Assembly (NCBI GenBank): GCA_034190875.2
Contig: CM067354.1
Location: 43,567,275 to 43,631,274 of the forward strand
Length of the DNA: 64,000 nt
Reading direction: 5' to 3'
Source of the DNA: Urechis unicinctus
Lineage: Eukaryota; Annelida; Polychaeta; Xenopneusta; Urechidae
Each line of letters starts with the position of its first letter. Position 1 is the stretch's first letter. Below the pieces are notes generated by a model. That model was not told the origin of the DNA. It was given only the letters and a program-made list of their open reading frames with translations, and searched no databases. The translations under genes were made by a program, and so were the position numbers. This document shows positions 1 to 64,000 of this stretch, piece after piece.

Positions 1-3000
1 CTAGGCGATCATTTACGTGTTTTACTTTAATGACGAAGCGCATCTGACAGGTTATGTTTGTGGGAGCACAATCAGAGGCAATGCAGAGCCCTACATCCAA
101 TCTCCACAATAAAAGTTGCCTCATGTACCTTACCGCTGCTCCTCATTATATTCAATATAAAAGATTCAGCTGAATGAGGAATATCATTGCAATGTGACGG
201 ATGACCGATCTCCGCTTGTGTTGACATACATAGCGTTCCGTGCTATTGGGAATCAAATACTATCTATTGGCTGTATTATGAAATGTTGTTTTGGGTAAAC
301 TCTGTGTCGGTAGTGTCCCTTCGAGCAACAAGACGAACGCCTCGTTGCTGCGTTTATAAAACACATTAGCATAATTGACATTCAAACCTTTGATGGATCA
401 GTCAAAACAGTATGTCTTTGTGTGTTTCCTTGTTGCATTATAGCCAGCTGGTTGTATAAGTAATCATTTTGAGGACACCCGTTGCGGAAATCGAATCGAG
501 CGATTCAGCGATTTTTAGACATTGAGTGACGTCGTGTCATTACCCGGATGTTGAGACATACGCAGGATGAACATAGACATCCTGGAAGACGAATCATATC
601 CGAGATACATTATGTCGCATCCGGGATATTAAGAAGCAGCCTGGGGGTTTGGGGAATTCTGTAACAGCAGCCTTATTGTATTCTGCCGCTTAAAATAAGG
701 GATAGTTGACACATGTCTCCTTCAATAGGATATTGCATTTCCTTTAAACATATTTAGGTAATGTAATTTTATATCCTCAATCACATTAGCTGCATAACGC
801 AGTGATACCCCTTGTAGCCATGTAATTAGAATAATATCCTTAACAAGTGCTTTTTCTATGTCAAATTCGTTCTTACAGTCTCTTCATAAAAAAATAGATG
901 TATCCAACATTCCATTAATACTATTAAGTATAGGTTGTGATGGGGAGGGTTATGCTTGCCATCTCTAACGACAATATCATTCATGTGACTTCTGTTCTTG
1001 GGAATGTTTTCAGGATGCCCCAAATATTTTGTATCGTGGCATCCACTGTTCCATTGAATTTTAGAGTAAGGAACATAATATTACTACAATAACAAAGGAA
1101 TTACTTTTGTTTATTCTCTCATTAGCCAGTTATACATAATATGCACAGGCAAATGGCTCGTCATGACTGATAAATCATATGGGTTTAACCTGCGGAGTAG
1201 TTAGGACGGGATATCCTGGTGTTGTGGTGAATACATGACAATGCTGACGAATTTTTATCATTTGAGCAAATAGTGATATACAGCATCATCGTTGCATAAA
1301 TTTGATGATGGATTTCCAGGAACAAATAAGTCTGACACGACATGACATCATTGAATGTTCTGCTAAATGCTATCTGTTGGTTTCGTTACTGTGTAATTAG
1401 AAGCAAACTCGGTGTGCCCAATTTTCACTCACGAAATGCTGGCCCTCTGCTTCAGGAAGACATGCGTTAACATTTATGTGACAACAGAAACTGTAATATC
1501 ACAATGAGGTGAACGATTCATTGATTTTAGGTGATACAAGGTATTACACGAATTAGCCGTTCTCTTGTCGAGTTGATATACGTCTTCAATGATGCTATTT
1601 CACAAAGCCGCATCGGCACGAAAGCGTGGCATTTTACAGGGTTATATCAGCTAGCTACTTACAGATGCAAGCATATCATGTTCAGCTTAAGATGTCAAAG
1701 TACTACAGCGCGTTATGATTTTTTTTCATACAAGATACAGCATCAGTTAGTCTGGAATACAATGATCTCTCATTTTCAGACAAAGGATGAATAATATTCA
1801 CTAGTTTTGACCGAGATGGTTAAAAAATCTTTGTCTCTGGCTATTTTGAAGGAACTAGTCTTATTTGTACGAGCCGCGTGTTCCAGCAAAAATGTCCGCT
1901 ATGATGACTGTGTGGATTTAATATAGCATAACGTTTGACGTCTCGTTGGTTTTGTGGAACACTGTATCTCCGCCTAAAAATGCATGGCAACCTTTTGGCA
2001 CTTGCCTATCCAATACTACCTATGCTCAATATTTTGAATGCTATACTTAATATGTCTAATTAAAGCAGAGTTTCGTAACTTCACTTCCATTAAACATCAG
2101 CCTGTGCATTGTCGAATCCAACTGCTGAATCCAAACTTTTGCCAGTTTTTAACGACCATGACCAGCGCTTGTCTGGTCCCTCGTGTGTGGGGATCAGACA
2201 CAGCACACCCTATAACCCAAATAACGACGATGTCTATCTTATAACTTACTTTCATCATGTTCGAAGTATTCTAATATAACTAAATAATTGAGATTAGTTT
2301 TGTTACATTGATATACCGCGTGGGGTACATGGTAGTTTGGGAAAACTACACGAAGCACTGTCAATACTGTGTGATCAAGGACAGTAAACATGTAAGCCAT
2401 GCCAGCGTTTAAGAAGACATGTGGTGTAGACATTGCTTCAGGGCGTGATCGGGTATGTGTAATGCCAGGAAGACACTAGCGTTTATGTTGTTTGGTCGTT
2501 AACAATACATTGTAAGACCAGCCCTTTGCTTCTATGACAAGACCTGCATTCAAACAATACTTCCCATGGCATCTCATATTAGCTTTAGCCTAACAAGGGG
2601 CAGCAAAAACGTTCACTTACAAGCTTCAATTTTTCGATGAGCTTGTTTTCTGAAATAACATAATCTACGCATTGCATTCTGGAAGAGAATGTCGCTGTAC
2701 TACTTTGAAGTTTTGCGGCTGTGTTTTCCATTAATCTAAAGTTGTTTTCAACTGACTACAGCCCTAGCTATTGCTAGCTCATCGGCTTTCGATTAACGTT
2801 TTTACCCGGGTTATTCAGTAGCTTTTAATGTTAGCATCTGGTCGAAGCAATATCTCGTATTCCAGCAGTGTGGTCTGGTAGCTCACCACTCTGCTTGCTT
2901 ACTGATTGATCGTCTCTAGCTCATTTCCTTCCCCGCCCAGTTGCCACTTCAACAAACCAAGGCTGTTTATCCCGAGCACAATTAGTGCAGGATCAAGCTA

Positions 3001-6000
3001 TACCGCGCTCGCTGGAAACTAACCATGCGGTTTCCGAGAAGTACAAGCGAAGGAATTTACCAAAGTTGTTCCCGGGGAGGTTTGGGAGAAGGGTACTTAT
3101 TGTGAGGTGGCGATGAGGCGGAGGTGGTAAACCCATCATCACCCAGCTAGGATATCTGCAGGGACCCCAAAGCACCGTACCATGTACACTTAGATACAGA
3201 CGGTTTGCAGCATCTGCTCGGGTTTAGCCCCAGCGGCCCTTGGGGAGGAGCACTTCTCAAACGCCGGGTCCCGTTGTATCACCCTGTCAATTTATCACGC
3301 GGCAGTTTGAGCTGTAGCTGCGGTTGGGTGGGTGGATGGGTTGCGATTGTAACATCAGGTTCTCGTTTCAATACTAAACTTCTGTTGGAGACGCGGGGCT
3401 GGTGGGCTAAATGATGGGTGTAAGTAATTCCAAGCTATGCTTTGTTTATTTCCTGCATTTTAAGAAAAGGTCACTTCTCGCGCACACTTCCTTTTGTTTT
3501 GTTCGACTTGTATTATTTCTTGACCGTGATCGTTCTTCCTTTTCATTCTCGTCTTTCTTTCACGTTCTCTAATCCTCTCTCTCATTATTTTCATTTCTCT
3601 CATACTCAGTATCCGATTTTTTCAATGATCTTACCATATTTTTGTGCACATCACATTTCAATTGTAGTACCATCATTGCAAAATGCTGGGTGCTTTAAAT
3701 GTTGCCAATAGGTCGCCGGTTTGAATCTCTAAGGGCTCTATCCACGGAGATACTTTTAAGAGAAGCCAATTCGATCGCCAATAGCGACTCCGAGCTATTC
3801 GTACACTGTAAATCGCCTCCGACCTTGAAGCATCTCAATATATCCCACAATGCAATAAAACATCCCCGCAAGTTCGTTCATTACAAACAGCCAAACAAAC
3901 TCAAACGAAAACATTTATTTATTTCAAACGCCGCGTGTTTCCCTTACAAAATTTCAGTACGATTTCCAACGAACCGCGGGGCGGAATCTTATCTAACGTT
4001 TGGATAAGTGCTTTTCAGTCAGCCGTCAAAAATATGCTATGTCCTAGAAGGTTTCCGTAAAACAGTTGCACTTAAACTGGGAGAAAGTGAGATCATCTAT
4101 GTAGTTTTTTAACCCATAGCTTCTTAGTTAGTCATTCGACCAGTTCATTTGTTGAATACCAGTTGCCGACGTAGTTTTGCGGGCATCTGGGCAGCTTAAT
4201 TGGTTGCCATGTTCCCAGTAGATGCTCACACGGGTGTACCGCTGTCCACTGCAGATGCATACAAATAGATTATTTTGGAGTAAACCTGTTTCGTTGAAGT
4301 GATATCGACGGCGCAATAAATAATTGGGATATATATCTGTCCATACTAGCGAATACAGTAGCCGATGGCAGCCGGCGAAATTGCCATCGTAAGTTTCAAA
4401 TTCGCCCTTGAAATATTGATGACGAGGGCTACTTTTTCATGGGTAGCCCCATGTCGGGTTAAGCATACCCGCTCCACTTCCCCATGTTCATAACACTGCC
4501 CCCTTCCCCGATCAGACCTCATCCTCTGAACTTCAACAACAACAACGAATAACCTCTACCTGATCTGCGCTATGTCACAATTTGTTCGCTAATTCACCGA
4601 GTGTGCACTGCTTCTGGTCGGTACTTGAACGCAATTGACAAATACCACAATCATACTTTCGAAATTTCTATCCACACAGCCTAATTACAGAGGCAAACAT
4701 AAAATGTATCGAATTTATTGGAATTGTACCCAGGTACAATTGTCTCCTAAAAATTCTGACAAAAGCATGGTAGAGAGAATCGACCGAAAGCTTACTTTGA
4801 AATAGCATTGGGAGAGCCTCTAACTACATACACCAAGTACATGCGAGCTATTGTCACCTCCTGTGGCCCTGTCAATGAATCAAAGTAAACGTTGGAAGAA
4901 AAGATTCCTCTCCGCTCAGGGCTTTTATAACCTGAAGGCTCCCCGAGCAGTTGTGGTCACTTAGTGAAGGAGACTATAAAGATAAGATGCTCTTGTAGGT
5001 GGTATTTTCTGGTGTTTTCCTGAGAGTGAGGAGAGATCGCGTGTTTTAAAGCCGGATATACTGATCTCGGGCTGTTGCCAGCCAATGTCAGCTTCCCTGG
5101 ATTAATTATTGGGATTGGAGTTGGGTTAAAGTGGTGCAATAATGTAGCCAGAAAACAGAGCCTCGGGTTTACTAGTGCCGCGTGAAGTCTGTTCACGGTC
5201 AGAAAACGAGTCTTCTACATGCGAAATGCGCAGACGCGTCAGCACGAAATGATTTGCGACCTATTTATGATGTCAGCTGCAAATGGCAATCAATCAACGC
5301 CATGAAACTGTCAAAAGTTAGTGTTGATTATTTTGTCAACAAATCAGTTGGCCTGCTTGGCAGACACGACCCTCGAATATAAGCCTGCTTAGGTATTTTT
5401 TATCCTCCAGCCAATCTTATTCATTGAATTTCTGCCCTAACTCAATCCTAACATTCAACTTTGACCAGGAAGATCAGACCCACTTATATGACACCGAAAT
5501 AACCCATGAAAATTCACAATAGTTTTTGAACGTATAATTTCCTGGCTACTCTACATATTAATTGATCATCAATTTCTTGCATTTCGTAGTGGTATTAAAA
5601 ATATTTTTGTAAAAAAACTGAGCCGATCCCAGCGGTCCGTGGTAGTTTCATTACGATGTGTTATTGACAGAGACACAAACAATGACTGATTGTGAATATA
5701 TGCATAGTTCTCGTAGTAAAATATCAAGCATATCTTGAATAAGCGAATGGGTGATATACTTATTATAGTCAATCGCAGCGAATATGATTAACATATTAAT
5801 TAATTCACAAGAAGAATATATGCCTGAACCGTGTGTGATTTTGGATTAAACGATTTACGATTGAGTTCTAATTAATGTACAAAATGTGAGGATAAGCCGA
5901 ATATTTTTTAATCGACAGGATTAGTTTGGGGTTGTTATAACAATGCCGATGTGAATTGTTAGAATTTCAACTAAAAATTCTAAATTTGCAATACTGTACA

Positions 6001-7858
6001 AAGTCTTTTTCGGCCTTGCTATAATATTAAAAATAATTGGCATCGAAGAGATATTGTGGTCTCTAATTCAAGAGATCAAGCTGAAAATCTATCAATCGGT
6101 TAGTTCCGACGCATTTCATGTATTCTTATTAACCTAAAAACATCAGTGGCAATGTAAGAAGCGCCATAGTGGCCAACTTCAAACAACGACTACTAAGTAA
6201 TTAAAGGGAGAAATCAACTTCAATATATGTACAACAATGCCCACCATGGTCCAACTTAACTACAGGTGACGTAATAAAAGCAACAATTTACAGGTAACCC
6301 AGTACAGTGTACTTATACGACCAGCCAGGTTACTGTTGTTGATTGCAGGAGCCCCAGGGTAATCTTACCAATGATCACCACAGGTAAATGCTCAAATACA
6401 AATGAGACCGGTTGTTTTATGGATCCGTTTGAAGTCATGTTTTAATGTCATAGAGGGCTGTTGGACAAAAAACACCGCCATGACTTCAAAACGGGTCGTT
6501 ACGGAATGTTTAGCATGCACCATCGGTGAGAGTTATTTGTGATATATACTGTGTACTAAAATCATCACGAAATACCGAGAAATTCAGATCAGTGACATTT
6601 ATAAACTTCAAAAAGAAATAAACGTAAAATATTTTCCATCTTTGAAATGCAATAGACATCGTAAACGAATGTCAACCAATAAGCGTAGCTTCTTGAAGTA
6701 ACCCAGACCATAACATCTTAAAGAGGTACATATACCAATAAACATCTACATTTGCACATATAATCATCACCATACGTAAATATGTACATCTATGCATAGG
6801 TAAAGCACGGATACAGCATGCATACTATTTTATGTATGCATGAATACATACTTACATATATACACATATATCCATCTACGTACAATCATACTTTCATATA
6901 TGCAACATCACACATATACAGACGCTTTCAGGTACACGGGTAAGCATAAATATAACATTAAAATCACAGAAGTACAAATGCAAAATAAATTACAAGCGTC
7001 ATTGATGACGATAAAATGAGCTTATCAAGTCTTCTACCTAGCTTTGAAGCAACTGCAAACATCCATGATATTTAACATACAAAGCACTGAATTGCAAATT
7101 TGACGAGCACAAGACGAAAACCTCTGCATTGTGCTTCTAATCAGTTGCGTCTTACAAACCCTTAATAAACTATATAATGTTTATAATATTATTTTAACAA
7201 TAAAAATTACATCAATGGCAGGTTTTCTTCCTATGCAGGTACCTCCAACTTACACGAAAACATACTCACGGACATGACACGAACTCATACACATATGCAC
7301 TATGTACACACGCTCGGGCCACATTCATGAGCGGATGTGACGCAGCAATATTTTTCACTGGATCCTCGGCTTCAACCCACACACATGGTGCCATACTTTC
7401 ATTGGGCGATAATGGGCACAGCCCGGTTCAGCCATATTATCACGTTCAGTGATATCAACGAGGGGTGTGATTTCTTGTGGAATTTTATCTCAACCACTTG
7501 GTTAATTTGTCTCCGGACACTCGGGTACAATGCACTGGAACTTAGTGTCCGGGTTGTCCTGTTACACAAACAGAGGCAAGTTAGTTTAGCAAAGTGAACA
7601 GCCATACCGATTGGAACTTACAGCGGAAGTGATTTCTTTCATTCTTAATCCCTGTAAATCACACCTTGTTCCTAGAAATAGGTGAAAATTACAAGGTGTA
7701 AAAATATTCATGAGTGACCTCCATTCTAGTTGTTTTGGGAGAGGTAACAGTTTTGTAGGCAACTTACAATGCTGATCAAACGACTTATTCCTATACTTGG
7801 GTTTAATTTATGGGCGTTAAATCAATACACATGAACCCATTTAAATCTCGGTCATTCA
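1..7858. other. Intergenic, no gene found
   Basis: I see no family-like reading frame, tRNA or clear transposon. Open frames are all under about 100 codons and look random. The stretch is AT-rich. Around 6720-6960 there is a degenerate run of ATACAT/TATGTA words that looks like an old decayed microsatellite. Short exons of an unrecognised gene cannot be excluded. Confidence 0.6.
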
Positions 7859-9182
7859 TTCCACATCCTACCTACACTCCATCACCTCCTGTCCTCATCC
7901 TACTTTCTCTTCACATCCTACCTCCTCTCCTCATCCTGCCTCCTCTCCACACCCTACCTCCTTTCTTGATCCTACATCCTCTCCACATACTACAAACTCT
8001 CCACATCCTACTCATCCTACCTCTACATCCCACCTCCTCTCCACATCCTATCTCCTCATCTCCTCTCTCCATCACCTCCTGTCCCTCATCCTGCTTCCTC
8101 CTCCCTCATCTCATCCTCTACTCCTACCTCCTCTCTCCTACCTCTCCTCCTCCTCCTCTCTTGATCCACATCCTACCTACCCTCCTCCTCCCTACCCTCA
8201 TCCTCTCATCCTGCCTCCTCATCCCTCCACACCCTACCTCCTTCCTACCTCCTCTCCTCATCCTGCCTCCTCTCCACACCCTACCTCTCCACATCCTACC
8301 CCTCTCCTCCTACCTCCTCTCCTCATCCTACTCTCCACACCTCTCCTACTCCCCTCCTCTCCTCCCGCCTCCTCCCTCCTCCTCCTCCCCTCATCCTCCA
8401 CATCCTACCTCGACGATCATCCTACCGCCTCTCCTCATCCTACCTACATCCTGTCCGCCGCTCCTCGCGACAGCCGACCCTCCTCATCCCTACCTCCTCT
8501 CCACACCCTACCTCATCTCCTCCGCCGCCCTCCGACCTCCGCTCTCCGACCGCGACAGCCTCCTCACATCCTACCTCCGCAGCATCCTACCTCCTCCTCC
8601 CCACACCTACATCTCCACAGCCTCTCACCGCCGCGCCTACATCCTACCTCCTCCTCTCCACATCCTACCCCTCTCCACATCCTACCTCCTCTCCACATCA
8701 TACCTCCTCTCCTACCTCGACATCCGACCTCCTCCTATCCTACCTCTCATCTCCTCATTCAACCTCCTCTCCAGATCCTACCTCTACATCCTACCTCCTC
8801 TCCACATCCTACCTCCTCTCCACATCCTACCTCATCTCCTCATCATACCTCCTCTCCACATCCTACCTCTACATCCTACCTCCTCTCCTCATCCTACCTC
8901 ATCTCCACATCCTACCTCTACATCCTACATCCTACCCTCATCCTATCTCCTCTCCACATCCTACCTCCTCTCCTAATCTTACCTCTACATCCTGCCTCCT
9001 CTCCACATCCTACCTCCTCTCCATACCCTACCTCCTCTCTTGATCCTACAACCTCTCCACATCCAACCTCCTCTCCACATCCTACTTCCTCTCCTCATCC
9101 TACCTTCTCTTCTATTCCTACCTCCTTTCCTCCACATCCTACCTCATTCTCCACATCCTACCCCATTCTCCACATCTTACCT
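7859..9182 (+). repeat. CT-rich minisatellite, about 1.3 kb
   Basis: The plus strand is almost pure pyrimidine with scattered A. It is built from degenerate words of about 18 bases such as CACATCCTACCTCCTCTC, repeated in irregular order. The 388-codon open frame across it (7810-8976) is a by-product of the composition: it encodes only Leu/Pro/Ser/His/Thr strings, so I do not call a gene. A small GC-rich, less repetitive island (about 8450-8640) interrupts the array. Confidence 0.9.
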
Positions 9183-11111
9183 CTCTTGTTTCGTTCTCAA
9201 CTAATGTATCACCCACATGCATATCGTGTAAACTATAATTTGTTTGTTCCCCCAATCATCTCCAAAAGAACACTAGCAGCTACGCGATGCATATGCATAG
9301 ACAACCTCCATGACGAAGTGATCGCTGTGAGAAAATATGTCTAAGGTTAATCAAAATCACAAATAGCATTTCAATGGTATGGCGACACTAAAATTAAGAA
9401 GCTCAGTTTACATCGCCGAAAATTTTACATTTTTATGGCATACACTTTTCGGCCAACTTCTCAAACCACCATCGGGCATGTTCCGCCTTTTGACCGACGG
9501 CATGATCGCCCTCTCTTATTCACCATTCATTTCAATCACTTGGGAGACATTAGTGAACAACGGAAATTAATTGACAAACCATTCAGTTCATCGCAGGGTG
9601 TTATTGTTGCAAGCGGACCCTCAAGTGTCTGTTAAATACAGGTTCTATAGTATTTGCCTCGCTCGCAGACTCAATTTCACAGAAATTCGGCCTCTAGCAA
9701 AACCTTTCCCATTCATGTTATGAGGAGTTGTAACATTATATCTGATTGCTAAGACAAATCCTTCCGGGGACAATCTATCAAACCGAAATCACTTTATCCG
9801 GGTAATTGTAGAAATCTTGAATACTGTTTACCGTCAACTCTACGCGCCACTTCATTGACAAATATGACACCCCTATGTTTCTTCATTGTTGAATATGATT
9901 CCGTTTAAACCCCGGGCGCATGCCTTGAGAATGAAGGGGGTGATATCCAATCGCGTCGCCTCAAAGACCCCCCACGTGGAGAGACGCGATCTCGCGCGTT
10001 CTTATAGCACTCCTATTATCGCTCTTTTAACAGCAGTCTCCTCGTTTTACGCGAGAAGTTAACGAGGACGGGATTTATTATTTTTCACCACTGGAGGCGC
10101 CCCATTCATATGACACTTCTAACTACTGTGTGACACAATAGGGCGGAGAAGTTTGATAGGACAAAGAAGGCAATAGCTTTCTACTAGAGGTGGTTCGTAA
10201 AGCAAGGGGCGGGGAAGTTGTTTTAGGTAACTATTGCAATGGCACAAATCGAGGTTGTCTAAGAAATACGAGGGGAGATTCATGAGCGACAGCCTCGTAA
10301 AACATACCGACCATTTTCCGCGGGAATCACTCCCGGCATTCCGCAGTGATAAGTAATTGAAGGGGTCAAAATAGACCCTCCCTTTAAAAAGGGGTTATAT
10401 TTTTTCACTAACGATTTAAGACCCAGCAATTATAGTTGACAGCCACGCAGCCTGAAAATGACAAATTAATATTAAGAAGACCGTATATATCTAGTTTTGC
10501 TTGAGAGCCATGCTGCTTTGTGAAGCAAAGTGGATAACAAGATATTTGAATGTCAGAAATGACATATTCAACAGCTGCAGTGGCGGGGGAGGGCCTTATG
10601 TCGATGAAGTAATCAAAATGGGCAAGTTTTTCTCTTAACCCCAGGAGACGGGCGACCTAATCGTGAGCTTGGCTGGCGTCAGTATTGCTTCACGGACTAT
10701 TGAAACCAGACTGCGATGTGTTAAGCAGTTGTCAACTAAGTTAAGGTCAATGAAAATGTTGACTAAAAGTCGAGTCATTCTTCTGTGTTTCGCTGTCACA
10801 TAGACCCCGACCAGCATGAACGCATATAGTCTATTTATACACAGAACACGCCAAAAATGTCACTCATTGTCGCTCGCCGTGTCCTGATGTTACGGGAAGT
10901 TAGTGTGGATTCATTGTGTAACTGAAACCTACGAATCGGATGGATGAGAAACGTAGCTGACATAACCAGGGTTTAATATGTGGAGACCGTGACCTTCTGT
11001 AAATGGGACAAAGATCGCACCTGCTGCAACCGCGCGATTAGCGGCACGCAGTCATGAACAGCGTTGTAGTGAAAATGGAGAATACCTGGTCAATATATCT
11101 GACACATAAAA
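9183..11111. other. Intergenic, no gene found
   Basis: No supportable coding exon or RNA gene. It is unique-looking sequence of mixed composition with only short random open frames. Confidence 0.55.
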
Positions 11112-11190
11112 ATGATAAGCCCACACGGGGAATCGAACCACCGACCTTACGTCAAATATGCATGCCAGCCGAACACGATACGAATACGAC
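11112..11190 (-). repeat. tRNA-derived sequence (SINE head or tRNA pseudogene)
   Basis: On the minus strand the sequence contains GGTTCGATTCC, a perfect match to the RNA polymerase III B box (T-arm) of tRNA genes. About 30-40 bases upstream lies CTGGCATGCA, a poor A-box match. The T-stem has mismatches and no full cloverleaf can be drawn, so this is not a functional tRNA. A T-rich stretch follows the would-be 3' end. A tRNA-derived SINE head or a decayed tRNA copy fits best. Confidence 0.5.
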
Positions 11191-12439
11191 CGTGCAGTGC
11201 GGGATCAAATTTGGAAAATGTTATTTCTTGTCACCGACCTCGACATATTGAAAATGTTAACACAGTAGTGCAAATCCTTAGCAAGCTTATTGAGAACGAA
11301 GATAACTCTTTATAACACAACCACACGAATATTCACCGTGGGATCATGAAAAAGAGTTTGTCAGGTCGCCCGCGAATCGCTGAATAAGTGAATGGCTTGG
11401 ATCAATATTAGCATAGAATTCCTCCGAGTGGGGTTGGCCAAAGGTTAACAACATATGCCAAGAGATTTTTTTTCACTATCCGATTCCATGAGATTTGAGA
11501 GAGTACTTTCTTCACCAATGTTTTCTCAAGTTACCCAGGCTGAAGATGCACTGTCTGAGAGATTGCCTCTTAACAGCGATAGTTCTCGAGTTTCATGCTT
11601 GGAGAATTATGGATTCCTTCGCAGTATTTGGTTAGCTTTATCAGGCATCCTCGATGCAATGGAGCGGGAATCATGAGTGTGAAGTGGTGTACGTCTACAG
11701 CTTACACATCATCCTGGGTTAATTGACACACCTGGAACGCTAAGTAATACAGTACCACTGGTTTAAACAACGTCTTTTAGTTTACTTGTCGAGTCAACAA
11801 AGGTAAATGCAGCCTTTAGCTAGAATGGGGCGTTATAACGTGTGTTATAACGTGCAGCCCAAGCATTACAAAATCAAAGGTCAGTTACGGGTCAAACATC
11901 AGGTTACAAACCAACTGCAGCGTGCCTGGTGTGGTAAGTATGACTCTCCAAGCGACATCTTGGAGTTTTAACAGAAAGTGATCCTACGTCCCCAATCAAG
12001 GTTCAGTTGCAGGTCAACCATTACATTAAGGACATGATGCAGCGTCTGGCACGGAGAGTATGAACCACAATTTTTTTGTGGGAAAGGTGACGCATCATAC
12101 GTCATCAATGAGGCTTTTGAAAGAATGGTTAGCAATGGTAAAAATTCACCGAGGTCGAAACGGTGGGCATGGAAAGATATCTGGCAAGGTCTTATAAGGT
12201 AAATTTCCAGCTGTACATGACTAATACGGTTGTAAACTGGAGAGATCACGACCAGTAACACCAAGGAGAAGGGGGAGAGAGACAGGAATACACAAAGAGT
12301 AAATAAAAGTGGGAGAAAGAAAGAGAAAGTGGTGGGAAGATAACGAACAAGAATGAAACGGACGGAGTAAGAGAAGCGAGAGAGAGAGAGAAAAGGGGAG
12401 AGTGATAGGAAGAAAGGTGGAAGAAGGTGTTTAATGGAT
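11191..12439. other. Intergenic; one orphan ORF and a purine-rich tract
   Basis: An ATG-initiated frame of 73 codons (11455-11676, plus strand) has no recognisable domain, and I do not call it a gene. The stretch 12243-12420 is strongly purine-rich on the plus strand (GGGAGAGAGA-like words), which explains the long Ser/Leu/Pro-rich open frames on the opposite strand. Confidence 0.5.
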
Positions 12440-13345
12440 TTAATATTTTGGCAATCACAATACAACCAATTTTCATGACCATCGCATGTATATTGATGAT
12501 TTTATAAGCAATCATATGTATTAAAGAAATCGTGCCGTCCGGGACCATGATATATTGGCAATGATTTGGCTGACTCAAGGAAAATCTTAGTTTATTAAAT
12601 AGTAACCGATTCAGGATAGGACCATTAACGACGGAAAAAGGAAGCGATAACTTCAGATTTCAGCCCCGTTTTAACTTTGATTCGTTCGTAACCGGAAATG
12701 AAAATATATAATTCGGTTGACGCTGTCCACGAACCACATTTTTAGGACCATCGAACGCATATTGTCGATTTCATAAGCGATCGAAAATATCTTGCCAATT
12801 TTAGCTGTTTTCCTAACTTTTACCTGCGATTCATGAGAAAACTACGCATCATTCGTGCAGACATGCGGCCAACAAAATGTTACTAGAGAAGCTACCTAAA
12901 AATACATGGAAACATTTTCAAAAACATGTATTAATACAAATATTGGGGTGTAAATGCATTTTGGGATGTGCTTATGGAGCTCAGTTTGTGAGAAAACTAT
13001 CGAAAATATACAATTCGATGTATTAGTTACAAGTTTGAAATATTATGGGCTGTCGTCAGGCTAAAAAACAATTATGATACGTCAATTAACAAAGGAGAAA
13101 CGGTGTGTTAACTTCCAATTGCACTGCTGAATTACATTTTGTTTGTGATCGTAACCGGAAGTGGCTTCATCGAGATCCCCCCCAAAAATATCATTCGGTA
13201 GCCACTGCCTCTTATAACATTTGACCCATTTTTTATGATCAGCGATCGAATATTGTGGATGTCATAAGCGATTGAAAAATGTGGTAAAACAATACCACAA
13301 ATTTTCGAGTGGGGGCTACGGGGAGAAATATGCATATTTTTTAAG
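12440..13345 (+). repeat. Three diverged copies of one repeat
   Basis: A motif of about 50 bases with the order GACCATCG / ATATTG / GAT / CATAAGCGAT recurs at about 12472-12525, 12745-12795 and 13235-13285. The last two copies are preceded by a related CGTAACCGGAA block (about 12690 and 13150), so the repeat unit is at least 150 bases long. Divergence is high. This looks like an old interspersed or tandemly duplicated element, not a coding repeat. Confidence 0.5.
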
Positions 13346-13548
13346 GTATGTGTTATAAAAATTTCGTCAATGAACCAGGCATCAAGGAACTTTTCAAAAT
13401 CGCACCATTGGTTAAAAAGATTTCAAGGATTGAAAAGTTTACAACGTGACCTTGACCTTGATCTGAAATTAAGACATCCGGGTTTTGCACTACACTACTC
13501 CCGACCATATAAAAACAAATCAGAAAAGTGCGACCTGTACCGCGTGCC

Positions 13549-13551
<3 letters not shown>

Positions 13552-13626
<75 letters not shown>
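13552..13626. repeat. (TA)n microsatellite
   Basis: About 37 uninterrupted TA dinucleotides. Open frames across it (Ile-Tyr strings) are artefacts. Confidence 0.97.
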
Positions 13627-13628
<2 letters not shown>

Positions 13629-13696
13629 CTCTATTCTAGAATTCATGTTTCTCTTTGGTCATCACACTATCTCTATATCCCCCCCTCTTTGTCCCA

Positions 13697-14046
<350 letters not shown>

Positions 14047-14560
14047 GGGTTTCATGAATAACACGCATTAATTCTTAGACGAGGTGAGTATGGGTATATT
14101 GTGGTGTTATATAATCTCATCTCTTTCACGCTGACGTAGTATGGATAGAGGTCAACCAAAATTAAATTTTATGCTCTGTTTTCATACCGAGACAAGTTGA
14201 CAAAATGTCGCATATGCAGTGGAACAATAGCCGCCGGAAATATTTTTGGCCGATACATGACGAAGTTGGCAGCACGCTTTTTCAAAAGCACACCAGGCAA
14301 TCACCAGGTGGCGCCCTCATTTAACAACAAGATAACTGGTCATGGAGTTCTGTTTTTTATATCCGAGGGGTCTGGTGTGCCTAATTGCTTGTAGTATTAT
14401 ATCACATTCACCGCCCAAATGGACATCGGCTACAATGGTGTAAAATAATGTTTAACACCGGGAACGATGTGGGTTTGTTAAGGTCGAGACCCCTGAGGCA
14501 CAGCCGCTAACTGGTTTCGTGTGCGTTCTTTATGCTTCAGTCACATTTGCGCCGGCCGCC
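14047..14560. other. Intergenic, no gene found
   Basis: Only short random open frames; nothing supportable. Confidence 0.5.
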
Positions 14561-14935
14561 GGCCGGGAAGTAGGCATCGGCTGACGTCCCGGGCGTTGAC
14601 GTCCCGGGCGTCCCGGGCGTCGGGGACTTTTTTCCGATGTCTGGGATTTGCCGTGAGTATGGTCACATAAGATACGGGCACCGCGAGGCCCCCGCAAACA
14701 ATTTTCCGGATTATACGGACATCTGAAGTATACCGTAGGGAACCCGTAAGACTATCGCAAGGCTATCTGACGATGGCTGGGCTGTCGTACGGTAGCCGGA
14801 AGATGTGACGGTCGGGCTTCCTACGGGATAGTTGTGGCGTCCAAAATAGCGGCCGATAATCTCCCGGGGTCCTTACGGTCCCCAGGCTTGCCGACCGTTT
14901 TGGCAAAATTAACTCATCGCCAGGGCGCTTTTTCG
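14561..14935 (+). repeat. GC-rich repeat-like block rich in GACGTCCCGGGCG and CCGTA words
   Basis: The segment is markedly more GC-rich than its surroundings. GACGTCCCGGGCG occurs twice in tandem with an extra partial unit (14583-14625). It is followed by many CCGTA/TACGG words on both strands (about 14735-14875). This word bias suggests an interspersed or decayed tandem repeat. No protein family is visible in the open frames. Confidence 0.4.
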
Positions 14936-15055
14936 GAAATAGGCGCATTACTTGGGCGATTGTGACTCTTGACATGTCATGACAACTGAATTCTGACCGC
15001 TTCCCCTTAGTGTATCCCACCCCTCCTCACGCCGCATGCACGCACAAACGCACAA

Positions 15056-15058
<3 letters not shown>

Positions 15059-15145
<87 letters not shown>

Positions 15146-15165
15146 GCACACACACGCACACATAC
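15059..15165 (+). repeat. (CA)n microsatellite
   Basis: About 40 CA dinucleotides with a few CG variants at the end. The Thr-His and Cys-Val open frames across it are artefacts. Confidence 0.96.
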
Positions 15166-16525
15166 CGACAGTATAACACAACCACCATCCCAACCCCTCG
15201 GTGCTATTCCCGACTGGACACTAAAACTCCAATAATATACACATCACATCCAAAATAAGCTTGGGAGTTCATTCTTTCAGCATTTTCCGCTTTGAACCCC
15301 ACCAAGGATAGCCACACGTAGCATGCTTAATACATAGACATTAAGTCCACTTTGCCTGAAACGAGCTCAGTTAATTGTACGTTCCTATCGATTAGTGGGC
15401 TTGTGGGTGGTCGAGGGACTTTGACCTCACTTACCCCTCCATCTTTCTCTCTCTACTTTCCTGTCCTGTTGTAATAGAATCCCTAAACGCATGCATCCAT
15501 GGTCGAATTCATTGGAGTTATTTCTGCTTGGTGCTGGTTCCAATGAGGCTGGCGGAAGGGGGTGGGGGGGCCGAGTGGCTTGGATGTATTTTTCTGAGAT
15601 ATCAATGGCACCGTTATAGCGCCCCCCCCCCCCCCACCATGAGAGGATGTCGACATATTCACTTGCCAACGCTATTGTTAATAGCTTTTAGGATAACAAA
15701 AACTTAGTTACGTTAGAATATTAGACGTTTAAAATATATCCTTCACAAATGTTTACATCCGAATAAGAAGGATATTTTAAAGAAAAGAAAGAATGGTTTG
15801 CCCAATTGAATTGGACAATCCTACCATACCCATACATAGACAAATCAACAGCAAATCTAAGTCAAACAAACCCATTAGAATATGGTTCATGGGCAGAAGT
15901 TAAACACAATCTGGTTTCCATGCCACAACCCAGGACGAGAAGCCATAATATCTCTCTGCCATACAGTGACACCTCGTCTTTGCGGATAACCACCGTTTGC
16001 AAGCCCATATAAAGTTGAGATCAGGTATCTGCTGCACGTAGGATTCCACTAACGCCAATTCGCTGGCTTTACATAAAATGAATGTGATTTTTCCTTGTTT
16101 GTACACCTTTCTTAGTATGGGAACACTAGATTTTCGATAATTTATCGATATCGACATTTTGAAAACAACTTCCATACGTTTTTTCACAAACATAAGCAAG
16201 TGAATAGCTACCTGGACCAGAGACTACGCATGCGCAACTCCACAATTTTCTGGTATTATCGCTCAAACTCCGCCCGTTTTCGGCCTCGGGTATATCATGC
16301 ATTAAGCATTTATAGCGCCTACCGTGTACCATATTTGGTTTTCAAAAACGTAAAACGATAAGAAATCAGACTTCAAAAGCCATTAAATAGTCGGGTCATC
16401 GATTTGAATACATTTTACGGATGTCATTATCAAAAGTGGAAGAGAATTGGCCGATGATTTATTGTACGACAGATTTATTTTTTATGCAAAGCACCTTTGA
16501 ATTTGGAGCTCACAAGAAGTGTCTG
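15166..16525. other. Intergenic, no gene found
   Basis: A G-rich run (15558-15570) and a C-run (about 15622-15637) are present. Otherwise there is no supportable feature. Confidence 0.5.
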
Positions 16526-16812
16526 TTAGTAACAGATCTCTGTATTGTAGAGTACATACAACGACCAGCTTTTGCCACTAACCTCCGTCTTCCTACATGG
16601 GTATTTCTCACGAGAGCAGTAATCTTGCTTGATGCATTGACCGAATAAGCGCATACACCGGAAGTCATCTTTCCCGCATTTGGGGCATTCTGGGAGACGC
16701 GACAGGAAGTGGCATGAGCGACACGATGTATGCTGGCACTCGCCTTGACAATGCTGTTTCTCCTCATTGTTGTCTCTGTGTTCAGAAAACAGGCATTTCA
16801 TACAAAAACTTC
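16526..16812 (-). CDS. Possible cysteine-rich exon, unrecognised
   Basis: A minus-strand frame of about 90 codons carries twelve cysteines, in patterns such as CQGECQHTSCRSC and CPKCGKDDFRC. This is far above chance, but the spacing does not match a zinc finger, EGF or knottin family that I can name. A weak acceptor-like AG sits just upstream (about 16813), and a donor-like GAG|GTTAGT lies near 16580. No signal peptide or start exon is visible. It could be one exon of a secreted protein, or a chance frame. Confidence 0.2.
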
Positions 16813-17092
16813 ATCGACAGCCAGATAATATAAAAATGAATACTGGGATTCAACACCAATCATCTTTAATGATTGGTGAGGATATATGTTATTGTTATAA
16901 CTCAACCCCCCTCATTAATTGTTATCCATGCGATGAGAACCCACGACTCTTGGGTTGAAAGTCCATGGAGACAATTCTGAGCCAGGTCACGCACCCCATG
17001 ATATATACAATTACTAAAATCTGTCTATGAATTGTTACATATCGTGCATGTAATGAATAACTGGATGCCTCTATAATAATGAGATATTCACC

Positions 17093-17295
17093 TCGGATTA
17101 AATAGCCCATTTATTAAAATCATGAACACATACAAATATCCGGGGTAAGTATCACATGGACTTATGTCGTACACGATATATTTTGTATCTTTTGTCTTAA
17201 ATATTCCCAGTGGTAACTCATCTGTAAAATTTAGGGCAACATCTTCACTCTTAATTCGAATTAACTCTCCCAAGACGGCGTTAGCTGTCTAAGTG
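17093..17295 (-). CDS. Possible exon, unrecognised
   Basis: A minus-strand frame of about 63 codons has a protein-like composition (for example NFTDELPLGIFKTKDTKY). It is bounded by an AG acceptor-like site near 17292 and a donor-like CCGAG|GTGAAT near 17095. It could belong with the cysteine-rich frame at 16.5-16.8 kb on the same strand, but I cannot show a consistent joined reading frame or a start. Confidence 0.15.
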
Positions 17296-17638
17296 CAAAG
17301 TATACATACACAGCGGAGCAGACTGATTTCGGGTGTTGGTGGCAGTAATCAGGTGTGCATTTAGGTCTGCAGGTCAGTGACCAGGCTTCGTCTTTCTGCT
17401 CTCCGGTTAATACCGATATTCTGGACGGATCTGACGTCATCACAAACAAACACACATCCACAAAGATCACGCTCGGGCAAACATATCGATAACATAGGCA
17501 AATATCTAAGCAAACGTAATCTTGCAAATTGAACAGGCCAGTTTATCAGCGCTACATTGGTTCTAAACCTATGGTTTGATGCGTTGGTCTGGACGTACTG
17601 TTGGCGCTGGTTTGGACTGCTGTTTTGGCCGGTCAGTC

Positions 17639-17903
17639 TAGACTATTGTTATGACGTGTTAGTGAGGATTGTCCTCTAGACTATTGTTATGACGTGTTAG
17701 TGAGGATTGTCCTCTAGACTATTGTTATGACGTGTTAGTGAGGATTGTCCTCTAGACTATTGTTATGACGTGTTAGTGAGGATTGTCCTCTAGACTATTG
17801 TTATGACGTGTTAGTGAGGATTGTCCTCTAGACTATTGTTATGATGTGTTAGAGTGAGGATTGTCCTCTAGACTATTGTTATGACGTGTTAGTGAGGATT
17901 GTC
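17639..17903 (+). repeat. 38 bp minisatellite, 7 copies
   Basis: The unit begins TAGACTATTGTTATGACGTG. Units start at 17639, 17677, 17715, 17753, 17791, 17829 and 17869. The first five are essentially identical; the sixth has a 2 bp insertion and one substitution. Such low divergence means recent expansion or homogenisation. Confidence 0.97.
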
Positions 17904-18240
17904 AATCTGACGTCTGAACTGGGTTCTTCTGGCACGTAACAAACGCAACCGATATCTGAGCAAGTAGGGGTGCACTTCTGTTCATGTGTCGTAGTAAGGA
18001 TTTAAAATTTATAGTGATTCAATTTACAAAGATTAAAGAGAACTTTGATTAGACTAACAAACATAATGAGGATCTGTGATTCAACTGAGAACGATCCAGA
18101 CGAGTTGTGAGTGAACTGTCGACGTCGAGGGTTAGTTGTGATAAAACCGGCGTTGATTATGACGAGCTTAATCAAAGTGACGACGTGCCCATTGCGAGCT
18201 CTGATTAAACTTATAATAGTTATGGCGAGTTGAGAATTAA

Positions 18241-18488
18241 CTGTCGACGATCAGGACGAGCTGTGATTAAACTGTCGACGATCAGGACGAGCTGTGATTA
18301 AACTGTCGACGATCAGGACGAGCTGTGATTAAACTGTCGACGATCAGGACGAGCTGTGATTAAACTGTCGACGATCAGGACGAGCTGTGATTAAACTGTC
18401 GACGATCAGGACGAGCTGTGATTAAACTGTCGACGATCACGATGAGCTATGATTAAACTGTCGACGATCAGGACGAGCTGTGATTCAA
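18241..18488 (+). repeat. 31 bp minisatellite, 8 copies
   Basis: The unit begins CTGTCGACGATCAGGACGAG. Units start every 31 bases from 18241 to 18458. Copies are nearly identical except the seventh. Degenerate forms of the same unit extend upstream to about 18080, which gives the direction of spread. Confidence 0.97.
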
Positions 18489-20879
18489 TTTGCCATATCT
18501 ACACAATGCTCACCCTAATGTAAGGGGTACTATTGGTAAGCATACAGTATGGAAATTGATCCGTTATATAAAGTGGAAATCAACCTTCGTGTCATTATTG
18601 CAATGTTGCTATGTAAATAGACGATGAAACTAAATTGCGCCCAAATCCAGGACTATAGTGGGTTGAGGGCATCTGGGTATTGATCGTTAATACAAAACCC
18701 ATGCGACGAGTTTGGTTTTGATATATAATATAAGCAAACACGGATTAACCCATGTATCACACCAATTGCATTTTAAGTTTAAACTGCAATAATAACGTAA
18801 GTGTAGAAGTTTCGAACTCTAGAGACGCAGATATCTCAATCTTGGATAGCTCTCTGTTTTGACACGTTTATGGCGAGGCCCCGGAGGTAAGGCGTTCTCC
18901 TAGTATTATCAATAATATTATTATTATCATTATGATTATGATTCATCCGACCGTAAAATCATTTTGCAGACAGAAATATACTTATAACTCGGCACCCAAA
19001 AGTAGCAGTCATAATTCTATTTGGCCCTAATCACACTAGTCACTGCTTTATTGACCCGAATCATTAAGTTGTCAACTGACTGACGCAAGTTGTATTATAT
19101 TTACAGACCCAAAGCGTTTCTGTTTTTATTCCATCGACCTCAGAACTTACTCGCTGTTGCTTGCACTGATCCCAAATAAATGAGCAATTAACTGACAAGC
19201 GGTTAACGAACTATTTATCATTAACACCTTCCAGTCATTAGTTCAATTACCCCAAACAAAAAAGTGTTTGACACTAAAAGAAGGAGGAATCAACACATTT
19301 ACTCGACATCCACTGGTACCTAATCATTTCAAACAGAATGTTTTGATCTTAAGATTTTTTAAGTCCAGGGCAGATTGAGCCGTATAAGCGAGAGCACCCA
19401 GCACTTAGGATTCTCGTACATAAAGTTGTTAATCTTAGCGTTGATTTAAACCTTTCACTGTCATTAGCGGATTCCTGTCTATAACGGACAACGGAGATGA
19501 TTCTATCAAGAGTCCGTTAGAGGCAGGTTTTAATTGCTACCTCTAACGGCCAAACATCCTATTTATATATACACAACTCAATGATTATTAATATTTCAAC
19601 CGGATCCCGATATCAGGCTTCCGAGCGTCAATCTACTCATTCTTCGAATATATAAATCGAGTAAACCCGTGCATATCAAGCGCTAGTGGACATTTGGCAT
19701 TTGGCATTACCAAGCGTAGCATTACTCACATTAAATATCGCTGATGTTTCAACGGCCAACAACGGGGCGGTTGTCGGAAAGCGCGCCGCTGGAAAATCGC
19801 TATATGTTCTTCTTTGACCTCAGCGAAGGCTATGCCGAGGATTAGGTGATGAAACCTCTAATAAATACTTTCAGGCGAGCCTCGAATTCAAAAAGAAGCT
19901 ACTCTCGCAATTATATAATCAATAACAAATTATAAATGCTAATATCCTTTGTATAAAATTACAAAATTGGCATTGTATTGGGCTAAATTTCGAATAAAAA
20001 ACCTTTAACATTTTTTTATTTGAGCGCGCATCGTACAAGTAAAAGACCAGTGCATAGGATTTGGTGTCTATATCACTGATACCGGCCTGTCACTACTACA
20101 TATCAGCTATACCAAGTGCTGAATTCACAATAATGTCTACATCATGGCACCAGGTTACATAATTACCACCCACTCAATCACAACCCACTACTAAATCTAT
20201 CGTTTAAAATCATTATGAAAAGGGATACACAATCCCACGTTATGCCCGATATTTACATTGAAAAATGGGTCTACGATTGGCCGCTATGGGAAGATTTACC
20301 TGTCATCTACATTTAGCAGGTGCGCGCGTGTTAATTGACACACGATGACTAATATGTGGCGCAGGTGTGCGTGGGATTGCGTCACTTACGTCAGTAGTAT
20401 TGCACTATTTTTTACCACCCCCCCCCCCCCCCGAGTATATTTCTGTAATTAACATGCTGCTGAAGTAAATCGTATCAACTACAATATGATATTAGCATAT
20501 TTAAAAGTTCATTGTGCATGTCATATCGGAATGCAATGACTCGAATATGGAGGAACTGAGGAACACCGCCAGGCTGCTTCCAGGATTAATCTCGTAACGT
20601 CGTGTCAGATATAGCCAGATAATGACTTCATCGTAAACGCGTTCACAGTCATCCTCATTATCGTCGTCATAATAATCACAACAATCATACCTACAAGAAC
20701 CCTCGTCGTCATTATCATCTATCATTCCATCGAATTTTTAAAAATCAACGTTCAGCAGACTGTCTTAGAGGGTACCCGGGATTAATGGCAGCCTGCGTAT
20801 AACGGTCAGACTTTCAAAATTCACCCACTTCAATTTATCTCAGATACAGCCGAGAAATCACTTCCGTTAGCGGACAGAT
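18489..20879. other. Intergenic, no gene found
   Basis: A small ATT/ATG-type trinucleotide patch lies at 18905-18945, and a C-run of about 15 lies at 20418-20433. No exon or RNA gene is supportable. Confidence 0.5.
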
Positions 20880-20885
20880 TTTATT
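20880..20885 (-). promoter_or_regulatory. Polyadenylation signal AATAAA, only 4 bases past a stop codon
   Basis: Minus-strand AATAAA begins four bases after the stop codon of the IGFBP-domain frame. It would give a very short 3' UTR if the single-exon reading of that gene is right. Confidence 0.45.
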
Positions 20886-20889
20886 GTAC

Positions 20890-21279
20890 CTAAGATTTTC
20901 TAAAAAATATAAGTTCGTCCCCCAGCTCACCTGGTAGACACCGGCCCGTAGCGGCGTAGCTTTGTGGTTTAACAGCCGATGTCACTTCACAAATCAATCC
21001 TTGATCACATTTGCCCATGAAGCTATTTTCACCGCCGCATGGCTCCCCTACTTGCTTGGCACAGACGGGGCAGCAGTTACATACCCCAAGGGAAAGACCC
21101 CCTGGGCATTTCAAGTTCTTAGCCCGGCGAGGGTAGCAGTGGATCCGATCACATGGAGGACAGAGGAGGTTGAGAGCCGGGGACACTTGCGAGGTTGAAG
21201 TACCACTTCTCCGTGAATCCACCGGAACGGATAGGAGTACGGCGCCCGTGAGCGCGTACAATCCTATTCCCAACCACAT
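20890..21279 (-). CDS. Secreted single IGFBP-domain protein
   Basis: A 129-residue ATG-initiated frame. Residues 1 to about 22 form a hydrophobic signal peptide, so the product is probably secreted. Residues 40-114 contain twelve cysteines (40, 43, 48, 58, 67, 69, 70, 73, 81, 91, 97, 114), with the CNCCPVCA core and the GEPCGG, CDQGLIC and GRC landmarks of the insulin-like growth factor-binding N-terminal domain. There is no thyroglobulin domain, so it resembles invertebrate single-IGFBP-domain proteins (SIBD/perlustrin type), which are thought to bind insulin-like peptides or act in innate immunity. A strong donor-like CCAG|GTGAGC right after the domain (boundary at 20931) means the last 13 residues may instead be intron, with further exons downstream. 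Confidence 0.8.
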   Translation of the reverse strand: MWLGIGLYALTGAVLLSVPVDSRRSGTSTSQVSPALNLLCPPCDRIHCYPRRAKNLKCPGGLSLGVCNCCPVCAKQVGEPCGGENSFMGKCDQGLICEVTSAVKPQSYAATGRCLPGELGDELIFFRKS

Positions 21280-24200
21280 CGGAGTTTTTAAGTACTACCG
21301 CTGCACAGATTCTGAACACGAAAGGATTCCGACTCCACGAGATACAGACACTATGTTAACTATTGATAATCTATGTAATTAATGGTTATATCCCTTGTTG
21401 GTAGGTCAGGAGGCTGGTCCCTTTAATGCTTGGTGAGTTTTCTCAGTTGGCAGACGCAGATGTCGGTACAGGTATATGTCCACACTGACACCTGCCCCTC
21501 AGTGAAACCTATACTCAATTGACGCGTCTCGTCTCGAGGGAGACATCTCCGAACGCGCCATATTTGTCAGCGAAGCAAGGCGCAACTGACATCCACGCTT
21601 TGTCAATCACGCTCGCGCTCTCTCGCTCTCTCCCCTCATCAAGGTATGACTATTTGTCTAGAATAAGCGTGACTCTTGAAATCGAGTGCTTCTCTCGCGA
21701 ATCCACGCGAGCTCTCGTGCAGAGAGCGGGAGAGAGGAGGACTGAGTACAGGGCAGGTGCTGTGACTAACCCGTGTGCGCGGGATTATAAACAGTTCGAT
21801 ATATCCGTCGACAAACCGTCTTGCTCTTCCTTGTAAGTATCCCTCTGATCCGGCGACTTAGCGAAGAGCAAACAATGGCATTACCACTAACGCTTAAGCC
21901 CCCTCATAGTTAGTCAAATGTGCAGAGAGACGGATGCTAGGAGGTTCCTGTCAGCCATGCTGGGTGGTTCTTAATTGACCCAAAGGTGGCGCAGACGATC
22001 GTTCCAGCCTCCAACTTAGTAATGACGTCACTGTCTGCGACTTGTGGGATCATTTATGGGGATTCTCATTTTAGCACGCCGTGGGGTCAAGCGCATATTG
22101 TCTGGCTAGCATCATTTTTGTATCAACTTAATATGAAGCGAGTTCCAACCAATAACAATGATTTCTGCTTTAGAGTCACGTATTCAAAAAAATTTAAAAA
22201 GCTGTTGACAACACCTGAATTAGTTACCTGCGCACATCTAGTCCAGCTCTGCGTTCGCGAATGAAGGTGTTGGTATGAACACGGAGTTTCCCCTGGTATG
22301 GACAACACTTTTGGATGCAAACTCTCTTTCCACAATGATATTAAATCGTTGCCTCGTTCTCTCCGTGCTATCTACAATCCTAAACATGGAAACGAACGAC
22401 CGCTTTAAGTACGCGTGCGTCGCCTACTCAATGAATGGAACTCGCGTTCTCAAAACACCCTCATATGCTCCTCTTTATTGGCCCCACTAAACTCAAAAAC
22501 AAATCGGGCTTCGGCCAGCATTTGCTTTGATACTAAATATTCGAGACCATCGTTCTCTCTTTGACAGATAAGCACACTTCTATGAACAGGGACCAATCTT
22601 GTTTTTCATTCGAGTTTTATTCATTGTCAAACACATCGCCGTATTTGTCAACTAGAATTCCACGCGCCTCCTGCCCACCTTAAATGGTCTGATTGATGTG
22701 CTAAGTGAAAAAACCAGATGACAATCTTTCGGCAAACGACCCTCGTGCCTGCCCCAAGGCAACAATCCCTTTTATTCGGACAGCGCATAAATATTTGCCG
22801 GTATTTGCTCGCAAGATTTCGTCTTCTTTTTAGGTTTCCGATTTCTGTCAAAGAGCTGAATGGATTAAAGCAAAACAAATATAGATTGCCGGCTACAAGA
22901 GACCACGCCGCGGGGGGCATACCGAGAAGTCTGCGATCCAAAATGAGCATTCTGGGAATTCTGCGCTTGTGTGGGGTGTGTCGGGAAGAGAACGTATCAC
23001 CGGAGGCACAATTATACAGTTCGATAGAGGAGAATGATCTTTCTTGATTATTGATGGTTGAAATTAAAGAAACAATAACCTGATCATATGCTGATTGATA
23101 TATCAGCCAACCCCCAAAGATCGACTGTACATCATTCGGTGTTGTGTGTATCCATTTGTCTGCGGTGCTGGTGATTACATTTCATCGCGTTAATCGACTT
23201 AAATTGGCAAGAATCGTGATTATCATTTATTCACTGCGAAACTGTGCGGGATAACACGCAATTGCCATATATCGCTATGTGCCACTCGGCGCTGTGAACC
23301 GATCGCACTTACCCTAGTCTTATACAAATCAAACACGGAATATCAACAACATTCTTTAACACCAAGTCAAGCCTATCCCAATATAAGCTGAAAGTTCATA
23401 GAGGAATCCATTGCTTTGATAAACAGTTTATCTTGACGAGGCGGTGGGATGATTAGCCTTTGATCGTCTCTAACACCAAGTAATGTTGGTTTATCGACTC
23501 ATATCGGACTGTTATAGTAACCTAGCAATCGCCAAGTCGTTACTTATGATTCCAGTCAGACCTCTATCGGTATTACAAAACCAGACGATGCAGTGGTACT
23601 GTAGACCAATGGGGAGTGTATTGTCAAGTGGTTCTACCTCAACAACCCGGTACGACTTAGTCCATTTCTATTCGTGGTGATATAATGTTATAAAAGCCGT
23701 GATTATGCTGATGCTAAGGCTGAATTTCCCTGGCGAATAGTTACAAGGTGAAAAGACTAATTCGTCTCAATTGATCACGATTCAAGATTTTATGTTAACA
23801 TTGTGCAATTATCCAACAGATGTGGTTGAGATGCGACATGAAATGATGAGGTCAACCTAGTGGTGACAGCGCCTGGTGAGACGCCAAATATATCCGCTAT
23901 GATGAGCCAATATTATTTCGCAACGTTATGATGTTACTGAATTACGAGTGTTTGTTTCCTGCTAAAGGCATACCGTTTACACACAGTGTCGAACAAATGA
24001 TATTGCCACTTGAATTTAAAAGCTCCAGAAGCGAGCCATTCAGGAATCATTGGATTTATAAATGCATCAAATGTACCTAAGGCCTTCGAAGTTTTAGAAT
24101 GATGACCAAAATATGATACTTGTGAAACAACTCATAAACCATGAAAGAGCAAGTAAGCAGGAGCTTTTCAGTGTAAATGAATGCGATCGCCTACATGTCG

Positions 24201-26431
24201 CTGCATAAAATGCACGGCTTTAATGCCGCTAACCTAATAGGATATTCAACATATGATAATCGCACGTTCGGTTATGCGGGCATTGGATACAAACATTAGG
24301 ACAATCCATCCTACGTGGTCAATTCAAAGGTTACGGAGACATAATGTAAGTCCAATTGAACGCGAATTCGGCTATAAAGGAACGATTCATTGGATTATAT
24401 TAACACAAAAAAACTAACATGTGCAGATGATCTCCGATTGAGCGCGATCCCACCACTTTCTTGATAACATCAAAGAGCTGATAGTTACGATAAGGGGGCT
24501 CACTCGTATTTAGTGCATCATGACGTGCGCAGTAAGGTGTCGCCCGCTGTTGGACTTTGTTATCGTTGTAACATGTGCTTCGTATGTATTAAATGCGTAA
24601 CAGCGCCAAATGGTAGTCGTTCCTATTTAGTATTGACTTATGCGGTGATCATTTCCAGCAGGCCCGTCGTCATGTGACGCTATCATAAAATCAGCACAAA
24701 CACATGGAAATATTGTTTATGTTGAAGTTATGGAGACATATAATTGGTCGAGGCGACCCTGCCATCAAGTTGTGGTTTTAAGCTAGACGTTATGACAAAC
24801 ATCGGGCTGCACACATATTTTGCGGGGAGTGAGGCCTCCTAGCGTATCTATAAGCTCTTTAATGACATTTTAGTGACCTCTACGATCGCGTCACAACAGA
24901 ATTTCACTGCATGCTCAAGAGAGGGAGGGGTTGGGGGGCAGGTCATTTTTCATATTTCCACCTTGCAATATTCCTTGAGTTATTCCATGGAAAAGCTGGC
25001 TCATCTCCAGACATACTGTTATGGCGGTGTTATGTCCAATGCTTTATGTACAACGAGGTTGAACCACGTCTAACCTAGTGAATTTTTTACTTATAAAATT
25101 AGCTAGGCTGTTGTTAGGTCAGCAGGGACTTCGGATCTGATGTGGTCTAGTGACATTTTTAAGAGGAAGATACAGATAAATCTATCTTACGAAATGAGAA
25201 ACTCTGAAGATATTTATATTCCCTTGATAAAAACACGATTTGCAAACGCCCTACCTCTTCATACGTTCCCTATTATGTGGAATAAATATCATTATATCGA
25301 TTCAAAGGTTCATTATATAACAGTCAATTCTAAAATACCATAAAATTATAATTCTGATAACAAGCTTCATTTATCATATTTTCAAACAGACATATTGGCA
25401 AGAATTCAATTTACCAATTGATGAACTTGGCGAAGAGCTACCATTGGTTAAAACAAAATTACGATACGATCATCAGATTGAAAATAAGCTTTACATCGGC
25501 TTTTCCTAATTGTATTGTAGCAGTATGATGACAAAACATTCCATGAGTACAAAATCATAGCGCGGCTCTTGCTGAATCGTAATGATCATTAATGCGTTCC
25601 GTGACGTCATCGATGTAAATAGAATTTTAAGCTTCGATTCGCACTGTTCATGGCAACAACAGACCCATTTTATGACTATTGCACCGATAATTACGATTTC
25701 ATCAGCGACAGAAATCTTTATGAAAATTGTCCATGTGAAAAAACCCGATCGATTGATAATTTGCCTGTTAATACGAATTGAAAGAATTTCACAGGTTTTT
25801 GCTACCTGAAAATATTTACATGCTGGAATGTTTTTAGCAATGCATAATTTACAATTACATATAACGAGGAAAAGTTTCCAATTGCATGAAACGTTAAGAA
25901 CATATAAGCTACAACATGGTGTACATTTTATAAATATCAAACATTTATCCCCGAAGATATTCGGGATTCTAGATTTTCACATTTTGACAAGGTTGACAAA
26001 AAGAGTCTGGGTTATGCACAACATTGTGGCCGACCTATCAAAAAAAATCTCGAAATTGTTTAAAAAGTTGTTACAAACACACACACACAAACATACAAAC
26101 GGCACTGATAAAGATAACTTGGCGAAAGCATTCGCCAAATTAATAATATTAATACCCTACAATTCGATTGTGCATCTACAACGTGAATGTGAGGATCATG
26201 GCTATTTATTATATTTACATTTGTGATATTCACCCTTCATATACATTTGTATATATATATGTACATATATACATATATATATATGATCCATACCAGCTTC
26301 GCATCCCATGTAAATCGATAGCAAACTTATTGTATATACTCAAATGCTTCAATCGTATCCTCGCTTAACTCTAGCGACCTAAACAACAACCTTAGAACAC
26401 AACACAACCCATATAAACCATCTAAATAGAC
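21280..26431. other. Intergenic, no gene found
   Basis: About 5 kb without a family-like frame. TATAAA at 21786-21791, followed by GTAAGT at 21833-21838, could be a core promoter with a tiny first exon on the plus strand, but nothing downstream supports it. A short CA/TA-rich patch lies near 26080 and 26250-26285. Confidence 0.5.
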
Positions 26432-26473
26432 CATTATTATGTCTTCCAACGATAGTTGGAAGACATAATAATG
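26432..26473. repeat. Perfect short hairpin
   Basis: A 19 bp perfect inverted repeat with a 4-base loop (GATA). The right arm reads GTTGGAAGACATAATAATG. It is too short for a typical animal pre-miRNA. It may be a minimal foldback element or the remnant of two transposon ends. Confidence 0.85.
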
Positions 26474-27015
26474 CTTTAGCCAGATTTTTTTTCTTCTTCT
26501 TCTCCAGTCAAGGATTTTCGGGCTTTTCTCCGGAACGGTTAAACATATCAACATGAAATTTTGGGGAATGATAGATCAAGTTGGGACACAAGTGCCGATC
26601 CAGTTTGACGCACATGCGCAGTGTTGGAGGCTTATGGGATCGATTTTTTCGTCAATTTTTCCCCCCATTTTCTGTAACTATCTCCTCCATAACTACTGCG
26701 GTTACGAACATATGAATTATAAGGAATAGGCGAAAAAAAATACTTGTTTTCACCTTTTGTACTTTGTATAATGACATGTATTTTAGAGTACCTATCGCGA
26801 TTTTTGCTACGAGTTCTCTCCTCGCTGATATCTCTGAAACGGCTGTATTTACGCACATGAAATTTTGTCAGTATTTAGAACTTGGCCTCGTGATAATGAT
26901 TGTAACAGTATTTTTAGCATTCACAGTAACAAAAAAAGTAAAAAGGACGATTAGTTTCAAGGTTTTCTACTGCAGCAGCTTAGCGCGCAGGCTAACTGCA
27001 GGTGCTGTTTAAGTA
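26474..27015. other. Intergenic, probable decayed repeat
   Basis: No coding feature is supportable. The 22-base string at about 26646-26667 (TTTTCGTCAATTTTTCCCCC and two more bases) recurs near 41010-41031 inside PCLAF intron 1. Part of this stretch is therefore probably an interspersed repeat. Confidence 0.35.
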
Positions 27016-27186
27016 GGCCAAACCTTAGGTAATCGACCAGAGGCATTCATCGCTTGCCTTAGCTGGGTTTGCATTGACTTGGCTAGGGGGTCATGTCAAA
27101 ACAGGCCAAACCTTACGTAATCGACCAGCGGCATTTATCACTTTCGTCGGCTCAATATTGACTTGGCAAAGGGGTCATGTCAAAAC
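27016..27186 (+). repeat. Tandem duplication, about 88 bp x 2
   Basis: GGCCAAACCTTA...GGTCATGTCAAAACA occurs twice head-to-tail (27016-27103 and 27104-27186). The ends are well conserved; the middle is more diverged. Confidence 0.85.
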
Positions 27187-27339
27187 ATCTAAGCGGCAGC
27201 AGCTTGTGACGTCTATCTTATAATAGTGCGCGTTACCAGCTCTCCTCGGTCCGTGTATATACTGTATTTTTGTCTCAGCGACAGTGTGCACTGGATGTCC
27301 CCGTGCAATCAAAGCGGGTATATATACACAAACACACAT

Positions 27340-27527
27340 ACACGCACATATATATATATGTATACACACAGGCGCTCGGTTTTCGATAACTAGCTTCCGA
27401 GCGCCGAGTCGCTATCTATAAATAGCATATATATGTGTATATTTATAAGTGTATATCAGTGTATATATACATATATATATATATAAATATACATATATAT
27501 ATAAATATACATATATATATAAATATA

Positions 27528-27616
<89 letters not shown>

Positions 27617-27625
27617 CATGTATAT
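27340..27625. repeat. TA-rich microsatellite cluster
   Basis: Interrupted TATACA/ATATAT words (27340-27535) run into about 38 uninterrupted TA dinucleotides (27537-27611). Confidence 0.93.
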
Positions 27626-28369
27626 ATATATACCGTATTGCTGGTCGTCCAGGCTTGCCGTTGGAAGACATGCCGTTGGCGCTTGTGCCAACTCTAAGTT
27701 TAATAAGCTTTGAATATCAGCTGACACTTCAAGAACAACCTCAAATCATTTTGGCCTTATGTAATGCATCTACCAGTGTCCACCCAGCGGGGCATTTATA
27801 TAAGGGTGGATTTAGCTCACATGAAACAAATGCAAGACGTAACAATGTTTAGCCCGATGAACATCCTAGTTTGATTTAATGAATATATTTCATTTTTGAT
27901 TTATTTATTTATAGCTTCAAATTATAAGACCATCGTAAATGAAACGGATTCGAAAAACGAACCAATTACTACATTATTAATCCTTATGGCTACGATACGC
28001 TGATGAAAATGCGATGATAGGATGATTATGGGGTAGCTATCCTTTTGTTATTGATTCACGGTACAGTGTTTTTGTGGTTTATATATCAGGTAAACTTAAG
28101 AGGCGCGAGAATGTTTCACCTTTAGCTTAACGATGGATGACATGTGTGGCAAAGATAGGTGATTTGCTGATTAGGCATACATAGGACATGGTGCGCAGTT
28201 CGTGGCTGATGCTCTTTTTTCGCTGTTACATATATATGTGTGTTAAATTTTTGGGACATCACTTAGTAAAGCATGTAAAAACCAAGTAGTTATTCAGCGT
28301 CAATATGACACTTCTATCTCCAATAATCACCAAGCTCCTCCAACAATTCGGCATAATCACTTTATGATG
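27626..28369. other. Intergenic, downstream of the GPR157-like gene
   Basis: No exon is visible. Part of it may be 3' UTR of the receptor gene, but no convincing minus-strand AATAAA lies close to its stop codon. Confidence 0.4.
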
Positions 28370-28552
28370 TTAGTCCATTCGACACACTAGGTAGACTGTG
28401 GCCAGACTTAGCGACGAGTTACTACCAGGTTTCGTGCGCTGATGCCACAAACAGACATCACGCAGGGTCTGTGTAAGTCGCGCGCGGACGACAGCAGTTG
28501 TGACAATCATCATTACACAGTTGGCGAGGCCTTGTCCGCTGTCACCAGCACC
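28370..28552 (-). CDS. GPR157-like exon D (TM7 and C-tail)
   Basis: The acceptor GCGTTGCAG|GGT is strong. It encodes the GDSGQGLANCVM core of TM7, VVRARL at its cytosolic end, and a short tail that ends at the stop codon 28370-28372. Confidence 0.85.
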   Translation of the reverse strand, partial: GAGDSGQGLANCVMMIVTTAVVRARLTQTLRDVCLWHQRTKPGSNSSLSLATVYLVCRMD

Positions 28553-30147
28553 CTGCAACGCACAATAAGATACCATTTTATATCATAATGGCCGTTTGTT
28601 GCCAGACGCAATAAAACGCAACGTGATGATGGCTTTTAATCCATTTACTCATCCAATAACAGGCCTTAAATATTACCCCAAATAATCCAGATCAATTTAA
28701 TTCAAAACGCTGATAATGTATTGATGTAGATGAGCCCCGATAATAAAGCGAACGGTTCCCAAGATGCGGAGGCCAATAAAGACAGCGGGAGCAAACATTA
28801 ACTTGCGGCATGCGCCTCGAATCTTCCTAACATTTGGTTTATCGTTGCAGTCCAGTCTCCCAGTTGACTCTTGTAAACTCTTAGAAATGCTCCGCTGCAA
28901 CCAAATTTTGTTAACTATTCATCTTCTGCAATTGCCTTGGTACAGATGTTTAATATACGCAGCATGATATTACGTTAATTTCTAATTTGAACCCTCAGTG
29001 ATGCATTCGTAACTTCCATGCCATTCAACGCAAATAAACAGGATTCATTTACCTAATAATATTTTAGTGATAGATTTGGGCGCCTGTGTTCAAGCAGTAT
29101 CAGTTTTTCTAGTTTAAATAAATCTAGTCACCTGTTTGGCGAGATAGCACTGTATCGGACTGTACAGTATAGTGACAGCGACGTAGGATAAGATTTCCCA
29201 AAATTTACCTGTGAAATACTGCCACCACAATGCGTTCTCTGCAGTAGGAGCAACCCAGCACCAACAAGGTGTTCGCAAGTCCTTGTCATGACCGATTACG
29301 CCACTGGGCCATGGTGCCACGGCCACTATCACTGAATATTAAACACAACCTACAGAGTGAAAACTAAGTACAGACCATAAAGTTTTCTGCCCATAATGTG
29401 TCGTAAAGCTTACTACGTGTACGATTAAACTTAACCCAAAAATTCCGTGCAGGATTTGTGTTACTTCAAAGAACAATATAGGGAAATATGACTGGAAATA
29501 ATGTTATGAATTTGGACGGCAGCAAATGTTGTATGACACATTGGTTTTTTTTATTTTCTAATGAGCAGCCATATATTGCCTGTTTGATACTAAATCTCTT
29601 TATTCTCAAAACTTAAATATGTGCAACAACCGATAGAGAAAGGAATGGCAAGCAGCAGGCAATTAGTTTTAGAACGTTTTACCAAAAAGGAAGAAATGTC
29701 AAATCGATAGATATTATAGAATTATATTATAACGGCCTTAAAAAGCCTCACCATATATAGAAGTATTCTTACACAAACAACTTCAATGACAAGAAATAAG
29801 AACCTACCTATAATTGTCCAACATACAAAATGAAACAAAGGCAGCATTCTCTCGGCGAAATTAGCGTTTTACCAAACCAAGTAAATGTAGAGGTGAGTCG
29901 CAATGGCCAAGGTCCACAAAAACGAACTCATGCTGGAGAAGAATGTTAATGAGGCATGTCCTTCACAAAACAGCTTAGACGCTTTCTCCGACAACCCATT
30001 TTTCTCAGTATACCACAGAATGCCTGGAAAATTTCCCAAGGCCGTCAGCAGATCGGTGACACTTAGTATAACAAGATGCTGCAAACCTTTTTTGCGAAGT
30101 AGGGGACATTTCCAATAGATAGTAATAATAAATGCAGAGAAAGGCAT
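28370..30147 (-). CDS. GPR157-like seven-transmembrane receptor gene, with an in-frame stop
   Basis: Four minus-strand exons (30147-29808, 29331-29132, 28894-28709, 28552-28370) join in phase. They follow the vertebrate GPR157 order: end of TM1 and TM2 (QHLVILSVTDLL), TM3 (SSFLWTLAIATHLYIYL), TM4 (LFHFVCWTII), ECL2 with the CWCW cysteine motif, TM5 (YFTGKFWEILSYVAV), TM6 (PAVFIGLRILGTVRF) and TM7 (GDSGQGLANCVM). GPR157 is a Gq-coupled orphan receptor at primary cilia in vertebrates. The coding path is broken by a TAA at 29869-29871 in the second intracellular loop. The sequence on both sides of it stays homologous in the same frame. The exon with the N-terminus and first half of TM1 was not found; it should lie upstream of 30147. 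This could be a nonsense allele, a young pseudogene, a sequence error or read-through. Confidence 0.75.
28709..28894 (-). CDS. GPR157-like exon C (ICL3 and TM6)
   Basis: The acceptor TTGGTTGCAG|CGG is strong. It encodes a basic third intracellular loop and TM6 (MFAPAVFIGLRILGTVRF), the best family match in the gene. The 3' border at AGC|GTTTTG is a weak donor, but it is the only one that keeps phase 0 with the next exon. It leaves the loop before TM7 about four residues shorter than in vertebrates. Confidence 0.75.
29132..29331 (-). CDS. GPR157-like exon B (TM4 end to TM5)
   Basis: The acceptor ATATTCAG|TG supplies two bases, so the split codon with exon A is GTG (Val). It encodes the end of TM4, the second extracellular loop with CWCW, and TM5 with FTGKFWEIL. 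The donor AAACAG|GTGACT ends it at 29132, phase 0. Confidence 0.85.
29808..30147 (-). CDS. GPR157-like exon A (TM1 end to TM4)
   Basis: It encodes the end of TM1, TM2, ECL1, TM3, ICL2 and most of TM4. The 3' border is ATA G|GTAGGT at 29808. The true 5' border is uncertain: homology begins a few codons before 30147 (frame open to about 30185), and the likely acceptor is the CAG just before the GCC-ATG-CCT codons. It contains the in-frame TAA at 29869-29871. From there to the donor are exactly 20 codons plus one base, which is the phase the next exon needs. Confidence 0.75.
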
Positions 30148-30278
30148 GGCACTGTTGATGTTAGATCCATCTTGGGGGCACAGATATTATCGAGTATAGA
30201 CTGCAACTGATGATGCTGACAACCTGAAGTGAGATACACGATCCAGATGTGCAAATGACGCTCTCTCACGGTTCCCCG

Positions 30279-30280
<2 letters not shown>

Positions 30281-30358
<78 letters not shown>
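30281..30358. repeat. (TA)n microsatellite
   Basis: About 39 TA dinucleotides, between the GPR157-like gene and the ASB-like gene. Confidence 0.97.
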
Positions 30359-30361
<3 letters not shown>

Positions 30362-30714
30362 AGCAGAAAGTTAGAAGCATTGGCTAGAGGAACTGTTGAG
30401 GATTATTAAACCAATGCCAAATTGAGATAAACGAAGGGACGCTCTAGGGAATTTCGAGATCTCTATAAATAGGTATTGCACATGCGAGACCTTGGTGTTT
30501 CTTGAGCTAAAGAGGTCAACAGAAGGCTACGGGAATCTTAGAATTTAAGCTTGAGTAAGCGTTTCCAACTTGTGACCGTGCTGACCATCGGTAGAACAAT
30601 TTGATAACAGTTTCGTGTAATTGAAACATAATTTATGATCGATGACTCACTTGTGACAATAATAACAGTCGGTGAAAAGGTTCTTCACAAAATGACACAA
30701 GACTGGATTCTATT

Positions 30715-30720
30715 TTTATT
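30715..30720 (-). promoter_or_regulatory. Polyadenylation signal AATAAA
   Basis: Minus-strand AATAAA about 34 bases after the stop codon of the ASB-like gene. Confidence 0.6.
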
Positions 30721-30753
30721 GCAATCCCGAGAAAGATATTCATGTTTAACATT

Positions 30754-33006
30754 TCAGTAAATGAAACCAAGAAGAAGGCGACATAATGGCCGAGGAAGAG
30801 ACATATTCTGTAATTTACGAGCCGATCGTCCTGCGAGCTCGTTGTATACATACGTCCCGGTGATATGACGTAAAGATGGGGGATTATGAATCAAGTCAGT
30901 CAGAAATTTTAACAATTTCGAATGAAGACTCAAACGATGAAATTTCAGGAAATATTTGATAGCTAGAATGGCTTCATTGTGGTCAGTATTGGTGTAGTGA
31001 ATATGGAAGAGATCAGTCAATGACTGCCGGCGCTCGCTCTCGAATTCCACTTCTAGAGTTTTGAGCACGTACAACAATGGGTGAAAAGCATACGATTCTG
31101 GGTCGTTGCGTTCAGGCAAACACGTGAAATGTATCACTGGGCCAGTGGATGGATTGGCTCCATGGTGAAGCATAAGAATCGTGCCTTCCACGATAAGAGA
31201 CATAGGTAGAAGATGCAAAGAGTCTGGACGCAAAAGATTGTAGCAAAGTGCATGTATATCACTGGTAATTGCCCGACATTTGTTAGCCTGGTACCCGCAT
31301 TCAAGAAGGCAGTGCAACACAGCTAAAATCTGGCGAACAAATTCTGTTGCCAATTCACAACGTTGTAACTCAAAATGCCCGTCACTTAACTGGTCAATTT
31401 CTTCGATGTTATTTATCGCAGTGTGTAAGAGACATTCCGATTCACCATTTGGAGAAACAAAACGACATCCATGTTTTTTTAATAGCGTCAGGCATCCGAT
31501 GAACCAGTTGACTTGACGCCGGTAAGGGACTTTGAACCTGGCATCTCGCGAAGGCAGGTGGAACAAACGGGAACACCCATACTTAACGAGCAGACTGACA
31601 ACTGACGTGTTAACATTGCTGACCAGGTTAGGGTTCGCTCCGTGTTTCAGCAACAAAAGAAGCATTTCATATATGAGATGAAACGACACAGGAGGTGACA
31701 CACCGGGGCATATCCTTGAAGCTCGAACCAACATCAGTAAGCTCGTATCCCCCACTTTGTTGGAAATGTTGGGATTTGCCCCCGCTTCCAATAGCAGTCT
31801 CAAACATTGAATATAGGCCATTTCTTCAGGGTGTAAAGCCTCTGTTTCCGAATATGATTCATTTCCATGCACCGGAAATTGTTCATCAAATTGACTAGTA
31901 TCGCGCAGAAAACCAGCCGCTTTAAGCCTCCTAGGCTGGTGTATGTCTTGCACAGCGGACGAGTCAACAATAGGAGGTTTGGTGGCAAGACGCTTGAGCA
32001 ACATGTTGAGGACGGAGTTGCCGCAATTGGCCACGGCATTCACTTTTATCCTGAGGCCGCATTCCAATAGAAATGCCGTAGTTTCTGCGAGGCACGCGTT
32101 CGAGTCCGCCTGGTTGAATAAAATATGAAGCAGCGTTTCGTTATAATCGTTGTTTACCATTAAAGACGCTCCGTTTAATACCAGACACTCTATGAAGGAT
32201 CTCCCCCATTGTACTGCCTGTTGGATAGGGTATCCGTCTTTATCCAATACATGAAGCGCTTTGGGTGTGAGTTTTAGAAATAATTTCACACAATTTAGCG
32301 ATCCGAGACAACAGGCGACGTGCAGCGGTTGTGATCGAGTCATGAGGCGAGTCACATCGTGTTGCCATAGCAACGAGACGCAGTCTGTGTTGTCAGAAGC
32401 AATGGCGTAGTAAATTAAGCCCTCGAAGAGATATTTATGGTCAGCGTGGTAGAGATCCCCTACACACGCGCTGGACCAATGCTTTCCTTCTTCAGTGTAA
32501 ACAGCATTACAGTCCAAGTGATCGTCCGGATAACATACAGACGATATCACATCCGGATCGGCACCGTAATCCAACAACATTTGCAAGATCTCGGTATGAC
32601 CCAACTTGGCGGCTAAATGCAACGGTCGTCCACACATCGGTGCATTCAAGTCCGCTCCATGACAGACTAAATACTTGACTATGCCAAGGCTATTACTCAT
32701 TATAGCATATTGAAGTAATGAGTAACCACTTAAATCGCGCAGGTTAATGGAAGCTGCCATATTTGGGCTACCTGATAATATCTCCGCCAATTCCCGCACG
32801 GGACCCAAATCCTGAATCAACTCCCTCGCCTTACTAGCGATGTCTGAAACTCTAGTCCAGATGTCGGGGTTTTCATTCAGTGGACCGAAGTCGGAGGCGT
32901 ATTTTTCCTGGTAAGTTGATTGGTGACATTCACTTCCTCGGTATCGTTGCGATAATTCGCGGACCAAGTTGAGAGACGCTCGGGTAAATTTCGCCACGAA
33001 CTGCAT
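30754..33006 (-). CDS. Ankyrin-repeat and SOCS-box (ASB-type) protein
   Basis: One uninterrupted coding exon of 750 codons. I set the start at the ATG at 33006-33004. The frame is open a little further, but a very good acceptor (TTCTTATTTGTTTCAG|AGG, exon start 33021) lies 15 bases upstream, so there must be a separate 5' UTR exon. Residues of about 90-165 form two clear ankyrin repeats (LVCHGADLNAPMCGRPLHLA, LLDYGADPDV), and more degenerate repeats follow (LLLEAGANPNISN, LLLKHGANPNLVS, MLHHGANPS). The last 40 residues form a SOCS box: a BC-box (PPSLRHITGTYVYNEL) and a Cul5-box-like LPRPLCRLLL. ASB proteins bind Elongin B/C and Cullin-5 and present substrates for ubiquitylation. At 750 residues it is longer than most ASB proteins, and I cannot assign it to a numbered subfamily. 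Confidence 0.85.
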   Translation of the reverse strand: MQFVAKFTRASLNLVRELSQRYRGSECHQSTYQEKYASDFGPLNENPDIWTRVSDIASKARELIQDLGPVRELAEILSGSPNMAASINLRDLSGYSLLQYAIMSNSLGIVKYLVCHGADLNAPMCGRPLHLAAKLGHTEILQMLLDYGADPDVISSVCYPDDHLDCNAVYTEEGKHWSSACVGDLYHADHKYLFEGLIYYAIASDNTDCVSLLWQHDVTRLMTRSQPLHVACCLGSLNCVKLFLKLTPKALHVLDKDGYPIQQAVQWGRSFIECLVLNGASLMVNNDYNETLLHILFNQADSNACLAETTAFLLECGLRIKVNAVANCGNSVLNMLLKRLATKPPIVDSSAVQDIHQPRRLKAAGFLRDTSQFDEQFPVHGNESYSETEALHPEEMAYIQCLRLLLEAGANPNISNKVGDTSLLMLVRASRICPGVSPPVSFHLIYEMLLLLLKHGANPNLVSNVNTSVVSLLVKYGCSRLFHLPSRDARFKVPYRRQVNWFIGCLTLLKKHGCRFVSPNGESECLLHTAINNIEEIDQLSDGHFELQRCELATEFVRQILAVLHCLLECGYQANKCRAITSDIHALCYNLLRPDSLHLLPMSLIVEGTILMLHHGANPSTGPVIHFTCLPERNDPESYAFHPLLYVLKTLEVEFESERRQSLTDLFHIHYTNTDHNEAILAIKYFLKFHRLSLHSKLLKFLTDLIHNPPSLRHITGTYVYNELAGRSARKLQNMSLPRPLCRLLLGFIY

Positions 33007-33020
33007 CTTGATATGTTTCC

Positions 33021-33592
33021 TCTGAAACAAATAAGAACATTCGACACAAAATCATATATAGGTTGTGTTTGAGGTTCCAACAAAGAGCTTTTATCCACGC
33101 TAAGAAAGCTCACACTGGACAAAAATGTGTACAAGACACCTGTGGCACAGGCTGTGCGGAGCACACTGCTCGCAAAAGTTAACGTCTATTTACTTAAAAA
33201 TTTCTGGTTTATTTAGAGGCACGGTCGCCTTGATCAATAAGATGTCGATATTTCTACAACATTAGCCACAATGTGTCAATCCCACAGAAGTTGGATTAAC
33301 TGTCCCATGTCTTTTGTTTGATTTTATGGTCGCGCCTCTTGACGATAGGCGTGGTGGAATGCTCACCGCATAGTGAGCCCTCCAAGCTTTAAGCTCTTTG
33401 GTTGTAAAATTACACCAGAACTTAGTTGGACCTTGATGATTTTCTTCCAGCATTATCACACAAGCATCATAGATGTTATCATAAGAGGGATGTCATTGTG
33501 AGGAAATGCAATATGGGCGATAGGAGGGAAAGAAACTTAGCCTCCAGCCAAGTCAGTGGTTTTTACTTCTCCCAATCTCTCATGTCCGCGCG
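33021..33592. other. Upstream flank of the ASB-like gene
   Basis: Should contain the 5' UTR exon or promoter of the ASB-like gene, but I cannot place the first exon. No coding feature is seen. Confidence 0.35.
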
Positions 33593-34380
33593 TAGCTCCG
33601 GTGTAACGGTAACATGAATTTATACCGTTACGAAGAGTTCGTCAAACACAGTCGGCAAGTTCTCGTTTGGGTTGAAGGACTACTCTACGTACCTAGAAAA
33701 TAACATATATCAAGAGCCTTTACAAAAAATAGACTTTGCGCGCCAAAAAACTTACCACCACTCGACGCTATTCTTCAATAAATGGCATCGATAGTTCGTT
33801 TCCTAACAAATCGCGATACGATGTCTGCCATTTTGGAAACAATTAATTCTCGCGATTTCCCGAGCTCATTTCCCGCATTGCCTTAGCATCCCAAGTGGGG
33901 GGCACTTACCCTAACTCGGATAGGGGTGTGCCGCGGGACCTCGAAAACCTGTACCCGTTGTACTCGTTGAGAATGAGAAAAAGTATACTCCATCGTACAA
34001 GGTATTATGCGAATGTCTAACCCGTCGTAAAAGTCGAGATGTTGAAAAAAAAAACCCCTTCGTGCGGCACATGTATACTATATCTTTACACTTAAGTGCC
34101 CCCGCCCCCGCGCAATGCATGTGGTCTTGAACTTGTAAACAAACATGTTGCTGTGTTTCTGACTTTTTACCGCTTCCCAAATTGATCGAACTATAAATAA
34201 TTACCACGGATGAAATCACCAGCCGAAAAGGGATGAAATTGTCCGTAAAACATCATTGCATTCTATAACTCCATCACTTGTGTACGTTTGGTGTTTGGTA
34301 GTTGTCTGAATCGATCTAAAAATAATTGAGTTGCGTTGTTTCGAGAAACGGTAAGACGTCTTGTAGGGCTAGTCCGCGCG
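33584..34380 (+). mobile_element. 779 bp transposable element with 9 bp target-site duplication
   Basis: The element proper is 33593-34371. It is bounded by the direct repeat GTCCGCGCG at 33584-33592 and 34372-34380, a 9 bp target-site duplication. It begins TAGCTCCGGTGTAACGGTAA and ends AGACGTCTTGTAGGGCTA. The terminal inverted match is only about 4 bp (TAGC/GCTA). No transposase frame is visible, so it is non-autonomous. The same two ends occur fused in a 54 bp copy at 37959-38012. A 9 bp duplication fits Mutator-like, Merlin or Rehavkus superfamilies, but I cannot classify it further. Another inverted-repeat element (33898-34103) is nested inside. Confidence 0.85.
33898..34103 (-). mobile_element. 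Nested MITE, GGGGGCACTTA family, copy A
   Basis: The 206 bp segment is bounded by inverted GGGGGCACTTA ends. Read on the minus strand it aligns along its whole length with the copy at 36744-36938: both have GTATACATGTG near one end, ACGGGTACAGGTTTT in the middle, and GGCACACCCCTA near the other end. It has no coding capacity. Confidence 0.8.
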
Positions 34381-36454
34381 GTATATATAAGATCGTCAAC
34401 CATCAGATACGAAGCTACATGCGTACATCGGTGCCAGTACTTACAATTAGTTGAAAGAGACGGTTGTAACAAATTATCATGAATAGTGATAGACAATAAT
34501 GATTGAAAGACGTGGTCCCTTAAACTTGAAAGGTAATTATGTCTTATATGCAGAAAATAATACAATGGAATGAGATATCACCCTACAAGCATTCACGTAT
34601 TTTTCACTGGACACTGTGTTCGCTTTGAGAAGCGTGCTGATGTCCCAAACGATTGGGCGACGTTATGATTCACACAGAGTTGTACAGGGCAGTTTCCTTC
34701 AAGTCAGTGACTGGCACGGTGGGCGGTTATCAGTAGGCGCCATTCTCGTTATACAGGGCTTAATAAACGATAAGCCCACAAGACATTGCCATTATGATTG
34801 TCTTATTAATTGTAATTATCATTTATATTATTTGTTCTGATAGGACAGTGTTCAAATGCAAAACGGAACAATATGGTAACAAGCAAATACCATATTTATG
34901 AATGAAAGTGCTTGTCTTAGGGCAAATGTTTCGAAAGCGGGGTCTTATGCCTACCTCCCAAAATCACTTTGTAACTAATATTTCAAAAAGTAAATAGATC
35001 AACCGATAAATATTTCTTAATATGTTGATAAAAGGTAAATTCAGCTTTTTCTCTGATACACATATTTCAGATAAGTTGTTTTCATGAGCATTGTCGAGAC
35101 ATTTGACATTTTCCTGTCATGTATTATTCCCCTAATAATTTCCATAGAAGTGGACCACGCAACTTCGGAGTAAGCTCAATAATAAATGGAAGCAACACAG
35201 GTTAAACTACCTCAGTAAATACAGTGGGAACATTAAAGCAATATGTACTTGAAAACCAGGTTCACTAATGGTGGCTTTTATATAGAATCTTCTCACCCAA
35301 CCGGCATACTGCTGAGCAATACCATATAAAGTCAATACCAAATATATAACTCAAGTCAGTGAACTGGAAATCGGCACGAGTTAGCAGTCATCTTGTCCAA
35401 AATGCTAAATATGGTCCTTTCATTGTGAAATTGAATGACACTGACGCAATGTATTATGTTGTTTCAATAACAACTATTTGAGAATTATGACATAGAAACA
35501 AATATTACGGCAGATGATGCTTTTTTGATAAATCACTGCTTAATCCACGATGGGACTGGTTGATAGGGGCCTGATGTGTTTGGACTGGGGAAAACAGAGC
35601 ACTTGCGTCTGCAGTCAATAGAATAGGTCTTCAGATGTAACCAAGGAATAAAGATGCATGCACTAATGAGTGATTGCTTGGTAAGGGGTCTTCAAAGCAA
35701 GTGTGTGGAGGTACTGAGTGAGTAAAAGTCCTGGGCTGGAGAAATTGTTCCTGGGTAAATAGAAACTCAGAGAGACAAAAAGGTTATAGCTAGGCAAAGA
35801 AACTCCGCCGCTGACAGCTCTGCACCATTTAATACTTTAGATCTCTCACATCCGAGCTGTAGAGGCGAAGAGCCGCCTGGGATAAAAACTTACCAAAGCC
35901 CTCCAAGCAAAAAAATTTGTGACAAAATGCAAGATTATATCACAAAATGACACGAGGACTGTTTCTAATACTACATTTTTGTCTACTTGTTCTGCTTGAG
36001 CACTAGAATATGGCACATCATGAAACTTTGTTCAAAAACTCAACATGGCCGACTCCCACAATGCAACATAATTGGGTTAATTCTCGTTCATGTTTTCGAT
36101 TTGCGCGGTAGCCATGTTGGACAACAATTTTAAAATTGTGTTGGACTTCGTTGATTTTGTTGATTAAGGAGTACGACTGTTGTTGGACTCTAGGCAAGAT
36201 TGATGGTAAGACATTTATGGATATGAAAATCTATGTTTTTTAAACTGTCCCTTGTCTGCATTGTGAGAAGGAGCAAATTTGCTTATAACGCTCAAGATTC
36301 TGCATACGGACCCTCGCCCCTAAGGTGGCATCAGATCATCAAAACACCAGGGGTGAGTTGCCTTGCCTAGGTTGTAGCATAATCTGCTCATAGGTCTGTT
36401 TCTCGTGTCTTGAATGAAGAAAGGGCTGCAACACCCCTTCCTGCCTCTAGCCGC
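34381..36454. other. Intergenic, no gene found
   Basis: About 2 kb of AT-rich sequence with only short random frames. Confidence 0.5.
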
Positions 36455-36487
36455 GCACGACGGTAATATAAATATATACCGTCGTGC
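36455..36487. repeat. Perfect 11 bp hairpin
   Basis: GCACGACGGTA and its exact complement TACCGTCGTGC are separated by 11 AT-only bases. The GGTA...TACC core resembles the inner palindrome of the 779 bp element (TAACGGTA...TACCGTTA at 33604-33631), so it may be a relative. Confidence 0.8.
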
Positions 36488-36743
36488 CTGAAAGTATGTG
36501 GGTCGTGTGGCGTGCCCGGGGCTTCCCACCAAGTTGTGTACTTACGTAAATATATATGTCGACAAATGAGATGAATATCCGCTTAACCGGACTGTTTTGG
36601 TATCCACTGTCTCGTGATTATTTAGCAATTGTCAAATGAACTTTTAGAAATACAACTTTCTTTCACGGCAGCCCCAGTTTTGGAGATATGACGTCACATT
36701 ACGCAGTTTTATTTTCACTCGCCATGTGGCAGCAGGTCCCAGG

Positions 36744-36938
36744 GGAGGGGGCACTTAAGTATATAGAGGCAGTATACATGTGTCGGGGTAGGTTTTTTTT
36801 GGCCTCCCGACGGGTTTTGTTGACCTCATAATTGTAGGATGGGGTATGCTCTTGCCATTTTTACCTTGTATGACGGGTACAGGTTTTTTGAGATCCCGGG
36901 GCACACCCCTACGCAGGACAAGGCCAAGTGCCCCCTCC
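36744..36938 (+). mobile_element. MITE, GGGGGCACTT family, copy B
   Basis: The 195 bp segment has perfect 13 bp terminal inverted repeats, GGAGGGGGCACTT and its complement. The interior matches copy A at 33898-34103 in opposite orientation. No obvious target-site duplication was found. A lone GGGGGCACTTA end also occurs at 39820-39830. Confidence 0.82.
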
Positions 36939-37625
36939 AGACTGCGGGAATCAAAAGTGTTATCTTTTTTAAATGTCAATGTGATATCGTTGAATACATA
37001 TCGCCCTTCAAAGTAGATATTTCCAAAAGTTAATCATTGACAAAATGACACATATACTTAAATAATAAAATTCAGAAAGAAAAAGTTCGCTAGCAAAGAA
37101 CCTTGTCTGCGCATGCGCGCAGAAACCGATCTTGTCGTTCAAAATAAACATGAACTTTTCAGAATTTGTGTGGCCGGATTAAATTGCCTTTGACGAAATC
37201 TCACACGTAAACTAACTCAACTTGTTAATAAACATTCAATTATGTGAAAAATTATTCTTCATATGTACATGTCTGTAATAATAATCGTGTATAATTGGAA
37301 CTCATGTATTGTCGCACCGCATTTGGTTACGATCATCGCACGACGTCAATAAGACGTCATGCACGGCTATCCTGCCTCCAGACCATAGCGCATGACTATC
37401 ATTTTCGTACCACCAATAATGCATAAAGATGAAAATTTTAGGAAGATAACGTTGATTTTACCTGCTTCACATGAGAGAAGAGTTAAAATATGTTTATAGC
37501 ATGAACTTGCTGAGACCTAGCAGATTAAACTGAACGAACTTGATGACCATATCAACATGGTAAATACCAGCCAAAGGGCTACTAGTCAGAGTGACACGTC
37601 GGCGAAGGGCTGTAACCTGGTAACT

Positions 37626-37777
37626 ACCATCTGAACCAGATGGTAACCAACACTGACAACGGTTCTCATATTTAATGAACAGAACAGATTGGAGGCGCAA
37701 CCATCTGAACCATTGGTATGGTAACCAACACTGACAACGGTTCTCATATTTAATGAACAGAACAGATTGGAGGCGCA
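37626..37777 (+). repeat. Tandem duplication, 74 bp and 78 bp
   Basis: The unit ACCATCTGAACC...GGAGGCGCA occurs at 37626-37699 and again at 37700-37777. The copies are almost identical apart from a small insertion (about 5 bp) in the second, so the duplication is recent. Confidence 0.93.
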
Positions 37778-37949
37778 ATTGCTAGTTTGAAAACATTGCA
37801 AAACAAAGTGATTCAATAAACGTTCAATGAGGCTTATGATCCATGATCCACATGATTTACTCAGGTGTACCACTTACTGCGCGCCAGTTGAAAACGGACA
37901 AGACTGAAACCGGAAGTAACAGATTTATTTTGGAACGTCGACAAGTCAG

Positions 37950-38021
37950 CCGTATCATTAGCTCCGGTGTAACGGTAACATGAATTTATACCGCAGACGT
38001 CTTGTAGGGCTACCGTATCAT
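37950..38021 (+). mobile_element. 54 bp miniature derivative of the 779 bp element
   Basis: The insert 37959-38012 is flanked by the 9 bp direct repeat CCGTATCAT (37950-37958 and 38013-38021). Its first 35 bases equal the left end of the element at 33593, and its last 18 or so equal the right end finishing at 34371. The different target duplication shows that it is an independent insertion, not a duplicated fragment. Confidence 0.88.
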
Positions 38022-38096
38022 CAGCCGTATCATATGAAAAATACATCAGTAGCCAGCACGTAGGCCGGGTAGTCGTTATCTCACATAGCAGTTTGT

Positions 38097-38361
38097 GATT
38101 CGTATCAGAAGGTAGGTTGAAGATAGAAATATATATATATTTATCGATCTATTACCCCCGATAGATCGTAGAACGAAGAGAGAAAGATTTATATAATCGA
38201 TCTTACGATCCCTCTACTACTAAAGTGTTTTTTTAGTAGTTGCGGGATCGTAAGATCGATTATATAAATCTTTCTCTCTTCGTTCTACGATCTATCGGGG
38301 GTCATAGATCGATAAATATATATATATATTTCTATCTTCAACCTACCTTCTGATACGAATC
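38097..38361. mobile_element. 265 bp near-perfect palindrome (foldback element)
   Basis: The arms begin GATTCGTATCAGAAGGTAGG and end with its complement. They are about 125 bases each and differ only by one TA unit and a few substitutions near the centre. The loop is T-rich (around 38224-38236). TGTGATT occurs on both sides (38094-38100, 38364-38370) and may be a target duplication partly merged with the arm. There is no coding capacity. RNA from either strand would fold into a long hairpin. Confidence 0.9.
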
Positions 38362-38773
38362 CCTGTGATTTGGGGTAGCACTGAGTTTCGTCTCAAGTGC
38401 ATCACTTCATATCAAATATATATTGCCCATTCGCACCACAAGTAGTATCAATAGTTTCATAGTTATTATCATGGACATCATATCATCTGTCATCACAGAT
38501 AAAAACTCACCAGAGTATTTTTTATCTCGAAAATTCGTAAATATACTGACGTAGCGAGGAAATGTAGATACTGGGCCGAAATAAAATGGACCAAATCTGT
38601 CATTTCTGCGTTCCTATTAAGTAAAATATATTTCTTTTAAGAAAATAAAACCCAAAACTTTTTTTTAAGTGAATGCGAAAACATTATTTGAAAATATTTG
38701 TCACAACCCTCAAACTATCGATTAAGCGCAAAATGACAATTGGATAGTCAGGTTACAGCGGAAGTTTATAGTT
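38362..38773. other. Upstream flank of PCLAF
   Basis: AT-rich, with no coding feature. It separates the palindrome from the PCLAF promoter. Confidence 0.4.
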
Positions 38774-38844
38774 GCGCGGGAAATCGCCTTTATTCGGATG
38801 ACTGCCAAATCCAGATTACGGTTACCAGCTGATATCTTTTCAAA
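38774..38844 (+). promoter_or_regulatory. PCLAF proximal promoter: E2F site and CHR-like motif
   Basis: GCGGGAAA at 38776-38783 is the exact complement of the canonical E2F site TTTCCCGC. TTCAAA at 38839-38844, directly before the ATG, is the complement of the CHR core TTTGAA. In vertebrates PCLAF is an S-phase gene under E2F/DREAM control, so these sites are where they would be expected. The assignment is by motif only. Confidence 0.5.
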
Positions 38845-38881
38845 ATGGTTCGCACGAAAGCTGACGGTGGTGCCAGAAAAG
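38845..38881 (+). CDS. PCLAF exon 1
   Basis: It encodes MVRTKADGGARK plus the first base of an Ala codon. The donor is G|GTGATT at 38882. The following intron is about 6.4 kb. Confidence 0.92.
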
Positions 38882-41800
38882 GTGATTTAAATAGTTGGTT
38901 GTGTTTTTATTATTTTGTAATTATCGCGTTTTTGTGTGACATACTGTCGTTGTGTACTATGACGTGCAATCAACAAGTGTCATCTTGAGTAGGGCGGTCA
39001 ACAGGTCAAACGATGCGCCGATTTTGTTTGGACAAGCCATTTTTATGCCGTTTAAGGCTCTGATGTAACTTGCTGCCAACGGCGAACGATTAAACGGCAG
39101 ACTTTGCTCTTTAGATATGTTGTAGATAAAGATAAGTTCTTTCATATGATACCAAATTCAATCATATAGGCGAATGGGAATAAAGCGTAAATATTACCCG
39201 AAAATGGCAAAATGTCATCATTTTCGGGGCCAAAAATATCGTGGCGGGATTTATATGGTTGACAGAAAATCGTCGTATGGGCTGAATATTTATCACAATC
39301 ACATTTAAACTACAGAATGTTAAAGAAAAATAAAAACGGTATTCTGATCCGAGTGAATGGCATTGAAATCGATATTTAAAAGCTGTAAAATCTGTGGCTT
39401 TCTGCTTCAAATCCGGATAACTCGTCGGTATTTTTACAAATTCACCCCATTCACTCGGCTTCGGGAAGAAGCGATTGTCCCTCCCACAATGGCTTTTACA
39501 GCTTTTTGATTGGTTAAATATTCAGCCCGTAGCCCTCTGATGAACCAATCATATCACAAGGAGCTGAAAACAATTCCGCGCGAAATTCGTTTCCGCGTGG
39601 ACTTTCGTAAAGCACGATGTCGTCAGCCGAAATTTCAGCAAGTAACAACTCGTTTAGTTACTCCAAATTAGTAATGGCTTCTGCAGCAAGTGTGCAAGTT
39701 TCTAATGGTGAATTATTTATATATTTATGTAATAAAATAAGATCGTTGGTTGTATATGTAACGATGTAACGCCTCCATGACCATATTTAGAAGATTTTAA
39801 GTAGGCGGCATTGCACGCCGGGGGCACTTATTCTACCAAATTGGTTTAACAATTGTTTTTGTGAAATGTATTCAAAAATAATTATTGTTAATGTAGAATC
39901 ATTCATCACTGAGGTTGATATTAATGGAGTGTCCACTATGTTGTGAAATATTAACCCTGTGCTATAATCATACATGCTTCATTCCAATGTTATACTTATT
40001 TGAGGTAAAGTCAAAGAGACATATTCAATAGTATATTTGTAGATGTACATAGTGATAGCAGTCTAAAAACTTGACAAAGACTGCAAAAATTCTGTTCCAT
40101 GCTGCGATGTATTGATCCTAATATTATTTTCCCACGTATTACTTTTCTAACCCAGCATTTACAGTCTTGCACAGACACTTAGATTTTGTTAAGGTATGTG
40201 AACCCCTGTACCCCCAAAAGTGTGATTTGAGTGAGCCCCAATATCTACCGTGCTGCAAGAGCATAGGTATTATTACAGAAATTGATATAGTTGCCACAAA
40301 CCATGAGAACATGTCAACAAAGCTTCTCCCTGAAAGAGATCTGACAAATCGGCTTGTGTTTGAAATTTTCAACTACCTACAAAACCACAAACATCGCCAC
40401 AATATTTTCTCGGATTTCATCTTTGGTCACTTTGCAGTTAAGCCTTGCCCATCATCAACGTTGTGGACCAAAGCCGTTCGTAAAACTCAAGCTAGTAAAA
40501 CTCAAGCTATGCAGAAAATGAGAGGAAGACAACGCCAAATTTAAGACAATATGGTGTTTGATCTACCTGAGAATAAAGCAACTGCAGTCCAAACAAATGC
40601 TGAAGAGAGGGATGTTTGTGCAGGGGGCTCATCAAATACCTTAAGATCGATCACCAAGCCAACAGCAGTCACAACAAAATTCGTACACAACACAAAAATT
40701 TTGCCATTGGTTGAATGCAATTATTATAATATTTGCTTATAAATGTCTTTATAATAGAAAGATAAATGTTGGTGCAGATGTGTGTCAGCCAAATGTGAGC
40801 ATAAATTTGTCAGGTTATTTCTTTTGTGCGGAAATTCCCCCGCACTAATTCTCAACAATTTAAGCGGGTACACATAGTAAATAGTTAAGTATTGACACTT
40901 AAAGCTTCACAAGTTGCATTTTCAATGTGTATTTATGCAGTGTATAAGCTGTTCCTATTCTTTGCAAAGTATCAAAGGGGTATGAGTAATATTTTTTTCA
41001 CAATCAATGTTTTCGTCAATTTTTCCCCCCAAAATTTTCAGCAAAAATATTACCGATGCCCGACCTTAATATAGCCTCAATATACATATATGGAGCAATT
41101 AAGTTATTAAAACATTCCCTCTTGACAATAACAGCATGCTGCACTGCATACATGAGTTTTAAGGCTAATGGATGGGGTGTTTTGTGTGAAAAATAGCTCT
41201 TTACCATCAATAAAGCCAAAAAAAATTGGGGAATATTTTCATGACATACCTCCTTCCAAGAGCTCTCATCTAATAACTGGGTCCAAATAAATGATGCAAA
41301 ACTTCCTAATGATACAACTGGATGTTAACTTATTAATAACTGGTAGTTTTAGGGTGATACAGCAAATATTTTTTCCAATATGAGCAAAAGTTTACTACAT
41401 ATTGTAAAAATCCTTTAAAAAAGTTAGATTTTTGGTCATTGAATGATAATTAATATAGAAAGTAGTATTATAGTGGGAAATAATTGGTATAAAGCCTCAC
41501 AAACTAGTACTTTTAAGGTCCACACGGCTGTTATTTATCTCAGTTGATCAAATAACTTGGCTCATAATTCAGCATTGAATTATGGGCATTCAAAGTAGAC
41601 CTATAATCGAAAAAATGGGCCGGACACGGCGAAAAAAAGTCCAAGACACAAAAACCATTTTCCACAGTCCGTAAATCCTAAAATCAATTTAACCATAGAG
41701 TTGTATGTTTTTAATTTGTCTAAGGAGCTCCCAAACATGCCATTTAGTATGAAACATTGGTCTATAATGATCTAGTATAGATATAATGGCAAACCAAACA

Positions 41801-44800
41801 AGCCTCATATGGGAAATAGGGAGTTTGTCAAGCGCTTGTCCAAATTATGTGCCATTTTTGGACCATAAAAATTGCAATAACTTTCTAACGGATCAACATA
41901 TTTCAAAAATGAAAACAGTTTTGATATGCCCAAAGTGAGACCTTTCAAATTAACTTATAGCATATTTGATACAAGCATTTTGAAATTTTGATTGACCACC
42001 CTATCTTGAGATCTACGGTTACCCAAAATTCGCCCAACGAATGCCACCCGTTACGGTCCCTGACTAGGGAGGCAAACGCGACGCCGATCTCGTTTGGACA
42101 GGGCCGTTTTTGGCCGTTTCTGATGTAAATGACCACTGACAACAAATGATGCAATGATACATTTTGTTATTTTAATATATTATAAATGAAGAAAAGCTTT
42201 TTCATTTGATACTATTTTCGTTTTTTTGGTGGTATTTAATGTGGTATTAATCGACAACGTAAATGGCATATAACTTCTGCGCCATGGTAACAATCCGTAT
42301 CCTTGGGAGGTTTCATATTGCGAAGTTTTCGAAGGTAGGCGAGTCTAGTAAGCACGTATTTTGAAGTTCATTGATATGGAATTAACATGATTTTCAAAGT
42401 CGATTGGTCTGTTGCAGTCATTTGCACTATTCACAGCCATTTGGCATGTGTGAGTGAAACTGTTGACATGCTTAAAACACTCCATAACAAAATTATGTCA
42501 TCCCTGATTATTGGAACATCCCAAATAAGAAACTCATCTCTTCTCTCTATTCCATATCTTTTTAAGAAATACGGTTGAACTCTCATGATACTGAGAATGG
42601 GACAAAGTGGGTAGGAATCTATCTGGGAATAGAACCTTTATCTTTCCACATGGCACAGCCAGTTAAAAACGATCATCCAAGAAAACCATTTTAAACCATA
42701 CATGGCACATCTATGACTACTCTGTAACTGATACAGAAGTGATAAAGAATGTATATGGCAAATATTCCATACACATCTATATCAGGACTGCCATCAAGGT
42801 AAGATGATAAGCTGAAAAGGAAATGCAACATCAATTGTTATAAAAGAGCTCAGTATACATGGACTTGTAAATTGTTTAAGCAGAAAGGTTGGAACATAAC
42901 ATGCTCTTTAGCATGCTATCTACAGTGACTTCAAAGGCTGATGAACAGCATTCTCTGTATACAGTTGAACTTTAAGCAGGATTCATAACATTATACATCA
43001 AAGCATTCAAAATTATTGATGATAAGAAATATCATATTGAGTAGACAAGGTAATTGCAGACATTGTGAAGGAATTTCAAACTTTTCCCGGACCGGGGTCC
43101 AGTAAAGTTTGAAAAACTTACTGGACCAAGATTGTTTTTTACTGGACCAAAGTTTTGACAAGCATTTATGGCCACCCCATGCATTTAAAAATCCGCGCGA
43201 CATCTGCTCAGGCGTTTCCAGCAACCACGGAAGTCATGTCGCCTGGCAAACAGCTAACGAACCAGCGAAAATTATAAATATTGGGAGAAAGATGAAAGAG
43301 ATGTGAAACGGTGAATTCTTGGGTTTATTTTTCATTTTTAGGGGGCCCTGGCATGTTCATTAGGTTAGAATTTATCATTGGACCAAGGACCAGTAAATAA
43401 TCACATTTTTTTATCGGACCAGAGAAAAGTTTACTGGTCCGGTTAACCTTCACAATGTCTGTAATTGCATGAAAACATAATGAATCAGCAGCTACTTTCA
43501 AGATTTTTGAGCTGAAATTGTCATGTCTTGTACATATCTAAGGGGTAAGATATATGTACCATGATCATATATGTGTTTTTTAACTTAAGGTTTTCTTAGA
43601 GACAGCTTTAGCAAATCTAGTCACTGCATATTTTGACAAATTTTCATGGCAATATCACCTCAGGTGTAGCAACCACATAGATTTTCTTAATGTTCGGGAT
43701 CCAAAATGGCTATGTATTGAATTCAGCTGGGGTCTCTGCACGGATTAGGTATAATTTGAATTGAGCAACGTTAACTGTCATAAATGTTGCCAATGCATGT
43801 ATTTTTTAGCAATCCAAGGAATAATGGCTTTGATAAGTTTATTGTAGTTTATTGTAGGATTATAGAATTCAACCTTTTAATGACCCTGCTATGTAAGGTT
43901 GCCCCAAAACTTATGACAAGCGCAATGTGAAAGCAATTTAATCGACAGTAGAAAACATGCGGGGATCCTTGGCCTTATATCAGGGTATAATGCCGTCAAC
44001 GGTTTTGGGGTGAGGTAACTTGCCCAGTCAGTCCGTAGATAAGCTCTTGCGAACCAATTACTTGAGATGCTGTTGCACATCCTCATCAAGGTAAGAAAAC
44101 TGATTAAACCTTACGTTGGTCTGTTGGGCAAGGTAGCAGCCCACTACGTCCTGCTATGCCCCCCTGTAAAAATTATGATATCCACTACGGCACCTATTGT
44201 GAACGAGCCAAATAGGTTTAACTTATTGTTTTTTTAACATTCAATAGTCATTTCGGTCTAGTATCGGTTATCTGTTGTCCCATTGATACATTATCAGAAT
44301 AAAATTACATATATTAAGCATTAAGTCGTTGATCAGCCAGGCGAAAATAGAAGAACCTGACTCTGCCCTTATGAGTTGGGTTGGTGGACCTGGTTGTGGA
44401 CACCCAGGGTGAACTCCATGAAATGTTGCTTTATGCATAGTTGCTCTGCAATAAAGGTTGTTGTTTCAATGAGGGCATTGCCAGTATACATGCTCGCCAA
44501 CGGAATTGTACATGAAAATTACTCGGATAAAACAATGACCATGACATGACGTACACTGTTCTCACCACCGCAATCGGTAGCCCCGGTCGGACGGTAGTAT
44601 ACATTAGTGGCGAGTTGTAAGTGGGAAGCGTCATGAGTACAAAGCACATTTGACACTTGGTGAGTCAGAAGGAGGCAGCAAGCTCTTGAGTGCGAGGGGT
44701 GCAGCCGTTTGCAGCTCAGAACTTGCAACTCAGGAGTGAGCCAGACGAACTACAGATTAGCTGCTATGGACCAGCTTGATCTCTCGTTGAGATGTTGACA

Positions 44801-46415
44801 GCACAACCCAATAGCCGAGAGCTCCAGAAATATCTCTGACATCAACCACTTTCGCTGATATGTACTCAGGTACGAGGGTGTGCCTCAGGGGCGCACTGAT
44901 AAGTAGATGCTTTCTTGTGGTACAATCACCAGATCAGGAGTATCAGATTGGCTACGTGACCCGACATTATTCTGATATGACAAAGGCTACGAAATCCATG
45001 AAAATTGATATATCAAGGGTCGAACTTAACTTATTTTGTTGGTGGCCAGATGGGCCACCAGGCCATGAAAGCTCAAAGAATTATTTGGTGGCCCATAAAA
45101 TGCTCAGAACAAGAATCTATGAAGTAAAGTAAAATTCCCACCAAAGGTGCAGTGTTTACTCAAAATATTGTTATCCTATCATCGACAGTAGATTGATTGT
45201 GGGGTTGGGAACGTGGTGGCCATCCGGGAGGACTGAGATGAATTCCGCAGGTAAGGGTCTCTGGACTCCTGGCAATTTCAACCCTGTTTGTTATGATGTA
45301 AATATTGATTTCCATTTCTTTTATCTACAGCCGTTGCTGCAAAAGCCCCACGCAAGGTGTTAGCATCTGGTAACTCGGGGTCTGGTGGAGCCTCGTTTTC
45401 ATCTCCCAAAGCCGGTAAATCATTATCTTTCTAATAAACACTGCTATTTTTTGTATTGTTTGTGCACATGTTGTAATGCTTCTTAGCACAGTCTTGTTGA
45501 CCTATGAATACAATATGCATTAAATACTGCTCATTCAGGCAAGGCAGAGAAGTATGCTGGGGGCAATGTTGTTTGTCCAAGGCCAACACCAGACTGGCAG
45601 AAAGGAATCTCTGGTTTCTTTACTTCACCCCCATCTTGCAGGAACATAGAGAAGGAAAACTCCGAGCCAGTTGTTGACAAGAAGTGAGTGTAAACAATAC
45701 TCCATATCATGATTGTCCTTTAAAGGTCTTTAACGGCTATATACTTCAATTGGCTGCAATACATTATGGTCTGCTGTTTAGCAGAGCTCATATGCTGTAG
45801 CTCAGTAATACCTACAAAACTATTTGATTGCTCTTTGTGTTATAAAGCAAGCTAGCTGCCCCAACGCATACGCTGGCCACCTTATATCAATAGCACCTTG
45901 CCAACTGAGATAAGCTCTATTATCAGTTCTCTGACACTAGAGTTATCGATAAATATACTGATACATAAATATTGTTCTATGTTAATCTTTGGGGAATTGA
46001 AGCAGGTTTTTTATATTGCAATCATTGGACCGACAAGGTGTTTCTTTCTGGCCAAATATAAAGTGTGGCGAGACCTTAGAATAGTGAGGTTATCAATCAT
46101 CTTAATATTATTTGCAAGGTCTCACAATAACAGGACAAGTGAATCATTCATTTAGGTGGAACTTTTTCTCAAATCTTTGTGCATGCCCCATCTAGTCTGA
46201 GCTTGTGTCAGTGTTTTTTTATTATTGTATTACTCAGTGCCCAAGACGATGGGAGCACTCCAACATCCGTGGGGAGCACTCCAACATCAGTGGAATCAGT
46301 TGAAGTTGAATCACAATCTGAAGAAATGGAAATAGAATCATCAACAACAGAAACTACAGTGGAAAAATCGACCATTCAGAAAAATGGACTTATAAGTGAT
46401 TCAGATGATGAATAG
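38845..46415 (+). CDS. PCNA-clamp-associated factor (PCLAF/PAF15)
   Basis: Four coding exons (38845-38881, 45331-45414, 45539-45683, 46238-46415) join in phase into a 147-residue protein. The N-terminus MVRTKAD is identical to the vertebrate protein. Lys12 and Lys21 (in APRKVL) align with the two ubiquitylated lysines of human PCLAF. EKYAGGNVVCPRPTPDWQKG is the conserved core, and the PIP box QKGISGFF (residues 61-68) has the Q, I and FF needed to bind PCNA. A KEN box (79-81) for APC/C destruction follows. The C-terminal tail is acidic and Ser/Thr-rich, ends DSDDE, and is longer than in the 111-residue human protein. The protein acts in the nucleus in replication and translesion synthesis. 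The downstream neighbour is CSNK1G, tail to tail. Confidence 0.95.
38980..39160 (+). repeat. Interspersed repeat, copy 1
   Basis: CGCCGATTTTGTTTGGACA...GATGTAA, followed by a CTTTCATATGATACC tail, matches 41990-42230 in order and spacing with moderate divergence. It lies inside PCLAF intron 1. Confidence 0.55.
39508..39616 (+). promoter_or_regulatory. Promoter-like block of the nested gene
   Basis: An inverted CCAAT box (ATTGG, 39509-39513), a direct CCAAT box (39545-39549) and an E2F-like GCGCGAA (39578-39584) stand within 110 bases upstream of an ATG at 39617. This clustering in an otherwise AT-rich intron suggests a real promoter. There is no TATA box. Confidence 0.4.
39617..39707 (+). 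CDS. Nested gene exon 1
   Basis: It has 30 codons plus one base. The phase (1) is the same as PCLAF exon 1, so it could also serve as an alternative first exon for PCLAF. Confidence 0.4.
39617..40544 (+). CDS. Unrecognised two-exon gene nested in PCLAF intron 1
   Basis: Exon 1 (39617-39707) starts at an ATG and ends with a single base before the donor AATG|GTGAAT. Exon 2 (40156-40544) starts with two bases after the acceptor TTTTCTAACCCAG. The join is in phase and gives 159 residues. AATAAA follows the stop codon by 27 bases. The protein has no signal peptide or membrane segment. It begins Ser/Ala/Asn-rich, then has a cysteine cluster (CEPLYPQKC...LPCC, about residues 46-62), a probable helical stretch (LTNRLVFEIFNYLQNHKHRH), and a basic Gln/Lys/Arg-rich end with a KTQA repeat. 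I recognise no family. The phase match, promoter motifs and poly(A) signal argue for a real gene; no homology supports it yet. Confidence 0.45.
40156..40544 (+). CDS. Nested gene exon 2
   Basis: It has 2 bases plus 129 codons including the stop. This is an unusually long uninterrupted frame for this AT-rich intron. A second open frame immediately after it (40551-40742) lies past the polyadenylation signal and is probably noise. Confidence 0.45.
40572..40577 (+). promoter_or_regulatory. Polyadenylation signal AATAAA of the nested gene
   Basis: Lies 27 bases past the stop codon at 40542-40544, on the same strand. Confidence 0.45.
41990..42230 (+). repeat. Interspersed repeat, copy 2
   Basis: CGCCGATCTCGTTTGGACAG...CTGATGTAA with a TTTTTCATTTGATAC tail. 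See the matching copy at 38980-39160. The surroundings (41.2-42.9 kb) hold no exon that I can support. Confidence 0.55.
43050..43468 (+). mobile_element. 403 bp hAT-like MITE with 8 bp target duplication
   Basis: The element 43058-43460 begins AGACATTGTGAAGG and ends with its exact complement CCTTCACAATGTCT (14 bp inverted repeats). GTAATTGC flanks it on both sides (43050-43057, 43461-43468). An 8 bp duplication is the hallmark of the hAT superfamily. The interior repeats ACTGGACCA/GGACCAG words and has no transposase, so it is non-autonomous. Confidence 0.9.
43469..45330. other. Rest of PCLAF intron 1
   Basis: No coding exon is seen. A weak inverted repeat, TTGCCCCAAAAC against GTTTTGGGGTGA (about 43900-44020), and a GGTGGCCAGATGGGCCACC palindrome (about 45042-45060) hint at further decayed elements. 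Confidence 0.35.
45331..45414 (+). CDS. PCLAF exon 2
   Basis: The acceptor is TTATCTACAG. It encodes VAAKAPRKVLASG and a Ser/Gly-rich linker. The donor is GCCG|GTAAAT. Confidence 0.95.
45539..45683 (+). CDS. PCLAF exon 3 (PIP box, KEN box)
   Basis: The acceptor is CTCATTCAG. It encodes the conserved core, the PIP box QKGISGFF and the KEN box. The donor is AAGAA|GTGAGT. Confidence 0.96.
46238..46415 (+). CDS. PCLAF exon 4 (acidic tail)
   Basis: The acceptor TATTACTCAG|T completes an Asn codon. It encodes a tail of about 58 residues with a tandem GSTPTSV duplication near its start and DSDDE at the end. The stop is at 46413-46415. Confidence 0.9.
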
Positions 46416-46705
46416 GTAAATATCAAAGGGAAGGCTTGTGTATTCTCTCCTGAACTGTACACCTGAACAATTCCAATCATGCCTAGCCCTCATCAAGGCA
46501 AATGGTGCGACACAATGTGTTCCATGGCAATCAGCAGAAACTTTGGTGGGAACTAATTCACTATTGATAAACTTTACGCTGTGGAATGTCTATTGTTTGT
46601 CACTAGTTATTCATTTTTATATAATCCTAGTGGATGTGATGGATCTTGTCATATGTTACAGTTTTACTTTCATATTGCTGAAAACTATTGAACAATGTTT
46701 TTGCA

Positions 46706-46711
46706 AATAAA
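46706..46711 (+). promoter_or_regulatory. PCLAF polyadenylation signal AATAAA
   Basis: About 290 bases past the PCLAF stop codon, followed by a T-rich stretch. Confidence 0.65.
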
Positions 46712-48812
46712 AGTTTATTCGTTATTTTATTCTTGTAAATGCTTGCACCTAGACTACCATTTGTATTAGAGGTCACTTAGCCCAGGTAACCATCCAAATA
46801 ACGTCAGGCAGCTTGGCATAGATCAAACTGCAATTGAAACTGGTCAGATGCATCCAAACAGCTGACATAGTGGATCCCCATGTCACAGTAAGTACCACAC
46901 AAGAGAGCATTGATGTTTTTCATCTGGTGCACTCGCACCAATGAATGATGTAGAGGAGGAAACCCAAAGATGAAGGGAGGTACTTCTTCCGGTAGAAAGA
47001 TAGCAGAACGCTAAAAATTACGTATTTTATTACAAAGACCACGGCAGCTCTAAATCGGAACAGAAAATCGGTGCACGGCGTTGTTTTGGCCAGAGCTAGA
47101 TTGGTGTGTCATCCTCATCTCCACCACAGTTTAATCTGTACATCTCGCCATAACAAACATGGAGGCCGACAGCTCCAGAAGCCTATCGGCCACAAATTAA
47201 AAATAAAATATTTATACCATGTGCAAATACTTACACAATTGTTATATCTTCTTTGTAATAAAATCATACCCTTGTCATTGGAGCCAGCAGTCACAATTCT
47301 ATCACACATAAACACTCAATCCACTCCAGTGACTTTATTTATACAGACTGGACACCATTCAAGACAAGGTGACAGACTGAAGTCCCGTGTCTTACATTTT
47401 CCCTGAAAGCAAAGCAGCGCTTCAAAGGATACACAAAGAATTCAATAGCTTAAATATGCAGGTTAAGATACCAGACACAAGGCTGTGTCACAGACCAATG
47501 AATGTATGTACAAGTCTGCATGTATCTCAGAAATGAAGTTCTTAACTTGTCAGTAAGATCATTAAGAAGGGAGATGATCACATGAGTGGAAAAGATCCTA
47601 TCTACAAACACTGATGTGGAGCTGATACAGAGCATGTCATTAGCAACCATAATGGGCATCGATCAGGGATTATCACAGGGCAATCAGTTTCAACATTTGA
47701 ATGGTCAGCATTTATTGATTATTATGCCTCAGGACCAATTTGTGAATCCAGACACATCAAAGACGGCTTCACAACCAAACCACCCAGACATACAATCATT
47801 AAATGATCTCTACGTCTCTAATGGATGTCCACACAAGCTCCAATATGACAACATATTCAAAGTATTTATCAATATTCATTCCACTTAAAATTACCTACAC
47901 TTGTACAAATGATCAAGGAAGCATTCACACACTTCATGGGAAAATATGAGATGGATGTTCGACCTCGTACACATCAATAACACTTGGCAGAGCAATGGAA
48001 TGCTTTAGAGGCCACATCAAGGCCCCCTTAATAAGAAACAATGCCTCAGAACACCGGCCAAACTCAGGCTTAACAACATAATGGGAGTAAGGTGATCAAA
48101 CACATACTGGAGAAACCTGCCCAAGTTACTGCTTACACAGACTCCTTCCATACATTCCAGATGACAATTCACATCATGGTACATTGAAATTTAGTCTTCT
48201 ATTTCCTGAAAAGATCTCATTTGTAACTGCCTTTTTCAGATTAAAATCACATTGATTCATGTTATATTGTATAAAACATTTCTATGGAAACAAGGAGCCA
48301 CTGCAGTTGCTCAAGAATGCCACAAGACATGAAATGTAAAAAAAATAGATGTAAAAATTAAATTAACTAAGGACCAAGTTAGCGGCCATGATAAACAAGA
48401 TCTCCTGTACATTAAGCGTTTCTATGCAAGCACTTTCCAAGCTGGGGGTGATTCAATATTCTAACTTGATAGGTTTGCATGCTGTGCATGAGTGGATGAC
48501 AAAATGAGGAGAGATTGTAATGTATTCAGAGGTATGGGCTAGAAGTGATCCCATGATCAGAAGCGGCCAATCACACACACCACACCATTATGTCACCGCT
48601 CACTCCACCGTCCTCCCCACTTCACCTGTCACCAACAACAATTCATCTCCTACGGGCTGTAGAGTTGTCTGTAATGCAGCCCCCGTCACATCTGTATAAA
48701 TACATGTTCATGACGGAGGGTTACATCACCCACAGACTGGCTTGGCTTTCCTCTTTCCATAAAAGAGCATGTGTCCGTCATAACTGGTGTTAGATTTGAC
48801 CACGGGCAGCAC
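46712..48812. other. Gap between the convergent PCLAF and CSNK1G 3' ends
   Basis: About 2.1 kb with no supportable exon. Several open frames of 65-110 codons occur on both strands, but none looks like a protein family. Confidence 0.45.
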
Positions 48813-48818
48813 TTTATT
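48813..48818 (-). promoter_or_regulatory. Candidate CSNK1G polyadenylation signal
   Basis: Minus-strand AATAAA (AGTAATAAAGTGC) about 535 bases past the CSNK1G stop codon. The 3' UTR would be about 48.8-49.35 kb. Confidence 0.5.
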
Positions 48819-49352
48819 ACTCGTGGAGATGGCGAGTTGGGGACCGTTTGGGGGGAGTGAGGTGGGCTGGGGGTGTTGTCATGGTGGGCGGTCAAGAGAG
48901 ACTGGCCTGTGACACGGTCTGTAGTGTCTGGCGCGAGTCACCCAGGCGTGATTTGAGAGGCACGGTATCATCGCGTCCCCCTCGACTTCGCTCCTGACCA
49001 CGGGCTGCATATCATTTCTGTCGCTTGCCGGTTGTGGGTGTGCTGGTCTTGGCACCCCGACGCCCTCCTTTCCTCTTGGCACCGGATGACGAGTAGAAAC
49101 AGCCACAGCACCTGTAGCATCGACTACATCAGTTAGTGTCCCATGTAACCCAAGGCAAGAGGTAACAGGGCACACAGGAGATGCTGAGACCCTGCCTTGA
49201 CTGACACAACTACAGCAGGCTGACTGACACGGGGAGGAGGAAGAAGAGAAGGGAACATGTGTGTTTCTGGGTACAAGTTGATTTGTAGTTCATAACGCTG
49301 TCATTGTTGCCATGCACGAGCACTAGGACTGCTACTCGAGTAGGGGGTGCTG

Positions 49353-49404
49353 CTATGTCTGACCACGCCCCTTCTTCTTCTTCCTCCGACGGAAAAAACA
49401 GCAT
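49353..49404 (-). CDS. CSNK1G last exon (lipid anchor)
   Basis: The acceptor is TCTCGGTAG|A. The first base completes Lys; then [16 protein letters not shown] and the stop TAG at 49353-49355. Two adjacent cysteines stand where vertebrates have three. Confidence 0.92.
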
Positions 49405-52400
49405 CTACCGAGAAAAACAAACACATACAAATTAATATCTCCTCCTGAATATCACTGCGGAAAAAGTGAAAAAGAGTCAATCTTTATAAATAAGGTGGCC
49501 AAAGTCTTGGGCGAGGGGTCATGATTTAGATAGACAATCGCTAAAATTAAACCAAATGAAAAGGTTGAAAGACATTCTACGATCAACAGAACTCATAATG
49601 GCGATATTGTATGGCAAAGAATTTCACAAGAACAAGTAAACAGAGACATAGGACAACAAGGGCTTACAGAATCTAGCAACTTATAAAAAAGCCAACTAAA
49701 TTAAGTAAACATTATTCTTATGCATCAATACATTGTATTGCTGAGCCTTAAGAGTGAATGTTATCTGCATTGTGCCGCAAGAATCTTGGGATCGTACTTT
49801 GTTTCGTCGACGACCTCAACTTCAGCTGGTGCTGCGATGGGGGTGTTGGAATGGCCAGTGGGGTCGTCGCCATTTAACTCCCCATTAGTGGAGCTCACTA
49901 CCTGCTCACACAAGGCAGACAAAATTGGGTCACTCAATACACGGTATATGACTGGCTTCAACCCAAAAATCATCATCGACAAATACACAAATAATCAGCC
50001 ATAAAACTGTTTTATGTGGTTGGGCATATTTGATGAGGAGACTTGTTGATTGACAATGCTAGCAATATGTTGCTCTCTGTACCCACCCACCCATCTCTCC
50101 CAGCCTCCTGCCCTAAACTTGTCGAAGGACAAACCAATCTCGAGTCTTAGCTCTAATATTTTCTCCTGCTTGTTGTCCAATTCCTACCAACCTCTTATCT
50201 ATCTTCAACAAACCAAGGTCAGTGACAGTCTAAATGTTCATGATTTCTGATATTGCATGTTAATGTATGGGCAATTCATTAAATCACAAAAGGTAAACAC
50301 ATGTCACAAGATTAGTACAAGCTGAGACAGTGACAGCTACCAACGACTTAGGTTACCAAAGTTAAATGATGACAGCCAATCTGTGGCCCAATGAGGTCAA
50401 ACAAACCGCAAACATATTAAATGCTTGATGAAAACAACATGAAAGGTATTGGTCATGAAATGGGCATTGTTGACCCAGTCACATATACAAAACCACAGAT
50501 GTAAACAAAGACAGTTAGAGAAGGATAGGGGATATAGGGACACCATTACACAACACCAACCAAAGGTCAACAACTCGGATATCAACCGAGGAACCAATAA
50601 GAACAGAGGACTAGATTGAACAACTGTACAACTGTACAAACATCAAGGCCAGAGGTCAGTACCAACTTAAAGCACCTATATTGTCATTAATCAATTCATA
50701 AATACACCCACATGTCATACCCCAGACTTGACTCGACAATGGGGTATTTGTGTAAACTTATCTATGAAATTAACAAGCATCTGTCAGATCTGCTTTTAAT
50801 TCTATATTTGCTTATCTATGACGTGTCAAGGCTGAAACCAAACATGACTCTTAATCTTCTCCTCTTCCTCTAACTAAAACACATTTTTCCTAATACCAGT
50901 ACAATGAAATGAAGTTAGTTATGCCAACACCCAATAACAGAACAAATTCAGCGTAATAACAATTGATGTCAACCGATCCCCAGTTAGTTAAGCCTGAGAA
51001 CCTACTAGGGTACAGCATAAAGGGATGGGCAAACCAGGTCAAAGCAAAGCCAATGGCAAGCACACCTCACAACAGCTTACAGCCAAGGAGTACTACAGTC
51101 AAGAGGGGGTGGGGGAAGCCTTAACTTGGTAAGGGGGTGAGGGAAGAGGTTACCTGTACAGAGCCTCCGTGGCGGTCAGCGGGGGTGAGATTGACCCCAA
51201 GCAGGTTATTGGCCTGCCCTCGAGTTGTCTCACCCCACGCAGGACCCCGCATGGCAGACGATTGCTGAAAAGAACCGCCCAACCAATATCATAAACAGGC
51301 AGTACATTAAACCCCAGCAACCCTGACAGCAATAGAGAAAGTCATATGAGATTCAGTTCAAACAGAACCACATCAATGGTAGCAAGATCACCATGTTGAT
51401 TATGATTTAGTATGTGATAATGTTAACTACAACCATATATATATTGGTATGTTAGAATCACATTATTAATACGCAATCTGAATATTTTTAGTCCAACAAC
51501 TTCAAGTGCTACAAAATACTTAGAAGGTATCATTCGAAAATACTACAGAAACTGAAAAAAGATCAAATATTGTTGGTATTACTTGTTGATTCACTAGCGG
51601 GGTACCCACAGGAAGCAACTGGTTTCTCTGATGTATGGAGCCATGCATAGCAATTCAAATAGAGGCTTAACATATACAATACTGATGCTTTGGAATTTGC
51701 ATCTGATCAACCTTAATCATGATTGTTACAGCGACTGATAGCATCCACCTTAAGCCAAGCAGTCACAAGCTTCATTGAAGATCTGCTGGTAAATCTTAAT
51801 CAGCCAAAATCAGAAAGGTCAATCACAGCAAATCTGCAATAAGCAAGCACACGCAGCCAGACTTTCCCATGGTTTGCTCTGTTTGGACCATAACTACACT
51901 TATCTGCAGTTCAACGGGGTGTTTTATCTTGGAAAAAACAATAAGCAACCATCATGGCTTCTAAATTGGTAAAACCAAAAGTCACATCTGCTTTCACAAT
52001 GCAGTGTTTTTGACAGTTTGTAGGCTATTGTTTTTATGAATTGGTCACACTGTTTTGTTCAGGGTGACCAAGTAACATGAACCAGCAAAAAAACCCAGAC
52101 AAAAGAAGATCCAAGATCAGTTTTCTCAAAGGAACTAAATTCAACCATAAACCATGCCTTGGCACATTGGAAATCAAGGGAGAGACAATGAAGAGAGAGA
52201 GAGGAGTAAGAGAAGGCGATGTGGCCGCGACAGCTTACTGCATCCCCTATTTTAGTATGTTAGGAACTAGTGGAGCCCACATGAGCACTAGCTACGTCTA
52301 TACACATGACAGACTGCAGACGTGAGACAGCACTGGCAGCGGCGATGATGAGAGACTGTACCTTGTTGGCTTGGCTGATGTGTCGCTTCCTATCGTCTTC

Positions 52401-55400
52401 GGCAGCAGGAACAGCAGCCCGCGCCGGAGAGGTGGCAGCGGGGTCATTCGGGTGGATAGACACAGGTGTTGACTGCAACAAAGTGGAGCCACCGAGTGAG
52501 AACATCTACTGCTAGACAAGCTACCTCTAAAACATCTACTGCTAGACAATCTACCTCTAAAACATCTACTGCTAGACAAGCTACCCCTAGGACATCTACT
52601 GCTAGACAATCTACCTCTAAAACATCTACTGCTAGACGAGCTACCTCTAGAACATCTACTGCTAGAGAATCTACCTCTAGAACATCTACTGCTAGACAAG
52701 CTACCTCTAGAACATCTACAGCTAGACAAGCTACCTCTAGAACATCTACTGTTAATGCCTGCCTTCACCATTATTGCTCGCTACTCTTCCTGTGACTTTC
52801 TAGTCGTGGAGATATGAGAAGGCACAAGAAGAGATTTGTATGTAAAGGTCCGAGTCACTGCTAAACTCCTCTACAGCCTCGCTACACCACCTCCACCATC
52901 CACTAGATGGGTGCCCTATTTCAATCTACCCAAGTTCAGTCATCAAGGCATTTGTTAATGCAATGTGCATGTGGCCAGTGCACGAGTAAGCTGACAGTGA
53001 ATCCACATCTACGAGTGGAACTGGTACAGCTTGCAGCAGCTCAGGTCATGGTTTTTGCATGAGATGACAACGGACAAAGGCCTGCTATCAACACTGACAG
53101 GGTTAAATACAAAGCTAAAACTTCATCTTCAATATCCCTTCGTTGGTCTATCAAGACATTATTGGAGGATGAGAAAGATGAAGATGATGATGACTGGGTC
53201 TGTTAATCTAGTTGCCATCACTCTGGCAATGCTGGTGCACACTAGCAAATTATGTTGGAACAGCCATTTAGAAATCAGTCCAATTTAACTGTATTTACAC
53301 TGATTGTATTCATGCAGAATCTTCAATTGTGCACAGTTCCACTAACAAAGCTCATGCATACTATCTGTTATCCACATTGCAATTGACTGATCATTAGATT
53401 ACTCATCTCCAATTGTTCAGTAATTGAAATTAAGAGAAAGAGTATGCACTGATTCCATGATCTCTAAGTGACTGGGACTTCCTGTGACCGCTGGCTGCTT
53501 GGTAATGGGAATTGATAAACTAATGGAGGGTCTTTAAGAGCAAGCTGAGCACATCAGGGCACAGTTTATAGAGACTTAACAATGATGTGGTGAGGAGCTT
53601 TGTTATTTTGTGGAATCAGAAAATGCAAACCTTGGGAAATCATATCAACAGGACAGCACTAGCCTACATATCTACAGGCCACTTGTCTACGGCATCAGGT
53701 ACGACTAGAGGTGATCTCATGCCCTGATATAGACCGTGGCCTTAAGTACAGAGAAAGCCAGACAAGCGGTGAATTAAAACCTAATATGAGTTATAACCAC
53801 GTCATGGAGAGTTGTGACCATGTCTGAGTTATAACCACGTCATGGAGAGTTGTGACCATGTCTAAGTTATAACCACGTCATGGAGAGTTGTGACCATGTC
53901 TGAGTTATAACCACGTCATGGAGAGTTGTGACCATGCACAAGAGTGATTTTTAACCATGTTCTTGAGATAATGAACAACATCAGAGTTATAACCGAGTGA
54001 TGATGTGTTATAACCTCATCAGGGTCATACCCATTTGAGAGTTGAATTTGTACCACTTGAGAGTGAGTAATAACCACATCAGAGTGAAGTTATAGGGCAC
54101 ACAGAGAACCAACTCACTCAGTGTTACATTTTCACTCAGTGTTAACATGGTTGACTTACTATCTGTCGACCGGTCCAGTCAAACTCCCAGTCGCGCTCCC
54201 ATCCGTTACGAGCCATGAGATCAATGAAGAGCTTACGGAGATAGTCATAGTCAGGTGTCTCGAAGAAGTCTAATCGGCGAACATAGCGGAGATAAGTGGC
54301 CAGTTCCTCTGCACACAAAACATATCACAGGCAATTAATTCAAAGTTACATGTACAGTTAAAATAGAATCACTCATACGACAACCTGAAAATAGGGAAAA
54401 CAAACAAATAAAGAGTAATATGCTGATCCAGATATGAAACAATCTGATACAGACAAAACCCTAGATCACAGAATGGTAGCAATATTTGGCCATCAAAAAT
54501 ATTGTTCTTGCTTGTGTAAGGGTTGCACTTTTGCACACTTAAAATTTTGCCTGGACATTTTCTTTACAAAAGAAATTTGCATGGAAGACAAGATTGCACA
54601 GGCAGGAGGGCATTTCAGATTATGTTGTACATTTAAGCTCATTTTTAGCATACGAGTTGTTTGATAGAACGAGTCACCATGCTTTATACATTCAAGATGG
54701 CTTTATCAAGTTTATGCAATAACTACACACATATCATTGATGGCTGATTGTAACAATCATATTGTTAACATTCTGGCAAAACAATTCCTAGCCTCATGTA
54801 TTTGGGTACCACTAAAAATGTGACATATACACAGATAAATAAGGTATATCAACTATCCAACTGAAACTATTGATCTATTTGTAGTGTGGCACAATCACGT
54901 TTTATCCTCTGCAAACAATACACAGGTATCAGGAGAGAATTAAAAGATGGTAAAAGCAGGGTAATATTTGTGGGTGTATGCATGTTGTTTGTCATGGGTC
55001 TAGATCAAGTATACATGACTTAATAGCATTGAATGTTGGCTTTACCAGGAAAGTTTTCACAGAGGCTCTCTATCGGCGTGGCCCGCTTGGTGTCGCCAAT
55101 TTTCTGATAGCGCTCCTTCAACGTGTCTGCTTTGAGGCCCTGCCAAGGTAGACTCCCTCGCAGAAAATACATAAACATATGACCTAGTGCCTCCAAGTCA
55201 TCTCGTCGACTTTGTTCTGAAATCACACAACCAATGTGCCCCAGTTAATGTATACTTTTTACATACAACAGCATGAGAATAATTGAACTGACCCCGTGGA
55301 TCAAGGTTCACCTACATTTTGCCATGTAAAAATCAAGGATATTGTATGTTATTCAACATTTGTGTGTGGCATCAACAACTAGCATATAAACCTGAAACAT

Positions 55401-58400
55401 GTCATCACTTGTTGTTTCATTTGACATTGATCGTGACCAGGAGCTATTGGGCAACACATGGAGCTGATTTTGGCATTATAACCAAGAACCTAGGGGGCGC
55501 TAAAACAAAATGACTGAAAACCAACCATGACCACAGTATCTACTGTGAATAATAGGAGAATTTGATAACAAACAGGCCATGTACATGTGAATTAGGCTAA
55601 ATCTATGCTTAAACAAATGGAACAGCTGTGAAAACTTCTCCGGAAAGGATCATCTAGATAGTGTTAACAGAAACAAAAGGTAAAACATTACAGAATTCTG
55701 GTCTACCTAGTTCACATCGATTGCATGTTTTCATTCTTACTGGTAAGAATGACAGAACCTGGGATGAGAGCAGTGGTAACGTCATTGAATGGGATCATCT
55801 CTAGGCATTTCATAGTTGATCAGAGAGAAGTGCATTGGTTATGTGGCTGGCTATGTGGCCTTGTAGGGCAGGAATGCATCCCTAACAGCATTGCAGGGCC
55901 CTAATCAATAACATAGTCAGCTGTTGACTGGGAGTCCAGCTTCCCGGGGCAGCATCCCTACCAACAACAGCAGCAGCTACAACCGCACGTCCATCCACCC
56001 CAAAGCACCACATACTCTCAGCTTGATCAAGGTCACTCCACAACCCTAACATCCGACTCGTTTCATTCAAACGAACACCCCACATCCCCTCCTGGAATAT
56101 GTAACAGATAGGCATGCGGGGAGGATCTGGGGCGCATCACCGCGGCGCATCATCGCGGCGCAGCGCCAGAGTCATTGTTAAGTGGACGGTATGAGCGAGA
56201 CGATGCTTTTTATTATAAAGGTCCGTTCTGACACGCGCTAGATTAGTCTTTAGCAGATGACCTGCCCTAGGTTGAATAACCAAACAGGTGCGACATGAGC
56301 AGTAGCCTGAACTGCGTGCCCCGCACCCACCGGAAGCTCTTCACTGTCGCCGAGACGATCGACTCAAGATCTGTATGAGCCACGAAGAAACCGCAACAAA
56401 ACTAGCCATAACCGCTGATAAGGAATAATGAACAGCCCACATCCACAGAAATAAGGTCACTCTTATGAAAATAAGTTCAATTAAACTGTTTAAAGCCAGG
56501 ATTCAATAAAGCGGCTATATCAGCCGCCGGTGCTCTGAAACGCCGAACAAGACCGCATCAGTCTTTGAATCGGCGGAGATAACTCGAGATCAATGATTAA
56601 TCGGTGTGCAGCCATTGACAGGAATGAAATGGCCCAAAGTAACAACAGGTCGCATAATCATCAACAACCCAGGATTAACACGGCGTCTCAACGTTGCGGA
56701 CGATTCACCACAATCCGCCCTGATAAGACATTAAATTCACTACTGGTTTAAATAAGAATAGACGCATTTTATCGCGTATTACCCGTTACCATGACAACAG
56801 CAGTAAGCCCAGACAATGGATTGTCTCCAGGAGACAGCGAGAGGCAGCTGAGACAGTCGTCATGTACGAGTGGCCGAGATAGCCGTGATATGAGCGAATG
56901 AAAGGAGAAACAGGAGTCCCACGATATGTGCAGCGACAACACAGTAGACCGCTATTAGAAACAGGAGGAGGAAGAGGAGAAAGGGGTAAGGGGAGCAGGG
57001 GGCAACACTTCATAAAACCTATGAGCATTACTCGATGATATATAAGGCCAAATACTTAGTTAAGTTATACAAGAAAGACAATGAAGTGCAGGATGACATG
57101 TTCAAAATTGTTGGGACAATGAAGAATGAATTAATCATGAGGACGCATGGACATTATGTATGATAACGCAATATCCGACAAGGTTCTACCGTGGGGTTCG
57201 AAGCCGGGCAGACAGGCAGGGGAGGGATGAGACAGTGAATCGATGAATGCAGAAGTAACTCCATTAAGTGGTGAGATGATTACCTTTGCCGAGATGAGTG
57301 TTGATACTCATATAGCGCGCCGTGCCTGTCAGAGACTTGTGTTCACGGTAGGGGATGTGCTTGTGTGTCTCGGGATCTATATATTCCTTGGCCAGTCCGA
57401 AGTCGATGATGTGTATAAGATGCTGTTTTTTGTTGGACTGGCGCCCAATCAGGAAGTTCTCTGGCTTCACGTCACGGTAAATGAGGTGCTTGGAATGAAC
57501 GTACTCCATCCGTGTGATCTGTAACCGCAAGAAACACACACTGTAAAACCAGCCTTAGCGGATACCTGGGCTTAATGGGTACCTGTAGATTACGGACACA
57601 GAATACATGTACGGTGCGTGGAATGGCCTGGTTGATCAAGTCTCGAGCACCACGCACTGTATCCCATCATCCAGTAAGGGGAGAACAACATGTCATAAGG
57701 CGTGGGTCCACTTTGCGACAATACGTACCGGTATGTTCAATTGAGTGGATAATAAAGGTGACTGGCGTGGGATATGTCAACTTATTTCACGCGATGGTGT
57801 TGACCTAGCATCTATCTACGTGTTGCCATGGTTACCATTCAAAATACGTTACCCTGGAGTTTCAAGGCAACCACGGTATGCACTGCAGAACAATGTGCCC
57901 CGGGCTACAAATGCAGTATACCATAGATAATGGATCTGTGTAACTGGGCAGGAAACCATTAGAACACATAGAAATATTCACAGATATGGCTCTGAATATG
58001 CAAATACAGAAATAATTACTTTAGTTGTCTAAAGTTGTAAATAAATTCCGTTTTGACATGTGATAGGTACAAATCTCTTTCACTAACAATACAATTTACT
58101 TGTGTTCTGATTAACTTTACTTTGTCCTTGCTGATCTGTCACAGTAAACAGGATATCGAGCGGTCCAGGGCCAATTTCCGCTGAATTGATCTATGAATGC
58201 AGGGTTAAGCTGATCAATGAGGTCCCGAGCACGCCACATTAGCATAAATTAATATGGACATACACATTGTGAGTGATAATTTGTCAGAAACTGCTTCGGT
58301 CTGACTGTTACAGCTATCTGTGCCGTCAAGCCGGCGAATGCGTATTCCCACAGCCAGAATCAATAATTACCTTTAATTACCGTGCAATCCATAACAAACT

Positions 58401-61400
58401 GTTCCTTGCTTCCATCAACGACAACATAGCGAAGAGCCAGAGAGTGTATGATAACATCCCAACCCTCCCCGGGGATGAGAGATTATATCACTGACAAGGA
58501 CAACGGCAATCGCTGACAATCAATAACCATGAATGAAGGAGCCGCGCTTTCTCCTCGGGTGTCCACAGCAAGAAGTCATATAACAGTAGATACACTCCAT
58601 CCTGTCAATAACCCTTCATCATCTCCCACTCAGCCACCCTCACTGCGACTCAACCGTGATTACAAACGGCTGGCGTCGACCACCCCCCCCCCCCCCCCCC
58701 CCCCTGACCTCACGGACGAGACCTAAATCGACCTCCACTTGACCTTGCTCAGAGCATCCACATCGCATTCACTTAATTCAACGCAGATCCAGGATGGCGG
58801 CACTAATTAATCAGGCCAATCTCAACTGGATACGACAACGCATACCACATAACAAAACCCAGACCGGATACACCTTACTGAAGCTCTGTGAAACCTGAAC
58901 GTCTGATCTAAAAGTTGGTCGACATAGGTTAATACCCTGGCCATGTGAAGTGAACAACTGGTTGAGTTGAGCATGACCGCGGAGAGCGCGTTACACCGTC
59001 CGCGTTACACCGTCCGCGTTACACCTGGTGCAAAATAGCTGACGACAGATTCACATGCCACAAGGCATAATTGGTCAGAGCGATGTTAGAAAGCAATAAG
59101 CAGCGCACGCCACGCCAGGACAGGTGTGATCAGACGAATACACGGCACTCGATTATAACGCAGTGCTCTTACAGAAACTCGGTCACCTCAAATATGCACC
59201 TCTCAGTAGTGACCTTGATGTAAAACGATTCAAATCGCTCAGGTCATAGCCATGGGCACAGTAGCTGTTATCAACGTTTGGCATGGAAAACAGACGAGAT
59301 GGTGATCCACACGGCATTGACTACACATAAAATACGCTTTACATACACCATAACATCACATACCTTAACACACGTTCACCATCGATTCACATAACAAAAA
59401 CAACACACCATAAGATTACTCAGAAAAACACCATAATTACACCATATTTTACACATAACATTAACGTAACACAACAATACACCCCACTTCATATCTTATC
59501 TCTCCGTAAACCAGAGCGCACTACAACTTCCTCACACACCGCCAGGATCCCCCCCCCTCCCCCTCAGATCAATAAGGCAGTCAGCTGTTCATTGGTCCCG
59601 TAGAGCCGAGTGACCAGCTTACCACCGCTGTCTCGTACGTTGCCATCGTCTCTTGCGCTCACACACTGACGCTGCCACAAAAACACGAACACTCTTAAAT
59701 CAACAGGGCGCGTATTCCCCCAACACAATACTGGTGTTAACGTGACACCCTGATGACCAGAGGAGACTAGAGAAGCACAGGTGGGAAGGGGAGAAATGGA
59801 GGATATGGTGAGGTGTAACAGTGTAGGTCCTCATGACGACTATCAGGACTATGGTGGAATTGATGTGCATAAGTTACATTGACGAGGAGGGTCGTTATTC
59901 ACTGGGCGAAGCATGACCCGTCATCCATATCAACACAAACGCAATTACAGCATCCTCTTCGTCGGCGGTCATCAGACAAACACACACTAGTCTCTGGTGT
60001 TGAGTGTCTTCATAGTCACACGGTGCGTACGTTGTGATTATGAAGATAGCTGCTAATGTGAAGTAACGTTGTACGCTATCTGCTCCTAACAACCCGATTA
60101 TAAACCACGGACCGCGGCTGCTGAGCAGTCTATCAAGTCCACGTCAATGTTTTACGCATCTCCGTTCATAGACCACTGGTAGTTTTGTAGCTGTTGCGCA
60201 GTGAACGGCCGATTTTTAGAGCTGGGTGCTGCAGACAATGGCAGCCCGAGTAATTGTAAATCGCCGTGGCCAACTCTGGGCAGCGAGAGTACATAGAGTA
60301 CACACAAATTATACCATCAGATGAATGGGGTGGTACTTATCAGCTGCAGTGTTCCAACATGTTATCTCAAACTTCCCTTATGTGATGAACTCTTTTGAAA
60401 TAAGGATATAACTTGTGAGAAAATTGACAACTTAAAACGATATTCTTTCAGATGTCAGCAAGCTGGGTTTCTGGTCGCCATGGTGAATGCAGTCACGAAG
60501 CATTGTTCTGCTGTAGTCTGTACTGGGCAGCCTTGGGAGAAGACCTCACCTGACCAAGTGAACTGCCACAACACTAATCAGGGACGACACAACTGGCCAT
60601 GAATATCTTAACAAGTGTAGGCATTTTCGGACGGCAGCTATAACTGCCGCAGTGGTCAGTATCGGAACTGACAATTGCAAACCGAAACACACAAAGTACT
60701 GGAATATATGCACTTCACTCGCACAAACACTCTACAACCCGGATCCGACAAGACGAAGATGTACGCCGCCATAATGGGGTCCGTCACAACAGATACGGAC
60801 GTCAGCATTCGCATGCACATTATTATACTCTCCTAGTTAAAGAGACTAAATGTGCCAGCGTTATGTACAAGATTCACACATCCCTTTAATGTGACTGTCA
60901 CTTTTAATACAAGGAACATATCACTCATGGCCTCTCTAATTCAAGGTACCAACAAACTTCATGTTTGGCCAGGAAGAAAATAGTACCGGGCTATTGATTG
61001 TTTCGATTTGCCATAGGGTTAATGGTGAAGAATCAAATGTGTATCCCTTTTTTTACCAATACCAATGGATGGGGGTGGGGGGGGGGGGGGGGGGGGGGGG
61101 GGGGCATACACACACACAACACAAGTCTATTACATGGTGCCTACAAAGGTGTGGGGGGGGGATGCAAGTTCATAGCAAAAGTATATGATAATCCCTGGTG
61201 AGTAACACAGTTAATAACGGAATGATGAGTGGATGGTCATATGAATATGATCCACATAGTGCACGTGATCCAATGTGGGATCTTATATGCGGGGTCGAGA
61301 CCAGACTGAGACCAGGTTGAGTCATATATGGTGTTACCTCTGCGGAGATGGCAGTGGGCGAATGACGTAACGTCAGACGAGCGTCTAGCGGCAGGAGCCA

Positions 61401-62153
61401 ACCAGCGGGTGGACACATCCAAATACCGTCATTCTGCACTAGTACCACAGCGGCCAGGTGACAATACAGCCGACATTGCCTAATGCCGCCTCTTTGTTAG
61501 CTTTCAAACACCCAGGCCCAGACTTGATACGAGCAGTCTACAACCTGTAGGTTGGTAAGGTGGTCAGACAGGCGACTGCAGTCCAGGGTGGGTGGGGTGT
61601 TGACCTTGTCATCACCAGCATTACCTTGGCAGAAAGCCTCACGAAACGGGAACAGGCATACTGATATAAGCAGCATGGAAGACCAATTAGGCTCTTGGCT
61701 TCAAAACAGCTTACGGTGAAGCGTTGTTTACTTATTTCACTTAAACCCTTCACATAAATCGCGCGGAAAGTATAAAACGCATATCATGTAAAACACTAGA
61801 GCACAGAATGACGTCATTATATAAACAACATGCGCAACCGGTGCTCGGAACCCTAACATAGGCCATACAAGCGACAGTGATAATAACTACGGAATGTAAT
61901 ATTCTTCTGCAGTACATTTTCAATGAGAACCTGGCTGAAGCGGACAATTTCCAGGTAGAAGAAGTGGGGTATTTTCCACAAGGTAAGTGGAGCAGGAGTG
62001 AATATGACAATGTAATGTTTGGTCAGCTTATCAGCGAGTCATTCTCACGTCAAGTGAATGTCACTCAGCCTGGGTCAGCTGATCCACCACCACAAGTGGT
62101 GCCAAACCCCTCGCACGTCCGGACGGGCGTTGGGTGCGGGCAGGTTGGGTGGT

Positions 62154-62195
<42 letters not shown>

Positions 62196-62936
62196 AAAGT
62201 GTAGACAGCGCAGCACCATGGTAGCACTGCATGAGCTACCTCCACTCCAATTTCATTTGTCAACATAGAAACACCTTATTGTACGACCCATCCGTGAATA
62301 GGGGCAGTCGTATCAATATTTTTTCTTCCTACATCATATCCAATTTCATTCAATAATTGTCTGGTCATCTTATCGATGCAAGTCAAACCTACAGGGCTAC
62401 TTCACTTCAGAAACAATGTATGATGCAGCAGTAGAAATAAACAAAGGACGAATCACAGTGATAAATAACCATGGTTATTCTGCCCAAGTAGTCACGTACA
62501 CCCACAATCACGATCTCCCAGCTCGGGTTACAAAGTTGGTATGATATCATTTTACAGTAGGAAACATTTCATGGTTTGATCCTCACAGCAGGCAGACGTT
62601 AAACAATCCGTAATCTTGTGACAGCACCCATGTATCAGGCGATGGACAACCCTTCATTTTGCCACTCATTGAATATTCACTCAAGGCCATAGCGACATGG
62701 TAACCTCCAAATATTAAATATCATCTGCCATTTGAGATGCATGACTGACAACAAAAACCCGAGACCATGACGAGTGCATATACTTACCAACTGTATGGCC
62801 ACCATAAGGACAGTCTTCAGTGAGAACTTGCGATCACACAGATCAAAGAGGTCCTCAAGGGAGGGTCCTAACAGCTCAAGCACCAGGGCGTTGTACTTGC
62901 CACACGGACCGAAGTAATACACCTGAGGAACTCCCT
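49353..62936 (-). CDS. Casein kinase 1 gamma, 5' exons outside the window
   Basis: Eight minus-strand exons join in perfect phase and encode 359 residues, from mid N-lobe to the C-terminus. About 100 N-terminal residues, including the glycine loop and ATP-binding lysine, lie beyond 64000. Visible CK1-gamma hallmarks: [20 protein letters not shown]; catalytic loop [41 protein letters not shown] with the CK1-specific SIN replacing [23 protein letters not shown]; and the tail motif [16 protein letters not shown]...[12 protein letters not shown]. The C-terminus [16 protein letters not shown] is the palmitoylated, polybasic membrane anchor that sets CK1-gamma apart from other CK1 kinases. The kinase phosphorylates LRP5/6 and Smoothened at the plasma membrane. 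The paralogue (G1, G2 or G3) cannot be set; most invertebrates have one gene. Confidence 0.95.
49798..49901 (-). CDS. CSNK1G exon (conserved tail)
   Basis: The acceptor GTGTGAGCAG|GTA is strong. It encodes [19 protein letters not shown] and EVEVVDETK. The donor AAA|GTACGA splits the last Lys codon. If not spliced, the frame runs 12 more codons ([11 protein letters not shown], then TAA at 49761-49763). Confidence 0.95.
51154..51264 (-). CDS. CSNK1G exon (variable tail 2)
   Basis: Exactly 37 codons, phase 0. It ends ADRHGGSVQ, identical to the vertebrate exon end. The acceptor is CTTTTCAG|CAA and the donor is CAG|GTAACC. Being phase 0 at both ends, it could be skipped without a frameshift; the homologous exon is alternatively used in vertebrates. 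Confidence 0.92.
52362..52472 (-). CDS. CSNK1G exon (variable tail 1)
   Basis: Exactly 37 codons, phase 0 at both ends. It starts [13 protein letters not shown] and ends KRHISQANK. The acceptor is CTTTGTTGCAG and the donor is AAG|GTACAG. The sequence is poorly conserved, as expected for this linker, but position and phase match the vertebrate exon with QLPTPVG. A 30 bp minisatellite begins 28 bases upstream of its acceptor. Confidence 0.85.
52501..52740 (+). repeat. 30 bp minisatellite, 8 copies, at a splice acceptor
   Basis: The unit AACATCTACTGCTAGACAAG plus ten bases repeats every 30 bases from 52501; a ninth, partial unit starts at 52741. Because 30 is divisible by three, open frames cross it on both strands (10-residue repeats such as [10 protein letters not shown]). 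These are by-products. It lies within the intron upstream of the CSNK1G exon 52362-52472, ending 28 bases from that exon's 5' border. Confidence 0.95.
53788..53937 (+). repeat. 38 bp minisatellite, 4 copies
   Basis: The unit begins GAGTTATAACCACGTCATGG. Copies start at 53788, 53826, 53864 and 53902 and are nearly identical. Degenerate relatives (TTATAACC...CATC words) continue to about 54090. It lies within a CSNK1G intron. Confidence 0.95.
54160..54308 (-). CDS. CSNK1G exon (end of kinase domain)
   Basis: The acceptor is TTGTGTGCAG|AG. It encodes [20 protein letters not shown], then [17 protein letters not shown] and [10 protein letters not shown]. The donor is ATA|GTAAGT. Confidence 0.95.
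55046..55216 (-). CDS. CSNK1G exon (C-lobe)
   Basis: The acceptor is GATTTCAG|AA. It encodes [40 protein letters not shown] and CENFP. The donor is CCTG|GTAAAG. Confidence 0.96.
55217..57283. other. CSNK1G intron
   Basis: No additional exon is seen. A small GC-rich patch (CGCGGCGCATC repeated, 56137-56165) stands out. Confidence 0.5.
57284..57518 (-). CDS. CSNK1G exon (catalytic loop, activation segment)
   Basis: The acceptor is GCGGTTACAG|ATC. It contains [12 protein letters not shown], the [18 protein letters not shown] segment and THLGK. The donor is AAAG|GTAATC. Confidence 0.96.
57519..62787. other. CSNK1G intron with long homopolymers
   Basis: A 5.3 kb intron without a recognisable exon. 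It contains C22 (58683-58704), a near-pure G run ending in G28 (61071-61104) and G41 (62154-62194), plus a triple GTTACACCGTCCGC repeat near 58990-59020. Confidence 0.55.
62154..62194 (+). repeat. G41 homopolymer
   Basis: Forty-one consecutive G on the plus strand (C on the transcribed CSNK1G sense strand). The length in the assembly is unlikely to be exact. Confidence 0.9.
62788..62936 (-). CDS. CSNK1G exon (N-lobe hinge)
   Basis: The acceptor TTGTCACAG|AG supplies two bases of a Glu codon. It encodes [20 protein letters not shown] through VLMVAIQL. The donor is TTG|GTAAGT. Confidence 0.95.
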
Positions 62937-64000
62937 CTGTGACAACAACAACATAGCTTAATACCACATATACAGACTTCATTCAATTACACGCACATTC
63001 CCTAATAGACGCGCACTCTTTCCAAGCCTGCCTCTCTAGTCTGGCCATCCAGTCTGCGCTGTCTGCTATTTATTTACCTCACTGTTGGGCTTTCCGGGAA
63101 CTCAGTCAGCGTCTCAGCGTGGTTGGTTGTTTCGGACGCGTGTTCATACAAATGACAAACTCAACAAGCCCATTTAACTTGCCAACTCTTAGTTACCCTA
63201 AGCAAATCATGGTGCGACAATGTTCTATGACTTGATGACTTCCGCGAACTTTTTGTGTACGCGACTAATATTTATCACCAATAGACGCGCATCTTTTTTC
63301 TTTGCACTCGCGCAGTGCGCGTCTGATAGGATGAACACCGCTTAAGTTGTAAAACAACACATGCTGACTGCAACAACCCAGGTACCTCACTGTACTATCT
63401 ATCTAGGACAGTGCACATATACCAGATGGTGTGTACGCATAACTAAACACATATGGCATATTAGTCCAGCCTCCAGGCGTAGTGTTACCTGTAACCTCAC
63501 ATCCCGACCGACGAACAACAGATGGCAATTATTTCCCAATCAGACACCCTTTTGGCATTCTTGTAGTCAATGCTACAAGTTCACCTGATGTCAAACATGT
63601 TTGCATTCATACAAGTAAAATTGATTCATCGTAATGATGATTGTCAGGTAAATCTGATAGGTAAGAACCAGTGAGCTAAAGGGACATTTGTTATCTTATT
63701 TGGCAATGCTCTAAATGAGAAATAGAATTGTCTAGGCTTTTTTTCATGCTTCAGTTTGCTTGAAGCAGGTTTTAAAAGGGTGAATGGAAACCACAAATAC
63801 ATGACATACTACAATACATAAAATAACATAGCCAATGGTTTGAATAGTATTTTACCGAAGGAACATATTCACGTCAACTGTAACTTATATCACTTATTTG
63901 TGATCTAATAATGGCATCTTTCCACCAAAAAAACCCCAACTGAACCACTGGCTCAGCTTGATATCACCAGTAACATAAATGAGGTTAAATATACTTCTAG
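62937..64000. other. CSNK1G intron, right window edge
   Basis: No exon matching the N-terminal kinase lobe was found on the minus strand, so the upstream exons lie beyond the window. Confidence 0.5.

Follow-up and report, generated by a model that had tools for sequence, protein, structure and literature searches.

The 64,000-nt window, the stretch of Urechis unicinctus DNA analysed here, contains two related non-coding transposons, A and C, and a 54-bp insert that joins the two ends of A. A and C are probably MITE-like, with a DDE transposase acting in trans to move them and to create 9-bp target duplications, and the 54-bp insert is probably the remnant, left in place, of a longer A copy. 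The features are as follows.

33593..34371, plus strand: element A, a non-coding 779-bp insert with TAGC...GCTA ends; identity to the majority sequence of 37 copies, 97.9%
33584..33592 (left) and 34372..34380 (right), no strand: target duplication GTCCGCGCG flanking A, perfect 9/9
33603..33631, plus strand: left terminal hairpin of A in a DNA fold, stem GTAACGGTA/TACCGTTAC, element positions 11-39
33921..34108, plus strand: core of A, an inverted match, 70% identical, to 36742-36911 of C
34354..34371, plus strand: right end of A, AGACGTCTTGTAGGGCTA; by eye against the majority sequence, 12 bp are missing from the AGACGTCTACGCAGACGTCT inverted repeat usual in the family
37959..38012, plus strand: 54-bp stub, 35 left-end bases joined to 19 right-end bases
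37950..37958 (left) and 38013..38021 (right), no strand: target duplication CCGTATCAT flanking the stub, perfect 9/9
37992..37995, plus strand: deletion junction of the stub, ...TATACCG/CAGACG...; the family right end is CGCAGACG, and the CG common to both is microhomology
36448..37369, plus strand: element C, 922 bp, ends TAGCCGCGCACGACGGTAATAT.../...AAGACGTCATGCACGGCTA, TAGC...GCTA, related to those of A
36439..36447 (left) and 37370..37378 (right), no strand: target duplication TCCTGCCTC flanking C, 9/9
36455..36487, plus strand: left terminal hairpin of C, from a fold
37338..37362, plus strand: right terminal hairpin of C, from a fold
35791..36369, plus strand: element D, 579 bp, TAGGCAAAG...CCTTGCCTA (TAGG...CCTA)
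35782-35790 (GGTTATAGC) and 36370-36378 (GGTTGTAGC), no strand: target duplication of D, 8/9

An earlier note on this DNA had described the 779-bp and 54-bp inserts, each with perfect 9-bp flanking duplications, and both hold when re-read from the sequence. Its derivation of the 54-mer from the first 35 and the last 18 or so bases of the longer element is exact for 35 and 18 bases, and its view that the two are separate insertions is supported. Counted from the right, base 19 of the 54-mer is C, as in the family majority (...ACGCAGACGTCTTGTAGGGCTA) but not in the window A copy, which has lost 12 bp at that point. The same 54-mer is also present with 9/9 duplications at two further sites (L051 and L064). 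Elements C and D are two related window elements that the earlier note had missed; D has short relatives at loci L071 and L091.

Folding reveals clear hairpins at the left end of A and at both ends of C, and none at the right end of the window A copy. Folded whole, A does not stand out clearly from shuffled sequences (z -1.0). An Rfam search of positions 33000-38500 returned no match above the gathering score. The longest open reading frame of A encodes 102 aa, and a Pfam search of it gave nothing above the cut-off. The window was also scanned for TAGC...GCTA pairs with identical 9-mers outside. Across all 256 tetramer pairs, 9-mers matched in 26 of 3.24 million pairs, with TAGC accounting for 3 of 4,826 and TCTA for 4 of 8,903. 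Taken alone, the TAGC result is no more than suggestive, and the genome-wide copies decide.

These copies support the proposal that this is a genuine transposon family whose insertions carry 9-bp duplications. The 35-base left end has 634 exact copies in the genome against 0 for the reversed control, and a close variant has another 286. At 38 loci where duplication lengths of 4-12 were tried, a perfect 9-bp duplication flanks the main copy in 34 (one of which also matches at 4), one locus has 8/9, two have none, and one is without a right end. On contig C1, 29 of the 30 loci with an exact left end have a right end at 752-823 bp; none was found for the other. Thirty-seven copies are 94.2-98.6% identical to their own majority sequence. 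With its fixed-length duplication and many dispersed, near-identical copies without coding capacity, A resembles a non-autonomous cut-and-paste (MITE-like) element. It lacks the terminal inverted repeats of more than 10 bp: its very ends match only as TAGC/GCTA, as first noted, and hairpins lie just inside instead.

Tiny copies are abundant. Pattern searches of the genome gave 55 family A copies of about 52-63 bp (59 rows minus 4 occurring twice) and 43 of 20-37 bp, each with a reversed-pattern control of 0. Between these sizes lie at least 73 more among the 100 matches listed of 210 (reversed control 1). Family C contributes 256 (reversed control 0). By raw counts, not corrected for copy number, the D pattern, used as a control family that lacks matching hairpins, gives 1 stub against hundreds in the hairpin families A and C. 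A perfect 9-bp duplication is retained in 72 of the 115 stubs fetched: 34 of the 55 A stubs of 52-63 bp (32 once two pairs with equal flanks are collapsed), 13 of 20 (three with one common flank) and 13 of 20 in two further A sets, and 12 of 20 in family C. The other 43 include some with 8/9 or a match one base off, and others with none. The smallest stubs with duplications are 25 bp at 9/9 and 22 bp at 8/9. Retained length shows no floor in these sets, and the suggestion in the earlier note that the tiny form might define a nearly minimal sequence for transposition is therefore not supported.

The junctions of these stubs are diverse. Family A alone has 97 distinct junction strings, 25 of which contain filler or a mismatch. 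The strings used are 10 of the 16 distinct ones in the 52-63 bp set, 33 of 43 in the 20-37 bp set (10 were dropped because they were mutated or repeated a neighbouring copy), and 73 of the 100 listed at intermediate sizes (21 starting AACGGTAAGACG, the long-copy right end, and 6 unclear were set aside). Microhomology of 0, 1, 2, and 3 or more bp occurs in 14, 27, 16, and 15 of the 72 distinct filler-free junctions, respectively. A simulation with uniform break points (left 19-36, right 12-30, although some 20-37-bp copies retain less) expects 51, 33, 11, and 5% (chi-square 59.6, p 7e-13). Joining is thus shown to prefer 1-3 bp of microhomology. One junction, ATAC/GTCTTG, recurs with the left variants GT, CGT, CAT, and TAT; its copies have five duplications, including one that is off by a single base.

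Retention of the ends is sharply limited. Among the 55 larger A stubs, the left end retains 35 (25 copies), 36 (28), 37 (1), or 40 (1) bases, lengths that are ambiguous by the extent of microhomology. Genome searches with exact sequences of the GT, CGT, and CAT lines gave 0 matches for left retention of 41 or more and 0 for right retention of 33 or more. Break points therefore fall almost always within the terminal hairpins. Exceptions are a remnant of 132 bp, flanked by a 9/9 duplication, and some rows of 77-120 bp, partly composites; a 105-bp match with 8/9 in locus L143 was treated as chance.

Insertion followed by loss of the interior, happening many times over, is the favoured origin of the stubs. 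A DDE transposase acting in trans would mobilise A and C with 9-bp target duplications. After excision, the gap would be refilled from the sister or homologue, and synthesis from either flank would stall inside the terminal hairpin. The two short tracts would then be united by microhomology-mediated end joining, so that the gap repair is aborted. Later, a few of the stub sequences may have moved again. Some observations fit this route less well. Gap repair in other systems leaves wider size ranges, the 132-bp remnant and the 77-120-bp rows exceed the hairpin limit, and the 43 stubs without a 9/9 duplication and the 25 junction strings with filler or mismatch count against in-place loss. In addition, five sites share an identical 52-bp sequence, each with a different duplication and all with the CAT left end, a pattern resembling stub amplification.

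The earlier note had offered both interior loss and mobility of the tiny form itself. Extended to the whole set of stubs, the second option would have a 52-61-bp element inserting repeatedly, with the window 54-mer as one of its insertions; it is the less likely of the two. Identical stubs do occur with differing duplications, the 52-bp form at five sites and the 61-, 59-, and 54-bp forms at three each, and a 47-bp C stub, bordered by its own duplication, is nested in an A stub. The 52-mer junction occurs eight times in the genome, seven times with the CAT left end and once rearranged (Fisher p 0.01, post hoc). However, the six CAT long copies with a right end read carry TCTACTGACG in four and TCTACTCAG in two, and shared parentage therefore explains part of this link between left variant and junction. 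Stubs of 25 bp that lack the hairpins also recur, at three sites with three duplications, which repeated joining at the same microhomology explains better, and 39 of the 47 distinct tiny sequences are singletons. A single mobile origin of all tiny copies is rejected, given the diversity of the 97 junction strings, while the 52-bp class stands in the way of fully accepting a strict deletion-only origin. The genome search for both ends, which the earlier note had set as its check, thus finds many tiny copies with distinct 9-bp duplications, but repeated in-place deletion is favoured over mobility, given the diverse microhomology junctions and the recurrence of one junction across left variants and duplications. 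The 52-bp form may still be mobile.

Two other routes to interior loss are less probable. In a deep staggered excision, which is doubtful here, the transposase would cut one strand at the edge of the element and the second strand further in, by about 36 nt on the left or 29 nt on the right, and the donor would keep the outer ends, trimmed and joined. The sharp upper limits of retained length agree with such a cut, which would resemble the 17-nt stagger of the P element, only deeper; according to PMC7776569, P-element transposase cuts 17 bp inside a 31-bp repeat. However, retention stops where the hairpins end on their inner side (39 and about 30), a coincidence that the model has no need of, and the 132-bp remnant exceeds these limits. 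P-element duplications are also 8 bp, against 9 bp here. At the terminal hairpins, slippage during replication or the opening of cruciforms by a nuclease could remove the interior without transposase, and the breaks do fall in hairpin arms and loops. The hundreds of stubs in A and C against one for the D pattern, a count not normalised to D copy number, point the same way. This route is nevertheless improbable: the two hairpins are 700-900 bp apart and of different sequence, making slippage between them unlikely.

The genome contains matches to the MULE transposase domain (PF10551), 150 of them scored among 354 candidates. Compared with 233 listed end positions, they form 9 pairs within 30 kb, where 1.8 are expected if uniform. 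Two pairs on C3 resembled 9-kb elements, but over the 241 bases read from each, both start like any other long copy; a pair on C14 consists of a complete copy (L005) and a MULE piece that is not inside it. The full-length copy with a transposase that the earlier note had called for, here a MULE gene between these ends, was not found among the pairs examined, a subset of the 9. A genome pattern search for left ends with an alternative continuation, covering continuations that start with a base other than A, gave 0.

The target motif, GCWN-9-NWGC with neighbouring positions as the yardstick, resembles the element's own ends, GCTA-9-TAGC. This match is a simple candidate cause of tandem insertions with one common duplication. 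A joint reading is offered tentatively. Terminal hairpins would limit repair or cutting, so that nearly all internal deletions end in them; some 52-61-bp stubs would still be mobile, with all transposition signals within about 36 + 16-27 bp; and the transposase would favour target sites matching its own ends, each new insertion thereby restoring a target next to itself and collecting tandem insertions with one common duplication.

What is known of internal deletion in DNA transposons usually comes from few derivatives. In this one genome there are several hundred stubs across two families; one family has at least 97 distinct junction strings, and many duplications are intact. This is enough to read repair rules such as hairpin limits and microhomology directly. 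If the stubs arose by interior loss at hairpins, as is most likely, the Urechis genome is a natural record of element breakage and rejoining. Stubs this short may be missed by repeat annotation or taken for random indels.

A literature search returned no description recognised as this A family. Mutator-like (MULE) elements mostly have duplications of 9 bp, the length found here. The MuDR superfamily and its MITEs are also alike in their many non-coding copies, and MULE domain matches are abundant in Urechis. PMC10045372 gives duplications of 4-10 bp for IS256/MuDR, and PMC10288884 cites Hsia and Schnable 1996 for MuDR deletion derivatives ascribed to interrupted repair. AcademH transposons are alike in duplication length (9 or 10 bp according to PMC10045372) and, going by the title of a paper cited there, occur in animals; membership would also call for an Academ transposase and a helicase gene. 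Unlike MuDR elements, A has a terminal inverted match of just 4 bp, terminal hairpins, and stubs of about 22-63 bp.

Donor sites of P elements keep end pieces, a likeness to the stubs, and the duplication of the P superfamily is 8 bp, not the 9 bp found here. P elements have 31-bp inverted repeats, whereas the pieces retained here extend to 36 and 29 nt, ending at hairpins. The deep 17-nt cut inside the ends (PMC7776569) is a further likeness to Drosophila P-element deletion derivatives and excision footprints. MITEs from abortive gap repair, such as mariner elements in aphids (PMC5490172), are likewise short non-autonomous copies with both ends kept. The series here differs in extending down to about 22 bp, with 39 of 47 distinct sequences found once. 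MITEs of that origin are usually hundreds of bp long and then amplified.

The window contains element A and the tiny A-derived 54-mer, each bounded by perfect 9-bp duplications as the earlier note had described, and two relatives, C and D.

Features of the window
33593–34371: element A, non-coding, 779 bp, TAGC...GCTA; perfect 9-bp duplications
37959–38012: 54-mer; perfect 9-bp duplications
36448–37369: element C, 922 bp; TCCTGCCTC flanking both sides
35791–36369: element D, 579 bp, ends TAGGCAAAG...CCTTGCCTA; 8/9 duplication
33921–34108 (A) and 36742–36911 (C): shared core, bounded by GGGGGCACTT/AAGTGCCCCC
30754–33030, minus strand: open frame of 758 aa with ankyrin repeats (Pfam Ank_2, 1.2e-24)

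A and C share one end design, composed of TAGC...GCTA termini, a left hairpin, and the right end AGACGTCwTGyAsGGCTA. The left hairpin of A is built from GTAACGGTA-loop-TACCGTTAC, and its counterpart in C is longer. The right end of C folds as a hairpin, and the majority sequence of the right end of A contains the inverted repeat AGACGTCT-ACGC-AGACGTCT (read by eye). The two elements also have in common a core of ~190 bp, 70% identical and opposite in orientation, which is possibly an older element carried within both.

The genome search covered 1.19 Gb in 926 contigs. The 35-base left end of A (GT) occurs in 634 exact copies and its CGT/CAT variant in 286 (control 0 for each), both counts including stubs, in which a short left end is joined to a short right end. 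At 38 A loci, the main copy carries a 9/9 duplication in 34 cases and an 8/9 match in one; two have none and one is without a right end. Identity to the majority sequence is 94.2–98.6% across 37 A copies. Forty CGT/CAT loci were sampled, known tiny copies excluded, with 166 bases read per locus. They include a 132-bp copy with a 9/9 duplication, a 49-bp copy with 8/9, one degraded stub, and two loci (L135 and L148) that by eye seem internally rearranged; the remaining 35 extend beyond the bases read. The expected right end was fetched at nine long CGT/CAT loci (with one repeat reading, of L132) and is present at seven, in each case followed by 9 bases identical to those before the left end.

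The 54-mer is one among several hundred stubs, and tiny copies with duplications recur in both families. A pattern search found 55 tiny A copies of ~52–63 bp (control 0), all examined by fetching or within the window (59 rows, four duplicates). The duplication is 9/9 in 34 and 8/9 in five; merging two equal-flank pairs, one insertion each, leaves 32 independent 9/9 sites. Matches shorter than this class number 210 (control 1). Among the 100 listed, 73 were used and 27 set aside, 21 of these being right ends of long copies; 20 that were fetched gave 9/9 in 13 (three with one common flank) and 8/9 in two more. Still shorter A copies of 20–37 bp number 43 (control 0), two repeating places of the 210-match set; among 20 fetched, 13 carry a 9/9 duplication and two more an 8/9 one, with lengths going down to 25 bp for 9/9 and 22 bp for 8/9. 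Family C has 256 tiny matches (control 0), with 9/9 in 12 of 20 fetched and 8/9 in two more. All sets together, 72 of 115 stubs examined carry a perfect 9-bp duplication.

The length of the retained ends is capped. Of the 55 tiny copies, 53 keep 35 or 36 nt of the left end and two keep 37 or 40 nt, in a search that permitted up to 49 nt. Exact sequences of the GT, CGT, and CAT lines gave no matches with left pieces of at least 41 nt or right pieces of at least 33 nt. The hairpins reach inward to 39 on the left and about 30 on the right; therefore, the break points almost always lie inside hairpins, the 132-bp CGT/CAT copy being an exception. The 72 distinct filler-free junctions show microhomology of 0, 1, 2, and 3 or more bp in 14, 27, 16, and 15 cases, a shift toward longer microhomology than in the 51, 33, 11, and 5% of a simulation measured identically (p 7e-13). 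Another 25 distinct junction strings carry filler or mismatches. One junction, ATAC/GTCTTG, turns up in copies that differ in left variant (four kinds) and in duplication (five).

The stubs probably originate from aborted repair. A longer element would have excised from its site, gap repair would have begun and stalled within the terminal hairpins, and microhomology would have joined the two short pieces. For deletions in MuDR, work cited in a passage of PMC10288884 has put forward interrupted repair as the cause. The main rival is a deep staggered cut that would itself leave the stub ends, as in P elements, whose cut is staggered by 17 nt according to passages of PMC7776569. One of the two options in the earlier note was a mobile 54-bp element, which would be a near-minimal unit of transposition. 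Such a unit would show a size floor and the stubs have none, so this proposal is not borne out.

The evidence on mobility of the tiny element as such is mixed. The tiny copies with 9/9 duplications comprise 47 distinct sequences, 39 of them singletons and eight present at two or more sites. The CAT form of 52 bp recurs unchanged at five sites, each with its own duplication. Its junction occurs eight times genome-wide; seven of these copies have CAT at the left end and one is rearranged, although GT left ends are far commoner than CGT and CAT together (634 vs 286); the association of the CAT end with this junction has a Fisher p of 0.01 in the fetched set, post hoc. It is less likely than not that some stubs are mobile. 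Three short stubs each lie within ~200–250 bp at C17:5462586-5462793 and C11:44617490-44617736, as if stubs were seeding tandem arrays.

The target was derived from 112 flank contexts bordering perfect duplications, all distinct after deduplication by flank, although three duplication sequences recur among them 4, 3, and 2 times. As raw frequencies, judged against neighbouring positions, C occupies −3 in 76% and A/T −2 in 82% on the left, and A/T +2 in 75%, G +3 in 58%, and C +4 in 49% on the right. The pattern is similar in stubs (C at −3 in 50/62) and long copies (34/45). GCTA and TAGC, the termini of the element itself, match this motif, so the duplication beside a copy is again a good target, which may explain tandem insertions with one common duplication. 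An A stub adjoins a D relative and shares its duplication at L091 (95 bp) and L071 (118 bp). L051 holds two A stubs, and L098 an 817-bp A beside a 52-bp stub within a satellite; unequal exchange can be an alternative source of these two tandems. At L098 and L013, a 52-bp stub lies in a ~30-bp satellite and was multiplied together with the array, whose units without the stub show the target undoubled. At L082, a 47-bp C stub (duplication CGTTCGACC) sits inside a tiny A stub with its own duplication, GCGCGAGGC.

MULE-domain matches abound genome-wide (150 scored, two in open frames >2000 aa). No gene was found between A/C-type ends in the sites that could be checked, and the family is therefore not placed in a superfamily. 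Deleted copies as such are not unusual; the scale and hairpin limit of this deletion series are. Filed under neither superfamily, the A/C family fits, by duplication length, Mutator-like (IS256/MuDR) elements or AcademH: its 9 bp lie within the 4–10 bp of the former and agree with the 9 or 10 bp of the latter, as given in passages of PMC10045372.
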